A program made the translations under genes and the position numbers. A stretch of DNA of 48,126 nt. Origin: Boseongicola sp. (lineage in GTDB: Bacteria > Pseudomonadota > Alphaproteobacteria > Rhodobacterales > Rhodobacteraceae). The DNA lies in NCBI GenBank assembly GCA_028824715.1, contig JAPPCV010000130.1, forward strand, positions 1 through 48,126, written 5' to 3'. Shown here piece after piece: positions 1 through 48,126 of this stretch (the stretch's first letter is position 1; every line of letters starts with the position of its first letter). Under the pieces are notes generated by a model that was given only the letters and a program-made list of their open reading frames with translations, was not told the DNA's origin and made no database searches.

Positions 1-43
1 TACCTGCCGACCATGAGGGCGACATACAGACGGCAGACGCCTA

Positions 44-117
44 TTGCAACAAAAGACGCGCATTCACCTGTCGCCTGAACGCGACAGTCCCCTGCGCGAG
101 TTCTATGGCAGCGATCG
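44..117 (-). repeat. Palindromic IS-end-like repeat, copy 1
   Basis: This copy carries an imperfect hairpin (68-87) with arms CTGTCGCCT and ACGCGACAG around a GA tip, followed by a TGCGCGA block and ATGG. The same sequence, inverted, lies beside the tnpB remnant at 3847-3908. Similarity there also covers an ATTGCAA and a CGCGCATTCACCTG block on the left. A shorter copy is at 5799-5840. A hairpin with a CCTGAAGG tip is typical of IS200/IS605-type ends and of REP sequences derived from them. By orientation, any element attached to this copy would extend left, out of the window. Confidence 0.7.
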
Positions 118-168
118 GCTCCGGCGAACGCCGCGCCTGCCGAACGCCGCGAGAAGGAGGAGCGCAAC

Positions 169-342
169 ATGGAATTCCTGGGCGCGATCGGTCCGGTCGG
201 CGGGCGCGACATCCTGGTTCTTGCGCTGGCCGTCCGGTTCGGCATCAAATCCAGGAATGGCGCCTCAAGGCTCGATGAGGCCATTAGCGGGAAACAGGCC
301 AATTCGGCCAGCAACCACCCGCCAACCGGCATGCAGGCATGA
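169..342 (+). CDS. Possible small ORF of 57 codons, unrecognised
   Basis: This short ORF begins MEFLGAIGPV and ends PPTGMQA. An excellent AAGGAGG ribosome-binding sequence lies 8 nt before the ATG, which is the main reason to list it. Residues 15-23 (ILVLALAVR) are hydrophobic, but the stretch is too short for a confident membrane segment. The ORF stops 4 bp before the convergent moeA stop. I do not recognise the product. It could be a genuine small protein or the 5-prime stub of a larger gene lost downstream. Its last codons fall in a motif resembling 5543-5570, which suggests the 3-prime part may be repeat-derived. Confidence 0.3.
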   Translation: MEFLGAIGPVGGRDILVLALAVRFGIKSRNGASRLDEAISGKQANSASNHPPTGMQA

Positions 343-346
343 CATG

Positions 347-1585
347 TCATCTGAAGCTGCCGTAGGGAATGAAGCGCACCGGGTCGCCGCGCAGGATTTC
401 CCGGGCGTCGTCGCCGATCTCGACCAGGCCGTCAGCCCAGGCCAGCCCCGAAATCCGGCCAGAGCCCTCTGACATGAACACCTCTGCAGCACCGTCGGCA
501 TTCATGCGTGCGCGAAGGTACTCTCGCCGGCCGGCCTTCTTGGACTTCTCGAAGGCCGCCGGCACGCGGAATCCCAAGGGCTCGCGCCATCCTTCGCCTC
601 CCAGGACCCCAATGGCCGGGCGGGCAAAGATCAACGTGCAGACCAGCGCCGCAACCGGATTTCCGGGCAGCCCGAACACCGGAACGCCCCTCCAGACCCC
701 GAGCGCAAGCGGCCGGCCTGGCTTCAACGCGATGCGCCAGTCGCCAAGCGAACCCGATTCCGCCAGCAACGCCGATACATGATCCTCGTCCCCGGCCGAA
801 GCCCCACCCGACGTAAGAATGACATCGGCAGTTTCGGCGCCCGCATCGAGACGTGAACGCAGTGCGTCGCGGTCGTCCGGCACCAGTCCCAGGTCCACCG
901 GCTCCAGCCTCCAGTCCCGCACCAGGGACAAAAGCATGGGTCGGTTCGCGTCATATGTCCGGGCGGGATCGGAATCGGTGCCGCCCTGAACAATTTCGCT
1001 GCCGGTCGAAAGCACGGCGACCTTCAGCCTTTGGTGGACGCGAACTTCCTTGACGCCGGTTGCCACCAAGAGCGCAATCTCGGGCGGTCCAAGGCGGGTG
1101 CCGGCAGGGAACGCCAATTCGCCAGCCTTGACGTCCTCGCCCTTCATGCGGGTATTCGCGCCCTTCTTCACGGGACCCTCGAACGCGATGCTCTCGCCAT
1201 CCGTCGAGCAGTCCTCCTCCAGCACGACGGTATCGACGCCCGACGGCAGGAGCGCGCCGGTGAGTATGCGGATGGCATGTCCTTCCGGCACGTGTCCTGG
1301 AAACGGACACCCTGCAGCCGCACGCCCTTCAGCGAGCGGCAGCAGCTGGTCACCTGCGCCTGTGGCGCCGTGCGAGAATCCGTAGCCATCCACGGCCGAA
1401 TTGGCGCCCGGCGGATTCGCTCGGCGAGCCCGCACCGGCTCCGCAAGCAGCCGTCCGTCCGCATCCTCGGCAGGCACGCTCTCGCTGTCCACCGACAGGT
1501 GCACCGCCTCGCGCAGCCGCCGAAGCGCGTCGTCGACCGGAGTCCAGTCGACTCCGGGCGGCAAGGCGAAACAGTCGTTCTTCAT
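347..1585 (-). CDS. moeA: Molybdopterin molybdenumtransferase MoeA
   Basis: MoeA inserts molybdate into adenylylated molybdopterin, making active molybdenum cofactor in the cytoplasm. The 412-residue reading from MKNDCFALPP has the family landmarks: SAVDGYGF near residue 65, GALLPSG, VLSTGSEI, DANRPML, TSGGASAGDEDHV and GLPGNPVAA, followed by the C-terminal beta-barrel domain. The frame stays open 29 codons further upstream, but those residues do not look like MoeA, and ATG 1585 matches the usual N-terminus. The gene is the last of a minus-strand series with mobB, mobA and fdhD, and the 117-bp gap from mobB still suits one transcript. All four products serve molybdoenzymes, probably a formate dehydrogenase encoded nearby. 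Confidence 0.93.
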   Translation of the reverse strand: MKNDCFALPPGVDWTPVDDALRRLREAVHLSVDSESVPAEDADGRLLAEPVRARRANPPGANSAVDGYGFSHGATGAGDQLLPLAEGRAAAGCPFPGHVPEGHAIRILTGALLPSGVDTVVLEEDCSTDGESIAFEGPVKKGANTRMKGEDVKAGELAFPAGTRLGPPEIALLVATGVKEVRVHQRLKVAVLSTGSEIVQGGTDSDPARTYDANRPMLLSLVRDWRLEPVDLGLVPDDRDALRSRLDAGAETADVILTSGGASAGDEDHVSALLAESGSLGDWRIALKPGRPLALGVWRGVPVFGLPGNPVAALVCTLIFARPAIGVLGGEGWREPLGFRVPAAFEKSKKAGRREYLRARMNADGAAEVFMSEGSGRISGLAWADGLVEIGDDAREILRGDPVRFIPYGSFR

Positions 1586-1702
1586 GCGCGGCGGCGTCAG
1601 CATCCGGCAATTCCCGGTGCCCTTCCGAATCTGCCGTGCGGCATCCGGAAACTGGTCATGTCGCTCCGGCATCGCCGTGCCAAGTCGCCATGACAGGACA
1701 TT

Positions 1703-2206
1703 TCAGGCATCCTGAAGCCCCAGTTCATTCGAAATGAAGTCGGCGATCGCGGACGTGTCGTCGATGTGAAAGGCCGGCCGACCAATTGCCTTGGCGCCGC
1801 AATCCGATGCGACGGCCATGATCGTCCGATCATCGGAGGCGATCAGCTCATTGCCGGTCTCCGCTCGATGCGCCTCGATTTTCGGGTGCAGATCGCGCTT
1901 GTAACCCTCGACCAGGACCAGGTCCACGGGTGCGAGCTTTGCAAGCAGGACGGCAAGCCCCTGCTCCTCTTCGTCTCGCAACTCGTGCATCAACGCCCAG
2001 CGCCGGCGGCTTGCGAGCAAGACCTCGGTCGCACCGGCAACGCGGTGCCTGTAGCTGTCCTTGCCCTCTTGATCCACGTCGAACACGTGATGCGCGTGCT
2101 TCAGGGTCGAGACCTTGAGGCCCCGGGCAACGAACTCGGCAACGAGGCGCTCCATGAGGCCAGTCTTGCCCGAGTTCTTCCATCCGACAATCCCCCAGAC
2201 CTTCAT
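1703..2206 (-). CDS. mobB: Molybdopterin-guanine dinucleotide biosynthesis adaptor MobB
   Basis: MobB is a small P-loop GTP-binding protein that assists MobA in making the bis-molybdopterin guanine dinucleotide cofactor. The 167-residue product opens with KVWGIVGWKNSGKT, whose GWKNSGKT is the Walker A loop (residues 8-15). It is followed by STLKHAHH and, near residue 110, the LVLVEGYKRD motif seen across MobB. Length is normal for the family. The ATG overlaps the end of mobA by 4 nt (2203-2206), so the two are probably translationally coupled. Function is inferred from family membership. Confidence 0.93.
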   Translation of the reverse strand: MKVWGIVGWKNSGKTGLMERLVAEFVARGLKVSTLKHAHHVFDVDQEGKDSYRHRVAGATEVLLASRRRWALMHELRDEEEQGLAVLLAKLAPVDLVLVEGYKRDLHPKIEAHRAETGNELIASDDRTIMAVASDCGAKAIGRPAFHIDDTSAIADFISNELGLQDA

Positions 2207-2817
2207 GCCAGCTCCAGGAAGCCCTGAGCGCGATCGAGATCCTCGGGCGTGTTCACGTTGAAGAACGGGTCGAACTCCCGAACCGGAAACTCAGCCCTGG
2301 CCGCACCATGCCTGTCCGTCCAGTCGACGACCTTCCGAACGCCCTCAGACAATGCGGCTCTCAGGTCGTCCCGAAGGGCAACGGGCCAGAGGCCGAAGGT
2401 CGGATGCAGCCCGCCAGTGGTGCAGGCAAGCGCGATCTGCCCGCCCTGGCCCTCGGCTGCATCCAGGAGCCGGCCCACCAGATCGGCAGGAAGGAACGGG
2501 GTGTCTGCGGCGACCGTCACAATGTTCGCGACCCCACGGCCTGCCGCCCAGTCAAGTCCCGCCAGGACACCGGCCAGAGGACCTGCGTGTCCGGCGACTG
2601 GATCGGCGAGAACCGGGAGGCCGAATTTCGCAAACCGCGCCTTGTCGCCATTTGCATTCAATGCCAGTTCGCCCACCTGAGGCGCAATCCTTTCGATCAC
2701 GTGCTCCAGCATCGTCCTGTCACCGATGGTCAGGAGGCCCTTGTCGCCACCACCCATGCGACGCGCCAGGCCGCCAGCCAATATGGTGCCCGAGGGCAGG
2801 CTCATGTCCGCAGCCAT
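2203..2817 (-). CDS. mobA: Molybdenum cofactor guanylyltransferase MobA
   Basis: MobA transfers GMP from GTP to molybdenum cofactor, giving the guanine dinucleotide form used by DMSO-reductase-family enzymes such as formate dehydrogenase. The 204-residue protein has the nucleotidyltransferase signature LAGGLARRMGGGDKG near residues 13-27. The metal-binding Asp is in AADTPFLP near residue 100, and the C-terminal VNTPEDL motif is present. Translation may begin at the first Met or at Met5 (MSLPSGTILAGG), since both are short of the signature. The gene overlaps mobB downstream. A 151-bp gap separates it from fdhD upstream. Confidence 0.93.
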   Translation of the reverse strand: MAADMSLPSGTILAGGLARRMGGGDKGLLTIGDRTMLEHVIERIAPQVGELALNANGDKARFAKFGLPVLADPVAGHAGPLAGVLAGLDWAAGRGVANIVTVAADTPFLPADLVGRLLDAAEGQGGQIALACTTGGLHPTFGLWPVALRDDLRAALSEGVRKVVDWTDRHGAARAEFPVREFDPFFNVNTPEDLDRAQGFLELA

Positions 2818-2968
2818 GGGTCGACCCGGCCGTTGGAATTCTGCGGTCCGGTTGGGACCGGAATTGTCCCGAAGCTTGGATCCGTTGCCGATTCCGCCAT
2901 CGAGGCAACCGGCCCAGATTCCGTGTTTGGCGGCTTCCGCACCCGTGCAGAGGTCCGTGCATGAGGCG

Positions 2969-3850
2969 TCATCGGCGACTTCCCTTTCGCTGGTGCCTGC
3001 GCTCTTCCGACATCACATGCGCAGGTTCGGCGTCCCGAACAAGACGCCGTTCGCCCGACAGGCATACGAAACGATGCCCGCGCATGCGGCCGATCAGCGT
3101 CAGGCCAACTTCGCGGGCAATCTCCACGCCCCACGCCGTGAACCCGGATCGGGAGACGAGTGCGGGAATGCCCATCAGGGAACACTTGATCACCATTTCC
3201 GAGGTCAGGCGTCCGGTCGTGTAGAGGATCTTGTCGTTCCCGGAGACCTCGTTGCTCAGCATCCACCCCGCGATCTTGTCGACCGCGTTGTGGCGGCCGA
3301 CATCCTCCATGTAGACCAGCGCCCGATCCGCCTCGCAGAGGACGGTACCGTGTATTGCGCCCGCCGACAGATAGAGCGACGGCGTCCGGTTTATGGCTTG
3401 CGCAAGGGAATACAGCCACGATGTCCGCAGTTCGGCATCCGGCAATGTCAGATCCTCAAGACCCTCCATGACGTCTCCGAAGACGGTACCCACGGCGCAC
3501 CCGCTTGTTCGGGTCTTTTTCTTGAGCTTTTCCTCGTAGCTGGTCTCGCCGTCGGTGCGCAGCACGACGGTTTCGAGTTCGGCGTCAAAGTCAACGCCAG
3601 AGATTCTTTCGCCGGGCTGCAGCATGCCCTGATTCCGCAAGAATCCAAGTGCCAGATACTCGGGATAATCGCCGATGGTCATGACTGTCACGATTTCCTG
3701 CCCGTTCAGGAAGATCGTCAGCGGACGCTCCTCGACCACGGAAATCTCCGCGCTGGCCCCGGCCTCGTCGACGCCCTTGACGGCGCGCGTCAGCCGCGCG
3801 TCCCCCGGATCTGGAGCGATCAGGAACCGACCGGCGCCTTCACGACCCAT
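2969..3850 (-). CDS. fdhD: Formate dehydrogenase accessory sulfurtransferase FdhD
   Basis: FdhD passes sulfur from a cysteine desulfurase to the molybdenum cofactor of formate dehydrogenase. The 293-residue protein has the family core: EERPLTIFLNG near residue 40, GDYPEYLALGFL near 60-71, and the cysteine loop TSGCAVGT with Cys118. It has one Cys where E. coli FdhD has a CxxC pair. EDVGRHNAVDKIAG and TGRLTSEMV follow. The start is odd: the only plausible ATG (3848-3850) sits at the edge of the palindromic repeat beside the tnpB remnant, and no Shine-Dalgarno sequence is visible. The first 35 residues are not conserved family sequence. The native promoter or first codons may therefore have been replaced by the insertion. 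Confidence 0.92.
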   Translation of the reverse strand: MGREGAGRFLIAPDPGDARLTRAVKGVDEAGASAEISVVEERPLTIFLNGQEIVTVMTIGDYPEYLALGFLRNQGMLQPGERISGVDFDAELETVVLRTDGETSYEEKLKKKTRTSGCAVGTVFGDVMEGLEDLTLPDAELRTSWLYSLAQAINRTPSLYLSAGAIHGTVLCEADRALVYMEDVGRHNAVDKIAGWMLSNEVSGNDKILYTTGRLTSEMVIKCSLMGIPALVSRSGFTAWGVEIAREVGLTLIGRMRGHRFVCLSGERRLVRDAEPAHVMSEERRHQRKGSRR

Positions 3851-3908
3851 GGGATTTCGCGCAGGGGACTGTCGCCTTCAGGCAACAGGTGAATGCGCGC
3901 CCCTTGCA
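3847..3908 (+). repeat. Palindromic repeat copy 2, left end of the TnpB remnant
   Basis: The hairpin has arms CTGTCGCCT (3869-3877) and AGGCAACAG (3880-3888) around TC. It is the inverse of copy 1, sharing roughly 60 positions with it. It lies between the fdhD ATG and the first tnpB-like codons, the place expected for the left end of an IS200/IS605-type element. Confidence 0.72.
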
Positions 3909-4440
3909 ATGGCGGCCGGCCTGGCCCGGAAGGAACGGAGATCGAAGCGGCGCAGAATGGCACGCAGGAACCTCGCCCGCCACCACGCACGCGTCGCCGC
4001 GGGGCGGCGGGACTTCCTGCACATGCTCTCCCACGGCCTGCCTTCCCGGCATCGCGTGATTGCGATGGAAGACCTGAACATGGACGCGCTGAAGCGCGCG
4101 ATGCTCGCCAGGTCGATTCACGATGCCGCGTGGACGCAGTTGCGGGACATGCTGACTTGCAAGGCTGAAAGCGCCGGTGGGTCCGTGGTCCTGGTCGATC
4201 CGCGCGGCCCCTCCCGGAGATGCAGCGGATGCGGGCATGCGCCCGACAGGCCGTAGACGTTCGCGGACAGGGTGCACGGCCGCGACGGTTGCGACCTCGT
4301 CCTTGACCGCGACGTCAACGCGGCCCGCAACGTGCTGCAACAGTTCGGGGGGCCGGGAACCGGCCATCGGTCGCGAAGCGTGCGGGTTGCCGCGTAGCCT
4401 GGCCGAGAAGCCGCGGCCTTCAGGTGACGGAGTGTTCACT
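3851..4440 (+). mobile_element. Decayed IS200/IS605-type (IS1341-like) element
   Basis: The element consists of a left-end palindrome (3869-3888), a 5-prime-truncated and stop-interrupted tnpB, and a degenerate right-end hairpin (4411-4430). The right end has arms CCGCGGCCT and AGGTGACGG around TC and is followed by AGTGTTCACT, which resembles right ends of TnpB elements. No tnpA is present. It separates fdhD from azlC, which are divergently transcribed. Exact boundaries cannot be fixed without an empty site for comparison. Confidence 0.7.
3909..4397 (+). pseudogene. tnpB: tnpB remnant (C-terminal half, nonsense mutation)
   Basis: Translation from 3909 gives an arginine-rich helix (ARKERRSKRRRMARR), then HRVIAMEDLNM, the RuvC-II segment with its Glu. 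The CSGCGHAP zinc half-site follows, and after an in-frame TAG (4254-4256) comes DLVLDRDVNAARN, the RuvC-III segment. Together these identify a TnpB nuclease. The N-terminal half with the first RuvC motif is absent. The second zinc pair, normally CxxC, reads RDGC, so one ligand is lost. The remnant frame closes at TAG 4395-4397. Truncation, a nonsense codon and a lost ligand agree that no active nuclease is made. Confidence 0.85.
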
Positions 4441-4496
4441 GATTGCGCCCCTTCCTGCGTGTGCTATTCGCGCCTGGCAGAGATTAGGGCCGGACC

Positions 4497-5198
4497 ATGT
4501 CCTTAGCCACAGGAAAATCCGCTTTCCTCGAAGGATTAATCTCCGGCGTGCCGTTCCTCTTTGTCGCCGGTCCGTTTGCCTTTCTGTTCGGGGTCGTCGC
4601 CGTCGAGACTGGTCTGGACATTCCCCAATCGGTCGGAATGTCCCTCGTCGTGATCGCTGGAGCCGCACAGTTCACTGCCGTGCAACTTCTGTCGGAGGCA
4701 GCGCCGATCTGGGTGGCGATGGCGGCGGCACTTGCCGTCAACCTGCGAATGGCGATGTATTCCGCGTCACTTCAGCCACATCTGGGGTCGGCTCCGTTCT
4801 GGCAGCGCGTGATCGTTTCGTATCTCAATTTTGACATCAGCTACGCGCTTGGAATCGCGCACTTCGACGAGCGGCCCGAACGGCCGGTGAACCAAAAAGT
4901 TGCCTACTTTCTCGGAACGATCGCATTGACGGCACCGTTTTGGGTGATTGGGACCTTGATTGGCGCGGCAGTGGGCGGGGCGCTGCCCGACAACGCGTTG
5001 ATCGACTTTGCGATGCCGATCCTGTTCCTGGCAATCGTGGGGCCGATGCTCAAGACGCTTGCCCATCTTGCAACCGCCGTGTCGTCGGCGTTCGCGGCAA
5101 TGCTCCTGTTCTGGCTGCCGACAGGCATCGGCCTCTTGATCGCCGCCGCAATTGCGATGGCAGTGGGCGCTGAAATCGAGAGAAGGCGAGGTCGGTGA
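4497..5198 (+). CDS. azlC: AzlC family branched-chain amino acid exporter, large subunit
   Basis: AzlC with AzlD forms an inner-membrane exporter of branched-chain amino acids. The 233-residue product begins with GLISGVPFLFVAGPFAFLFGVVA. The conserved VVIAGAAQFTAVQLL segment lies near residues 51-65, followed by NLRMAMYSASLQPHL. Several further hydrophobic segments make it a polytopic membrane protein of usual AzlC length. The stop overlaps the azlD GTG start, so the subunits are coupled. The region before the ATG has only a weak AGGG ribosome site. The tnpB remnant ends about 55 bp upstream, so any native promoter must be very short or was altered. Confidence 0.9.
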   Translation: MSLATGKSAFLEGLISGVPFLFVAGPFAFLFGVVAVETGLDIPQSVGMSLVVIAGAAQFTAVQLLSEAAPIWVAMAAALAVNLRMAMYSASLQPHLGSAPFWQRVIVSYLNFDISYALGIAHFDERPERPVNQKVAYFLGTIALTAPFWVIGTLIGAAVGGALPDNALIDFAMPILFLAIVGPMLKTLAHLATAVSSAFAAMLLFWLPTGIGLLIAAAIAMAVGAEIERRRGR

Positions 5199-5521
5199 GT
5201 CATTCGGCGACCGAGATCTGGGCGATCATCGCCGTGCTGGGCGTGGGCACCTTCCTGATCCGCTTCTCCTTCCTCGGGCTGGTCGGTGCTCGAAGGATGC
5301 CGGATTGGCTGCTTCGCCACTTGCGCTACACGCCTGTGGCAGTGCTGCCGGGCCTGGTCGCGCCGCTCGTCGCATGGCCGGATGCCGCTGGAGGAGACAC
5401 CGATCCGGCACGCCTTGCCGCGGCACTTGCAACGCTGGCCGTTGCGTTCTGGCGAAAGAACGTCCTTTGGGGCGCATTGGCCGGTGCGACAACGCTTGAA
5501 GCTCTCAACTGGGTGTTCTGA
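5195..5521 (+). CDS. azlD: AzlD family branched-chain amino acid exporter, small subunit
   Basis: This is the 108-residue small partner of AzlC. It starts with GTG at 5195, inside a GTGA overlap with the azlC stop. It has the pattern of the family: a first membrane helix (IWAIIAVLGVGTFLIRF), then RRMPDWLLRHLRYTPVAVLPGLVAPLV, and a short C-terminal helix ending in NWVF. The arrangement azlC-azlD with overlapping ends is the common one and supports an obligate heteromer. The substrate range is inferred from the family, not from this sequence. Confidence 0.88.
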   Translation: MSHSATEIWAIIAVLGVGTFLIRFSFLGLVGARRMPDWLLRHLRYTPVAVLPGLVAPLVAWPDAAGGDTDPARLAAALATLAVAFWRKNVLWGALAGATTLEALNWVF

Positions 5522-5849
5522 ATCGCTTCCCAGGCGATCGGCAACCACTCTGACCGGCATGCAGTTGCATCGCGATCAGTGGAAATTGCCGTGTCGCCGG
5601 TCAGTGGCCTCGTTGCCGAACTCACCGACAGGAACGGCGGAGAAAGCTTCAGGCACTGTCCCGTTCAGGTCGGGGACATTGTGATTGGCGGCCGCCCGTG
5701 CAAGTTCCTCCGGATTGGAGCATATTCTGGACTGTGTTGCTGGCTTCATTGTCAGGTCGGGATGGCGGGCGCTTTCGGTGTCGCCCCCGAGTGATCGCCC
5801 CGTCGCCTGAAGGCGACAGTCCGTTGCGCGAGATCCATGGAGAGAAGGC
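5522..5849. other. Intergenic region between azlD and the VOC gene
   Basis: I see no convincing gene here. Open frames exist on both strands (5579-5794 plus, 5576-5851 minus), but neither looks like a protein I know. Two features stand out: a motif at 5543-5570 containing ACCGGCATGCAG that resembles 306-340, and repeat copy 3 at the right end. The segment may be debris of an insertion. Confidence 0.5.
5799..5840 (-). repeat. Palindromic IS-end-like repeat, copy 3
   Basis: A near-perfect hairpin with GTCGCCT (5802-5808) and AGGCGAC (5811-5817) around GA is followed by TCCGTTGCGCGAGATCCATGG. This matches copies 1 and 2 from the hairpin to the ATGG, but not on the outer side. It ends 9 bp before the VOC gene start, so the hairpin would fall in that gene's 5-prime leader. 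Confidence 0.68.
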
Positions 5850-6248
5850 ATGAGAATTTACGTGACCAGCATCTTTGTCGATGACCAGGACAAAGCGGAA
5901 AAATTCTACACTGATGTCCTCGGTTTCAAGGTGAAGAACAATGTTCCTTTAGGTGAAAACCGTTGGCTGACAGTCGTGTCGCGTGAAGACCCCGAGGGAA
6001 CGGAACTGCTGCTTGAGCCAAGCGACCATCCTGCTGTGAGGCCCTACATGGAAGCACTGGTTTCCGATGGCATCCCTGCACACTCCTTTCAGGTGCAAGA
6101 CCTCGATGCGGAACGAAAGAGGTTGGGCGACCTGGAAGTGGAGTTTACCGTTGAGCCGATGGATGCTGGGCCTGTCCGCATGGCGGTCTTCGACGACACT
6201 TGTGGGAACCTTGTTCAGTTGATCCAGGTGATGGACGCTGCCCAATAG
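5850..6248 (+). CDS. VOC (glyoxalase/bleomycin-resistance fold) family protein
   Basis: The 132-residue protein shows one vicinal-oxygen-chelate domain. RIYVTSIFVDDQDKAEKFYTDVLGFKV is the first beta-alpha-beta module, and the C-terminal module ends in FDDTCGNLVQLIQV. The family includes glyoxalase I, dioxygenases and antibiotic-binding proteins. Candidate metal ligands are the Glu in GTELLLEP and His and Gln residues elsewhere. The exact reaction cannot be read from sequence. A GGAGAGAAGG ribosome site precedes the ATG and overlaps the end of repeat copy 3. A hairpin lies 30 bp after the stop. It appears to be a single-gene unit. Confidence 0.85.
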   Translation: MRIYVTSIFVDDQDKAEKFYTDVLGFKVKNNVPLGENRWLTVVSREDPEGTELLLEPSDHPAVRPYMEALVSDGIPAHSFQVQDLDAERKRLGDLEVEFTVEPMDAGPVRMAVFDDTCGNLVQLIQVMDAAQ

Positions 6249-6278
6249 TCAACATCACGCAGTCGGCATGATATCGAC

Positions 6279-6303
6279 CCGAACGGCAATGCCAGCCGTT
6301 CGG
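6279..6303 (+). terminator. Hairpin downstream of the VOC gene
   Basis: A perfect 9-bp stem, CCGAACGGC and GCCGTTCGG, encloses a 7-nt loop. No T-run follows, so it is at best a weak or factor-assisted terminator, or an mRNA-stabilising end. The rest of 6249-6508 shows no gene I can support. Confidence 0.4.
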
Positions 6304-6508
6304 TCAAACTGCAGAATTCGGCAGCATGGGCCTTGGGCAGATCTTCGCCGCGCAGGAGACGAATGGCAGCAACTGCAAGCGAGGCGCGGCGGTCACGTCG
6401 CCCCACCATCCAATCGGGTTGAGTCAGCGCATATGCGGCAAGACACGACGGAGTTCCACGTCTCGGAAAATGCCCAGTCTTGCGTCCAGGACAAAGCGGT
6501 GCAGAAGC

Positions 6509-6643
6509 TCAGGAATTGAAGATGGCGAGGAAAATCAGGACCAGAAAGCAGACAATCGTGACGTTCTTCACCCAAGTCACGAAGCCCGAGAATACGGCTT
6601 CCTGATCTGCAACTTCCATTTCACCGTGTTTGTGGTCGGCCAT
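6509..6643 (-). CDS. aa3-type cytochrome c oxidase subunit IV (44 residues)
   Basis: The minus strand encodes MADHKHGEMEVADQEAVFSG, then FVTWVKNVTIVCFLVLIFLA and IFNS. This fits the small bacterial aa3 oxidase subunit IV family (COX4_pro_2): a short polar N-terminus with an acidic patch, one membrane helix (about residues 22-41) and no C-terminal domain. In Rhodobacter and Paracoccus this subunit packs against the catalytic core of the respiratory oxidase and is encoded away from the main subunits. A GGAG and GGAAG precede the ATG. The frame ends cleanly with TGA. It is below usual gene-calling length and easy to miss. The other oxidase genes are not in the window. Confidence 0.85.
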   Translation of the reverse strand: MADHKHGEMEVADQEAVFSGFVTWVKNVTIVCFLVLIFLAIFNS

Positions 6644-6767
6644 GCTTCCAGTCTCCGGCACACGTGCAGACCTTCAATAGCGCACGGCCCAGACCCTGTC
6701 ACCACCTGAAATCGCGCAAAAGGTCGCATTCGCGCATCGAGTCGGGAACGCCGAAGTCTTCACCGCG

Positions 6768-8966
6768 CTAAGCGGCTCTCCGGACCGACCCGAAACGCCC
6801 ATAGAATCCTTCGCCGGACTTCGCCAGTTCGGACAGGAGGGAAGGCTGCGCGAAGCGCGCACCGAACCGGGCTTCGAGCTCGGCGCAGGTTTCCATCGCT
6901 CGTCCGGCCCCGGTCATGTCGAGCCAGGAGAACGGACCGCCGGACCAGGGCGCGAATCCCCACCCCAGGATCGCGCCGACATCCCCTTCGCGAATGTCGC
7001 TCAGAACACCCTCCTCAAGCGCACGCACTGCTTCCAGCGCCTGCACCAACATCATCCTGTTCTGCACCTCCTCCAGCGGAGGGACGCCCGCGCCCCCGAA
7101 CCTCTCTCGCAATCCTTCCCAAAGGCCCGTGCGCTTGCCAGCCGCGTCATACGCATAGAAGCCCGCGCCGGCCTTGCGGCCCAGCCGCTCCTGGCCGGCC
7201 ATCCAGAACAGGACCTCGTCAACGGCCTCGTCAGGATAGGTGTCCCCCATCGCGGCGCGGGTGGCCTTGGCAATCTTCACGCCCAGATCGATCGAGGTCT
7301 CGTCGACGAGCTGCAGGGGGCCGAGCGGGAACCCAAGCAGCTTCGCCGCGTTCTCGACCAACGCCGGCTCCACCCCTTCGCCAACCATGCGCAGGCCTTC
7401 GTTGATATAGGGAATGATGCAGCGATTTGCATAGAAGAATCGCGCATCGTTCACGACAATCGGCGTCTTCCGAATCTGACGCACATAGTCCAGCGCCTTG
7501 GCAACGGCCCGATCACCCGTCCTGGCACCCTTGATGATCTCGACAAGGAGCATCCGGTCGACCGGGCTGAAAAAGTGAATGCCTATGAACTGCTCCGGCC
7601 GAACGCTTGCCCGAGCCAGGTCGGTGATCGGCAAGGTCGAGGTGTTCGTGGCAAAAATGCAGTCGTCTCCCGCGATTTTCTCGACACTCCTCGTGATGTC
7701 CGCCTTCACGCCCGGATCCTCGAACACGGCCTCCACGATCAGGTCACAGCCGTCCAGAGCGTCGAGATCGGCGGTGGCCAGAATCCTTCCCAGAACCTCT
7801 GCCTTCCCCTCTTCGGTCACGCGCCGGCGAGCGATGCCTTTGTCCAGGATTTCCTCGGAATGTGCCTTGCCGCTCTCGGCCGTGGCAAGATCGCGATCCA
7901 CCAGGACCACATCCACGCCTGCCTTGGCACTGACATGGGCGATGCCCGCTCCCATCATGCCCGCTCCCAGAACGCCGACCTTCCTGACCCTTTGATCACT
8001 GGCGTCCGGCCTGCGCGCACCTTTCTCCAAGGCCTCCTTGCTGATGAACAGGGACCGGATCATCGCGCTGGACGTTGGGTTCATCAGGATGTTCGTGAAG
8101 TGCCGCGCCTCGATCCTGAGTGCCGTGTCGAACGGCACCAGCGCGCCCTCGTAGACAGCGGACAACAGCGCCTTCGCGGCCGGATAGACGCCCTTCGTCT
8201 TTCCGTTGATCATTGCGCTTGCGCCGACAAAGGTCATGAAGCCCTGGGGGTGGTAAGGCGCTCCGCCAGGCATCTTGAAACCCTTCTGGTCCCAAGGCTT
8301 GACCAAATCCGCGTCCCGCGCGTTCAAGACCCATTCGCTGGCTCGCGCGAGTAGTTCGTCCGACGCCACGACTTCGTCGACCAGTTGAGCAGCCTTTGCC
8401 TTGCGCGGCTCAAGCAGCTTGCCTTCGAGAAGCACCGGCGAAGCCGCCATCGCACCAACCATGCGAGAATAGCGCGTCGTGCCACCCGCGCCGGGGAAGA
8501 GGCCTACCCGGATTTCCGGGAGCCCGATGCGGCCATTCGGTGTGTCCGCCATGAACCGGCGGTGGCACGCCAAGGCAATCTCCGTGCCAATGCCGGCGCA
8601 CAGCCCGGGAATCGCGCAGGCGACGGGCTTGCCGCCCTTGTTCGTCTTTGGGTCCATTCCCGCGCGTTCGATGTTTCGCAGGATCCGGTGACCCTCCATG
8701 ATGAACTCGAAGAGCATGGGTGCAGGGTCCTCGCCCGCCGCGTCGCGGATCGAAGCCAGCACGTTCAGGTCCATCCCGCCAGCAAAGCTCTCCTTTCCCG
8801 AGGTGATGACGATTCCTTTCACGTCATCATCGGACAGCGCCTGACCGACCTGGCTGTCCAGCGCCTCGAACGCCTCGCGGGTCATGACATTCATTGACTT
8901 CCCGGGCACGTCCCAGGTGATGACGGCAACCCCGCCGTCGTGGATCTCGTAAGCAAAGTCAGTCAT
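6768..8966 (-). CDS. fadJ: Fatty-acid oxidation multifunctional protein (enoyl-CoA hydratase / 3-hydroxyacyl-CoA dehydrogenase)
   Basis: The 732-residue protein carries out hydration of enoyl-CoA and NAD-dependent oxidation of 3-hydroxyacyl-CoA. The N-terminal crotonase domain has the oxyanion-hole segment ESFAGGMDLN. Both catalytic glutamates are visible, in CAGIGTEIALACHRR and GLPEIRVGLFPGAGGT. A Rossmann domain starts near residue 325 with KVGVLGAGMMGAGIAH, followed by HFFSPVDRMLLVEII, which carries the dehydrogenase His. Two C-terminal dehydrogenase repeats complete the FadB/FadJ architecture. It ends the minus-strand group acyl-CoA dehydrogenase, GST, thiolase, fadJ, with 52 bp after thiolase. 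I use fadJ because the partner thiolase is upstream, but fadB would be equally fair. Confidence 0.93.
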   Translation of the reverse strand: MTDFAYEIHDGGVAVITWDVPGKSMNVMTREAFEALDSQVGQALSDDDVKGIVITSGKESFAGGMDLNVLASIRDAAGEDPAPMLFEFIMEGHRILRNIERAGMDPKTNKGGKPVACAIPGLCAGIGTEIALACHRRFMADTPNGRIGLPEIRVGLFPGAGGTTRYSRMVGAMAASPVLLEGKLLEPRKAKAAQLVDEVVASDELLARASEWVLNARDADLVKPWDQKGFKMPGGAPYHPQGFMTFVGASAMINGKTKGVYPAAKALLSAVYEGALVPFDTALRIEARHFTNILMNPTSSAMIRSLFISKEALEKGARRPDASDQRVRKVGVLGAGMMGAGIAHVSAKAGVDVVLVDRDLATAESGKAHSEEILDKGIARRRVTEEGKAEVLGRILATADLDALDGCDLIVEAVFEDPGVKADITRSVEKIAGDDCIFATNTSTLPITDLARASVRPEQFIGIHFFSPVDRMLLVEIIKGARTGDRAVAKALDYVRQIRKTPIVVNDARFFYANRCIIPYINEGLRMVGEGVEPALVENAAKLLGFPLGPLQLVDETSIDLGVKIAKATRAAMGDTYPDEAVDEVLFWMAGQERLGRKAGAGFYAYDAAGKRTGLWEGLRERFGGAGVPPLEEVQNRMMLVQALEAVRALEEGVLSDIREGDVGAILGWGFAPWSGGPFSWLDMTGAGRAMETCAELEARFGARFAQPSLLSELAKSGEGFYGRFGSVRRAA

Positions 8967-9018
8967 GGCTGGATCTCTACCCGGGCTTTCCGTTCACGAG
9001 CGCACGCAGTTTCCGCAC

Positions 9019-10230
9019 TTACACGCGCTCCAGAATCGTGGCCGCGCCCATGCCGCTTGCCACGCAGATCGCGGCAAGGCCGGTTTCCTTGTCCTGGCGT
9101 TCCAATTCATCAAGAAGCGTTCCGATGATGATGGCGCCGGAAGCACCAAGAGGATGCCCCATTGCGATTGCGCCGCCATTGACGTTCAGGACGCCGTGGT
9201 CGACGTCAAACGCCTGCATGAAGCGCAGAACGACCGAGGAGAACGCCTCGTTGACCTCGAAGAGGTCAATGTCGCCGACATTCATTCCGCTGTCAGCCAG
9301 GACCATTTCCGTGGCCGGCACCGGCCCCGTCAGCATTATTGTCGGATCGGTGCCGATCTTCGCGGTGGCCCGGACCCGCGCTCTTGGCGTCAGGCCGTTT
9401 GCCTCGCCAAACTCCTTGGAACCGACCAGCGTCGCCGCGGCGCCATCGACAATTCCGCTTGAGTTCCCGGCATGATGCACATGGTTGATCCTCTCGAGAT
9501 GCGGGTACTTCATCAACGCGACAGCATCGAAGCCGGGCATGACTTCGCCCTGATCCCTGAAGGAGGGATCAAGTGCGCCCAGCGCCTGCATGTCCGTGTC
9601 AGGACGCATGTGCTCGTCACGGTCCAGAATCGGCAGGCCGTTCTGATCGCTGATGGGGACAATTGACTTCTCGAACCGGGCCTCGTCCCAGGCCCGAGCC
9701 GCCCGCCGCTGGCTTTCGACCGCATAGGCATCCGCATCGGCGCGGCTGAACCCGTACTCGGTCGCGATGATGTCCGCGGAAATGCCCTGCGGCACAAAAT
9801 ACGTCTTCATGGCAACGCTGGGGTCAACGGCTATCGCCGCGCCGTCGCTGCCCATGGGCACACGGCTCATGCATTCAACGCCGCCTGCGATATAGGCTTC
9901 GCCCGCGCCTCCCTTCACCTGGTTTGCCGCGAGGTTGACGGCCTCCATGCCACTCGCGCAGAACCGGTTGATGGAGAGGCCCGGAACCCGCTCGTCAAGG
10001 TCGGATGCCAGGACGGCGGTCCGCGCCAGACACCCGCCCTGCTCCTTGACCTGGGTCGCGTTGCCCCAGATCACGTCCTCCACAAATTTGCCGTCCAGGC
10101 CATTCCGTCGCTTCATGGCGTTGAGCAGGTCCGCCGAAAGCTTGACCGGCGTGACCTCGTGCAGGCTGCCTGCGCTCCGTCCCTTGCCGCGGGGTGAACG
10201 AATCGCGTCGTAGATGTAGGCTTCGCCCAT
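9019..10230 (-). CDS. fadA: Acetyl-CoA C-acyltransferase (thiolase)
   Basis: This thiolase cleaves 3-ketoacyl-CoA to acetyl-CoA and a shortened acyl-CoA in beta-oxidation. Translation from MGEAYIYDAIRSP gives 403 residues with the acyl-enzyme Cys91 in NRFCASG. The GGAIAMGHPLGASGA loop carries the catalytic His, and the second Cys is in CVASGMGAA near the C-terminus. An in-frame start six codons earlier exists, but GAAAGG lies about 10 nt before ATG 10230 and the shorter N-terminus matches the family. The GST gene ends 14 bp upstream. Pairing with fadJ indicates the trifunctional oxidation complex. Confidence 0.93.
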   Translation of the reverse strand: MGEAYIYDAIRSPRGKGRSAGSLHEVTPVKLSADLLNAMKRRNGLDGKFVEDVIWGNATQVKEQGGCLARTAVLASDLDERVPGLSINRFCASGMEAVNLAANQVKGGAGEAYIAGGVECMSRVPMGSDGAAIAVDPSVAMKTYFVPQGISADIIATEYGFSRADADAYAVESQRRAARAWDEARFEKSIVPISDQNGLPILDRDEHMRPDTDMQALGALDPSFRDQGEVMPGFDAVALMKYPHLERINHVHHAGNSSGIVDGAAATLVGSKEFGEANGLTPRARVRATAKIGTDPTIMLTGPVPATEMVLADSGMNVGDIDLFEVNEAFSSVVLRFMQAFDVDHGVLNVNGGAIAMGHPLGASGAIIIGTLLDELERQDKETGLAAICVASGMGAATILERV

Positions 10231-10244
10231 GGTCGTGCCCTTTC

Positions 10245-10886
10245 TCACGCTGTCTTGGCCGGATAGGCCCGCTGCATGAGGTCATACGGGTGCTTCCAGC
10301 CGTCAAGCGCCTCGATCCGCTTCAGCCAGGCATCAATGGCCGGCCAGTCCTTGCGCTCAAAGCCGAACGGTTCCTCGTAGAAGAGATAGCTGCAGCAGGT
10401 CAGATCCGCATTCGTGACATCTTGCCCGACGATCCACTCGCGCAACTCAAGATGGCCTTCAAGGACACGGAGCGCCGCCGTCAACCTTCCCTGGAGCCAC
10501 GCGATCACGGGCTCGGGCCGCTTGTCTGGCGGCAGGAAGTTCCTGAGAAACCGCGTCACGCCGGCCTGGCTCGACAGCTTGTGATTGTCCCAAAGCACCC
10601 AACGGAGTATCTCGCGTCGGCCTTCCGGAGACTGACCGCCAAAAAGCCCGGTTCTTTCCGAAAGATAGTCCTGTATCACGCCGGACTGGGTCAGGCGCAC
10701 ATCGCCATCGACCAGCACGGGCGCTTCGCCCATGACGTTCAAGTCATGACGATAGCTCTCGCTGCGCGACGCGCCGTTGAAGAAGTCCACGAAAACCGGT
10801 TCCCAGTCGAGCGGTCCGAGTTCCAGCGCAAGCGCGGCCTTGTATGAGTGTCCGCTTTCGCCGAAACAGTGCAGCTTGATCGTCAT
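10245..10886 (-). CDS. Glutathione S-transferase family protein
   Basis: The 213-residue protein has a thioredoxin-fold N-terminal domain (MTIKLHCFGESGHSYKAALAL). The GEAPVLVDGDVRLTQSGVIQDYL segment contains the cis-Pro and glutathione-contacting SGVI region. An all-helical C-terminal domain follows with the GQDVTNADLTCCSYL capping motif. GGAGGGCGA precedes the ATG. It lies inside the beta-oxidation operon, 11 bp after the acyl-CoA dehydrogenase and 14 bp before thiolase, so a detoxifying or CoA-thioester-related role is plausible but unproven. Confidence 0.88.
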   Translation of the reverse strand: MTIKLHCFGESGHSYKAALALELGPLDWEPVFVDFFNGASRSESYRHDLNVMGEAPVLVDGDVRLTQSGVIQDYLSERTGLFGGQSPEGRREILRWVLWDNHKLSSQAGVTRFLRNFLPPDKRPEPVIAWLQGRLTAALRVLEGHLELREWIVGQDVTNADLTCCSYLFYEEPFGFERKDWPAIDAWLKRIEALDGWKHPYDLMQRAYPAKTA

Positions 10887-10897
10887 TCGCCCTCCTA

Positions 10898-12676
10898 TCA
10901 GAAACTCTCGGCACCAAGACCCATTACGGAATCCGCGCCGCTGGTGATCCGCGCCAGATGCAGGCCTGTCGCCGGCAGTTGTCGAGACATGTAGTAGCGT
11001 CCGGTCATGATTTTCGTCTCGTAGTATTCGGCGTCTTCTGCCCCAAGCTCAAGCGCTTCCATCGACGCCCGTGCCATGCGCGCCCACATGAAGCCCAGGG
11101 ACACGTGGCCGAACAGGTGCATGAAGTCGTAGGATCCTGCCAGTGCGTGCAGCGGGTTCTTCGAGCCCTCCTGCAGGAAATACATGCCAGCCGCCTGCAA
11201 GTCCTTCGAAGCGGCTTTCAGCGGGTCGAGAAAACCGGCCTTCAGCGCCTCGTTCCCCTCGCTCTCCCTTATGAACCCCTTCACCAGTTCGAAGAATGAC
11301 ATGATCGCCTTGCCACCCTTCGCAGGAAGCTTCCGGCCCACGAGGTCCAGCGACTGGATGCCGTTGGTTCCCTCGTAGATCATGGCGATGCGCGCGTCCC
11401 GCACGAATTGCTCGATTCCGGCCTCTCTCGTGAAACCTGAGCCGCCCAGTGCCTGCTGTGCCAGCACGCAAGCCTCGAAGCCCTTGTCGGTCAGGAATCC
11501 CTTCATGACCGGAATCAGCAGGGAGACCATCGCCTCGGCCTCCTCATCGCCCTTCCTGCGGGCCCGGTCGATCATCTCCGCACCCCAGAATGCCAGGGCG
11601 CGTGCGCCTTCGATGAAGGACTTCTGATCGAGCAGGTTGCGGCGCACGTCCGGGTGGACAATGACCGGATCGGCCGGACCGTCCGGGTTCTTCGCCCCTG
11701 TCACGTCCCGGCCCTGCAGCCGCTCCCGGGCGAACACGACTGCGTTCTGGTAGGCGATCTCGGCCTGCGCGTAGCCCTGAAGCGCCACCGAGAGCCTTGC
11801 CTCGTTCATCATCGTGAACATGGCCCGCATGCCCTTGTGCATCTCGCCCACAAGCCATCCTGTAGCGCCGTCGTAGTTCATGACGCAGGTCGCGTTGCCG
11901 TGGATGCCCATTTTTTCTTCCAGTCCGCCGCAGGAAAGCCGGTTCCGCTCGCCGAGCGAGCCATCCTCGTTGGGAAGGAACTTCGGAACGACGAAGAGCG
12001 AAATCCCCTTGATCCCCTCCGGACCGTCGGGAATGCGTGCAAGCACGAGGTGAACGATGTTCTCGACCAGGTCGTGCTCGCCGCCGGAAATCCAGATCTT
12101 CTGGCCCGAGATCCTGTAGCTGCCGTCATCCTGCGGTTCCGCCTTGGTGCGAATGAGTCCGAGGTCGGTCCCGCAATGCGGCTCCGTCAGGTTCATCGTT
12201 CCCGACCAGCGCCCTTCATGCATCGAGGGAACGTAGGTGGCCTTTTGCTCGTCCGAGCCGTGGGCCGCCAATGTCAGCGCGGCGCCCTGCACCAGCCCCG
12301 CATACATTTGGAAGGCCATGTTCGCGGACGAGAAGAACTCGCCGACCGCCGTGTTCAGGAGATAGGGCATGCCCTGTCCGCCAAGCTCCGGGTCGGCGGC
12401 AAGCCCCATCCAGCCACCATTCGCCATTTCGTCCCAGGCCGTCTTGAACCCGTCCGGTGTGCGCACGACGCCGTTTTCGAGCGAGCAGCCTTGCATGTCC
12501 CCGACGACGTTCAACGGCTGCAATACGTTTGCGGCAATCTTTCCGGCCTCTTCCAGGACCGCCGCAGTGAAGCTTCGATCTAGGTCCTTGTAACCAGGAA
12601 TGTCGCTCTCGCTGACCTTGAACAGGTCATGAAGCAGGAATTGCTGGTCTTTGACGGGAGGTGTGTAAGCTGGCAT
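10898..12676 (-). CDS. Acyl-CoA dehydrogenase, FAD-dependent (592 residues)
   Basis: This enzyme catalyses the first beta-oxidation step, FAD-dependent desaturation of acyl-CoA. Translation from [13 protein letters not shown] is chosen because GGAGG lies 9 nt upstream of ATG 12676. The longer frame adds 22 residues unlike the family. Recognisable parts are the N-terminal helical segment, [14 protein letters not shown] and [10 protein letters not shown] in the middle beta domain, and [18 protein letters not shown] with the catalytic Glu near residue 430. A C-terminal extension is typical of the long acyl-CoA dehydrogenases paired with fadA/fadJ in alphaproteobacteria. It is the first gene of the minus-strand fad group and faces the thioesterase operon. 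Confidence 0.92.
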
Positions 12677-12977
12677 GCTGATGTCGCCTCCGGCATGTTG
12701 TTCGGCCACCTTGGCGTAACGGCAATTGCCGTGCAACGCCACAATTCTGTTGGCGCGCCGACAGGCATGGCACCGCCACTCTTGCCGGCATCGTTCCAGT
12801 CATTTGGTGACGCGGAGTTCACGGAACAAGACCCGGGCCATCCGTCCATTCAGGCAAGTGCCGGGATTGGGCAAGGAAGACTCTCGCCGCCGGCAGTTCA
12901 AGCATCTCCGCGAACGCCGGATCAATCGGCTTGCCGAACGCGAACAAACGGACGAAAACCCGTGCAGGAGGCCACTC
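12677..12977. other. Divergent intergenic region between fad genes and thioesterase operon
   Basis: This roughly 300-bp region must contain the promoters for the two diverging operons. A perfect 10-bp palindrome, GGCAATTGCC (12721-12730), lies 45 bp upstream of the acyl-CoA dehydrogenase start and could be an operator. No regulator gene is adjacent, and I find no convincing promoter consensus. Open frames on the plus strand here only extend the thioesterase frame upstream. Confidence 0.4.
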
Positions 12978-13406
12978 ATGCCTGACAAGGTCGGAATCCG
13001 GGGAGCGGGGAAGCGTCGGTTCATCGACGAGCTGCCCTTTTGCCGGGCCATGAACATGGTCCTCGAGGAAGTGGGCGAAGGCACCGCGGTCGTCTCGATG
13101 CCATGGAATGACCGGCTCGTGGGAGACCCGGTCACGGGAGTCGCGCACGGCGGAGCCGTTTCCTCCTTGCTGGACACCTGCGGCGGCGTGGCCGTTCTCT
13201 CTCATCCTGCCAAGCCGTCAACCACCGCAACGCTGAATTTCCGCATCGACTACATGCGGCCCGCAACGCCGGGTCAAACGATTACGGCTCACGCAACCTG
13301 CTTTCACTTGACCCGAACCGTCGCCTTCGTTCGCACCTTGGCGACCGACGAGGACAAGGCCAATCCCGTTGCCACGGCAACGGGCGCTTTCGTGGTGCAA
13401 GCATGA
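12978..13406 (+). CDS. PaaI-type hotdog thioesterase 1
   Basis: The 142-residue reading starts at ATG 12978, with GCAGGAGG 7 nt upstream. The 84 extra upstream codons of the open frame are arginine-rich and not conserved. The hotdog fold is seen in PFCRAMNMVLEEVGEGTAVV, then the active-site loop GVAHGGAVSSLLDTCGGVAV, with the HGG and Asp common in PaaI thioesterases. The strand NFRIDYMRPA and the C-terminal TATGAFVV follow. It probably hydrolyses acyl- or aryl-CoA thioesters, and the substrate is unknown. The stop overlaps the next gene start as ATGA. Confidence 0.87.
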   Translation: MPDKVGIRGAGKRRFIDELPFCRAMNMVLEEVGEGTAVVSMPWNDRLVGDPVTGVAHGGAVSSLLDTCGGVAVLSHPAKPSTTATLNFRIDYMRPATPGQTITAHATCFHLTRTVAFVRTLATDEDKANPVATATGAFVVQA

Positions 13407-13915
13407 ACCAGAAACGCCCCGAACCGGTCCAGATCGTGAAGCAGCGGCGCGACGCCGCGCTGCGCGCGCTCGTGGCCGGCATTCCATTCGTCCAGTTTCT
13501 CGGAATCGCGTTCGAACGCCACGGCGACGAGCTGACGGCCGTGCTCAAGTTCGACGACATGCAGATCGGCAACCCAGAGCTTCCCGCGCTGCATGGCGGC
13601 GTGACGGCTGCCTTTCTGGAGACCGCAGCATTGGTCGAGCTTGGCTGGCAGAACCTCTGGCACGAGATTGAGAGCGGCAGGCTGGATGCCGAATCGCTGA
13701 ATCCCGCCACGCTGCCGCGCATGCCAAAGACGATCGACATAACCGTCGACTACCTTCGATCGGGACTGCCCCGGGACGCCTATGCGCGGGCTCGCGTCAA
13801 CCGGTCGGGCCGTCGCTATGCGAGTGTCAGGGTAGAGGCCTGGCAGGACAATCGCATGCGGCCGATGGCGCAGGCGACGGGACATTTCCTGATGCCCTCG
13901 CCCTCCCCTGAATGA
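13403..13915 (+). CDS. PaaI-type hotdog thioesterase 2
   Basis: This 170-residue protein is a second hotdog-fold thioesterase directly coupled to the first by an ATGA overlap. The loop PALHGGVTAAFLETAALVEL gives the HGG and the Glu typical of the family, and the later strand ITVDYLRSGLPRDAYARARV completes the fold. The two thioesterases differ strongly in sequence, so they are not a recent duplication. They may form a heteromer or act on different CoA thioesters from the neighbouring fatty-acid operon. The stop again overlaps the downstream MATE gene. Confidence 0.86.
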   Translation: MNQKRPEPVQIVKQRRDAALRALVAGIPFVQFLGIAFERHGDELTAVLKFDDMQIGNPELPALHGGVTAAFLETAALVELGWQNLWHEIESGRLDAESLNPATLPRMPKTIDITVDYLRSGLPRDAYARARVNRSGRRYASVRVEAWQDNRMRPMAQATGHFLMPSPSPE

Positions 13916-15228
13916 CGGTCTCGACCCCGCGCGGGATCACGCATCGCCGTGTCCTTGGAATAGCCCTGCCGATTCTGCTCGCCAATGCCACGGTGCCGAT
14001 TCTCGGTGTCGTGGACACTGGCGTCGTTGGGCAATTGGGGGATCCGGTGCCGATCGGGGCTGTCGCGATCGGGGCCAACATCCTGACAGCGATCTACTGG
14101 ATCTTCGGCTTTCTCCGCATGGGAACCACCGGCTTGACAAGCCAGGCGCTCGGTGCCGGCGACCGGGGAGAGGCGGACGCGCTCCTGTCGCGCGCCATGG
14201 TTGTCGGGGTGGGCGGCGGCCTGGCGCTGATCCTTCTGCAGTGGCCGATCTTTCAGGGCGGATTCCTGATTTCGCCAGCGTCGCCCGCCGTGGAGGAAGG
14301 CGCAAGCACGTACATGTCCGTGCGCATCTGGTCGGCCCCTGCGGCCATCGCCCTGTACGGAATCAACGGCTGGCTCATTGGATCCGAGAGAACCCGTGCA
14401 GTTCTGGCGCTGCAAGTCTGGATGAATGGCCTGAACATCGTGCTCGACGTGGCATTCGTGCTTGGCTTCGGTTGGGGCGTTGCCGGTGTCGCCTTCGCCA
14501 CATTCCTTGCCGAATGGAGCGGGCTGGCGCTGGGACTCTGGTTTTGCAGGGATGCGATCCAGCGACCGTTCTGGAACGACTGGCCCCGAATCCTCGCGCG
14601 CGCGCGGCTGTTCAGGATGGCGGTGATCCATCGGGACATCCTGTTGAGATCCCTGTTTGTCGAGTCCATCTTCGTCTCTTTCCTGTTCTTCGGGGCCAGG
14701 TTCGGAGATGTCCCGCTCGCCGCCAACCAGATACTCCTGCTGTTCGTGCACTTGACGGCCCACACGCTTGACGGATTCGCGATTGCGGCCGAGACGCTGG
14801 TGGGCAATGCAGTGGGAGCACGAGACCGGGCCCGCCTTCGGAAGGGCGCCGTTTTGGCAAGCTCCTGGGGCGCTGGCGTCATGGTGGTCTTTTCGGTGGC
14901 GGTCTGGGCCTTCGGACCCTGGGTCATCGAGCTGATGACCACTTCGGACGAGGTTCGCCGGGCGGCCAAGGCGCTCCTCCCATGGATGATTGCGGCGCCG
15001 GTATTGGGAATCGCGGCCTGGATGCTCGACGGAATATTCGTTGGCGCCACGCGAACGGTCGACATGCGAAACATGACGGCGGTTTCGACCGCGATCTATT
15101 TCGTTGCGGTGTGGGCCCTCTCCGGCTACGGCAACGACGGCCTCTGGATGGCGCTCCTGATTTCCCTTGTCGCAAGGGGTGTCACGCTCGGCATCAGGTA
15201 TCCCGCGCTCGAACGTGCCGGAGGCTGA
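13912..15228 (+). CDS. MATE family efflux transporter (DinF-like)
   Basis: The 438-residue membrane protein is of normal MATE length with about twelve hydrophobic segments. ILLANATVPILGVVDTGVVGQLG is the conserved first helix with the Asp used in cation coupling, and GFLRMGTTGLTSQALGAGDRGEA follows near residues 62-85. The DinF subgroup is suggested by the overall pattern. It presumably exports an organic compound in exchange for protons or sodium. Its ATG overlaps the thioesterase stop, making it the third member of a tightly coupled operon. Thioesterase plus exporter suggests disposal of an acid released from CoA, which is inference only. Confidence 0.9.
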   Translation: MTVSTPRGITHRRVLGIALPILLANATVPILGVVDTGVVGQLGDPVPIGAVAIGANILTAIYWIFGFLRMGTTGLTSQALGAGDRGEADALLSRAMVVGVGGGLALILLQWPIFQGGFLISPASPAVEEGASTYMSVRIWSAPAAIALYGINGWLIGSERTRAVLALQVWMNGLNIVLDVAFVLGFGWGVAGVAFATFLAEWSGLALGLWFCRDAIQRPFWNDWPRILARARLFRMAVIHRDILLRSLFVESIFVSFLFFGARFGDVPLAANQILLLFVHLTAHTLDGFAIAAETLVGNAVGARDRARLRKGAVLASSWGAGVMVVFSVAVWAFGPWVIELMTTSDEVRRAAKALLPWMIAAPVLGIAAWMLDGIFVGATRTVDMRNMTAVSTAIYFVAVWALSGYGNDGLWMALLISLVARGVTLGIRYPALERAGG

Positions 15229-15248
15229 CCCCGCCCGTGCATGCCGGA

Positions 15249-16295
15249 CTATTCGTGCAGCCAGTCCGCCACTTGGATGCCCCTGGCCTCGGCAACGGAC
15301 GCAAACCCGTCGTGAACCAGCATCTCGTCAACGCCCCGCGCGATCCGCGATGCGAGCGACATCCCGAAATAGGTCATCGCCGTATAGAGCTGAACCGCGA
15401 TCGCGCCAGCCTTGATCTTTGCGTAGGCATCGCCGGCCGATGCCACGCCCCCCACGCCGACAAGCGGCATCTCGCCGCCGGTCTCGTGGTACAGCCGTGC
15501 CAGAACTCGTGTCGAACGCGCAAAGAGCGGACGTCCCGAGAGGCCGCCGCCATTCACTTTCCTCCAGTCCGTCAACCCGTCACGCGACAAGGTCGTGTTG
15601 GTTGCGACAATTGCGGCAACGCCGCTCTCCATGGCAGTCCTTGCGATGGAGCCAACTTGCTCATCCGAGAGATCCGGCGCAATCTTGAGAAACACGGGCA
15701 GATCGCCGCTTTCCGCCATGACCCCTTCGAGAAGCGCCGTCAAAGCATGTTCGCCTTGGAGATCCCGAAGGTTCTCGGTGTTGGGCGACGACACGTTGAT
15801 GGTCACGAAGTCAACGCATTTCCGGGCGGCACGCATTGCATGCGCATAGTCGGCGGCACGATCATCACTGTCCCGGTTTGCACCGACATTGATCCCGACA
15901 GGAACGCCATCAGGGCGCGCAGCCAGCCGGTCGATGATTGCCTCCAGGCCGTCATTGTTGAATCCGAGGCGGTTTATCACCGCTCGATCCTTCCGAAGGC
16001 GGAACAGTCTCGGACGCGGATTGCCCGATTGCGGACGTGGTGTCGCGGTCCCGACCTCCAGGAACCCGAATCCTGTGCGCATGAGAGGGCCGACGGCCCT
16101 CGCGTTCTTGTCGAAACCGGCAGCCAGACCAACGGGATTCGGCAGGTGCAGTCCTGCGATGTCCACGCCCAGATGGGGCGATCTCACAGGACCCGGCAAC
16201 GGCGCGAACGGAGTGTGTAGCGCCCGAAGCGCAAGGCTATGGGCAAATTCGGGGTCAACCCGGCTCAGGACCGCCAGTGCCGCGTTCTCAATCAA
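15249..16295 (-). CDS. pyrD: Dihydroorotate dehydrogenase (quinone), class 2
   Basis: PyrD oxidises dihydroorotate to orotate in pyrimidine synthesis, passing electrons to membrane quinone through FMN. The 348-residue protein has the N-terminal amphipathic segment typical of class 2 ([19 protein letters not shown]). It also has [14 protein letters not shown], the [14 protein letters not shown] loop with the catalytic Ser, and FMN-phosphate motifs late in the chain. The start is TTG at 16293-16295, overlapping the DUF952 stop as TTGA. This alignment with other class 2 N-termini supports the unusual start codon. The gene is convergent with the MATE gene, 20 bp away. Confidence 0.92.
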
Positions 16296-16633
16296 TCCAA
16301 ACTGCCCTCGAACATGTGTTGCCCGTCTGCAATGGGAAGTTCTCGCGCGAATTTCACGTCTTCGAACCGGAGATCACGGTACAGATGCGGGAAAAGTGCA
16401 CCGTCCCTTGACGGCTCCCACTTGAGTGATTCTGCCAATGGACCGGCATCGACGCACACGAGCATCAGCCCGTCCTCGCCGGCAAAGTGCCTTGAAGCCG
16501 TTTCCTCGACCTGCGCGCCGGTCGAGAAATGGACAAAGCCGTCCCTTATGTCATCCGGCGATCCGGCCGTGCGCCCGGCCGCCTCGAATGCCTCGAACTC
16601 TTCTGCGCGAAATATCTTGTAGACGAGTGTCAT
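16292..16633 (-). CDS. DUF952 domain protein (113 residues)
   Basis: Translation from [17 protein letters not shown] gives a protein matching the DUF952 family: [25 protein letters not shown] near residues 28-52, [28 protein letters not shown] and a final short segment. The biochemical function of this family is not established. GAGGGGTCC precedes ATG 16633. The same frame is open for another 107 codons upstream, but that part has no family resemblance. Overlap with the pyrD start and this gene order are common in alphaproteobacteria, so coupling to pyrD is likely. Confidence 0.86.
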
Positions 16634-16972
16634 GCCGGACCCCTCGCGGCCATTTTGGCACCCTGCCAGACTGACGGCAATCTCCGATCGCACCTCGCGC
16701 CGAAACATTGGTGACGCCTCGGAAGACCGCGCGTCGAGCCCCCGTGCAAGGCTGTGCCGGCGTTGGGCGACTGCCCGTCCGTGAGCGCCCTGGCGCTGAT
16801 CGCGCTCGCCGCGCTTGGCCGGCACTCCCGCCCGGATGCCAGCGTGCCATTCCCGAGATTCCACGAACAAGTGCACGTCGCATGACGAGGGGTGACGGCT
16901 GTGCCCGGCATGGCGACGGCTGGCAGGGAGCGGCGCCGCGACAGCGCCCCGCAAGGACTTCCGCCACGCGCT
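16634..16972. other. Gap between rluA-type gene and DUF952 gene
   Basis: About 340 bp hold no gene I can support. Several frames are open because of high GC, but none shows family motifs. The promoter of the DUF952-pyrD pair should lie at the left end of this stretch. Confidence 0.4.
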
Positions 16973-17620
16973 TCAGAACTCCGGCTCCACTGAGAACGAT
17001 ACCGCGCGACCGTCGGCAGGATGCCGGAAGCGCAACGAGGCGGACTGCAGCATGAGCCTGTGGTGTTGCCGGGCCTCTCCCTCCGCGTAGAGCAGATCGC
17101 CAAGAATCGGGTGGCCGATTGCCTGGCAGTGGACACGAAGCTGGTGGGACCGGCCCGTCCTCGGGAAGAGCATGAGGCGGGACTCGTCGGCGCATGCCTG
17201 GACCCGCTCCCATTCCGTCAAGGCCGGCTTGCCGTGGCGAAGATCCACCTTCTGCCGCGGCCGGTTGGGCCAGTCCACCGCGAGCGGCATGTCGATCGTG
17301 CCGGCGCTCCCGGGCACATACCCAAGAACACGCGCCACGTAAGCCTTGCGAACCTGGCGCTTCTCGAACTGAAGTCCCAAATGGCGCTGCGCATGAGGCG
17401 TCAACGCGAAGACCATGACGCCGGACGTGTCCCTGTCCAGGCGATGGACAAGAAGCGTTTCGGGAAAGGCTTCCTTCATCCGGGTCAGCAGGCAGTCCGC
17501 CAGATGACTGCCCTTCCCCGGCACCGACAGAAGGCCGTGAGGCTTGGCTACGACCAGAATCTCGCCGTCGGCGTGGATCACGTCGATCGGAGAGGCCGGC
17601 GGTGAGTACTCGGCTGTCAC
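16973..17620 (-). CDS. RluA family RNA pseudouridine synthase
   Basis: This enzyme isomerises uridine to pseudouridine in rRNA or tRNA. The catalytic motif HRLDRDTSGVMVFA contains the nucleophilic Asp. LVVAKPHGLLSVPG comes before it, and GRSHQLRVHCQAIGHPILGDLLY near the C-terminus is also characteristic. No separate S4 domain is present, as in RluA/TruC-sized members. The frame is open to an ATG at 17743, but that would overlap the upstream sulfoxide reductase by nearly 100 bp. GTG 17620, 25 bp after that gene, gives a 215-residue protein and is preferred. The target uridine cannot be assigned. Confidence 0.87.
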   Translation of the reverse strand: MTAEYSPPASPIDVIHADGEILVVAKPHGLLSVPGKGSHLADCLLTRMKEAFPETLLVHRLDRDTSGVMVFALTPHAQRHLGLQFEKRQVRKAYVARVLGYVPGSAGTIDMPLAVDWPNRPRQKVDLRHGKPALTEWERVQACADESRLMLFPRTGRSHQLRVHCQAIGHPILGDLLYAEGEARQHHRLMLQSASLRFRHPADGRAVSFSVEPEF

Positions 17621-17645
17621 AGCCGCGCGGAACGACCGAAGCCGC

Positions 17646-18107
17646 TCATCGGTCCAACTCGCCGAAGACCGCGTCAAGCATTCCCGACAGGCCCTCGGCG
17701 TCCTCCTGGCTGAACGCGTCCGGCTGATCGCTGTCGATGTCAAGGATCGCGATCAGCCGGCCCTTGCCGTTCCGCACCGGCAGCACAAGTTCGGACCGCG
17801 TGCTGGAGGAGCAGGCGATATGGCCGGGAAAGGAATCGACATCGGGCACCAGTTGAATCTCTCCGGTGCGCGCAGCGGCACCGCAGACGCCTCGGGAAAA
17901 GGGGATGGTCAGGCAGCCATGGCCACCCTGATATGGCCCGATCTTCAGCAGATCGTGCCCGACGACACGATAGAACCCGGTCCAGTCGAACCGCTCGTCC
18001 GAGTGATGCACCTCGCAGGCGATGGTCGCCATCAACGCTGTCTCGTCGGTTTCGCCTTCGGTCAAGGCGAGAACTCTTGCACTCAGTTCCGGATAACTCA
18101 GATTCAT
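17646..18107 (-). CDS. msrC: Free methionine-(R)-sulfoxide reductase, GAF-fold
   Basis: The 153-residue GAF-domain protein matches fRMsr, which reduces free methionine-R-sulfoxide using thioredoxin. All three cysteines important in the E. coli enzyme have counterparts here: GCLTIPF, GVCG and HIACSS. FDWTGFYRV and LVLPVRNGKGRLIAILDIDSD are the other conserved parts. The reductase is cytoplasmic and protects the methionine pool from oxidation. It is followed by the RluA-type gene on the same strand and probably shares its transcript. The upstream neighbour, pcaJ, ends 41 bp away. Confidence 0.9.
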   Translation of the reverse strand: MNLSYPELSARVLALTEGETDETALMATIACEVHHSDERFDWTGFYRVVGHDLLKIGPYQGGHGCLTIPFSRGVCGAAARTGEIQLVPDVDSFPGHIACSSSTRSELVLPVRNGKGRLIAILDIDSDQPDAFSQEDAEGLSGMLDAVFGELDR

Positions 18108-18148
18108 CTGCTGTCTCGCTTTTGGCGTCGGGATCGGACGTCAGGATT

Positions 18149-18826
18149 TCAGCCCAGGTCAGGCGCGACCAAGTCGCCAACCTGATCTGGCGTGGCGAGT
18201 TCGGCCCCGGTACGGGACTGCAGTTCCTCCAGCGAGATCTCCGGCAATTTCTCGCGCAGGACAAATCGCCCGTCAATGACATCAACGACCGCCAGCGACG
18301 TGTAGACGCGCCCGATGCATTCCTTGCCCGTCAGCGGAAACGTGCACTCTTCGACCAGCTTCGGCTTTCCATCCTTGGTAACATGGTCGGTGACAACCGC
18401 GACGCGCTTGGCGCCATGGACCAGGTCCATAGCGCCACCAACGGCGGGCACGCCCTTGGAGCCGACGCGCCAGTTGGCCAGGTCACCACTCTGCGCGACC
18501 TGGTAGGCGCCGAGAATCGCCACGTCCAGATGCCCGCCGCGAACCATCGCAAAACTGTCAGCGTGGTGAAAAAAGGCCGCGCCGGGCTTCAGGGTGATCG
18601 CCTTCTTTCCGGCATTGATCAGGTCCCAGTCCTCCTCTCCAGCCGCTGGTGCCTCGCCGAATCCCAGAACGCCGTTCTCGGTATGGAACACGGCCTGCCG
18701 CCCCTCGGGCTGGAATCGCGCAACCAGTTCGGGAAGCCCGATGCCCAGGTTGACATAGGCCCCGTCACTGATGTCCTGGGCTGCCCGCCAGGCAATCTGC
18801 GCACTCGTGAGCTTCCGGACGTTCAT
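18149..18826 (-). CDS. pcaJ: 3-oxoacid/3-oxoadipate CoA-transferase subunit B
   Basis: This is the beta subunit of a class I CoA-transferase that moves CoA from succinyl-CoA to a 3-oxoacid. The 225-residue protein begins MNVRKLTSAQIAWRAAQDI. It has GAYVNLGIGLPELV and the catalytic Glu in HTENGVLGFG near residue 50. KGVPAVGGAMDLVHGAKRVAVV is the substrate-side loop. ATG 18826 overlaps the end of subunit A. The open frame 88 codons upstream only shadows subunit A. With pobA just upstream, 3-oxoadipate in protocatechuate breakdown is the likely substrate, but acetoacetate (scoB) cannot be excluded. Confidence 0.85.
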   Translation of the reverse strand: MNVRKLTSAQIAWRAAQDISDGAYVNLGIGLPELVARFQPEGRQAVFHTENGVLGFGEAPAAGEEDWDLINAGKKAITLKPGAAFFHHADSFAMVRGGHLDVAILGAYQVAQSGDLANWRVGSKGVPAVGGAMDLVHGAKRVAVVTDHVTKDGKPKLVEECTFPLTGKECIGRVYTSLAVVDVIDGRFVLREKLPEISLEELQSRTGAELATPDQVGDLVAPDLG

Positions 18827-19545
18827 GGGTAGGCCGTCCCGGAGCGAATCAACTCCTCTTCCTGCAGCGGTTCCGGCACCTCCAGCACGGCGTCGACGAA
18901 TATGCCCGGCGTGACTACATGTTCCGGATCGATATCTCCCGGTGCAACGATCTTGCGGGCCTGCACGATCGACACCCCCGCCGCCATGCACATCAGCGGG
19001 CTGAAATTCCGGGCCGCGTGCCGATAGGTCAGGTTGCCGTGCGTGTCTGCCAACTCGGCCTTGATGATGGCTACATCGGCCTGCAGCCAACGTTCCTGCA
19101 CGTATTTCTTGCCTTCGAACTCGGCGACGGACTTGCCTTCCGCAAGCTCTGTCCCATAGCTGGTGGGCGTATAGAATGCCGGAATGCCCGCTCCCGCCGC
19201 ACGGATGCGTTCGGCCAACGTGCCCTGAGGCACCAGTTCCAGCCCGATTTCGTTGGCGAGGTACTTTTCGGCAAACGCCCTCGGATCCGAGGATCGCGGG
19301 AACGAGCAGACCATCTTGGCTACCATTCCTGCGTCTATCATCGCAGCAATTCCGACCCGCCCGTTGCCTGCATTGTTGTTCACGACCGTGAGACCGGCGG
19401 GTGAACCCGTGGCAACGTGGCGGTCGACCAACGCGTGAATGAGTTCCACCGGCGCGCCGGAACCGCCGAATCCGCCGATCATGAGCACGGTGCCATTCTC
19501 GATTCCCGCCACGGCCTGCTCAAGCGAGGAGACGGTCTTGTCCAT
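18823..19545 (-). CDS. pcaI: 3-oxoacid/3-oxoadipate CoA-transferase subunit A
   Basis: The 240-residue alpha subunit has VLMIGGFGGSGAPVELIHAL near the N-terminus, then VNNNAGNGRVGIAAM and CSFPRSSDPRAFAEKYLANEIGLELVPQGTLAERIRAAGAGIPAFYTPT, the standard subunit A segment. NLTYRHAARNFSPLMCMAA comes later. It overlaps pcaJ by 4 nt (ATGG start against its TGA). pobA ends 20 bp upstream, so pobA-pcaI-pcaJ form one unit for 4-hydroxybenzoate use. The other pca genes are not in the window. Confidence 0.86.
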   Translation of the reverse strand: MDKTVSSLEQAVAGIENGTVLMIGGFGGSGAPVELIHALVDRHVATGSPAGLTVVNNNAGNGRVGIAAMIDAGMVAKMVCSFPRSSDPRAFAEKYLANEIGLELVPQGTLAERIRAAGAGIPAFYTPTSYGTELAEGKSVAEFEGKKYVQERWLQADVAIIKAELADTHGNLTYRHAARNFSPLMCMAAGVSIVQARKIVAPGDIDPEHVVTPGIFVDAVLEVPEPLQEEELIRSGTAYP

Positions 19546-19565
19546 GGATTTTCCTTTTCTGTCCG

Positions 19566-20735
19566 CTAGAAGGGCAGCCCGACGTAGTTTTCGGCCAGGT
19601 CGCGGCGCGCGGCCTCAGACGCTGCCAAGTGGCCAAGCGTCGCCCGGCGCATCTCGGAAGCGAAGTCGTCTTCGTCCTCGAACCGGTGGAGCATCATCGT
19701 CATCTGCCAACTGAATCGCATGGCCTTCCATATCCGCTTCAATGCGCGTCCTGAATAGTCGTCGATGCCAGAACGGTCGTCCGAACGGATGGCTTCGATC
19801 AGCGACTGGTAGAGATAGTGCACGTCGGACACCGCCAGATTGAGGCCCTTCGCGCCGGTCGGCGGCACGATGTGCGCCGCATCTCCCACCAGAAAGAGAT
19901 TGCCCCAGCGAAGCGGTTCGGACACGAAGCTGCGCAACGGCGCGACGGATTTCTCGATGGACGGTCCGGTCTGCATCGCGGCAGCGGTTTCGGACGGCAG
20001 GCGGCGCTTCAGTTCGGTCCAGAAGTCATCGTCGCTCCATTGTTCTGCCCGATCGCTGATCGGCACCTGAATGTAATATCGCGACAGGTTTTCGCTGCGC
20101 ATCGATGCCAAGGCGAAGCCGCGCTCGGAATTCGCGTATATCAGCTCTTCCTCGCAAGGCGGGACGCAAGAAAGCACTCCGAGCCAGCCGAAGGGATATG
20201 TCCGTTCGAACTTTCGCCGCCGGCTGCCAGGGATCGCCTTGCGGCTGACGCCGTGGAATCCGTCACATCCCGCCACGAACAGGCAGTCAAGCCGCCTTTT
20301 GTCGCCTTCATGCGTGAATTCAACCACGGATCTTGGCTGGTCCAGTTCGGACAATGTCACGTCTTCGACGCCGTGAAGCACCGTGGTGCCAAGTTCATCC
20401 TGTGCCATGTAGAGGTCCGCTGTGACCTCGGTCTGGCCGTAGACCGTGACATGCTTTCCGGTCAGTGCGCGAAAGTCGATTCGAACCATCAGGTCATTGT
20501 CGGTCAGGTAGCATCCGTCGTGCAGGATGCCTTCGCGGTCCAGTCGGCCCGAAACGCCTGCCTCCCGAAGCATGTCAACCGTACCCGCTTCAAGAACGCC
20601 GGCCCTGATCCGCCCAAGCACGTGATTCCGCGATGCGCGTTCGAGAATCACCGTCTCAATGCCTGCCCGGTTCAGGAGTTGCGAAAGGAGAAGCCCCGAA
20701 GGCCCACCCCCAATGATCGCAACTTCCGCCTGCAT
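19566..20735 (-). CDS. pobA: 4-hydroxybenzoate 3-monooxygenase
   Basis: PobA hydroxylates 4-hydroxybenzoate to protocatechuate using FAD, NADPH and oxygen. The 389-residue reading starts at MQAEVAIIGGGPSGLL, with GGGAGGA 8 nt upstream. The frame is open 34 codons further but without family resemblance. Key parts are the FAD-binding GGGPSG loop, RIRAGVLEAGTVDMLREAG, the VAGCDGFHG motif, and GDAAHIVPPTGAKGLNLAVSDV, the second flavin site. The protein ends ENYVGLPF, as PobA proteins do. Length is the usual one. It heads the pobA-pcaI-pcaJ group. No pobR-type regulator lies beside it. The divergent neighbour is a gamma-glutamyltransferase. Confidence 0.94.
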   Translation of the reverse strand: MQAEVAIIGGGPSGLLLSQLLNRAGIETVILERASRNHVLGRIRAGVLEAGTVDMLREAGVSGRLDREGILHDGCYLTDNDLMVRIDFRALTGKHVTVYGQTEVTADLYMAQDELGTTVLHGVEDVTLSELDQPRSVVEFTHEGDKRRLDCLFVAGCDGFHGVSRKAIPGSRRRKFERTYPFGWLGVLSCVPPCEEELIYANSERGFALASMRSENLSRYYIQVPISDRAEQWSDDDFWTELKRRLPSETAAAMQTGPSIEKSVAPLRSFVSEPLRWGNLFLVGDAAHIVPPTGAKGLNLAVSDVHYLYQSLIEAIRSDDRSGIDDYSGRALKRIWKAMRFSWQMTMMLHRFEDEDDFASEMRRATLGHLAASEAARRDLAENYVGLPF

Positions 20736-20889
20736 GCGACAATCCTCCCGCCGGCAACCATCATCCGCGTCAGTTTGCGATGTCAACCAGACCGAACAGT
20801 GACACCGCATGAAACCTTGGGCCTGCCCGCTTTTCATCCGACCGGCACGTCGCTATTCTTGGCAAATCTACTGGACGGACTCTACCAAC

Positions 20890-22476
20890 ATGCGCAATTT
20901 CCAGCTTCCGGGCCGATCGCCCGTTCTCGCCTCGAACGGAATGGTGGCCACCTCGCACCCGCTGGCCGCATCCGAGGCACTGACCGTGATGAAGCAAGGC
21001 GGGAATGCGGTGGACGCGGCGATTGCCGGTGCAATCCTTCTCGGCGTTTGCGAACCGCACATGACAGGGATCGGCGGCGATTGCTTCGCGTTGATCAAGC
21101 CCGCCGGCACCGACGAGGTAACGGCGATCAACGGCTCGGGTCGGGCACCCGCTGGCCTTGACCCGGACGGCCTGAGACGGGAAGGGATCACGAAGATTGA
21201 GCCTGGCCATCCGGCATCCATCACCGTGCCGGGCGCCGTCGACGCGTTCTGCCGACTGTCGGAGCGCTTTGGCCGGGTTGGCCTCGACCGCTGTCTCGCG
21301 CCCGCGATCCGGTATTTCGAGGAAGGCGTGCCAATTGCGCCACGCACCGCATCTGACATTGCGTCGGCAGGTCCTGAAATGACTGAAGACGCAAGGGCGC
21401 ATTTCCTGAATTCCGGCCGCCCCTATCGCCTCGGCGAGCGCATGCGCCTGCCTGGCCAGGCCGAGATCTTGCGGCGCATCGCCGCAAACGGGCGCGACGC
21501 GTTCTACGAAGGCGAAGTCCTGGACGACATGCTCTCGGCGCTTGCGGATGTGGGCGGAACCCATGTCGCCGAAGACTTCACGGCAACCGAAGCGACGTGG
21601 AGCACGCCAGTTTCCGGGCAGTATCGAGAATTTGATGTCCTGGAGCACCGGCCAAACGGGCAGGGTGCCACAGCCCTGCTGCTCCTGAACATTCTCTCAC
21701 ATTTCGACTTGTCATCCATGGACCCCGTCGGCTTCGAGCGACTTCACATTGAGGCCGAGGCGTCGAAATTCGCCTATGACGCACGAAACCGGTTTCTGGC
21801 CGACCCCGATCACGTGACCCGGCTTGAACACATGCTGGCGGCGGAGACAGCCGAGAAGCTTGCCGCGCTGATCGACGCGGGGAAGGCGACGGCCAATCCC
21901 GCGGCCCTGGCGGAAGACGTGCACAAGGATACGGTCCTGATCGTTGCCGTCGACGGGGACGGGATGGCGGTCAGCCTGATCTATTCGCTTTTCTCGGCAT
22001 TCGGCTCCGGCGTGGCGAGCCCCAAGTTCGGCATTCTCTTTCAGAACCGCGGCTCGGGCTTCAACCTTGCACCTGGCCACCCGAACGAAGCCGGACCGGG
22101 CAAGCGACCCCTGCACACAATCATTCCGGCGATGCGGAAGACCGACGGCAAGGTGGACATGGCCTTTGGCGTAATGGGTGCGCAGTTCCAGGCGGCAGGC
22201 CACGCGCACTTCCTGACGAACATCGCCGACTACGGCATGGACTTGCAGCAAGCCATTGACGGGCCCCGCTCCTTTGCCGATCCGGTCGACGGCACGCTCC
22301 AGGTCGAGGACGGCATTCCGGATTCCACAAAGGACCGGCTTGCGGAGGCCGGGCACAGGCTGTCACGGCCTGACTTGCCCATCGGCGGAGCGCAGGCCAT
22401 CTTGATCGATTGGGAAAACGGCACGCTTACCGGCGCATCGGATCCCCGAAAGGACGGAGCAGCCGCCGGCTACTAG
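20890..22476 (+). CDS. Gamma-glutamyltransferase family protein, without signal peptide
   Basis: The 528-residue reading starts at MRNFQLPGRSPVLASNGMVATSHPLAA. GGNAVDAAIAG, TGIGGDCFALI and PGAVDAF belong to the large subunit. DTVLIVAVDGDGMAVSLIYSLFSAFGSGV marks the autocleavage site, with Thr348 as probable nucleophile. FQNRGSGF and GKRPLHTIIPAM follow. Members cleave themselves and transfer or hydrolyse gamma-glutamyl groups. This one has no secretion signal, unlike E. coli Ggt, so it likely acts in the cytoplasm. The subgroup includes acylase-like and oxamate-type enzymes, so glutathione is not certain to be the substrate. Its TAG lies in a CTAG shared with the convergent hspQ stop. Confidence 0.87.
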   Translation: MRNFQLPGRSPVLASNGMVATSHPLAASEALTVMKQGGNAVDAAIAGAILLGVCEPHMTGIGGDCFALIKPAGTDEVTAINGSGRAPAGLDPDGLRREGITKIEPGHPASITVPGAVDAFCRLSERFGRVGLDRCLAPAIRYFEEGVPIAPRTASDIASAGPEMTEDARAHFLNSGRPYRLGERMRLPGQAEILRRIAANGRDAFYEGEVLDDMLSALADVGGTHVAEDFTATEATWSTPVSGQYREFDVLEHRPNGQGATALLLLNILSHFDLSSMDPVGFERLHIEAEASKFAYDARNRFLADPDHVTRLEHMLAAETAEKLAALIDAGKATANPAALAEDVHKDTVLIVAVDGDGMAVSLIYSLFSAFGSGVASPKFGILFQNRGSGFNLAPGHPNEAGPGKRPLHTIIPAMRKTDGKVDMAFGVMGAQFQAAGHAHFLTNIADYGMDLQQAIDGPRSFADPVDGTLQVEDGIPDSTKDRLAEAGHRLSRPDLPIGGAQAILIDWENGTLTGASDPRKDGAAAGY

Positions 22477-22799
22477 TTCAGTTGCACCTGAAGCGGATAC
22501 TGGCCGTCGTCGAAGTCTCCGAAGAACTCGGGCAGACCCGGGTGCTCGACGGGCTCGCCAGACTTGTCAACGACCAGATTCTGCTCGGAAACATACGCCA
22601 CGTAGTAGCTGTCCTCGTTTTCCGCCAAAAGGTGGTAGAACGGCTGTTCCTTTGAAGGCCGGCTGTCCTCGGGAATCGCCTCATACCACTCCTCGCTGTT
22701 CGAAAAGACAGGATCAACGTCGAAAATGACGCCGCGGAACGGATGTTTCCTGTGGCGCACGACCTGACCCAGCGAATATTTCGCTTTTGACTTGAACAT
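22473..22799 (-). CDS. hspQ: Heat shock protein HspQ
   Basis: HspQ is a small heat-inducible protein that in enterobacteria modulates Lon specificity. It was also described as a hemimethylated-DNA-binding (YccV) domain. The 108-residue protein matches the domain throughout: KYSLGQVVRHRKHPFRGVIFDVDPVFSNSEEWYEAIP, then QPFYHLLAENEDSYYVAYVSEQNLV and a C-terminal acidic tail. GAGGAG precedes the ATG. Its stop codon is the antiparallel reading of the CTAG that also ends the gamma-glutamyltransferase gene, so the two convergent genes share four base pairs. Confidence 0.92.
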   Translation of the reverse strand: MFKSKAKYSLGQVVRHRKHPFRGVIFDVDPVFSNSEEWYEAIPEDSRPSKEQPFYHLLAENEDSYYVAYVSEQNLVVDKSGEPVEHPGLPEFFGDFDDGQYPLQVQLN

Positions 22800-22985
22800 G
22801 GCAGCGACTCCTCGCGTCCAAAGGCGCAGGGCTGCACTTGTCGGTCAATTTGGCGAAAACTTCAACATTCGGGTTGCAGATTGCTGAAACGGCCGCGCTG
22901 CAAACCTGCCTTCCGCACAGCTCTCATTCTTCCCAAGCCAGGAATTTCTTGCTACCCTGCTGGAAAAATTGAGGCGGATCGAGGT

Positions 22986-23564
22986 ATGAGCAGAGTCCTT
23001 TTCGCCGCGTTGCTGCTTGGTCTTCTTGCAGCCTGCGGCCAGCGTGAACCACCCAGGAACCTAGACAACGCTTGTTCGATCGTCAAGCAGCGACCGAACT
23101 ACCTTTCAGCCATGAAGCGGACCCAGAAACGCTGGGGCGTTCCCGTGGCGGTGCAGATGGCGGCGATCTATCAAGAGAGCAAGTTCGACGGCAACGCCCG
23201 CACTCCTCGGAAGTACTTTCTCTGGATCATCCCCGCAGGCCGGCAGAGCTCGGCCTATGGCTACAGCCAGGCCCTGGACGGAACCTGGAAGGAGTATCAG
23301 CGCGAACAACGCGCCTACGGCGCGCGCCGAAACAACATCCGGGACGCGACCGACTTCATGGGATGGTACTTCAAGGGATCGCAAAGGGCCTTGGGCATTC
23401 CACTTCATGACGCCCGCAACCAGTACCTGGCCTATCACGAAGGCCGTGCAGGCTACAGACGCGGCAGTCACCGCAACAAGCCGTGGCTGCTGCGCATCGC
23501 CAACGAGGTGTCGAGCCGAGCCTTGCTGTATGACGCGCAGTTGAGGAGCTGCAGGCGGATCTAG
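22986..23564 (+). CDS. Lipoprotein, SLT-like lytic transglycosylase domain
   Basis: Translation from MSRVLFAALLLGLLAACGQ gives a clear lipoprotein signal with lipobox LAAC (Cys near residue 17). A mature part of about 175 residues follows. WGVPVAVQMAAIYQESKFDG has the Glu-Ser pair typical of the SLT lysozyme-like catalytic centre, and SAYGYSQALDGTWKEYQ is the next conserved segment. The product probably sits in the outer membrane and cleaves peptidoglycan or has a structural role there. The frame extends 35 codons further upstream, but the lipobox fixes ATG 22986, which follows GAGGT. The stop lies in a CTAG shared with convergent lolA. Confidence 0.86.
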   Translation: MSRVLFAALLLGLLAACGQREPPRNLDNACSIVKQRPNYLSAMKRTQKRWGVPVAVQMAAIYQESKFDGNARTPRKYFLWIIPAGRQSSAYGYSQALDGTWKEYQREQRAYGARRNNIRDATDFMGWYFKGSQRALGIPLHDARNQYLAYHEGRAGYRRGSHRNKPWLLRIANEVSSRALLYDAQLRSCRRI

Positions 23565-24166
23565 TTGCCGCGCCGATCTGCTTCCTCGAACTCGATGCTG
23601 AACAGCGAGCCAGGCAGTTCGTCAGGCGTTTCGAGTTGCCCGAGAACGACGGTGGTCTTCGATCCCTGCCCGTCGAAGACCACCCACTGCCGGAGTTCAA
23701 CCGGATTGTCCGTGAACTTGAGCTGCAAGTGGCCGTATTCTGGGTGCCTGGGATCCTGCGCCGTCACGATGGTGGCCGTGCCGTCAAACTCATGGCCTAT
23801 GACCATGTCGCGACTCTTGAAATCGACGTTCCTTTCCAGAATCAGGTTCAAGGGCGTCCTGCTCAGCGGGTATCGCTCCGCACCTGAAATGTTCGACTTG
23901 CCGTCAAAAATGGCGACCTGGCCCCCGCCTGCCATGACCAGGAGGTCTTCGGGTGGATCATACTCGAAGCGCATTCTTCCGGGACGCAAGACGTACAGCG
24001 TGCCAGTCGAGAGCGTGCCGTCATCGTTGATCTGCACGAAATCGCATTTCGCGCGCGTGATCTCCATGATGTAGCGCGAAATCGCGTCCAGAGTCAGCCT
24101 TTGCGCGGCAAGCACGGGTGTCGTCGCCAGGGCGATTCCGCTGGCAAGAAATGTGCGACGTAGCAT
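23561..24166 (-). CDS. lolA: Outer-membrane lipoprotein carrier LolA-like
   Basis: LolA ferries lipoproteins across the periplasm to LolB. The 201-residue reading from MLRRTFLASGIALATTPVLA has a cleavable signal ending in ALA-type residues near 20. Then follows the LolA body: DAISRYIMEITRAKCDFVQIN, GRMRFEYDPPEDLLVMAGG, and a C-terminal part with SLFSIEFEEAD. The unclosed beta-barrel fold is inferred from family. The upstream ATG at 24187 is less likely. It follows ftsK on the minus strand, an order seen in many alphaproteobacteria. The stop overlaps the convergent lipoprotein gene in a CTAG. Confidence 0.86.
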   Translation of the reverse strand: MLRRTFLASGIALATTPVLAAQRLTLDAISRYIMEITRAKCDFVQINDDGTLSTGTLYVLRPGRMRFEYDPPEDLLVMAGGGQVAIFDGKSNISGAERYPLSRTPLNLILERNVDFKSRDMVIGHEFDGTATIVTAQDPRHPEYGHLQLKFTDNPVELRQWVVFDGQGSKTTVVLGQLETPDELPGSLFSIEFEEADRRGN

Positions 24167-24278
24167 CGTGCCTCCTGACCGGATCATTCCAATGATCGTT
24201 CAAGCCGAGAACAAGCACAAATTCGTTGCGGAACCAAGCGACAGATCGTCGAAGCACGCCGGCACACGCATTCTTGAT

Positions 24279-24309
24279 GCGCTCGCCTCTCGCTCGACGA
24301 GGCAAGCGC
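24279..24309 (-). terminator. Long hairpin between ftsK and lolA
   Basis: An 11-bp stem with one mismatch (GCGCTCGCCTC against GAGGCAAGCGC) encloses a 9-nt loop. It lies 128 bp beyond the ftsK stop on the minus strand. No T-run follows on either side, so termination is uncertain. A role in mRNA end formation between ftsK and lolA is equally possible. The rest of 24167-24436 shows no gene. Confidence 0.35.
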
Positions 24310-24436
24310 GCATGTCTCGGCCAACAAGCCCGGAATTCGGCGGATTTGGCCAGGACCTCCGCGCTTGCAGGTCAGCTTGGCGTGGCACGTGCAGGCATCG
24401 CCACTCGCGAAGCCGGTTACTTCATGACAACCCGAA

Positions 24437-27112
24437 TCAGCCCTGCTCGGGCACGAGGATCTCGCGCTTGCCAACGTGGTTGGCCGCGCTGACCAACCCG
24501 CTCTCCTCCATCTGCTCGACCAGCCGCGCAGCCTTGTTGTAGCCGATGGCAAGCTTGCGCTGGATGTAGGAGGTCGAGCACTTCCGGTCGCTGATGACGA
24601 TCTGGACGGCCTGATCGTAGAGCGCGTCCTCTCCATCCGTGTTCCCGCCGAGACCAAGCACGAGATCAAGGTCCGAACTCGCCTCGTCGTCCGGTCCCGC
24701 AACGACGCCCGCAACATATTCCGGGGCTCCGAATCCCTTGAGGTGACTGACCACGTCCTCGACCTCCTCATCCGAGACAAATGGCCCGTGAACCCGGATG
24801 ATCTTGCCGCCTCCGGCCATGTAGAGCATGTCGCCCTGCCCGAGCAGCTGCTCTGCACCCATTTCTCCGAGGATCGTCCGGCTGTCGACCTTCGACGTGA
24901 CCTGGAACGAGACCCTGGTCGGGAAGTTCGCCTTTATGGTCCCCGTGATGACATCCACCGAAGGGCGCTGCGTTGCCATGATCAAGTGAATTCCGGAAGC
25001 CCGGGCCATTTGGGCCAGACGCTGGATGCAGGCTTCTATTTCCTTGCCCGCAACCATCATCAAGTCGGCCATCTCGTCCACGATCACCACAACGTACGGA
25101 AACGCTTCCGGCTCGAATTCCTCCGTCTCGAAGACAGGTTCGCCTGTCTCGTCGTCGAAGCCGGTCTGAACGGTTCGAGAGAACATCTCTCCCTTGGAAA
25201 GCGCAGCCCTGACCCGGCCATTGAAGCCCTCGATGTTTCGGACCCCCATCTTGGACATCTTGCGATAGCGTTCCTCCATCTCGCCGACGACCCATTTCAG
25301 GGCGGTCACGGCTTTCTTCGGATCGGTCACGACCGGCGAAAGCAGATGGGGAATGCCGTCGTAGACGGAGAGCTCGAGCATCTTGGGATCAATCATGATC
25401 AGGCGGCACTCCTCGGGCGTCAGCTTGTAGAGAAGGCTGAGGATCATTGTGTTGATCGCGACCGACTTGCCCGACCCCGTGGTCCCCGCGATCAGCAGGT
25501 GAGGCATCCTGGCCAGGTCCGCAACCACCGGTTCGCCGCCAATGTTCTTGCCGAGCGCAAGCGGCAGGCGCTGTTTGCTGTCGCCATAGTCGCGGGTGGA
25601 CAGCATCTCCCGGAGGACCACCATCTCGCGACTGTCGTTTGGCAGCTCGATGCCAATGACGGAACGCCCCGGCACGGTGGACACGCGCGCCGCAAGCGCA
25701 GACATCGAGCGCGCGATGTCGTCCGCCAGCCCCATTACGCGGCTGGCCTTGAGACCGGGAGCGGGCTCAAGCTCGTACATCGTGACGACCGGGCCGGGAC
25801 GCACGCTGACGATCTCGCCCTTGACGCCGTAGTCATCGAGAACATTCTCGAGCATCCGTGCGTTTTCCTTCAGCGCCTCGTCCGAAAGGTAATGGCGCCG
25901 TATCGTGATCGGGTCGGTCAGCAGACCCAATGGCGGCACCTCGAATTCGGTCTTGCGGTCGGAAAAAGGCAGGGAGGGCTCTGCCTCGGCGCGAGCTCGG
26001 CGCGACCTCGCGGACTTCCGTGCCGCATGCTGAACCTTCGCCCTTGCCTCCGGCGTCGCGATGCGGTCGGGACCCGCCGCCATGCCAGCTGGATCCATGA
26101 GCTGCGCATCCGGCACGGAATGTTCCTGGTCGAAACGGTCCTCCTTGGCGACGTCACGAAACTCTTGCCCATCAAACGCCAGATCGTCTGGGTCTTCCGG
26201 TCGCCCGATCGGCGGCTCCTCGCGGAGGATGAGCCCCGATCCTTGCGCCCTTCTCTCGACGACGTCTGCAATCCGTGCCCCGATCCGGCCAATCTCTCGA
26301 GAAAGCGGGGGCTCGGAAGGGACACCGGGCCCGTCCGCCAGCTCCAAGTCTTGCCCGGCAAACTCTGCGCCCGAATGGCAATTGTCACTGCGCGAGTCGA
26401 TGTCGAAATCTGCCTCGGACGCTCTCTTGCGGAACGGACGCAGGAATGCACGGCAACCGCCCGCAATGCTCCGGGCAAGGAGATTGACGGACGTGTGCCC
26501 GACAAACGCAAGGCCTCTCAGCAGGAACTGCGCGAAACGGCGGACTTCGCTGCGCGTGACGCCCAGCACGTAAGCGAACAGCGCGACGCTGCCGACGAAG
26601 AGTGCTGCCGAAAGTACCTTCAGGCCGATGTCAAGTTCCACGGGCAGGACAACCAGAACGGCGCGCAAGACAACATCACCGAAATGGCCGCCTAGTCCGG
26701 ACGCATATTTCCATTCCGCGCCCGCGACATGAGTCGCCATATAGATCGACGCCAAGGCTATCGCGACAGGCGCGAAGATCAAGCGCCGCAATGCGGTCTT
26801 TTCGCCAAACTGCAGAAGGAACCGCAAGCCCCATGCAAGGGGAACCAGGGAAATTGCCCATCCGCCGTAGCCGATGACCACGTAGACGAGCAGGGCAAAG
26901 GTCGCGCCGATTGGTCCCAGGAGATTCTCGTCCGACGGTCCAGCCGTCGAACGCCAGCCCGGCTCATCCGGAGAATAGGAGCCAAGCGCCAACGCAACCG
27001 CGATGCCGAGGCCTAGGAGCAGGAGGCCGAGGAGTTCCTTGCCTCGGCGCTCGATGATCGCCTGGGTGTCGCTGTCGAAGAGCGGATCGCGGGATCTTGT
27101 CTGAAATGCCAT
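24437..27112 (-). CDS. ftsK: DNA translocase FtsK
   Basis: FtsK pumps DNA at the division septum and activates XerCD recombination at dif. The 891-residue protein has four predicted N-terminal membrane helices (within about residues 27-215). A polar linker to about residue 380 follows. The motor domain has Walker [11 protein letters not shown] and Walker B region [12 protein letters not shown], with [13 protein letters not shown]. The C-terminal gamma winged-helix reads [40 protein letters not shown], the module that reads KOPS. GAGGTGAAGAC precedes the ATG. The aminotransferase gene ends 16 bp upstream, so the two are likely co-transcribed. Confidence 0.95.
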
Positions 27113-27127
27113 GTCTTCACCTCACAT

Positions 27128-28300
27128 TCACAGGCGGTCGCGGAGTTCCTCCAATCCGCGCTCGAGTTCAGGTTCGTCAGCAACCATTGCCACCCGGATG
27201 TAGCCGGCCCCGGGGTTTGCCCCGTTCCCTTCCGAGGCCAGATAGGCGCCGGGAAGCACGCGCACGCCCGTCTCGCGCCAGAGCCTCAGCGCTGCATCCT
27301 CACCGTCCCGGACCGGCAGCCAGAGGAAGAAGCCGGCAGGTGGAGAGGCATAGCCTTCGATGCGACCAAGTATGCGATCGGCCATATCGAACTTCCGCGC
27401 GTATCGCAGCCGACTGGCCTCGACGTGCTCCTCGTCGCTCCAGACCCGCGCGGAAGCCCGCTGGATCGGCCCGGGCAACGGCGCGCCGGCATAGGATCGC
27501 AAGCGCCTGATTTCGGCTATGCCCCTTGTGCCGCCGGCCACGAAGCCGGAACGCAGGCCGGGCAGGTTCGATCGCTTGGACAACGAGTGAAAAACAAACA
27601 GCCGCTCGGGATCCGAGTCCATGTCAGCGGCGGCCTCAAGGGCTCCGACCGGTCTCTCGGATCGCCAGATCTCAGAATAGCACTCGTCCGCGAAGACCCG
27701 GAAGTCGTGTCTCTCGGCCAGCGCCAGGATCGCCTGCCAATAGTCACGCGATGCGACTGCGCCTTGGGGGTTTGCGGGCGAGCAGATATAGAAGGCCGCC
27801 GTGCGCTCCAGCACGTCTCGGTCAATCGCGTCGAGATCCGGAAGGAATCCAGTCTCCCGGGTCGCAGGCAGAAAGACCGGGTCCGCCCCGGCGGCCAGCG
27901 CGCCGGTCATGTAGGCCTGGTAGAACGGGTTCGGGATCAGGACGAACGGGCGCCTGCCGCCCTTTTCTTCAGGGCAGAGCGCGACGGAAGCGGAGAACAG
28001 CCCTTCGCGCGTGCCATTGAGAACCATCAACCGGTCCTCGTCCAGCACCACGCCAAAGCGACGTTCAATCCAGCCAGCAATCGCGGCAAGAAGTTCGGGC
28101 GAGCCGTGGTTCGGCGGATACCGGCCAAAGTCCTCTACATGTGCCGAAATCGTCTCGCTCACGAATTCGGGAAAGGCGTGCCGGGGCTCGCCAATCGACA
28201 GATTGACGATCTCCCCTCCTGGCACATGCGAATCCAAGAGAGCCCGCAAACGCGGCCATGTATGGTCCGGAAGGTTCGCAAACCGTTCAGGAACTTGCAT
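27128..28300 (-). CDS. dapC: Class I/II aminotransferase, probable N-succinyldiaminopimelate aminotransferase
   Basis: This PLP enzyme has the pattern of DapC, which makes N-succinyl-L,L-diaminopimelate for lysine and cell-wall synthesis. The 390-residue reading from MQVPERFANLPDHTWPRL shows IVNLSIGEPRHAFP, the YPPNHGSPELLAAIAGW segment, and CSPANPQGAVAS. FADECYSEIW and HSLSKRSNLPGLRSGF follow, with the Schiff-base Lys in SLSK. The SKRSNLPGLRSG wording is what points to DapC rather than aspartate aminotransferase. ATG 28300 has GAGGCAG just upstream. The longer frame reaches back into the amidase gene and is rejected. Confidence 0.82.
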   Translation of the reverse strand: MQVPERFANLPDHTWPRLRALLDSHVPGGEIVNLSIGEPRHAFPEFVSETISAHVEDFGRYPPNHGSPELLAAIAGWIERRFGVVLDEDRLMVLNGTREGLFSASVALCPEEKGGRRPFVLIPNPFYQAYMTGALAAGADPVFLPATRETGFLPDLDAIDRDVLERTAAFYICSPANPQGAVASRDYWQAILALAERHDFRVFADECYSEIWRSERPVGALEAAADMDSDPERLFVFHSLSKRSNLPGLRSGFVAGGTRGIAEIRRLRSYAGAPLPGPIQRASARVWSDEEHVEASRLRYARKFDMADRILGRIEGYASPPAGFFLWLPVRDGEDAALRLWRETGVRVLPGAYLASEGNGANPGAGYIRVAMVADEPELERGLEELRDRL

Positions 28301-28425
28301 CTCTGCCTCAATGCCAGGGTCGTTTCGCCCCGTGTTCCGGAACAATAGCCCGAGAAGCCGCGTCGGTCCACGCAAAATGGCGATCTTGGCCTGCAGTCGG
28401 CAATCCTGTGGCATTTTCGACGACT

Positions 28426-29748
28426 TCAGGACAGGGCCGTCTCCGCCGCGAGACCCAGTCTGAGGACGTCTTCCTCCCGAGATCCCTGGAGCATCAGGCC
28501 GCAAGATGCCATGCCGGTGGGCAGCGTCAGCGCCGCAAGCCCCATCAAGTTGGCGATCCGGGTGTTCTGGAGCGCGCGAAGGTTCGTCCGCGTGAACGCC
28601 TCCTCATCCGCCAGCATCGCGCTGGCTTTCGGGGGGCGGATCGGCACGCTCGGCAGGATTGTCGCGTCAAACGCGTTCGCGGCATCCCGATAGGTCTCTC
28701 GAAGCGCATCCAATTTCACCGACGCGGCCTGCCAGCTTTCCGAACTGATCGATCTTCCTTGCAAGAAGCGCTTTCTGACAGGGGGATACATGAGATCACC
28801 TTCCGCTTCGATCTTCTCCTTCCAGGTGTCGAATGCTTCCGCAGGAAAGATAGTCGGTGCCAGCGCCATGGACTCGCCGACGGCGGGAACTTCGATGTCC
28901 TCGACCAGTGCTCCAACCGCACGAAGGCGCTCGACTGCATTCTCAAACGCATTGCGCGGTTCATTCTCGATGCCGTCAAACGCCCCGGTGCGAAGCACTG
29001 CAAGCCTGACGCCTGCCAGCGTCGGTTCGCCAAGGTCCATGGGTCGGACCCCTTCGAGGGCGGCCAGCAGCAGGACCGAATCCTCCACCGAACGGCAGAG
29101 CGGCCCAACCGTGTCAAATCGAGGGCAAAGGGGTACGACGCCCTCAAGCGACAGGCGGCCCCAGGCGGTCTTGAGGCCGACGAGGTCATTCCAGGCAGAC
29201 GGCACGCGCACGGATCCACCGGTATCCGAACCGATTCCCGCCGCCGCGAGCCCGAACGCCACCGAAGCGGCCGCGCCGGAGGATGAGCCACCGGAGACGG
29301 CCGCGGGATCATTGACGCACGGCGGGGACGCTGTGACGGGATTCAGCCCAAGGCCAGAAAACGCCAGTTCCGTCTGATGGGTCTTGCCAAGCGAGACCAG
29401 CCCCGCCCCGGTTGCGTTCCGCAGGACCGCCGCATCCTCGCGTGGAATGCGGCCCTTCAGCAAGTCGCTCCCCGACTCTGTCGCAACCCCCGACATGTCG
29501 TAAAGGTCCTTCCAGGAAACCGGGACCCCGTCGAGTGGCGAAAGGCGCATGCCCGATCGTGCCCTGTCGCGTGCGGCAAGCGCTTCTTCGCGTGCGCGAT
29601 CGGCCGTGACACGAACATATGCGCGAGACGCGACGGGATGCGTCTCGATCGCGGCAAGAAATGACTCGGCAAGCTCTGCCGGATCAATCTCGCCAGCCCC
29701 GATCCCGCGCCCGAGATCTGCGGCGCGCATTGTCAACCAATGCTGCAC
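28426..29748 (-). CDS. Amidase signature family hydrolase
   Basis: This 440-residue enzyme belongs to the amidase signature family, which uses a Ser-cisSer-Lys triad to hydrolyse amides. LSPLDGVPVSWKDLYDMSGV supplies the Lys. DPAAVSGGSSSGAAASVAFGLAAAGIGSDTGGSVRVPSA is the signature, with GGSSSG and the nucleophilic Ser in DTGGSVR. The start is set at GTG 29748 because AGGAGG lies 5 nt upstream, and earlier in-frame ATGs have no ribosome site. The substrate is unknown. It is not part of an evident gatCAB cluster. It diverges from the UbiH-type gene by about 80 bp. Confidence 0.88.
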   Translation of the reverse strand: MQHWLTMRAADLGRGIGAGEIDPAELAESFLAAIETHPVASRAYVRVTADRAREEALAARDRARSGMRLSPLDGVPVSWKDLYDMSGVATESGSDLLKGRIPREDAAVLRNATGAGLVSLGKTHQTELAFSGLGLNPVTASPPCVNDPAAVSGGSSSGAAASVAFGLAAAGIGSDTGGSVRVPSAWNDLVGLKTAWGRLSLEGVVPLCPRFDTVGPLCRSVEDSVLLLAALEGVRPMDLGEPTLAGVRLAVLRTGAFDGIENEPRNAFENAVERLRAVGALVEDIEVPAVGESMALAPTIFPAEAFDTWKEKIEAEGDLMYPPVRKRFLQGRSISSESWQAASVKLDALRETYRDAANAFDATILPSVPIRPPKASAMLADEEAFTRTNLRALQNTRIANLMGLAALTLPTGMASCGLMLQGSREEDVLRLGLAAETALS

Positions 29749-29830
29749 GGATGCCTCCTGCCGTTTCACCGACATCGTAGCTGCCGCGTGTCGCATGGAC
29801 AATGACGCATGTGCCGGTGCATATGCTGAC

Positions 29831-31048
29831 ATGGATCTTGACGCGGACATCCTGATTGCGGGCGGCGGCCTCAACGGCACGGCGCTGGCGCTCGCGCTGG
29901 CTTCGGCGGGGTTTCAGGTGATGCTCGTCGAACCCCGGTCCCGCGTTGAGCGGAAGGCGGACGACTTCGACGGCCGAAGCTACGCATTCGCGATTTCCTC
30001 GATGCGCGTACTTCAAGCACTCGGCGTCTGGTCGCGATTGAAGGACGTTCAGCCGATACTGCGCATCAAGGTCACCGACGGCCGACCTGGCGAAGGTCCC
30101 TCGCCGCTCATGCTGGCATTCGACCACGGCGAGATCGAGGAAGGCCCTATGGGGTACATGGTCGAGGACCGTCACGTGCGATCGGAACTGCTCGACGCTG
30201 CCGAGGCTTCGGGCGTCGCGCAAATGGACGACCGCGTCACCGAACACCGTGCCGACAGCACCGGAGTGCAGGCGACCCTGGATTCCGGCGATACGCGGCG
30301 TGTCCGGCTTCTCGTTGGCTGCGATGGCCAGAACAGCCCGACTGCCAAGCGCGTCGGGATCAGGCGCATGGGCTGGAACTACGGCCAAACGGCCCTTGTC
30401 TGCACAGTCGCCCATGACCAACCGCATCAGGGCATCGCTCATCAGTTCTTCATTCCCGCCGGACCGCTCGCAATTCTGCCGCTTTCCGGCAACCGCTCCT
30501 CGATTGTCTGGACCGAGAGAGAGGGGCGTGCAGAAACGGTTCAGGCGATGAGTGAAAGCGACTATCTCGACGAGCTTCGCCCGCGTTTCGGCAGCTTTCT
30601 CGGAGAAGTTTCCCTGGCCGGCCGCCGAGTTGCATATCCTCTCCTTCTGTCGATTGCCGAACGATTCATCGCTGACCGCGTGGCTCTCGTCGGAGATGCC
30701 GCGCATGTCGTCCATCCGCTTGCCGGACAGGGGCTGAACGCAGGGCTCAAGGACGTCGCGGCCCTGGCCGAGATCGTCACTGACGCGGCGCGGCGCGGCG
30801 AGGACATCGGACGACTTGAAGTCCTGAAGCGGTACGAGCAGTGGCGTCGCTTCGACACGATGGCGCTGGCAGCGGCGACAGACGGCTTCAATCGGCTGTT
30901 CTCCAATGACGTGGCACTGTTGCGCGGGCTTCGCGACGTCGGCCTTGGGCTTGCGAACGCGATTCCCGGCCTCCGACGGGCACTCATCCGCGAAGCGGCA
31001 GGATTGACAGGGGACCTGCCAAGGCTGTCGAGGGGCAAGAGACTCTGA
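29831..31048 (+). CDS. ubiH: UbiH/UbiF-type FAD-dependent hydroxylase
   Basis: The protein is a flavin hydroxylase of the UbiH/UbiF/Coq6 family, which oxidises the aromatic ring of ubiquinone precursors. The 405-residue reading begins MDLDADILIAGGGLNGTALALALASAGF, the FAD dinucleotide loop. VGCDGQNSPTAKRVGI is the DG motif. GDAAHVVHPLAGQGLNAGLKDVAALAEIV is the second FAD site with the UbiH signature. An alternative ATG at 29795 would add 12 residues, and neither start has a strong ribosome site. Alphaproteobacteria carry several paralogues, so the ring position hydroxylated is not certain. Confidence 0.84.
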   Translation: MDLDADILIAGGGLNGTALALALASAGFQVMLVEPRSRVERKADDFDGRSYAFAISSMRVLQALGVWSRLKDVQPILRIKVTDGRPGEGPSPLMLAFDHGEIEEGPMGYMVEDRHVRSELLDAAEASGVAQMDDRVTEHRADSTGVQATLDSGDTRRVRLLVGCDGQNSPTAKRVGIRRMGWNYGQTALVCTVAHDQPHQGIAHQFFIPAGPLAILPLSGNRSSIVWTEREGRAETVQAMSESDYLDELRPRFGSFLGEVSLAGRRVAYPLLLSIAERFIADRVALVGDAAHVVHPLAGQGLNAGLKDVAALAEIVTDAARRGEDIGRLEVLKRYEQWRRFDTMALAAATDGFNRLFSNDVALLRGLRDVGLGLANAIPGLRRALIREAAGLTGDLPRLSRGKRL

Positions 31049-31063
31049 GCCGGCGTCCGGAAG

Positions 31064-31246
31064 TCAATCGAGCTTGCGCGCCTCGTCCACCAGCATGACC
31101 GGAATGCCGTCACGAATGGGATAGGCCAGATGTGCGGCGCGCGACACAAGTTCTTGCGCATCAGCATCATAGCTCAACGGCGCACGGGTTTCGGGACAGA
31201 CCAGCGCCTCGATCATGCGTCGGTCAAATCCGGGTTCATCGCTCAT
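31064..31246 (-). CDS. Trm112 family protein (60 residues)
   Basis: The protein matches the bacterial Trm112-like family: [47 protein letters not shown]. In eukaryotes and archaea Trm112 activates methyltransferases. The role of the bacterial single-domain form is not settled. One Cys of the zinc-type motif remains (CPET), as is common in bacterial members. The ATG overlaps the Lon-domain stop as ATGA, so translation is coupled. Length and order are typical of alphaproteobacteria. Confidence 0.9.
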
Positions 31247-31902
31247 TGCAGCGTCTCCTCGCCACCGCCCCGCATTGCAAACTCGATCAACGTCACCAGC
31301 GTCTCACGACGGGTCTCCAGAGACGGTGCCTCCAGGAGCGCCTGCTTGTCCTCGGGCTGGAACGGGCAAAGCATCGACAGCGCGTTGATCAGGAGCTCGT
31401 CCTCTGCATCCTCAAGCGAATCCCAGTCGGTGCGCAATTCCTCGGCTTCGAAGAACTGCCGCAGCAACGGAAAGAAGGTCTCCCGGTTCAGCCCTGCATC
31501 GCTTTCGACACCGCCAAGGTCGCGCTCAAACCCTGACCAGGACACTTGGCACCGCCGGTAAGGCGAGAATCCTTCCACCTCCTGCTGTGTCCGAAACCGT
31601 GAAATTCCGGTCAGCGTGATCATGTACCGCCCGTCGTCGGTCTCCGAGAACGCCGTGATGCGACCCGCGCAGCCGATCGCCTGGAGCATCGGGGCGCCTT
31701 CCGTCTTCCCGCCTCGCGGCTGGATCATGCCTATCAGTCGTTCGGCGGTCTTCATCGAATCGTCGAGCATCGCGAGATAGCGCGGCTCGAAGATCTGAAG
31801 GGGCAGGCGCGCCCGAGGCAGAAGCAGCGCGCCAGGCAGGGGAAAGACGGGGACGGTATCCGGCAGGTCGGATGCCGAGAACCTATGAGGCACCTGGCCC
31901 AT
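31243..31902 (-). CDS. Lon N-terminal substrate-binding domain protein
   Basis: The 219-residue protein has only the Lon N-terminal (LAN/PUA-like) domain, without ATPase or protease parts. It runs [33 protein letters not shown] near residues 18-50, then [35 protein letters not shown] and a helical C-terminal half. Its molecular role is unknown, although protein quality control is often suggested. It lies 8 bp after the thioredoxin-TPR gene and overlaps Trm112. The three form one compact operon conserved in related bacteria. Confidence 0.9.
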
Positions 31903-31909
31903 CTCCGGC

Positions 31910-32824
31910 TCAAGCGAAGATCATGGAAGACAGCTTGCGGCGCCCGTTGAGCACGAGGGGATCATCGGGCTTGAGCGCGTCGAATATCGTGAAGAGCTGT
32001 GCCTTTGCCGCACCGTCGTTCCATTCCGCGTCGCGACGATAGAGTTCAAGCAATGTCTCGATCGCCTCTTCGGCGTTGCCCGACGCATAGAGGGCCTGCG
32101 CCAGATCAAGACGTGCCTGGTGATCATCCGGACTGGCTTCGACCGCCGCCTTCAACTCGCCAACCGGTCCTGCGTCGGCAGCCTGGAGCGCGAGTTGCAA
32201 TTGCGCCTTCACGGCATGGATCTCGGGTGCCTCGGCCAGGTCCTCCGGCGCATTCGAAAGAAGCTGCTTGGCCTGCTCGATCTGGTCGAGGGCCAGGTAG
32301 CTCTTGACGAGGCCGGCATATGCGGCGGCATTCGAGGCGTCTTCCTTGAGAACTGCGGCAAATACCTGCGCGGCATCGGCGACCGCACCTTCCTGCAGCA
32401 TCTCTTCGGCCGAACCCACTGCGTCCGACAGGCTGCCGCCATTCTCTCCTCCGGCGGCCTTGATCACGCGATCAATGAAGGCCTTCACCTGTGAGGCCGG
32501 AAGCGCGCCCTGAAAGGCATCGATCGGCTGGCCTTGCCAGAACGCATAGACCATCGGGATTGACTGGACGCGCAACTGCGCCGCTATGGCCTGGTTCTCG
32601 TCGAGATTGACCTTCGCCAGCCTTACGGCCCCGCGGGCGTTCCTGACCGCGCCTTCGAGTTCCGGCGTCAACTGCTTGCAAGGGCCGCACCAAGGCGCCC
32701 AGAAATCCACGATCACCGGCACCTTCTGGCTGGCCTCGACCACGTCCGCCATGAACGTGGCTTCGGTGCTGTCCTTGATCAGGTCGGCGGCCGGTTCCGT
32801 TCCCGCCCCTTTGAGCTCTAGCAT
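31910..32824 (-). CDS. ybbN: Thioredoxin-TPR chaperone (CnoX/YbbN-like)
   Basis: The 304-residue protein begins with a thioredoxin domain containing FWAPWCGPCKQL near residue 55 and continues as a helical TPR-like region with repeated Ala-Asp-rich pairs. E. coli CnoX (YbbN) is a holdase that protects substrates under oxidative stress and hands them to GroEL. Many proteobacterial members keep the CGPC redox motif, as here, whereas E. coli has SQHC. ATG 32824 follows GGGGAAGAAC. The 20 extra upstream codons are not thioredoxin-like. It leads the operon with the Lon-domain and Trm112 genes. Confidence 0.9.
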   Translation of the reverse strand: MLELKGAGTEPAADLIKDSTEATFMADVVEASQKVPVIVDFWAPWCGPCKQLTPELEGAVRNARGAVRLAKVNLDENQAIAAQLRVQSIPMVYAFWQGQPIDAFQGALPASQVKAFIDRVIKAAGGENGGSLSDAVGSAEEMLQEGAVADAAQVFAAVLKEDASNAAAYAGLVKSYLALDQIEQAKQLLSNAPEDLAEAPEIHAVKAQLQLALQAADAGPVGELKAAVEASPDDHQARLDLAQALYASGNAEEAIETLLELYRRDAEWNDGAAKAQLFTIFDALKPDDPLVLNGRRKLSSMIFA

Positions 32825-33217
32825 GTTCTTCCCCAATTTGGTGCTGCAGCACGTTATATATGCGATCAGGCGACGGATGACCAAGGGGCTTGTATGCCTG
32901 ACTTGACCGTCAGGCCGCCGCCTCCGGCCCGGAACACTTGGACGATTCGCCCGCGCGAACGACGCTGGCGGGAGCGGGGATCATGTGCGGCGACCGCCCT
33001 TGGCGTCCAGCTGGCCTCACTGCCAAGGGCCTGGTTCGTGGACCGGTTGGTTCGGCTCCATGACGGCATGAAGGTCGCCGGCCAGTTGCGGATCGTGGCT
33101 CGGCCCCGAACGCGCCACCCGGTTGCCGCCGCGTTGCATCTTGCGCGACCGTGCCCGCATCAGCGCCGGGCTGAATTTCCGTGGCCGGAGAGCCTTGCGC
33201 CCTGCCGGCCGCACCAG
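32825..33217. other. Intergenic region between ybbN and xthA
   Basis: About 390 bp without a gene I can support. A GTG-started minus-strand frame (33017-33214, 65 codons) begins 4 bp after the xthA stop but has no ribosome site or recognisable motif. The promoter of the ybbN operon should lie close to 32825-32900. Confidence 0.4.
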
Positions 33218-34006
33218 TCACAGGTCAAACGTTGCAAAGACCGGCGCATGGTCGCTTGGCCTGTCCCAGCCCCGGGCCGCACGCAATATCCTGCTTGAAT
33301 GCCCGGCATCGGCGATGTCTGGCGTTGCCCAAACGTGATCGAGCCGACGCCCCTTGTCGGCGGCATCCCAGTCCCGCGCACGGTAGGACCACCAGCTGAA
33401 CAGTCTCCCCTCCGGAATGTCTCGCCTGATCACGTCCACCCAACCGCCTGCGGCCTGCGCATCGCCGAGATGCTCCACTTCGACAGGCGTGTGGCTGACG
33501 ACTTTCAGGAGCTGTCTGTGACTCCATACATCATCCTCGCGGGGAGCGATGTTGAGGTCGCCGACGAGGATCGACTTCACTGGCCGTTCCGCGCGGAAGG
33601 CATCCCGCATCTCGGTCAGGAAATCGAGCTTCTGGCCAAACTTCACGTTCACCACCCGGTCAGGCACGTCGCCTCCGGCCGGAACGTAGAAGTTGTGAAT
33701 CGTGACTCCGTTCTCCAGCCGCCCCACGACATGTCGCGCGTCACCCAGCCCGGCCCAGTCGTGATCGCCCGCGTCTTCCATCGGGACCTTCGAGAGGATT
33801 GCGACGCCGTTGTATCCCTTCTGGCCCCGTGCCACGATGTGCGTGTAGCCAAGGCGCCTGAAGCTGTCGAAAGGGATCTTCTCGACCGGCGACTTGCACT
33901 CCTGAAGACACAGGATGTCCGGCCGCTCGCCTTTCATGAGCTTGCAGACAAGCGCTTCCCTGAGCCGAACGGAATTGATGTTCCAGGTCGCGATCGTGAA
34001 TGTCAT
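33218..34006 (-). CDS. xthA: Exodeoxyribonuclease III
   Basis: XthA is an AP endonuclease and 3-prime exonuclease in base-excision repair. The 262-residue reading from MTFTIATWNINSVRLRE has the metallo-hydrolase motifs: WNINS with the metal Asn, LCLQECKS with the metal Glu, and YNGVAILSK. FYVPAGG follows, then VGDLNIAPREDDV with the catalytic Asp-Leu-Asn, LDHVWATPDIA and a final DHAPV with the catalytic His. GGGAGAGGCGG directly precedes the ATG. The upstream part of the open frame is noise. The ABC ATPase gene ends 78 bp upstream on the same strand. Confidence 0.94.
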   Translation of the reverse strand: MTFTIATWNINSVRLREALVCKLMKGERPDILCLQECKSPVEKIPFDSFRRLGYTHIVARGQKGYNGVAILSKVPMEDAGDHDWAGLGDARHVVGRLENGVTIHNFYVPAGGDVPDRVVNVKFGQKLDFLTEMRDAFRAERPVKSILVGDLNIAPREDDVWSHRQLLKVVSHTPVEVEHLGDAQAAGGWVDVIRRDIPEGRLFSWWSYRARDWDAADKGRRLDHVWATPDIADAGHSSRILRAARGWDRPSDHAPVFATFDL

Positions 34007-34083
34007 CCGCCTCTCCCTGCCAAATGGATTCGCCCCATGTGCCGCCGCCGCAACCGTCGGACCGCGTGCACGGAACGCCTTGG

Positions 34084-36168
34084 CTACTCCGCCGCAATCT
34101 TGATCACGGGATCCATCGTGTTCAGCTTGTCTTCGGACAGGTGGCACTTGATCTCGTGGCCATCCGCCAAGGTCCGCATCGGCGGCACCTCGCGGTCGCA
34201 CAGTCCGTCCCCGACCTCGTGCTTCCATCGGCATCGAGTCTGGAAGGGGCACCCGGACGGTGGATCCAGTGCAGACGGAATGTCGCCTTCGAGGACGATG
34301 TGCTGCTTCTCGACGCTTGTGTCCGCAATCGGGACAGCCGAGAGCAAGGCTTCGGTATAGGGGTGATAGGGCGGCGAGAAGACCTGGTCCGTTTCGCCGA
34401 TCTCGACGACATGGCCCAGGTACATGACCATGACCCTGTCCGCGAGATACCGGACGATGGAAAGATCGTGGCTGATGAAGAGCAGCGTCGTCTTCTCCTT
34501 CCGCTGGATCTCCATCAACAGGTCGGTGACGGCCGCCTGGACACTGACGTCAAGCGCCGAGACAGGCTCGTCCGCGATCACGATGCGGGCGCCGCCGGCA
34601 AATGCGCGCGCGATGCCGACACGCTGCTTCTGTCCCCCTGACAGCTGGCGCGGCATGCGCTCGGCAAATTCCCGGGGAAGCTTCACAAGATCGAGAAGCT
34701 CCAGCATGCGTTCCTGGCGCTCTTCCTCCGAATCGCCAACGCCGAAAACCTCAAGCGCACGGATGATCTGGCGGCCAACCGTCATCGAAGGGTTGAGCGT
34801 GTCAAAGGGATTCTGGAACACCATCTGCACGCTGGAGACCGTTTTCGGATCCCGCTCTTCGATCGGCACTTCCTGAATCTCTTCGTTGTCGAGGAGGATG
34901 CGGCCCGAGGTGGCCGTCTCAAGGCCCATCAGCACCTTGGCGAAGGTGGACTTGCCGCAACCGGACTCTCCGACGATTGCAAGCGTTTCGGATTCGTGCG
35001 CTGCGAAGGTCAGGGTCTCGTTCGCCTTGACCACTTTCTTGTCCCTGCCGCCAAACAGCATGTTCGCTGCCACCTCATAGAACTTCTTGAGCTGCTGCAT
35101 CTCGAGCACGACGGGGCCGGGCTCCGACTTTTCGAACGTCCGGCTCGACTTGACGGGCGCATCCCAGTCGATCTCGCGAAACTTCAGGCAGCGCGACTCG
35201 TGGCGATCGTCACCCTCGACATCGCCCATCCGGATCTCGCCTGAATCGCATCGACCTGCCTCGAAATAGTCGCAACGGGGCCCGAAGTTGCAGCCGGGCG
35301 GGCGCTCGTGCGGCAACGGGAAATTGCCCGGGATTGCCACGAGCGGCCGCATGTTCTTGTCGGCGCCGGGTAGCGGAATGGACCTGAACAGCGCCTGTGT
35401 ATAGGGGTGGCGCATCTTGTCAAAGACGTCTTCGATCGAGCCGGTCTCGACCGCCTCCCCGGAGTACATCACGCAGATCCGATCGCAGGTTTCAAGGACC
35501 AGCCCGAGATTGTGGCTGATGAACAGCATCGACGTGCCGTACTTCTTGCCAAGGTCCTTCACGAGCTCGACCACGGCAGCTTCGACCGTCACGTCGAGCG
35601 CCGTCGTGGGCTCGTCGAGGATCAGCAGGGACGGCTTGGACATCAGCGCCATGGCGATCACGATGCGCTGTTGCTGACCGCCCGAAAGCTGGTGAGGAAA
35701 GGACTCGAGTATTCGTTCTGGATCCGGCAGCCGGACATCCTCCACGACCTCAAGCGCACGCTTGCGGGCTTCCGACTTGCTCACGTCCTCATGGATCATC
35801 GGCACTTCCATGAGCTGCCTGCCGATCTTCATCGCCGGATTAAGGGACGCCATGGGCTCCTGGTAGATCATGGCGATTTCGGATCCCCGAATGTCGCGCA
35901 GTTCCTCTTGGCTCATGTCGTTCAGGTTCCGGCCCTTGAACCTGATCGAGCCGCCGACAATGCGTCCGTTGACACCCAGATCCTGCATGACTCCGAGTGC
36001 GACGGTGGACTTTCCGCAACCGGATTCCCCTACGAGACCCATCGCCTCCCCCGGTTCCACAGCGCAGGAAAAATCCATCACGGCAGGAATTTCTCGAAGC
36101 CGGGTGAAGAAGCTTATCGAAAGGTTCTCGATTTCAAGGATCGGGCCGTCATGGTCCGGCTTGTTCAT
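34084..36168 (-). CDS. Dipeptide/oligopeptide ABC importer ATPase with two fused nucleotide-binding domains
   Basis: The 694-residue protein fuses two Dpp/Opp ATPases, equivalent to DppD and DppF in one chain. Domain 1 has Walker A GESGCGKST, signature LSGGQQQR and Walker [13 protein letters not shown]. It is followed by a cysteine-bearing linker (CNFGPRCDYFEAGRC) of the oligopeptide-transporter C-terminal type. Domain 2 repeats GESGCGKST, LSGGQKQR and VIADEPVSALD, and ends in a second cysteine motif (CPFQTRC). The start is placed at MNKPDHDGPILEIENL since GGAGGG lies 5 nt upstream. It completes transporter 1, after the two permeases. The substrate is not determined by the ATPase. Confidence 0.92.
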   Translation of the reverse strand: MNKPDHDGPILEIENLSISFFTRLREIPAVMDFSCAVEPGEAMGLVGESGCGKSTVALGVMQDLGVNGRIVGGSIRFKGRNLNDMSQEELRDIRGSEIAMIYQEPMASLNPAMKIGRQLMEVPMIHEDVSKSEARKRALEVVEDVRLPDPERILESFPHQLSGGQQQRIVIAMALMSKPSLLILDEPTTALDVTVEAAVVELVKDLGKKYGTSMLFISHNLGLVLETCDRICVMYSGEAVETGSIEDVFDKMRHPYTQALFRSIPLPGADKNMRPLVAIPGNFPLPHERPPGCNFGPRCDYFEAGRCDSGEIRMGDVEGDDRHESRCLKFREIDWDAPVKSSRTFEKSEPGPVVLEMQQLKKFYEVAANMLFGGRDKKVVKANETLTFAAHESETLAIVGESGCGKSTFAKVLMGLETATSGRILLDNEEIQEVPIEERDPKTVSSVQMVFQNPFDTLNPSMTVGRQIIRALEVFGVGDSEEERQERMLELLDLVKLPREFAERMPRQLSGGQKQRVGIARAFAGGARIVIADEPVSALDVSVQAAVTDLLMEIQRKEKTTLLFISHDLSIVRYLADRVMVMYLGHVVEIGETDQVFSPPYHPYTEALLSAVPIADTSVEKQHIVLEGDIPSALDPPSGCPFQTRCRWKHEVGDGLCDREVPPMRTLADGHEIKCHLSEDKLNTMDPVIKIAAE

Positions 36169-36292
36169 TGTGCCCTCCATGTCACATGGGCAGCGCAGCA
36201 GGCGGCGCGCGCCCTGGATGTGAAGCGGTGCGGAACGCCGGGCATGCCTGATCTCGCCCTGGAATCCGCCGCAGACGCCGCCTTGGTCATCA

Positions 36293-37705
36293 TCAGTCCC
36301 TCAGGCTCTCTTCCCGAAGCCCGTCCGCCAGAAGGTTCAGGCCCAGGACGAGACTCATCAGCGAGAAGGCTGGAGCCAGGGCGGGATGGGGGAAGATCGA
36401 CAGGAGTTTCCGTCCGTCATTGATCGTCGATCCCCAGTCCGGACTTTCCGGGCTGAGACCAAGGCCGAAGAAGCCAAGGGTTCCGAGGAGAATGGTCGTG
36501 TAGCCGATCCTCAGGCAGAAATCGACGATGAGCGGCCCGCGCGCATTGGGCAGGATCTCCCAAAGCATGATGTACCAGGGTCCTTCCCCGCGCGTCTGGC
36601 CGGCCGCAACGTAGTCGCGCGTCTTGATGTCGAGCGCGATGCCTCTCACGATCCGGAAGACGGTGGGTGAATTGACAAAGACGACGCTGACGAAGACCAC
36701 CAGAAGATTGGGCGGGAATTCGATCAAGCCCAGCGGGTCAGCGTTCCAGGCGACACCGGAATAAATCCAGAGGCCGAGCACCAGCGCGATCACCAGGTAC
36801 ACGCTCCGCTTCACCGGCTGCACGTAGAAGCGCGAGTTGATCAGGATCACCATGAATATGATCGGGAAGATGAAGAGCACTGCCGCCATGTAGACGGGAA
36901 TTCCGGTCTGCACGATTTCCGGCGTGACCAGCAGGTAGAAGAGGAGGATCACGGGGAAGGCCAGGATCAGGTTGGAGACGAAGCTCAGGATCGTGTCAAG
37001 CCGCCCTCCGAAATACGCGGCCGGCAGGCCCAGCGTGATCCCCACCATGAACGCGAAAAGCGTTGCGAATGGCGCGACCTTGACGACCTCCCACGCCCCC
37101 TTGACCACGCGGCTGAAGACATCGCGGGCAAGGTTGTCGCCGCCCAGGAGGTAGTAGGGAAACGCACCTTCCACGTCCGGGAGCGCCGTCCCCGGCACCT
37201 TGTTCTTCATGCCCGAGACCTGAGCGAGCGGATCATGCGTCACGATCAGGTCCATTGCCCCGAAGATGGCCGTGAAGACCCAGAACATGACGATCGCGAA
37301 TCCGATCATGCCGACCATGCTGTCGAACAGCTTGCCGTAGAGCCCGAGACGCCGCTTGAATGCGATCGAAGCCGCGAAGGTGGCCAGGAGGGCAATCCAG
37401 ACGGGCAGGAGACGGGTCGAGACAGCGCCGACGATGCCCTTGGCCTCCAGGGACGGCATCAGGATGCCGCCAACGACATAGGCAAGAATCATCAGCAGGA
37501 TCAGCCCTGCGATGATCTTGACGCCAAGAACCGCGTATTCCGCAAGTTTCCGGGTGGAGGCACTGACCTCATGCTCGACGATGTCTTCCGCGGCGAGGAA
37601 TGTCGCCACGATCTGAACCACGACGGCAATTCCAAATGCGATCCAGGCAAGCAGGAACATCGGATCAAGGACGGAGAGGCTGCCGGTCCAGGTCAAGGGC
37701 TCCAT
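36293..37705 (-). CDS. ABC importer permease, DppC type, with N-terminal membrane extension
   Basis: The 470-residue inner-membrane protein carries the DppC-type permease domain in its C-terminal two-thirds. The ATPase-contacting EAA-like loop reads DYVAAGQTRGEGPWYIMLWEILPNARGPLI, and LGFFGLGLSPESPDWG follows. Ordinary DppC proteins have about 300 residues. Here about 150 N-terminal residues add roughly four hydrophobic segments before GGDNLARDVFSRVV. The function of that extension is unknown. GGAGGAGCGGCGTC precedes the ATG. It follows the DppB-type permease by 13 bp, so the two pores are made together. Confidence 0.9.
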   Translation of the reverse strand: MEPLTWTGSLSVLDPMFLLAWIAFGIAVVVQIVATFLAAEDIVEHEVSASTRKLAEYAVLGVKIIAGLILLMILAYVVGGILMPSLEAKGIVGAVSTRLLPVWIALLATFAASIAFKRRLGLYGKLFDSMVGMIGFAIVMFWVFTAIFGAMDLIVTHDPLAQVSGMKNKVPGTALPDVEGAFPYYLLGGDNLARDVFSRVVKGAWEVVKVAPFATLFAFMVGITLGLPAAYFGGRLDTILSFVSNLILAFPVILLFYLLVTPEIVQTGIPVYMAAVLFIFPIIFMVILINSRFYVQPVKRSVYLVIALVLGLWIYSGVAWNADPLGLIEFPPNLLVVFVSVVFVNSPTVFRIVRGIALDIKTRDYVAAGQTRGEGPWYIMLWEILPNARGPLIVDFCLRIGYTTILLGTLGFFGLGLSPESPDWGSTINDGRKLLSIFPHPALAPAFSLMSLVLGLNLLADGLREESLRD

Positions 37706-37718
37706 GACGCCGCTCCTC

Positions 37719-38765
37719 CTACGAAATCTGAATGCGGGGGTTCAGGAAGACGTATCCGATGTCGGATATGAGCTGCGTGACAAGCACGACAACGACGGCC
37801 ACCACGGAACAGGCGAGCAGAAGCGAGATGTCGTTGTTGCCCGCCGCCGCCACGAGCACCCAGCCGAATCCCTTGTAGTTGAAAAGGGTCTCGACGATCA
37901 CGACGCCGTTCAGGAGCCACGGAAACTGAAGCATGATGACCGTGAACGGCGCGATCAGCGCGTTTCTGAGCGCGTGCTTCAGGACGACGTTGCGAAAACT
38001 GACGCCCTTGAGCCGTGCGGTGCGGATGAACTGGGCGGTCATGACTTCGGTCATCGAGGCGCGCGTCATCCTGGCGATGTACCCCACGCCGTAGAGCGAG
38101 ATTGTCAGCACGGGCAGGAGAAAGTTCTCGAGCGTCGCGTTGTCCGCCGCACTTGTCGCGGTGCCCTTGAAGATCTTCCAGCCGGCCGAGGAGGCGAGCA
38201 GCGTAATGAGAATGACGCCGGAAACATATTCAGGCGTGGCCGTCGACGCGATGGAGAATGTCGAGAGCGACCTGTCCAGGCGGGAACCCTCGCGCATGCC
38301 GGCAAGGACGCCGATGATCAGCGCCGAAGGCACCATCACGACCAACACCCAGAACATCAGCTTTCCGGTGAGGCCGAGCCGGGTCGCGATGATGCTGCTG
38401 ACATCGTCCTTGAAGACGGTCGAGAACCCCCAGTCACCTTGCAACAGCCCGCAAAAGCGTGGCGCCTCCGACGGGTCCATGCCCCTTGTCGCACATCGGG
38501 CCGTGATGGCACCGGTTTCCGGATTCTCGTGCACAAAGCCGGGGACGACACCAAGCCACTGTCCGTACTTGATCAGCAGTGGCTGCAAGTGGCCGTGCCT
38601 CTCGAGATACGAAATCACGGCTTCATCCGACATCCGCTGGTTGCCCTGCGTTTTCGCCAGCTTCTCCAGGGCCGGATAGAGATTCGTCAGAAAGAACACG
38701 ACAAATGTCAGGCACAGCGCTGTCAGGATCATGACGCCAACGCGGCGCAGGATGAAAATTCCCAT
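37719..38765 (-). CDS. ABC importer permease, DppB type
   Basis: The 348-residue membrane permease begins MGIFILRRVGVMILTALCLTFVVFFLTNL, as DppB proteins do. It has the conserved RTARLKGVSFRNVVLKHALRNALI coupling loop near residue 250 and ends VFLNPRIQIS. An insertion of about 40 residues, rich in polar residues and with two Cys (ARCATRGMDPSEAPRFCG), lies after the first helix. It would project to the periplasm. GGGAGATCTC precedes the ATG. With the DppC-type partner and the fused ATPase it makes the membrane part of transporter 1. Confidence 0.91.
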   Translation of the reverse strand: MGIFILRRVGVMILTALCLTFVVFFLTNLYPALEKLAKTQGNQRMSDEAVISYLERHGHLQPLLIKYGQWLGVVPGFVHENPETGAITARCATRGMDPSEAPRFCGLLQGDWGFSTVFKDDVSSIIATRLGLTGKLMFWVLVVMVPSALIIGVLAGMREGSRLDRSLSTFSIASTATPEYVSGVILITLLASSAGWKIFKGTATSAADNATLENFLLPVLTISLYGVGYIARMTRASMTEVMTAQFIRTARLKGVSFRNVVLKHALRNALIAPFTVIMLQFPWLLNGVVIVETLFNYKGFGWVLVAAAGNNDISLLLACSVVAVVVVLVTQLISDIGYVFLNPRIQIS

Positions 38766-38843
38766 GAGATCTCCCTGTCTTCTAGCGCGGGATCAAGTTG
38801 CCTGAACGCCCCGGTGCCATGCCTGCCGAACCGGAGACAAGGG

Positions 38844-38872
38844 CCGGGGGCGCCCGTTCCGGGCGCCCCCGG
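38844..38872 (-). terminator. Strong stem-loop between binding protein and permease
   Basis: A perfect 13-bp GC stem (CCGGGGGCGCCCG with its complement) closes a TTC loop, 10 bp after the binding-protein stop. No T-run follows on the transcript. Such structures after the first gene of ABC operons usually protect the upstream mRNA and reduce read-through, so the binding protein is made in excess. Confidence 0.7.
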
Positions 38873-38882
38873 CACAATGCCA

Positions 38883-40532
38883 TCAGGCCGCGAAACCTAG
38901 CTTGTAGACATGAATCTCGAAGGTGATGTGCATGTCGGCGCCCACGATTCCGGGCTTTCCGTGCCTGTAGACCGACCGCCAGTATGGCTGCACCGTCACG
39001 CCTTCGTCCTGGATGAGCTTCTGGATCTTGGCCATGACTGCGCGACGCTTTTCGACGTCGGCCAAGGCCTGGGCCTCCACCAACAGCGCGTCGAATTCGG
39101 GATTCGCCCAGCCGAACTCGTTCCAGGCTTCGCCTGAGCGATATGCCAGGGCGAGAACCTGCACGCCCAGTGGCCGGTGGTTCCAGTTGGTCGAACTGAA
39201 CGGATACTTGGCCCAGTCATTCCAGAAGGTCGAACCCGGCAGGATCGTGCGCTTGATGTTGAAGCCCGCGTCGCGAAGCTGGGCGGCGACGGCGTCGGTC
39301 GTGTTCTTCCGCCAGTCGTCGTCGATCGACACGAGTTCATGTTCGTAGTCCATCTTGCCCGCATCTTCCATCAGTGCGCGGGCCTGATCGACATCACGCG
39401 CGATCGGCGGCAGTTCCGCGTATTCCGGATGAACCGGTGCGACGTGATGGTTCTCGGCCTGAACGCCGCGGTCGCCATAGCCAAGTTCGAGACATACCGC
39501 ATTGTCCACGGCAAGCTGCAGCGCCCTGCGGACTCGAACGTCGGCATAGGGCTTCTCGCCGTCGATTTCGGCCAGCTGGTTCGGGCGGATGACGATCGTC
39601 GCCGCAGTGACCACCTCGGACTTCTCGAATCCGAGGTCGTCCATCACGTCGATGAACTCGCCGACCGACTCGTAGAGGAAGTCCACTTCGTCTGCCTCAA
39701 GCGCGGCCAGCCAGGCGGCCGGGTCGGTGCCGAAATCGACGAACTCGATGCGGTCCAGCGCCGGCTTGCCGAATACTGCTTCACCCCACCATTGATGATT
39801 CTCGTTGCGGGTGATCGCGCCCTTCACGCCGACCTCGAGCTCCGTCATGAGGTACGGCCCGGTGCCAACGGCATTCATGGCATCGTCGGCATTGAACGAC
39901 GAATGGATGATGGCGGCCGGATAGTCCGCCATGCCCGGAATGACGGTGATGTCAGGTCTTGGCAGGTTCAGGCGAACGGTGAGGTTGTCCACGACTTCGA
40001 CAGAGCCGTCGATGGCCTTCTGGGTCGCCGGATCGATCAGGACGCCGAAGCGCCCGGCCATCGAGTTGCCTTCGACCGCCTTGTCGGCCCACCCGATGAT
40101 GTTGCGGGCCACGTCTTCCGCGGTGAAGTCATCGCCGTTGTTCCACTTGACTCCCGGGCGGACGTGAAGCGTGAACTGCGTCGCATCATCGTTCGCTTCC
40201 CAGCTTTCGAGCAGCATCGGCTTGAAGGAGCCGTCATTGTTGTATTCGACCAGGTACTCCAGGGTGCCGCGGGTGTAGTTTGCGATCTGGCTCCAGTCGT
40301 AGACGCGCGGCTCCTTCAGCGCACGCACCTCCATCTGGATGCGCATCGTGCCGCCCATCTTCGCGTGCGAACTGGCCTGGACCGGAGCGCTTGCCCCGAT
40401 CAGCCCGTATGCTGCCGAGGTGGCAACACCCAAGGCCGTCGCCCGGGTCAGGAATTCGCGGCGGCTGATCTTGCCTTCGCGATATTCCTCCGCATGCATG
40501 AGGGCGGCAGGGTGGATTCTCTTTGTTGTCAT
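38883..40532 (-). CDS. Extracellular solute-binding protein family 5, Tat-exported (transporter 1)
   Basis: The 549-residue protein starts [20 protein letters not shown] and has a twin-arginine signal, [20 protein letters not shown], before an Ala-rich stretch ending VQA. The body is SBP family 5: [56 protein letters not shown], and [14 protein letters not shown]. It captures the substrate, probably a peptide or a related compound, in the periplasm and delivers it to the permeases. GGGAG lies about 10 nt before ATG 40532. An earlier in-frame start would place 33 unrelated residues before the signal. A strong stem-loop separates it from the permease genes. Confidence 0.92.
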
Positions 40533-41499
40533 GTCGTCTGTTCTCCCGGTAGTTTGTTTCGGGCGGTGCCCATTCACTTCATTGCAACCGCGATCCGTGT
40601 CATCTTCGACACGCGTCCCCCATAAGGTCAACGGCTGTCTGCGGCATCAAGTATAACGTTTGCGACATCAATTTCACCCAAAAACGACACTTCCGCGGGC
40701 ACTGCGTGGATTCAAGGTCGGGCCCGACACTGTCCGTGTGCGCGACCCAGGATGATTCGCTGCAGGATTGCGGTCACGTTGACCCGAGACCCGCGCCACG
40801 CCCTCCAGCCCGGGTCGCTCACCAATCCAAGGATTTCTGCACCGCCCGACGAACTGGAGCGGCGCTGCCTGCCTGCCGACGCCAATGACGGAACACGGTG
40901 CTCGATCGGCAGCAGTTCCCGGGCCCGGGAGCGGTGGGCGGGGAGAGCAACCGGTACGATCAGCAAGCGGCATGCCGCTGGCGAGAGTTCCCGGCACGAC
41001 TTGGCAGTGGCCCGCCCTGTCAGCGCCCGGCGGCAGCGATGCTTTGGTCACAATTGCGGCGAACGCACTCCCGTGGTCCGGCGCAAGGCGAACGCCACGT
41101 GACCCAAGGGCATCTGGCACGGCGAAACCGAACTTGGGCCGCCTATGCGGGGGCAGAGACCGGCTGACGCCGGACTCCTCTTCCTGGCGGGCAAGCCGGC
41201 CCGGGATCGAGCGTCCTTCAGCATCCGAAAGTCGGTGAAGGCGAACGGCATCGATTGCACGCGGTGCGCGGGGTGGTGAATCCAGCGCATTCCCGCCATC
41301 CGTTCCATCAGGCTCGGTCCCGAAGCGGTCATGGATCAGGACGGGCCAAATGATGGCGTACAGGAAATGCCAGGAAGGCCGCCATGATCGCCCTAACCTC
41401 TGGAGTTGCACTTCATGGAGGGAGGGGGCATTATCGTAAATGTACAATGCCTAAAATAGCGGAATGCAAAGAATCTCAAGCATCCGGGAAGGAGCAAAC
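40533..41499. other. Divergent spacer between the two binding-protein genes
   Basis: This 967-bp stretch separates two head-to-head transporters and is far longer than two promoters need. Long frames are open (40674-41447 minus, 40752-41102 plus), but none resembles a known protein. On the right side a possible promoter is TTGCAC (41406-41411), 17 bp, CATTAT (41429-41434). On the left side a TATACT lies near 40650 on the minus strand. Both are weak. The spacer may hold degraded sequence or an unrecognised gene. Confidence 0.4.
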
Positions 41500-43107
41500 A
41501 TGACGAAACGAAGCCAGGACTTGATTGACCGCCTTGCGCGGGAGGCACGGAAGGGTCGAGTTTCCCGCCGGGAGTTCATGCACCACTCGATTGTCGCGGG
41601 CGTGACCGCCACGACTGCGGCGGGTCTTTGGACCAGCAAGGTTGCAGCGCAGACCCCTAGTCGCGGCGGCACGTTCCGTGTTGCGCAGCATGACGGCAAT
41701 ACGTCGGACCAGCATGATCCCGGTCTCTATCAGTCGAACTTCGAGATTGCCTATACCCACACGGTCCGGGCATATTTGACAATGATCAATCAGGACGGAA
41801 CGCTTGGACCCGACGTCGCCTCGGAATGGTCAGCGACGCCGGACGCGATGGAGTGGACGTTCAAGATCAACGACCGCGCAACGTTCCACAGCGGCAAGAA
41901 AGTCACGACCGCCGACGTCGTTGCATCAATGAACCACCACCGTGGCGACGCGTCGACTTCTGCAGCCAAGGCGCTTCTGGCCTCTGTAGAGGATCTCGTC
42001 GACAACGGCGACGGCACGGTGACATTCAAGCTGGCCGCACCGAATGCCGACCTGCCGTGGATCATGCCGGACTATCACCTCGCGATCCTGCCGGATAACG
42101 GCGACGGCACTGTTGACTGGCAATCGGGCTTCGGTTGCGGTCCTTACAAGATGGTCGAACTGGAGTTTGGCGTCGGCGGACGGTTCGTGCGTCACGACGA
42201 CTGGCACGGCGACGGCGCGTATTTTGACGAGGTTGAGTTCCTCGTCATCAATGATCCGAATGCCCGCCAGACAGCGCTGATCACCGGGGATGTCGATGCC
42301 ACGAGCCTGCTCGAGAACAAGACCCTCGGGCTGCTTGGCCGAAACCCGAACGTTGAAATCGACAATGTCTCGTCGGCCCAGTGCATCACCATGCCGATGC
42401 ATGTCGACGTCGCGCCATTCGACAACCTGGACGTGCGAATGGCATTGAAACTGGCAATCAACCGCGAAGAACTGATCGAGAAGATCACCTTCGGCGCGGC
42501 GACGATCGGCAACGACTTCCACCATTCGCCAGCGATGCCGTACTTCCCGTCGGAAATTCCGCAGCGCGAATACGATCCCGACAAGGCCAAGTGGCACTTG
42601 GAACAGGCCGGCATGGACGGACTCTCGGTTGATTTCTCGACTGCGGATTCGATTACCACGGGTGCGGTCGACGCGGCGATTCTCTATGCGGAGCACGCCA
42701 AGGCTGCAGGGATCAACATCAACGTGGTGCGTGAACCGAACGACAGCTACTGGGCTGATGTCTGGCTGGTCAAGCCGTGGTGCATGGTCACCTGGGGCGC
42801 GCGCCCGACACCGGACGTGATGTACACGCTGGCTTACAAGGACGATGCGGCATGGAATGAATCGCACTGGAAGAACCCGCGGTTCAACGAGCTCCTGCTG
42901 CAGGCGAAGGCGGAACTGGACGACGCCAAGCGGGCCGAGATGTACCACGAGATGGGCATGTTGGCGCGCGATGACGGCGGCACGGTGATTCCTTACTTCC
43001 CGAACTTCGTCTATGGTCGCCGGTCCAACGTCAACCATATCGGCCAGCTTTCGCCAGCCTGGCAGATGGACGGGTACCGCCACGCAAGCCGATGGTGGTT
43101 CGCGTAG
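41500..43107 (+). CDS. Extracellular solute-binding protein family 5, Tat-exported (transporter 2)
   Basis: The 535-residue reading starts at MTKRSQDLIDRLAREARKG, with GGGAAGGAG five nt before ATG 41500. The twin-arginine signal SRREFMHHSIVAGVTATTAAG leads to a probable cleavage after VAAQ. The mature part shows SBP family 5 features: GTLGPDVASEWSATPDAMEWTFKINDRATFHSGKKVTTADVVASM, CGPYKMVELE, and VRMALKLAINREELIEK. It is related to the binding protein of transporter 1 in layout, but sequence identity by eye is low, so a different ligand is likely. It leads the plus-strand operon. Confidence 0.92.
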   Translation: MTKRSQDLIDRLAREARKGRVSRREFMHHSIVAGVTATTAAGLWTSKVAAQTPSRGGTFRVAQHDGNTSDQHDPGLYQSNFEIAYTHTVRAYLTMINQDGTLGPDVASEWSATPDAMEWTFKINDRATFHSGKKVTTADVVASMNHHRGDASTSAAKALLASVEDLVDNGDGTVTFKLAAPNADLPWIMPDYHLAILPDNGDGTVDWQSGFGCGPYKMVELEFGVGGRFVRHDDWHGDGAYFDEVEFLVINDPNARQTALITGDVDATSLLENKTLGLLGRNPNVEIDNVSSAQCITMPMHVDVAPFDNLDVRMALKLAINREELIEKITFGAATIGNDFHHSPAMPYFPSEIPQREYDPDKAKWHLEQAGMDGLSVDFSTADSITTGAVDAAILYAEHAKAAGININVVREPNDSYWADVWLVKPWCMVTWGARPTPDVMYTLAYKDDAAWNESHWKNPRFNELLLQAKAELDDAKRAEMYHEMGMLARDDGGTVIPYFPNFVYGRRSNVNHIGQLSPAWQMDGYRHASRWWFA

Positions 43108-43117
43108 ACCAACGGCC

Positions 43118-43146
43118 CGGGCCCGGGCCACATACACCCGGGCCCG
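43118..43146 (+). terminator. GC-rich stem-loop after the second binding-protein gene
   Basis: A 10-bp stem around GGGCCCGGG closes a 9-nt loop, beginning 11 bp after the stop. It is placed like the stem-loop of transporter 1 and has no T-run. It likely stabilises the binding-protein mRNA rather than ending transcription. Confidence 0.62.
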
Positions 43147-43230
43147 CCGAGATTGTTGCGGTGCGGCATTCTTGCGGCACCGCAAGTCAAATGATCGGGA
43201 CACGCCCGGCACCAACAGTCGGAGGGGTTT

Positions 43231-44187
43231 ATGGGGGATATTCTGGGGCTGGTCGCAAAACGACTGGGCCTTGGACTGGTCACACTTCTTGTCGTGTCGG
43301 TCCTAATTTTCTTCGCGGTCGAATTGCTGCCCGGTGACATCGCCCAGGCCGTGCTCGGCCAGATGGCAACCGAGGAAACCCTTGCCAAGTTGCGCGAGGA
43401 GATGGGGCTCGAACGCCCGGCGGTCGTGCGTTACCTTGATTGGCTCGCCGGCGCGGTGACAGGCGATTTCGGCACTTCGCTCATTGACGGTGAACCGGTG
43501 ACCGCCAAGATCGCGGACCGCTTTGTCAGCACATTGTTCCTTGCCGCCTATGCGGCAGTGATCGCTGTCCCGTTTGCGATCGCGCTCGGCATCGTCGTCG
43601 CGCTCCTCCGGAATTCGATATTCGACCGGGTTGCGAACGTCGTGACACTGACTTCAATTTCTTCGCCAGAGTTCTTCCTCGGCTACATCCTGATCCTTTA
43701 TCTCGCCGTCAAGTGGAGCATGTTCCCTGCGATTGCGAGCCTTTCGTCAGGAATGACATTTCTGGAACTGCTCGAACGCACTTTCCTGCCCGCGCTGACG
43801 CTTGTGCTTGTCGTGACCGCGCACATGATGCGGATGACGCGCGCGGCGATCATCAACCTGCTTGCATCACCCTATATCGAGATGGCGCGGCTCAAGGGCG
43901 CACCGCCATGGAAAGTGATCGTGAGGCACGCGCTGCCCAACGCCTGGGCGCCCATCATCAACGTGGTGGCGCTGAACCTCGCGTATCTGGTCACCGGAGT
44001 GGTTCTGGTCGAGGTTGTGTTCGTCTATCCGGGTATCGGCCAGCTTCTGGTCGATGCAGTCGCGAAACGCGACTTCCCGATCGTGCAGGCGTGTTGCCTT
44101 ATCTTCGCGGCCACATTCATTCTCTTGAACCTGGCGGCGGATGTGGGGGCAATCCTCACGAATCCGCGCCTGCGGCATCCAAAGTGA
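43231..44187 (+). CDS. ABC importer permease, DppB type (transporter 2)
   Basis: The 318-residue permease begins MGDILGLVAKRLGLGLVTLLVVSVLIFFAVELLPGD, the classical DppB N-terminus. It has the periplasmic segment with LREEMGLERPAVVRYLDWLAGAVTGDFGTSL, the coupling loop EMARLKGAPPWKVIVRHALPNAWAP near residue 210, and the C-terminal YPGIGQLLVDAVAKRDFPIVQ. Length and motifs are standard, unlike its counterpart in transporter 1. CGGAGGGG lies 6 nt before the ATG. The next permease begins 11 bp after its stop. Confidence 0.93.
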   Translation: MGDILGLVAKRLGLGLVTLLVVSVLIFFAVELLPGDIAQAVLGQMATEETLAKLREEMGLERPAVVRYLDWLAGAVTGDFGTSLIDGEPVTAKIADRFVSTLFLAAYAAVIAVPFAIALGIVVALLRNSIFDRVANVVTLTSISSPEFFLGYILILYLAVKWSMFPAIASLSSGMTFLELLERTFLPALTLVLVVTAHMMRMTRAAIINLLASPYIEMARLKGAPPWKVIVRHALPNAWAPIINVVALNLAYLVTGVVLVEVVFVYPGIGQLLVDAVAKRDFPIVQACCLIFAATFILLNLAADVGAILTNPRLRHPK

Positions 44188-44197
44188 GGGCAGCATC

Positions 44198-45262
44198 ATG
44201 AGCATGTTTGTCATTGGATACTACGCCGCACTTATCGCCGCATCCTGCATCGCGGCCTATTTCCAGAACCGCAAAGCGTTCATGCTGCTCTTCTCGCTTA
44301 CGCTGGTCAGCTTCGTTCTCGGCATCGTCGGCGGCGTACCGGCATTGCGGGGCGTGACAATCTTCGCGGGCGTACTGGCCCTGGCTGCGGGAACCTCGTA
44401 CGCGTTCCGCGAATTCCTGATCCAGGTCTCCAGCCCTGCGGTCGCCAAGGAACTCAGGACCGCTCCCCTGACCGCGGCCTTCGGAATGTTCGTGATATTC
44501 ACCTATGCCATCGCGGGCATTTTCGCACCTTGGATCGCGCCTTTCGGTCAGTCGGAAGTAATCGCTTCGGCGTTTGAGCCGCCGAACGAAACCATGCTTC
44601 TCGGTGCTGACCAGCTTGGTCGCGACATGTTCAGCCGCATCATCTACGGTGCCCGCAACTCCGTCGGGCTGGCGCTTGTCGCTACCGTCCTGGCATTCCT
44701 GATCGGTGCGCTGGCCGGTCTCTATTCTGCCGTCAAGGGTGGCTGGCTGGATCAGCTGTCAGGTCGTGTGGCCGATGTGATCATGTCGGTTCCGTCACTC
44801 ATTTTCGCACTTCTGATCTTGTCCATCTTCGGCACCAAGCTCTGGGTGATTGTCCTCGTCGTCGCGATCATCTACTCGCCGCGCGTCTTTCGACTGACCC
44901 GCGCGGTTGCCGGAAGCGTGGTCGTCATGGACTATGTCGAGGCGGCAAAGGTGCGGGGCGAAGGCGATTGGCATCTGATCCGCAAGGAGATCCTGCCGAA
45001 TTCCACGGCACCGCTGATTGCCGAGTTCGGACTGGAGTTTTGCTTCGTGTTCCTGCTGATCGCCGGCCTGAGCTTCCTTGGTCTGGGCATTCAGCCACCT
45101 ACCGCGGATTGGGGTTCCATGGTGCGTGAGAATGCGACGCTGATTTCGTTCGGCGACATCACGCCCTTGATTCCGGCAGCCGCCATCGCGCTGCTAACCG
45201 TCGCTGTGAACTTTGTCGTTGACTGGATGCTTTTCCGGTCATCCGGCCTGAAGGAGCAATGA
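44198..45262 (+). CDS. ABC importer permease, DppC type (transporter 2)
   Basis: The 354-residue reading starts at MSMFVIGYYAALIAASCIAAYF (ATG 44198, GAGGG upstream). About 90 N-terminal residues add three hydrophobic segments before the usual DppC start (LTAAFGMFVIFTYAIAGIFAPWIAPFG). The permease core has LLGADQLGRDMFSRIIYGARNSVGLAL and the coupling loop DYVEAAKVRGEGDWHLIRKEILPNSTAPLI, ending SFLGLGIQPPTADWG. Its stop TGA (45260-45262) follows AAGGAGCAA, which would have been the ribosome site of the ATPase gene before the IscB element entered. Confidence 0.92.
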   Translation: MSMFVIGYYAALIAASCIAAYFQNRKAFMLLFSLTLVSFVLGIVGGVPALRGVTIFAGVLALAAGTSYAFREFLIQVSSPAVAKELRTAPLTAAFGMFVIFTYAIAGIFAPWIAPFGQSEVIASAFEPPNETMLLGADQLGRDMFSRIIYGARNSVGLALVATVLAFLIGALAGLYSAVKGGWLDQLSGRVADVIMSVPSLIFALLILSIFGTKLWVIVLVVAIIYSPRVFRLTRAVAGSVVVMDYVEAAKVRGEGDWHLIRKEILPNSTAPLIAEFGLEFCFVFLLIAGLSFLGLGIQPPTADWGSMVRENATLISFGDITPLIPAAAIALLTVAVNFVVDWMLFRSSGLKEQ

Positions 45263-45271
45263 CGTCAGCGA

Positions 45272-45291
45272 CCCCTCCCTGAAGGGAGGGG
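45272..45291 (+). repeat. Left-end hairpin of the IscB element
   Basis: A perfect 9-bp stem, CCCCTCCCT and AGGGAGGGG, surrounds GA. The tip CCTGAAGG also appears in the right-end hairpin and in the three repeats near the tnpB remnant. Subterminal palindromes of this kind are what TnpA transposases recognise in IS200/IS605 elements. Confidence 0.8.
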
Positions 45292-45597
45292 CTTGAGGAA
45301 CGAAAGTTCCGGGAGCCCGCGCTGACCAGCACAGGAAAGGAGACTGTCATCCAATCCACCCTGAACCATGCGTTGAAGACCAACCCCGGGATGCTTCCTC
45401 AGTCCCGGGCTCTTGAAGATTCGTCAGCAGACACGCCGGGTCAGGCACGGTTTGCTTCCGAACCGCTTGCGGCGATCGGTCCGGTGGACCGATCGGGAAG
45501 CAAACGGGCGAATCGTGATGCGGGTGGTCAGGTTGTGCGAGGGGAGACCGGCTTCGGCCGGCGTCACCGGGGAAGCGCGAGCGACCCCGAGAGCGGC
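45292..45597 (+). ncRNA. Probable omega-RNA (IscB guide RNA scaffold)
   Basis: IscB uses an RNA encoded directly upstream of its gene. This stretch has no other gene and folds richly. GGAAC/GTTCC has a GAAA loop (45297-45310). CCCGGGA/TCCCGGG forms a stem (45385-45409). A nested structure pairs GTTTGCTTCC/GGAAGCAAAC outside with CGATCGGTCC/GGACCGATCG inside (45450-45505). CCGGC-TTCG-GCCGG lies at 45548-45561. The two nested 10-bp stems are perfect. In IscB systems the guide lies at the 5-prime end, so it would be read from the end of the permease gene. Exact RNA ends are unknown. Confidence 0.7.
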
Positions 45598-46968
45598 GTG
45601 AGCCGCGTCTTCGTCCTGGACCGGCGGGGCGCCCCGCTGATGCCGTGCCACCCGGCCAGGGCGAGAAAGCTCCTGGGCAAGGGCCGCGCCGTCGTGGTGC
45701 GGCTCCATCCCTTCACGATCCGTCTCCGGGACCGGGTCGGAGGGGAGACCCGGGAGGTCGGGCTGAAGGTTGATCCCGGCGCGAAGACCACCGGCCTGGC
45801 GCTGGTGCGGGAGGACGGCGAGGTCCTGTTCCTGGCCGAGATCGAGCACAGGGGAGCAAGGATCAGAAAGGCGATGCAGCAACGGCGCAACTACCGGCGG
45901 CGCCGGCGCTCGGCCAACCTGCGCTACCGGAAGAAGCGGTTCCTGAACCGGCGCTCCGGCAGGAAGCTCCCGCCCTCGCTGCAGTCGAGGGTCGACAACG
46001 TGGCCTCGTGGACGGAGCGGCTGCGCGGGCGCGCGCCCGTGACCTCCATCGCGTGCGAGACCGTCCGGTTCGACACCCGGGCGCTGGAGAACCCGGAGAT
46101 CGCAGGCGCGGAGTACCAGCAAGGAACCCTTGCCGGCTACGAGGTCAGGGAATGCCTGCTCGAGAAGTGGGGACGGAAATGCGCCTATTGCGGCGCCACG
46201 GACACGCCGCTGCAAATCGACCACGTGCGTCCGAAGGCAAGGGGCGGCTCCGACCGGGTCTCGAACCTGGCCCTCGCGTGCCGGCCCTGCAACCAGGCCA
46301 AGGGCGCGCAGCCCGTGGAGGCCTTCTTGGCCGCCCGCCCGGAGCGTCTCCGGAAGGTGCTGGCGCAGGCGAAAGCGCCGCTCTCCGCCGCCGCCGCGGT
46401 CAACGCCACGCGCCGCGTCCTGTTCGAGGCATTGAAGCGGACGGGGCTTCCCGTCACCGGCGCCTCGGGCGGGCGGACGAAGTTCAACCGCACGCGGCTG
46501 GGGATCCCGAAGTCGCATGCCCTCGACGCCGCCTGCGTCGGCGAGACGCCGGCGCTGAAGGGCTGGAGGCAGCCCGTGCTCGCGATCAGGGCCATGGGCC
46601 GGGGCGCGTATGCGCGGACCCGCGTGAACCGGTTCGGCTTTCCCGTCGGCCACCTGATGGCGGAGAAGTCCGTGCGAGGCTTCCGCACGGGCGACATCGT
46701 GCGCGCGACCGTGCCCTCGGGAAAGAGCCGGGGCGTCCACGTGGGCCGTGTCGCGGTGCGCCGGACCGGCTCCTTCAACGTCCAGACCGCGCAGGGGACG
46801 GTGCAGGGGATCTCGCACCGGCACTGCCGCGTCGTCCAGCGCGCCGACGGCTACGGATACGTCCTCGAGACGTCACGGAAAGAGGAGACGACAACGATGC
46901 ACGGAACACGGGAGCCCGCATTCCTCCCCGCCCTGAAGGACGGGGTTTCCTGCGGGGTGATTCGATGA
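45598..46968 (+). CDS. iscB: IscB RNA-guided nuclease
   Basis: IscB is the omega-RNA-guided DNA endonuclease family ancestral to Cas9. Counting from GTG 45598 (456 residues), the order is: N-terminal PLMP domain (residues 13-16), Ruv[12 protein letters not shown] with Asp59, an arginine-rich bridge helix (85-115), and Ruv[11 protein letters not shown] with Glu154. The HNH domain follows (195-236), with zinc cysteines 195, 198, 228 and 231 and DH at 208-209. RuvC-III HALDAA has His308 and Asp310, and a C-terminal target-motif domain ends in RADGYGY. All catalytic residues are present. The frame is open 75 codons upstream, but that part is the omega-RNA. About 35 final residues are translated from the right end of the element, and the stop overlaps the next ATG. 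Confidence 0.93.
46926..46945 (+). repeat. Right-end hairpin of the IscB element
   Basis: Arms CCCCGCCCT and AGGACGGGG with one mismatch surround GA, the same shape and tip as the left end. It lies within the iscB reading frame, so the protein C-terminus includes its translation. Confidence 0.78.
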
Positions 46969-48126
46969 GCAAGTACCAGAACAAAGGCGTTCTCCTGGAA
47001 ATTCGCGACCTCAAGATCGACGGCTATGCAGACGAGACATGGGTCCCGATCATCAAAGGTGTCGACCTGACGCTCCGCCGCGGCGAGGTGCTTGGCCTGA
47101 TCGGCGAATCCGGTGCCGGCAAGTCCACGATCGGGGCCGCGGCGATGGGCTATGCTCGCGACGGAACGCGAATTTCCGAAGGGTCGATCGAATTTGACGG
47201 CATGGAACTAACCACGGCCACGTCGGCAGAAAAACGTGCGTTGCGAGGGTCGCGCATTGCCTATGTCGCTCAGTCGGCAGCTGCGAGCTTCAATCCCGCG
47301 CACAAGTTGATCGACCAGCACACCGAGGCACCACTGCACTACCGCATCAAGAAGCGAATGGAAGCCCAGGAAGACGCCATGGAGCTTTATGAGCGCCTGC
47401 GACTCCCAAATCCGACCGAAATCGGCTTCCGTTATCCGCACCAGGTTTCAGGCGGACAGTTGCAACGGGCGATGACCGCCATGGCCATGTCCTGCCGACC
47501 CGACCTGATCATCTTTGACGAGCCAACGACCGCCCTTGACGTAACAACGCAAATCGAGGTTCTCGCTGCGATTCGCGACATCGTCGATCAGTTCGATACA
47601 GCCGCAATTTACATCACTCACGATCTTGCGGTAGTCGCGCAGATGGCTGACACGATAAAGGTGCTCCTGAAGGGCGAAGAGGTGGAGAACGCCTCGACAG
47701 AGAAAATGCTCGACGCGCCCAAAGAGGAGTACACAAAGTCGCTTTGGGCCGTTCGCAGCTACAAGCGCCCGCAAAAATCGCGCCCCGAGGATGGCAGCAA
47801 GCCGGTGATTTCCGTTCAGGGCATCGATGCGGCTTACACTGGCGGCGCCAAGGTGCTCGATGACGTTTCCTTCGAAATCTATCCCGGCATGACCGTGGCA
47901 GTCGTTGGCGAGTCGGGCTCCGGAAAGTCGACGGCTGCCCGCGTCATCACGGGCTTGCTGCCACCAATGAGCGGCGAGGTCCTTTGTCGGGGCGAAGCCC
48001 TGCCGCCACGTTATCAGGATCGCACCAGGGAACAGCTTCGTCAGGCGCAGATGATCTACCAGATGGCGGACACGGCGCTGAATCCCAAGAGCCGAATCAG
48101 CGACATCATTGGCCGCCCGGCGCAGT
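46965..48126 (+). CDS. ABC importer ATPase with two fused nucleotide-binding domains (transporter 2), partial
   Basis: The gene runs off the right edge, and 387 codons are visible. It begins [20 protein letters not shown]. Domain 1 has Walker [11 protein letters not shown]-loop [15 protein letters not shown], signature VSGGQLQR, Walker [13 protein letters not shown] and the H-loop YITHDLAV. Domain 2 starts near residue 278 with Walker [10 protein letters not shown] and the Q-loop [13 protein letters not shown] before the sequence ends. It corresponds to the fused ATPase of transporter 1. The start ATG now overlaps the iscB stop. Its former ribosome site, AAGGAG at the end of the permease gene, is 1.7 kb away, so translation depends on sequence supplied by the element. 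Confidence 0.93.

What the first reader, a model, noticed from the sequence alone, without database searches (positions are those of the whole stretch)
45263..46964. Intact IscB element inserted exactly at a stop/start overlap in a transporter operon
All RuvC and HNH catalytic residues are visible, both end hairpins are present and the upstream non-coding part is structured. Removing the element joins the permease stop and ATPase start as AAGGAGCAATGAGCAAG, an ATGA overlap preceded by a good ribosome site. This shows where and how it inserted and that the host operon was otherwise preserved.
Basis: partly seen in the sequence, partly recalled or inferred. Interest (0 to 1): 0.85.

Follow-up and report, generated by a model that had tools for sequence, protein, structure and literature searches.

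The report
IscB element docked at start codon
A small mobile DNA element carrying an RNA-guided DNA cutter has inserted immediately before the start codon of a transporter gene and takes its own stop codon from that start codon, and most sister copies in related bacteria also sit at gene starts, which may be how it spreads without breaking its host's genes.

Summary
The element is a 1,701-bp IscB/HEARO-like (OMEGA) element at 45264-46964 with an intact-looking nuclease gene, a HEARO-like 5' part and two subterminal hairpins. Three of five genus relatives holding the operon carry the empty site AAGGAGCAATGAC|ATGAGCAAG: permease stop, one spacer base, ATPase start. No ATGA overlap existed; the insertion made one. 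The iscB frame runs to the last base of the element and its stop TGA lies in the host ATGA that is also the ATPase start. This is a pattern. In the genus 35 of 37 distinct right-end sites read ATGA and 31 of 37 open a frame of at least 80 codons; 25-26 of those 31 have a family match placed as in a true N-terminus (18 of 430 ATGA sites, 4.2%, are starts in an annotated relative's plasmid). Of six further insertions compared with empty sites, five rejoin at the start codon. Copies without iscB dock there too, so docking does not depend on iscB being translated. Evidence outside the genus is weaker. The family is known; start-codon docking with a borrowed stop was not found in my ten paper searches. 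Translational coupling is inferred.

The parts
45264..46964 (+). Whole IscB/HEARO-like element, 1,701 bp, no target-site duplication
   Evidence: limits from sister copies and exact empty sites in G001, G002, G003
45264..45547 (+). HEARO-like (omega-RNA) scaffold region
   Evidence: RF02033, 71.6 bits, 57.8 bits for 45264-45459, both below the 83-bit gathering score; consensus fold of the first 190 nt of 25 copies, 32 pairs, 9 with a change on both sides
45248..45263 (+). presumed guide source: host sequence immediately 5' of the scaffold; contains the old Shine-Dalgarno of the ATPase. Length about 16-20 nt
   Evidence: inference; a 20-nt guide duplex is described for IsrB (PMC9581776, passages); not tested
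45272..45291 (+). left subterminal hairpin sequence CCCCTCCC-TGAA-GGGAGGGG
   Evidence: sequence; inner 5 pairs in the RNA fold
45598..46968 (+). iscB, GTG start, 456 aa; the frame crosses the right end and its stop TGA 46966-46968 lies in host DNA
   Evidence: the GTG start is chosen because the conserved N-terminus begins there and is not proven
46926..46945 (+). right subterminal hairpin sequence CCCCGCC-CTGAA-GGACGGGG, inside the iscB frame
   Evidence: sequence, fold with one bulge
46965..46968 (+). ATGA: target motif and presumed TAM, start codon of the ATPase and stop codon of iscB at once
44198..45262 (+). upstream host gene: ABC permease (OppC/DppC-like), stop TGA 45260-45262
   Evidence: PF00528 E 7.1e-33; orthologs
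46965..48126 (+). downstream host gene: ABC ATPase (runs off the window)
   Evidence: PF00005 E 1.1e-40; same start codon in G001-G003
45251..45256 (+). AAGGAG, the Shine-Dalgarno that stood 7 nt before the ATPase start in the empty site and is now 1.7 kb away
   Evidence: empty-site comparison

Best explanation
This is an IscB-coding, HEARO-like OMEGA element of the ISC (IS200/IS605-like) type that inserted without target duplication directly before an ATGA whose ATG is the start codon of a host gene. The four target bases serve as insertion/TAM motif, as host start codon and as source of the iscB stop codon. iscB has no stop of its own and its frame is in the one phase in which an ATGA target must end it, so insertion at an ATGA start makes a TGATG or ATGA stop/start overlap between iscB and the host gene. 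Ribosomes finishing iscB could then re-initiate on the host gene although its own Shine-Dalgarno has been moved away. Shown: identity, boundaries, empty sites, start-codon docking in the genus, the borrowed stop. Inferred: that ATGA is the TAM of this IscB, that the upstream flank is the guide, that coupling keeps the host gene translated, and that the nuclease helps keep the element by cutting emptied sites.
For: Exact empty sites in 3 relatives for the window copy. For 6 further insertions of this genome, left and right contigs pair on empty sites of relatives, and 5 of 6 rejoin at the start codon. 37 distinct right-end sites in 8 genomes: 35 ATGA, 1 GTGA, 1 AGGA; 31 of 37 open at least 80 codons. 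All 31 frames were scanned and I judge 26 to have a match placed as in a true N-terminus (25 without L100, which rests on a minor hit; in four of the 26 the match begins only 48-63 residues in; several NCBIfam hits are under the curated cut-off). Base rate 18 of 430 ATGA sites at annotated starts in 50 kb of a Dinoroseobacter plasmid. Left flanks carry a Shine-Dalgarno core in 15 of 38, against 4 of 38 in a window further upstream and 15% of random 18-mers; annotated starts give 30 of 57. The iscB-phase frame ends at the junction in 23 of 23 chosen right ends and in 37 of 37 sites. The spacings, -1 and -4, are among those enriched in gene pairs, and coupling works best from -4 to +3 (PMC12548453, passages). 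One IsrB has an NTGA TAM (PMC9581776, passages).
Against: No expression, cleavage or mobility data. The 23 of 23 and 37 of 37 are not independent: once the target is ATGA, this phase must stop there, so they show one property of the right end (phase, and a frame open up to it), not 37 events; several contigs hold only the last 15-61 codons. Copies without iscB dock at starts as well; 10 of 13 have a stop in that phase, mostly near the left end, and their differences are not concentrated at third codon positions, so docking does not depend on translating iscB. Six of 37 sites are doubtful or not starts: L008, L080, L118 (AGGA), L148, the L027 group and the 55-codon L026 group. One of the six reconstructed insertions has its left junction at another ATGA about 54 nt upstream of the start. 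Outside the genus, 8 of 20 annotated plasmid loci fit, two nearly, ten not, and many IscB genes, above all cyanobacterial ones, stop before the right hairpin. Other IsrB proteins take NTG or NTGG TAMs. No Y1 transposase match in this genome. Selection against other sites could give much of the bias.
Confidence: 0.75

Rival explanations
1. Start codons are not targeted. Insertion occurs at any ATGA; copies inside genes are lost by selection and copies before start codons survive because they do little harm.
For: ATGA is nearly fixed (35 of 37); 381 of 430 ATGA sites in a related plasmid are neither starts nor intergenic; a few non-start insertions exist; Shine-Dalgarno content of insertion sites is no higher than at ordinary starts (15 of 38 against 30 of 57).
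Against: If only starts and intergenic ATGA sites were tolerated, 18 of 49 (37%) would be starts; 26 or 32 of 37 gives binomial p 3.5e-5 or 6e-10 (my counts typed in, one 50-kb stretch of another genus as yardstick, and its gene table may be incomplete). A flush insertion also takes the gene away from its Shine-Dalgarno, so it should not be safer than an intergenic one unless something compensates.
Confidence: 0.45
2. One reading: the element went into a pre-existing ATGA overlap of permease stop and ATPase start.
For: ATGA stands on both sides of the element (45259-45262 and 46965-46968).
Against: Empty sites read CAATGACATGAGC in G001, G002 and G003, CAATGAGATGAGC in G005 and CAATGATGTGAAC in G006. 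Other copies begin at GTCAGCG without ATGA before it.
Confidence: 0.02
3. The element is a domesticated leader or regulator of the transporter operon rather than a mobile element.
For: It sits in the operon in sense orientation. Related copies without iscB (258-447 bp) sit at the same start codons in more than one species, which suggests retention of those.
Against: The site is empty in the closest relatives. The genome holds 18 other fragments of at least 95% identity to this element, 14 of them at contig ends, which points to recent multiplication.
Confidence: 0.05

Closest known systems
IscB OMEGA nucleases with HEARO/omega-RNA, ISC group of IS200/IS605-like elements
   Same: RRXRR/PLMP N-terminus, RuvC with HNH, structured RNA directly upstream of the gene, subterminal hairpins, no target duplication, one-sided short target motif
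   Different: iscB frame extended through the right hairpin to the last base, stop codon from the target, right end flush with host start codons. I recall, but could not read, that HEARO elements were described in 2009 as sitting next to ATGA/GTGA
DtIsrB, HNH-less relative
   Same: NTGA TAM, TTGA preferred at 60 C (PMC9581776, passages)
   Different: lacks HNH; other IsrB orthologs take NTG or NTGG; the TAM of the window's IscB is only inferred
IS elements whose transposase stop codon is made by the target, such as IS870 (recalled, not checked)
   Same: the element supplies no stop codon of its own
   Different: here the same target bases are also a host start codon, so a stop/start pair results
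NTGA and TGATG overlapping gene pairs (PMC12548453, passages)
   Same: identical spacing, -4 and -1
   Different: here the spacing arises in one step by insertion of a mobile element; coupling is not shown

Membership tests
IscB (RNA-guided OMEGA nuclease) | RRXRR/PLMP N-terminal domain | tested here: met
   PF14239 E 3.5e-66
IscB (RNA-guided OMEGA nuclease) | RuvC motifs and an HNH domain with catalytic residues | tested here: met
   HNH PF01844 E 4.1e-13; D59, E154, H209, N223, H307, D310 invariant in 21 sequences; aligned to PDB IscB chains. That these are the catalytic positions is from general knowledge of the folds
IscB (RNA-guided OMEGA nuclease) | curated family score | tested here: met
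   NF040563 433.6 bits, cut-off 175
IscB (RNA-guided OMEGA nuclease) | guided cleavage next to a TAM | not testable with these tools
   needs biochemistry
HEARO / omega-RNA (RF02033) | covariance-model score over the gathering threshold | tested here: not met
   57.8 and 71.6 bits against 83; best in the genus 82.7, none of 8 genomes over it. Full-length match at the right place; I call it HEARO-like
HEARO / omega-RNA (RF02033) | conserved secondary structure | tested here: met
   93.4% of cells paired against 31-54% with partners slid; 41 cells changed on both sides against 17.4 in shuffles (0 of 500); but pairs with such a change (9 against 6.8, 66 of 500) and further pair types (220 of 500) are not clearly above shuffles
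IS200/IS605-like ISC element | subterminal hairpins, one-sided target, no target duplication | tested here: met
IS200/IS605-like ISC element | mobilised by a Y1 (HUH) TnpA | tested here: inconclusive
   no PF01797 match in this genome; 2 of 8 genus genomes have a partial match over the cut-off. It may act in trans, be lost or be unassembled

The most novel reading that the evidence does not exclude
IscB/HEARO elements as a class dock at start codons as an evolved, operon-transparent strategy: the NTGA target/TAM coincides with the NTG-A context of gene starts, and in one group the nuclease gene gave up its own stop codon so that insertion rebuilds a stop/start overlap and keeps the host gene translated. 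A stronger form, also not excluded, is that the guide, which carries the Shine-Dalgarno region of the last host gene, biases later insertions to other gene starts.
Probability: 0.35. Interest if true: 0.8.

Novelty: new variant of a known kind. Interest (0 to 1): 0.62.

Why it matters
IscB is held to be the ancestor of Cas9, and how such elements multiply without harming their hosts is, as far as I know, poorly explained. If docking at start codons with a borrowed stop is general, it offers a testable answer. It would also link the NTGA-like target motifs of IscB/IsrB to gene starts, let boundaries and guides be predicted from annotated genes, and warn annotators that such iscB stop codons belong to the host.

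Tried and rejected
A pre-existing ATGA overlap was rejected by empty sites. Limits 45263-46964 or 45259-46964 were rejected by sister copies. Open-frame length alone is a poor test of start codons, since 610 of 1,408 ATGA sites in the same DNA open at least 60 codons; I added protein-family placement, annotated starts and empty sites. My hairpin detector found no terminal hairpin in 47 of 80 named loci and a hairpin without RTGA in 2; of 28 with RTGA within 40 nt, 19 open at least 60 codons, but L178 belongs to the genus set and L230 and L232 look like wrong hairpins, so this is only indicative. Insertion sites do not have more Shine-Dalgarno content than ordinary starts; for that count 50 left flanks were merged to 38, imperfectly (L126 and L127 look like one site). 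I asked whether copies without iscB show coding constraint in the iscB phase: they do not. The promoter and terminator scan found nothing. HgcC and sot0042 matches on the minus strand are below their gathering scores and I take them as hairpin look-alikes. Structure prediction was not run.

Full report
What is there. The window lies in a 5.24-Mb, 181-contig genome, 98% complete. A genus mate, G005, is very likely Boseongicola sp. SB0665_bin_10: its contigs of 74,847, 20,018 and 80,801 bases have the lengths and matches of VXSG01 records. An ABC operon of the oligopeptide/nickel kind (binding protein 41464-43107, permeases 43231-44187 and 44198-45262, ATPase from 46965) is interrupted between the second permease and the ATPase by a 1,701-bp element.

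The nuclease. The frame 45598-46968 (456 aa) is IscB by NCBIfam (433.6 bits, cut-off 175), with RRXRR and HNH domains in Pfam; the best PDB matches are IscB chains. In an alignment with 20 relatives D59, E154, H307, D310, H209, N223 and four cysteines are invariant. That these are the RuvC, HNH and zinc positions is general knowledge of the folds plus the alignment. Nothing in the sequence speaks against activity, which was not tested.

The RNA. HEARO RF02033 matches from exactly 45264, at 57.8 bits or 71.6 bits to 45547, below Rfam's 83 bits; no match in the 8 genus genomes is over it (best 82.7). In 25 left ends a consensus fold has 32 pairs. 93.4% of cells are paired, against 31-54% when partners are slid, and 41 cells are changed on both sides against 17.4 in shuffles (0 of 500); two further measures do not clearly exceed shuffles (66 and 220 of 500). 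I call it HEARO-like.

Boundaries and empty site. Near-identical sister copies share GTCAGCG at the left, preceded by variable bases, and end just before ATGA at the right. Removing 45264-46964 predicts AAGGAGCAATGAC|ATGAGCAAG. Of eight ortholog junctions printed, G001, G002 and G003 have exactly this; G005 and G006, also of the genus, differ at the spacer and are empty; G014, G021 and G016, of the family, are more diverged and empty. The old arrangement was stop TGA, one base, ATG, with AAGGAG 7 nt before the ATG.

Docking at start codons. The genus-wide search found the family in 8 of 8 genomes. I fetched 60 regions, not every listed place, besides the loci given by the searches. Right ends gave 37 distinct sites after merging orthologs: 35 ATGA, 1 GTGA, 1 AGGA; 31 of 37 open at least 80 codons. 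All 31 frames were scanned (10 against NCBIfam, 20 against Pfam, the ATPase). I judge 26 to have a match that starts near the profile's beginning and within the first 63 residues, for example MTA phosphorylase, aspartate dehydrogenase, 3-hydroxybutyryl-CoA dehydrogenase, AroB, ClpP and the small subunit of exonuclease VII. L100 rests on a minor hit, four begin 48-63 residues in, and several NCBIfam hits are under their curated cut-offs. The rest: no match (L004, L006, L081), a C-terminal match only (L087), a weak match (L083). In 50 kb of an annotated Dinoroseobacter plasmid 18 of 430 ATGA sites are starts and 31 are intergenic. Against that, 26 of 37 has p 8e-28 if any ATGA is allowed and 3.5e-5 if only starts and intergenic sites survive. 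The yardstick is small, from another genus, and its gene table may be incomplete.

Six more empty sites. The right flanks of six other insertions in this genome (L002-L007) were sought in the genus. Each has a partner contig whose left end matches the region upstream of the empty site in relatives. L014-L002, L012-L003, L015-L004, L011-L005 and L016-L006 rejoin at the start codon; for L011-L005 the alignment reaches the last bases only against the shorter relative. In several relatives of the L006 site the fourth base is not A. For L017-L007 the right end is flush with the start but the left flank stops at another ATGA about 54 nt upstream; two neighbouring insertions with an unassembled piece between them, or a deletion, would explain it.

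The borrowed stop. In the window iscB reads ATT CG|A TGA, so its stop lies in host DNA. In 23 right ends that I chose from the 37 sites the same phase ends at the junction, 14 as TG|A and 9 in the host ATGA; one of the 23 (L028) belongs to a copy without iscB and one (L118) has AGGA as target. Over all 37 sites it is 16 and 21. Given an ATGA target this follows from the phase alone, so the count shows one property of the right end, not independent events. The frame is open over the whole gene in the window, L081 and L082, and open to the contig end in 19 other sites, two of which (L116, L133) look like copies without iscB and several of which hold only 15-61 codons. The overlaps have spacing -1 or -4; a review (PMC12548453, passages) says -4 (NTGA) is by far the commonest spacing motif of close gene pairs, -1 and -8 are enriched to a lesser extent, coupling is most efficient from -4 to +3, and the mechanism is not firmly established. 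Re-initiation here is inference.

A result against making coupling through iscB the whole story. Copies without iscB also abut ATGA or GTGA: at eight sites with both ends on one contig (L010, L020, L083, L106, L112, L148, L158, L160; 258-498 bp) seven open at least 80 codons downstream. Among 13 such copies, orthologs included and L104 without a usable right end, 10 have at least one stop in the iscB phase, mostly near the left end, so that long frames remain (104-162 codons in most of the eight), but differences between copies are spread over the three codon positions. I see no sign that these frames are kept for a protein; how their host genes are translated is open.

Wider view. Of 80 IscB loci from named genomes (the best 80 of 164), 18 have a start with at least 60 codons at -4 or -1 from the iscB stop; three are from the genus (L171, L178, and L170 by its match and position), and L190 looks internal. 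In others the gene stops earlier and an ATGA or GTGA start follows 25-90 nt later, for example what I read as galE (L173) and mutS2 (L189). In 20 annotated plasmid loci, taken from 56 records with a match, the next annotated CDS begins with NTGA at the apparent right end in 8 (L250, L251, L254, L255, L256, L258, L260, L264); two are close (L252, L262), ten are not. Boundaries there are read from hairpins, not from empty sites.

Mechanism. DtIsrB uses an NTGA TAM with Arg and Gln reading G and A; other IsrB proteins take NTG or NTGG (PMC9581776, passages). If this IscB uses NTGA, the empty site carries guide match and TAM side by side, and the RNP could cut emptied sites so that the element is copied back, as I recall is proposed for TnpB. 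How the element moves is open: no Y1 transposase match in this genome, partial ones over the cut-off in 2 of 8 genus genomes.

Literature. Ten searches, several with capped lists, showed no paper on IscB or HEARO insertion at start codons, judged by title and abstract start. PMC9755519 was seen in passages and one short section, PMC9581776 and PMC12548453 in passages. Weinberg 2009 and Kapitonov 2016 are not held; I recall that the first gives ATGA/GTGA as the HEARO integration context, so the motif itself is probably not new.

Verdict. A new member of a known family whose combination of start-codon docking and target-supplied stop is, as far as my searches go, a new variant in behaviour.

Noticed in passing
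L010/L028 and L120 (447 bp), L020 and L097 (447 bp), L112 and L139 (432, 427 bp), L158 and L163 (258, 259 bp); Copies without iscB that keep both ends sit at the same start codons in more than one species, several before substrate-binding-protein or ABC genes; they show no coding constraint and may be old non-autonomous copies kept as leaders.
   Followed up: partly
L256 (Trichormus plasmid) and L260 (Deinococcus plasmid): In two phyla an iscB lies between parA and parB, with parB starting ATGA at the apparent right end; probably independent insertions at the same kind of start codon.
   Followed up: no
genomes G000 and G005: Many closely similar copies (about 92-100%) but no Y1_Tnp match in these genomes, each rated 98% complete; many G000 contigs break inside the element, so copies are probably collapsed in assembly.
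   Followed up: partly
L027, L099, L161, L166; Four similar element ends sit before a conserved 18-codon frame (M...CQHVAR.G...P), which looks like a leader peptide rather than a gene; a second ATG lies about 25 nt further on.
   Followed up: no
L017 (G000:C138) and L007 (G000:C122): Left junction at an ATGA about 54 nt upstream of the start codon that the right junction abuts; two neighbouring insertions or a deletion.
   Followed up: partly
G000:C65:70977-71969, also G002, G003, G005: A second permease homolog shows one TAG inside the match in four genomes of the genus; it may be two genes in one frame or something else.
   Followed up: no
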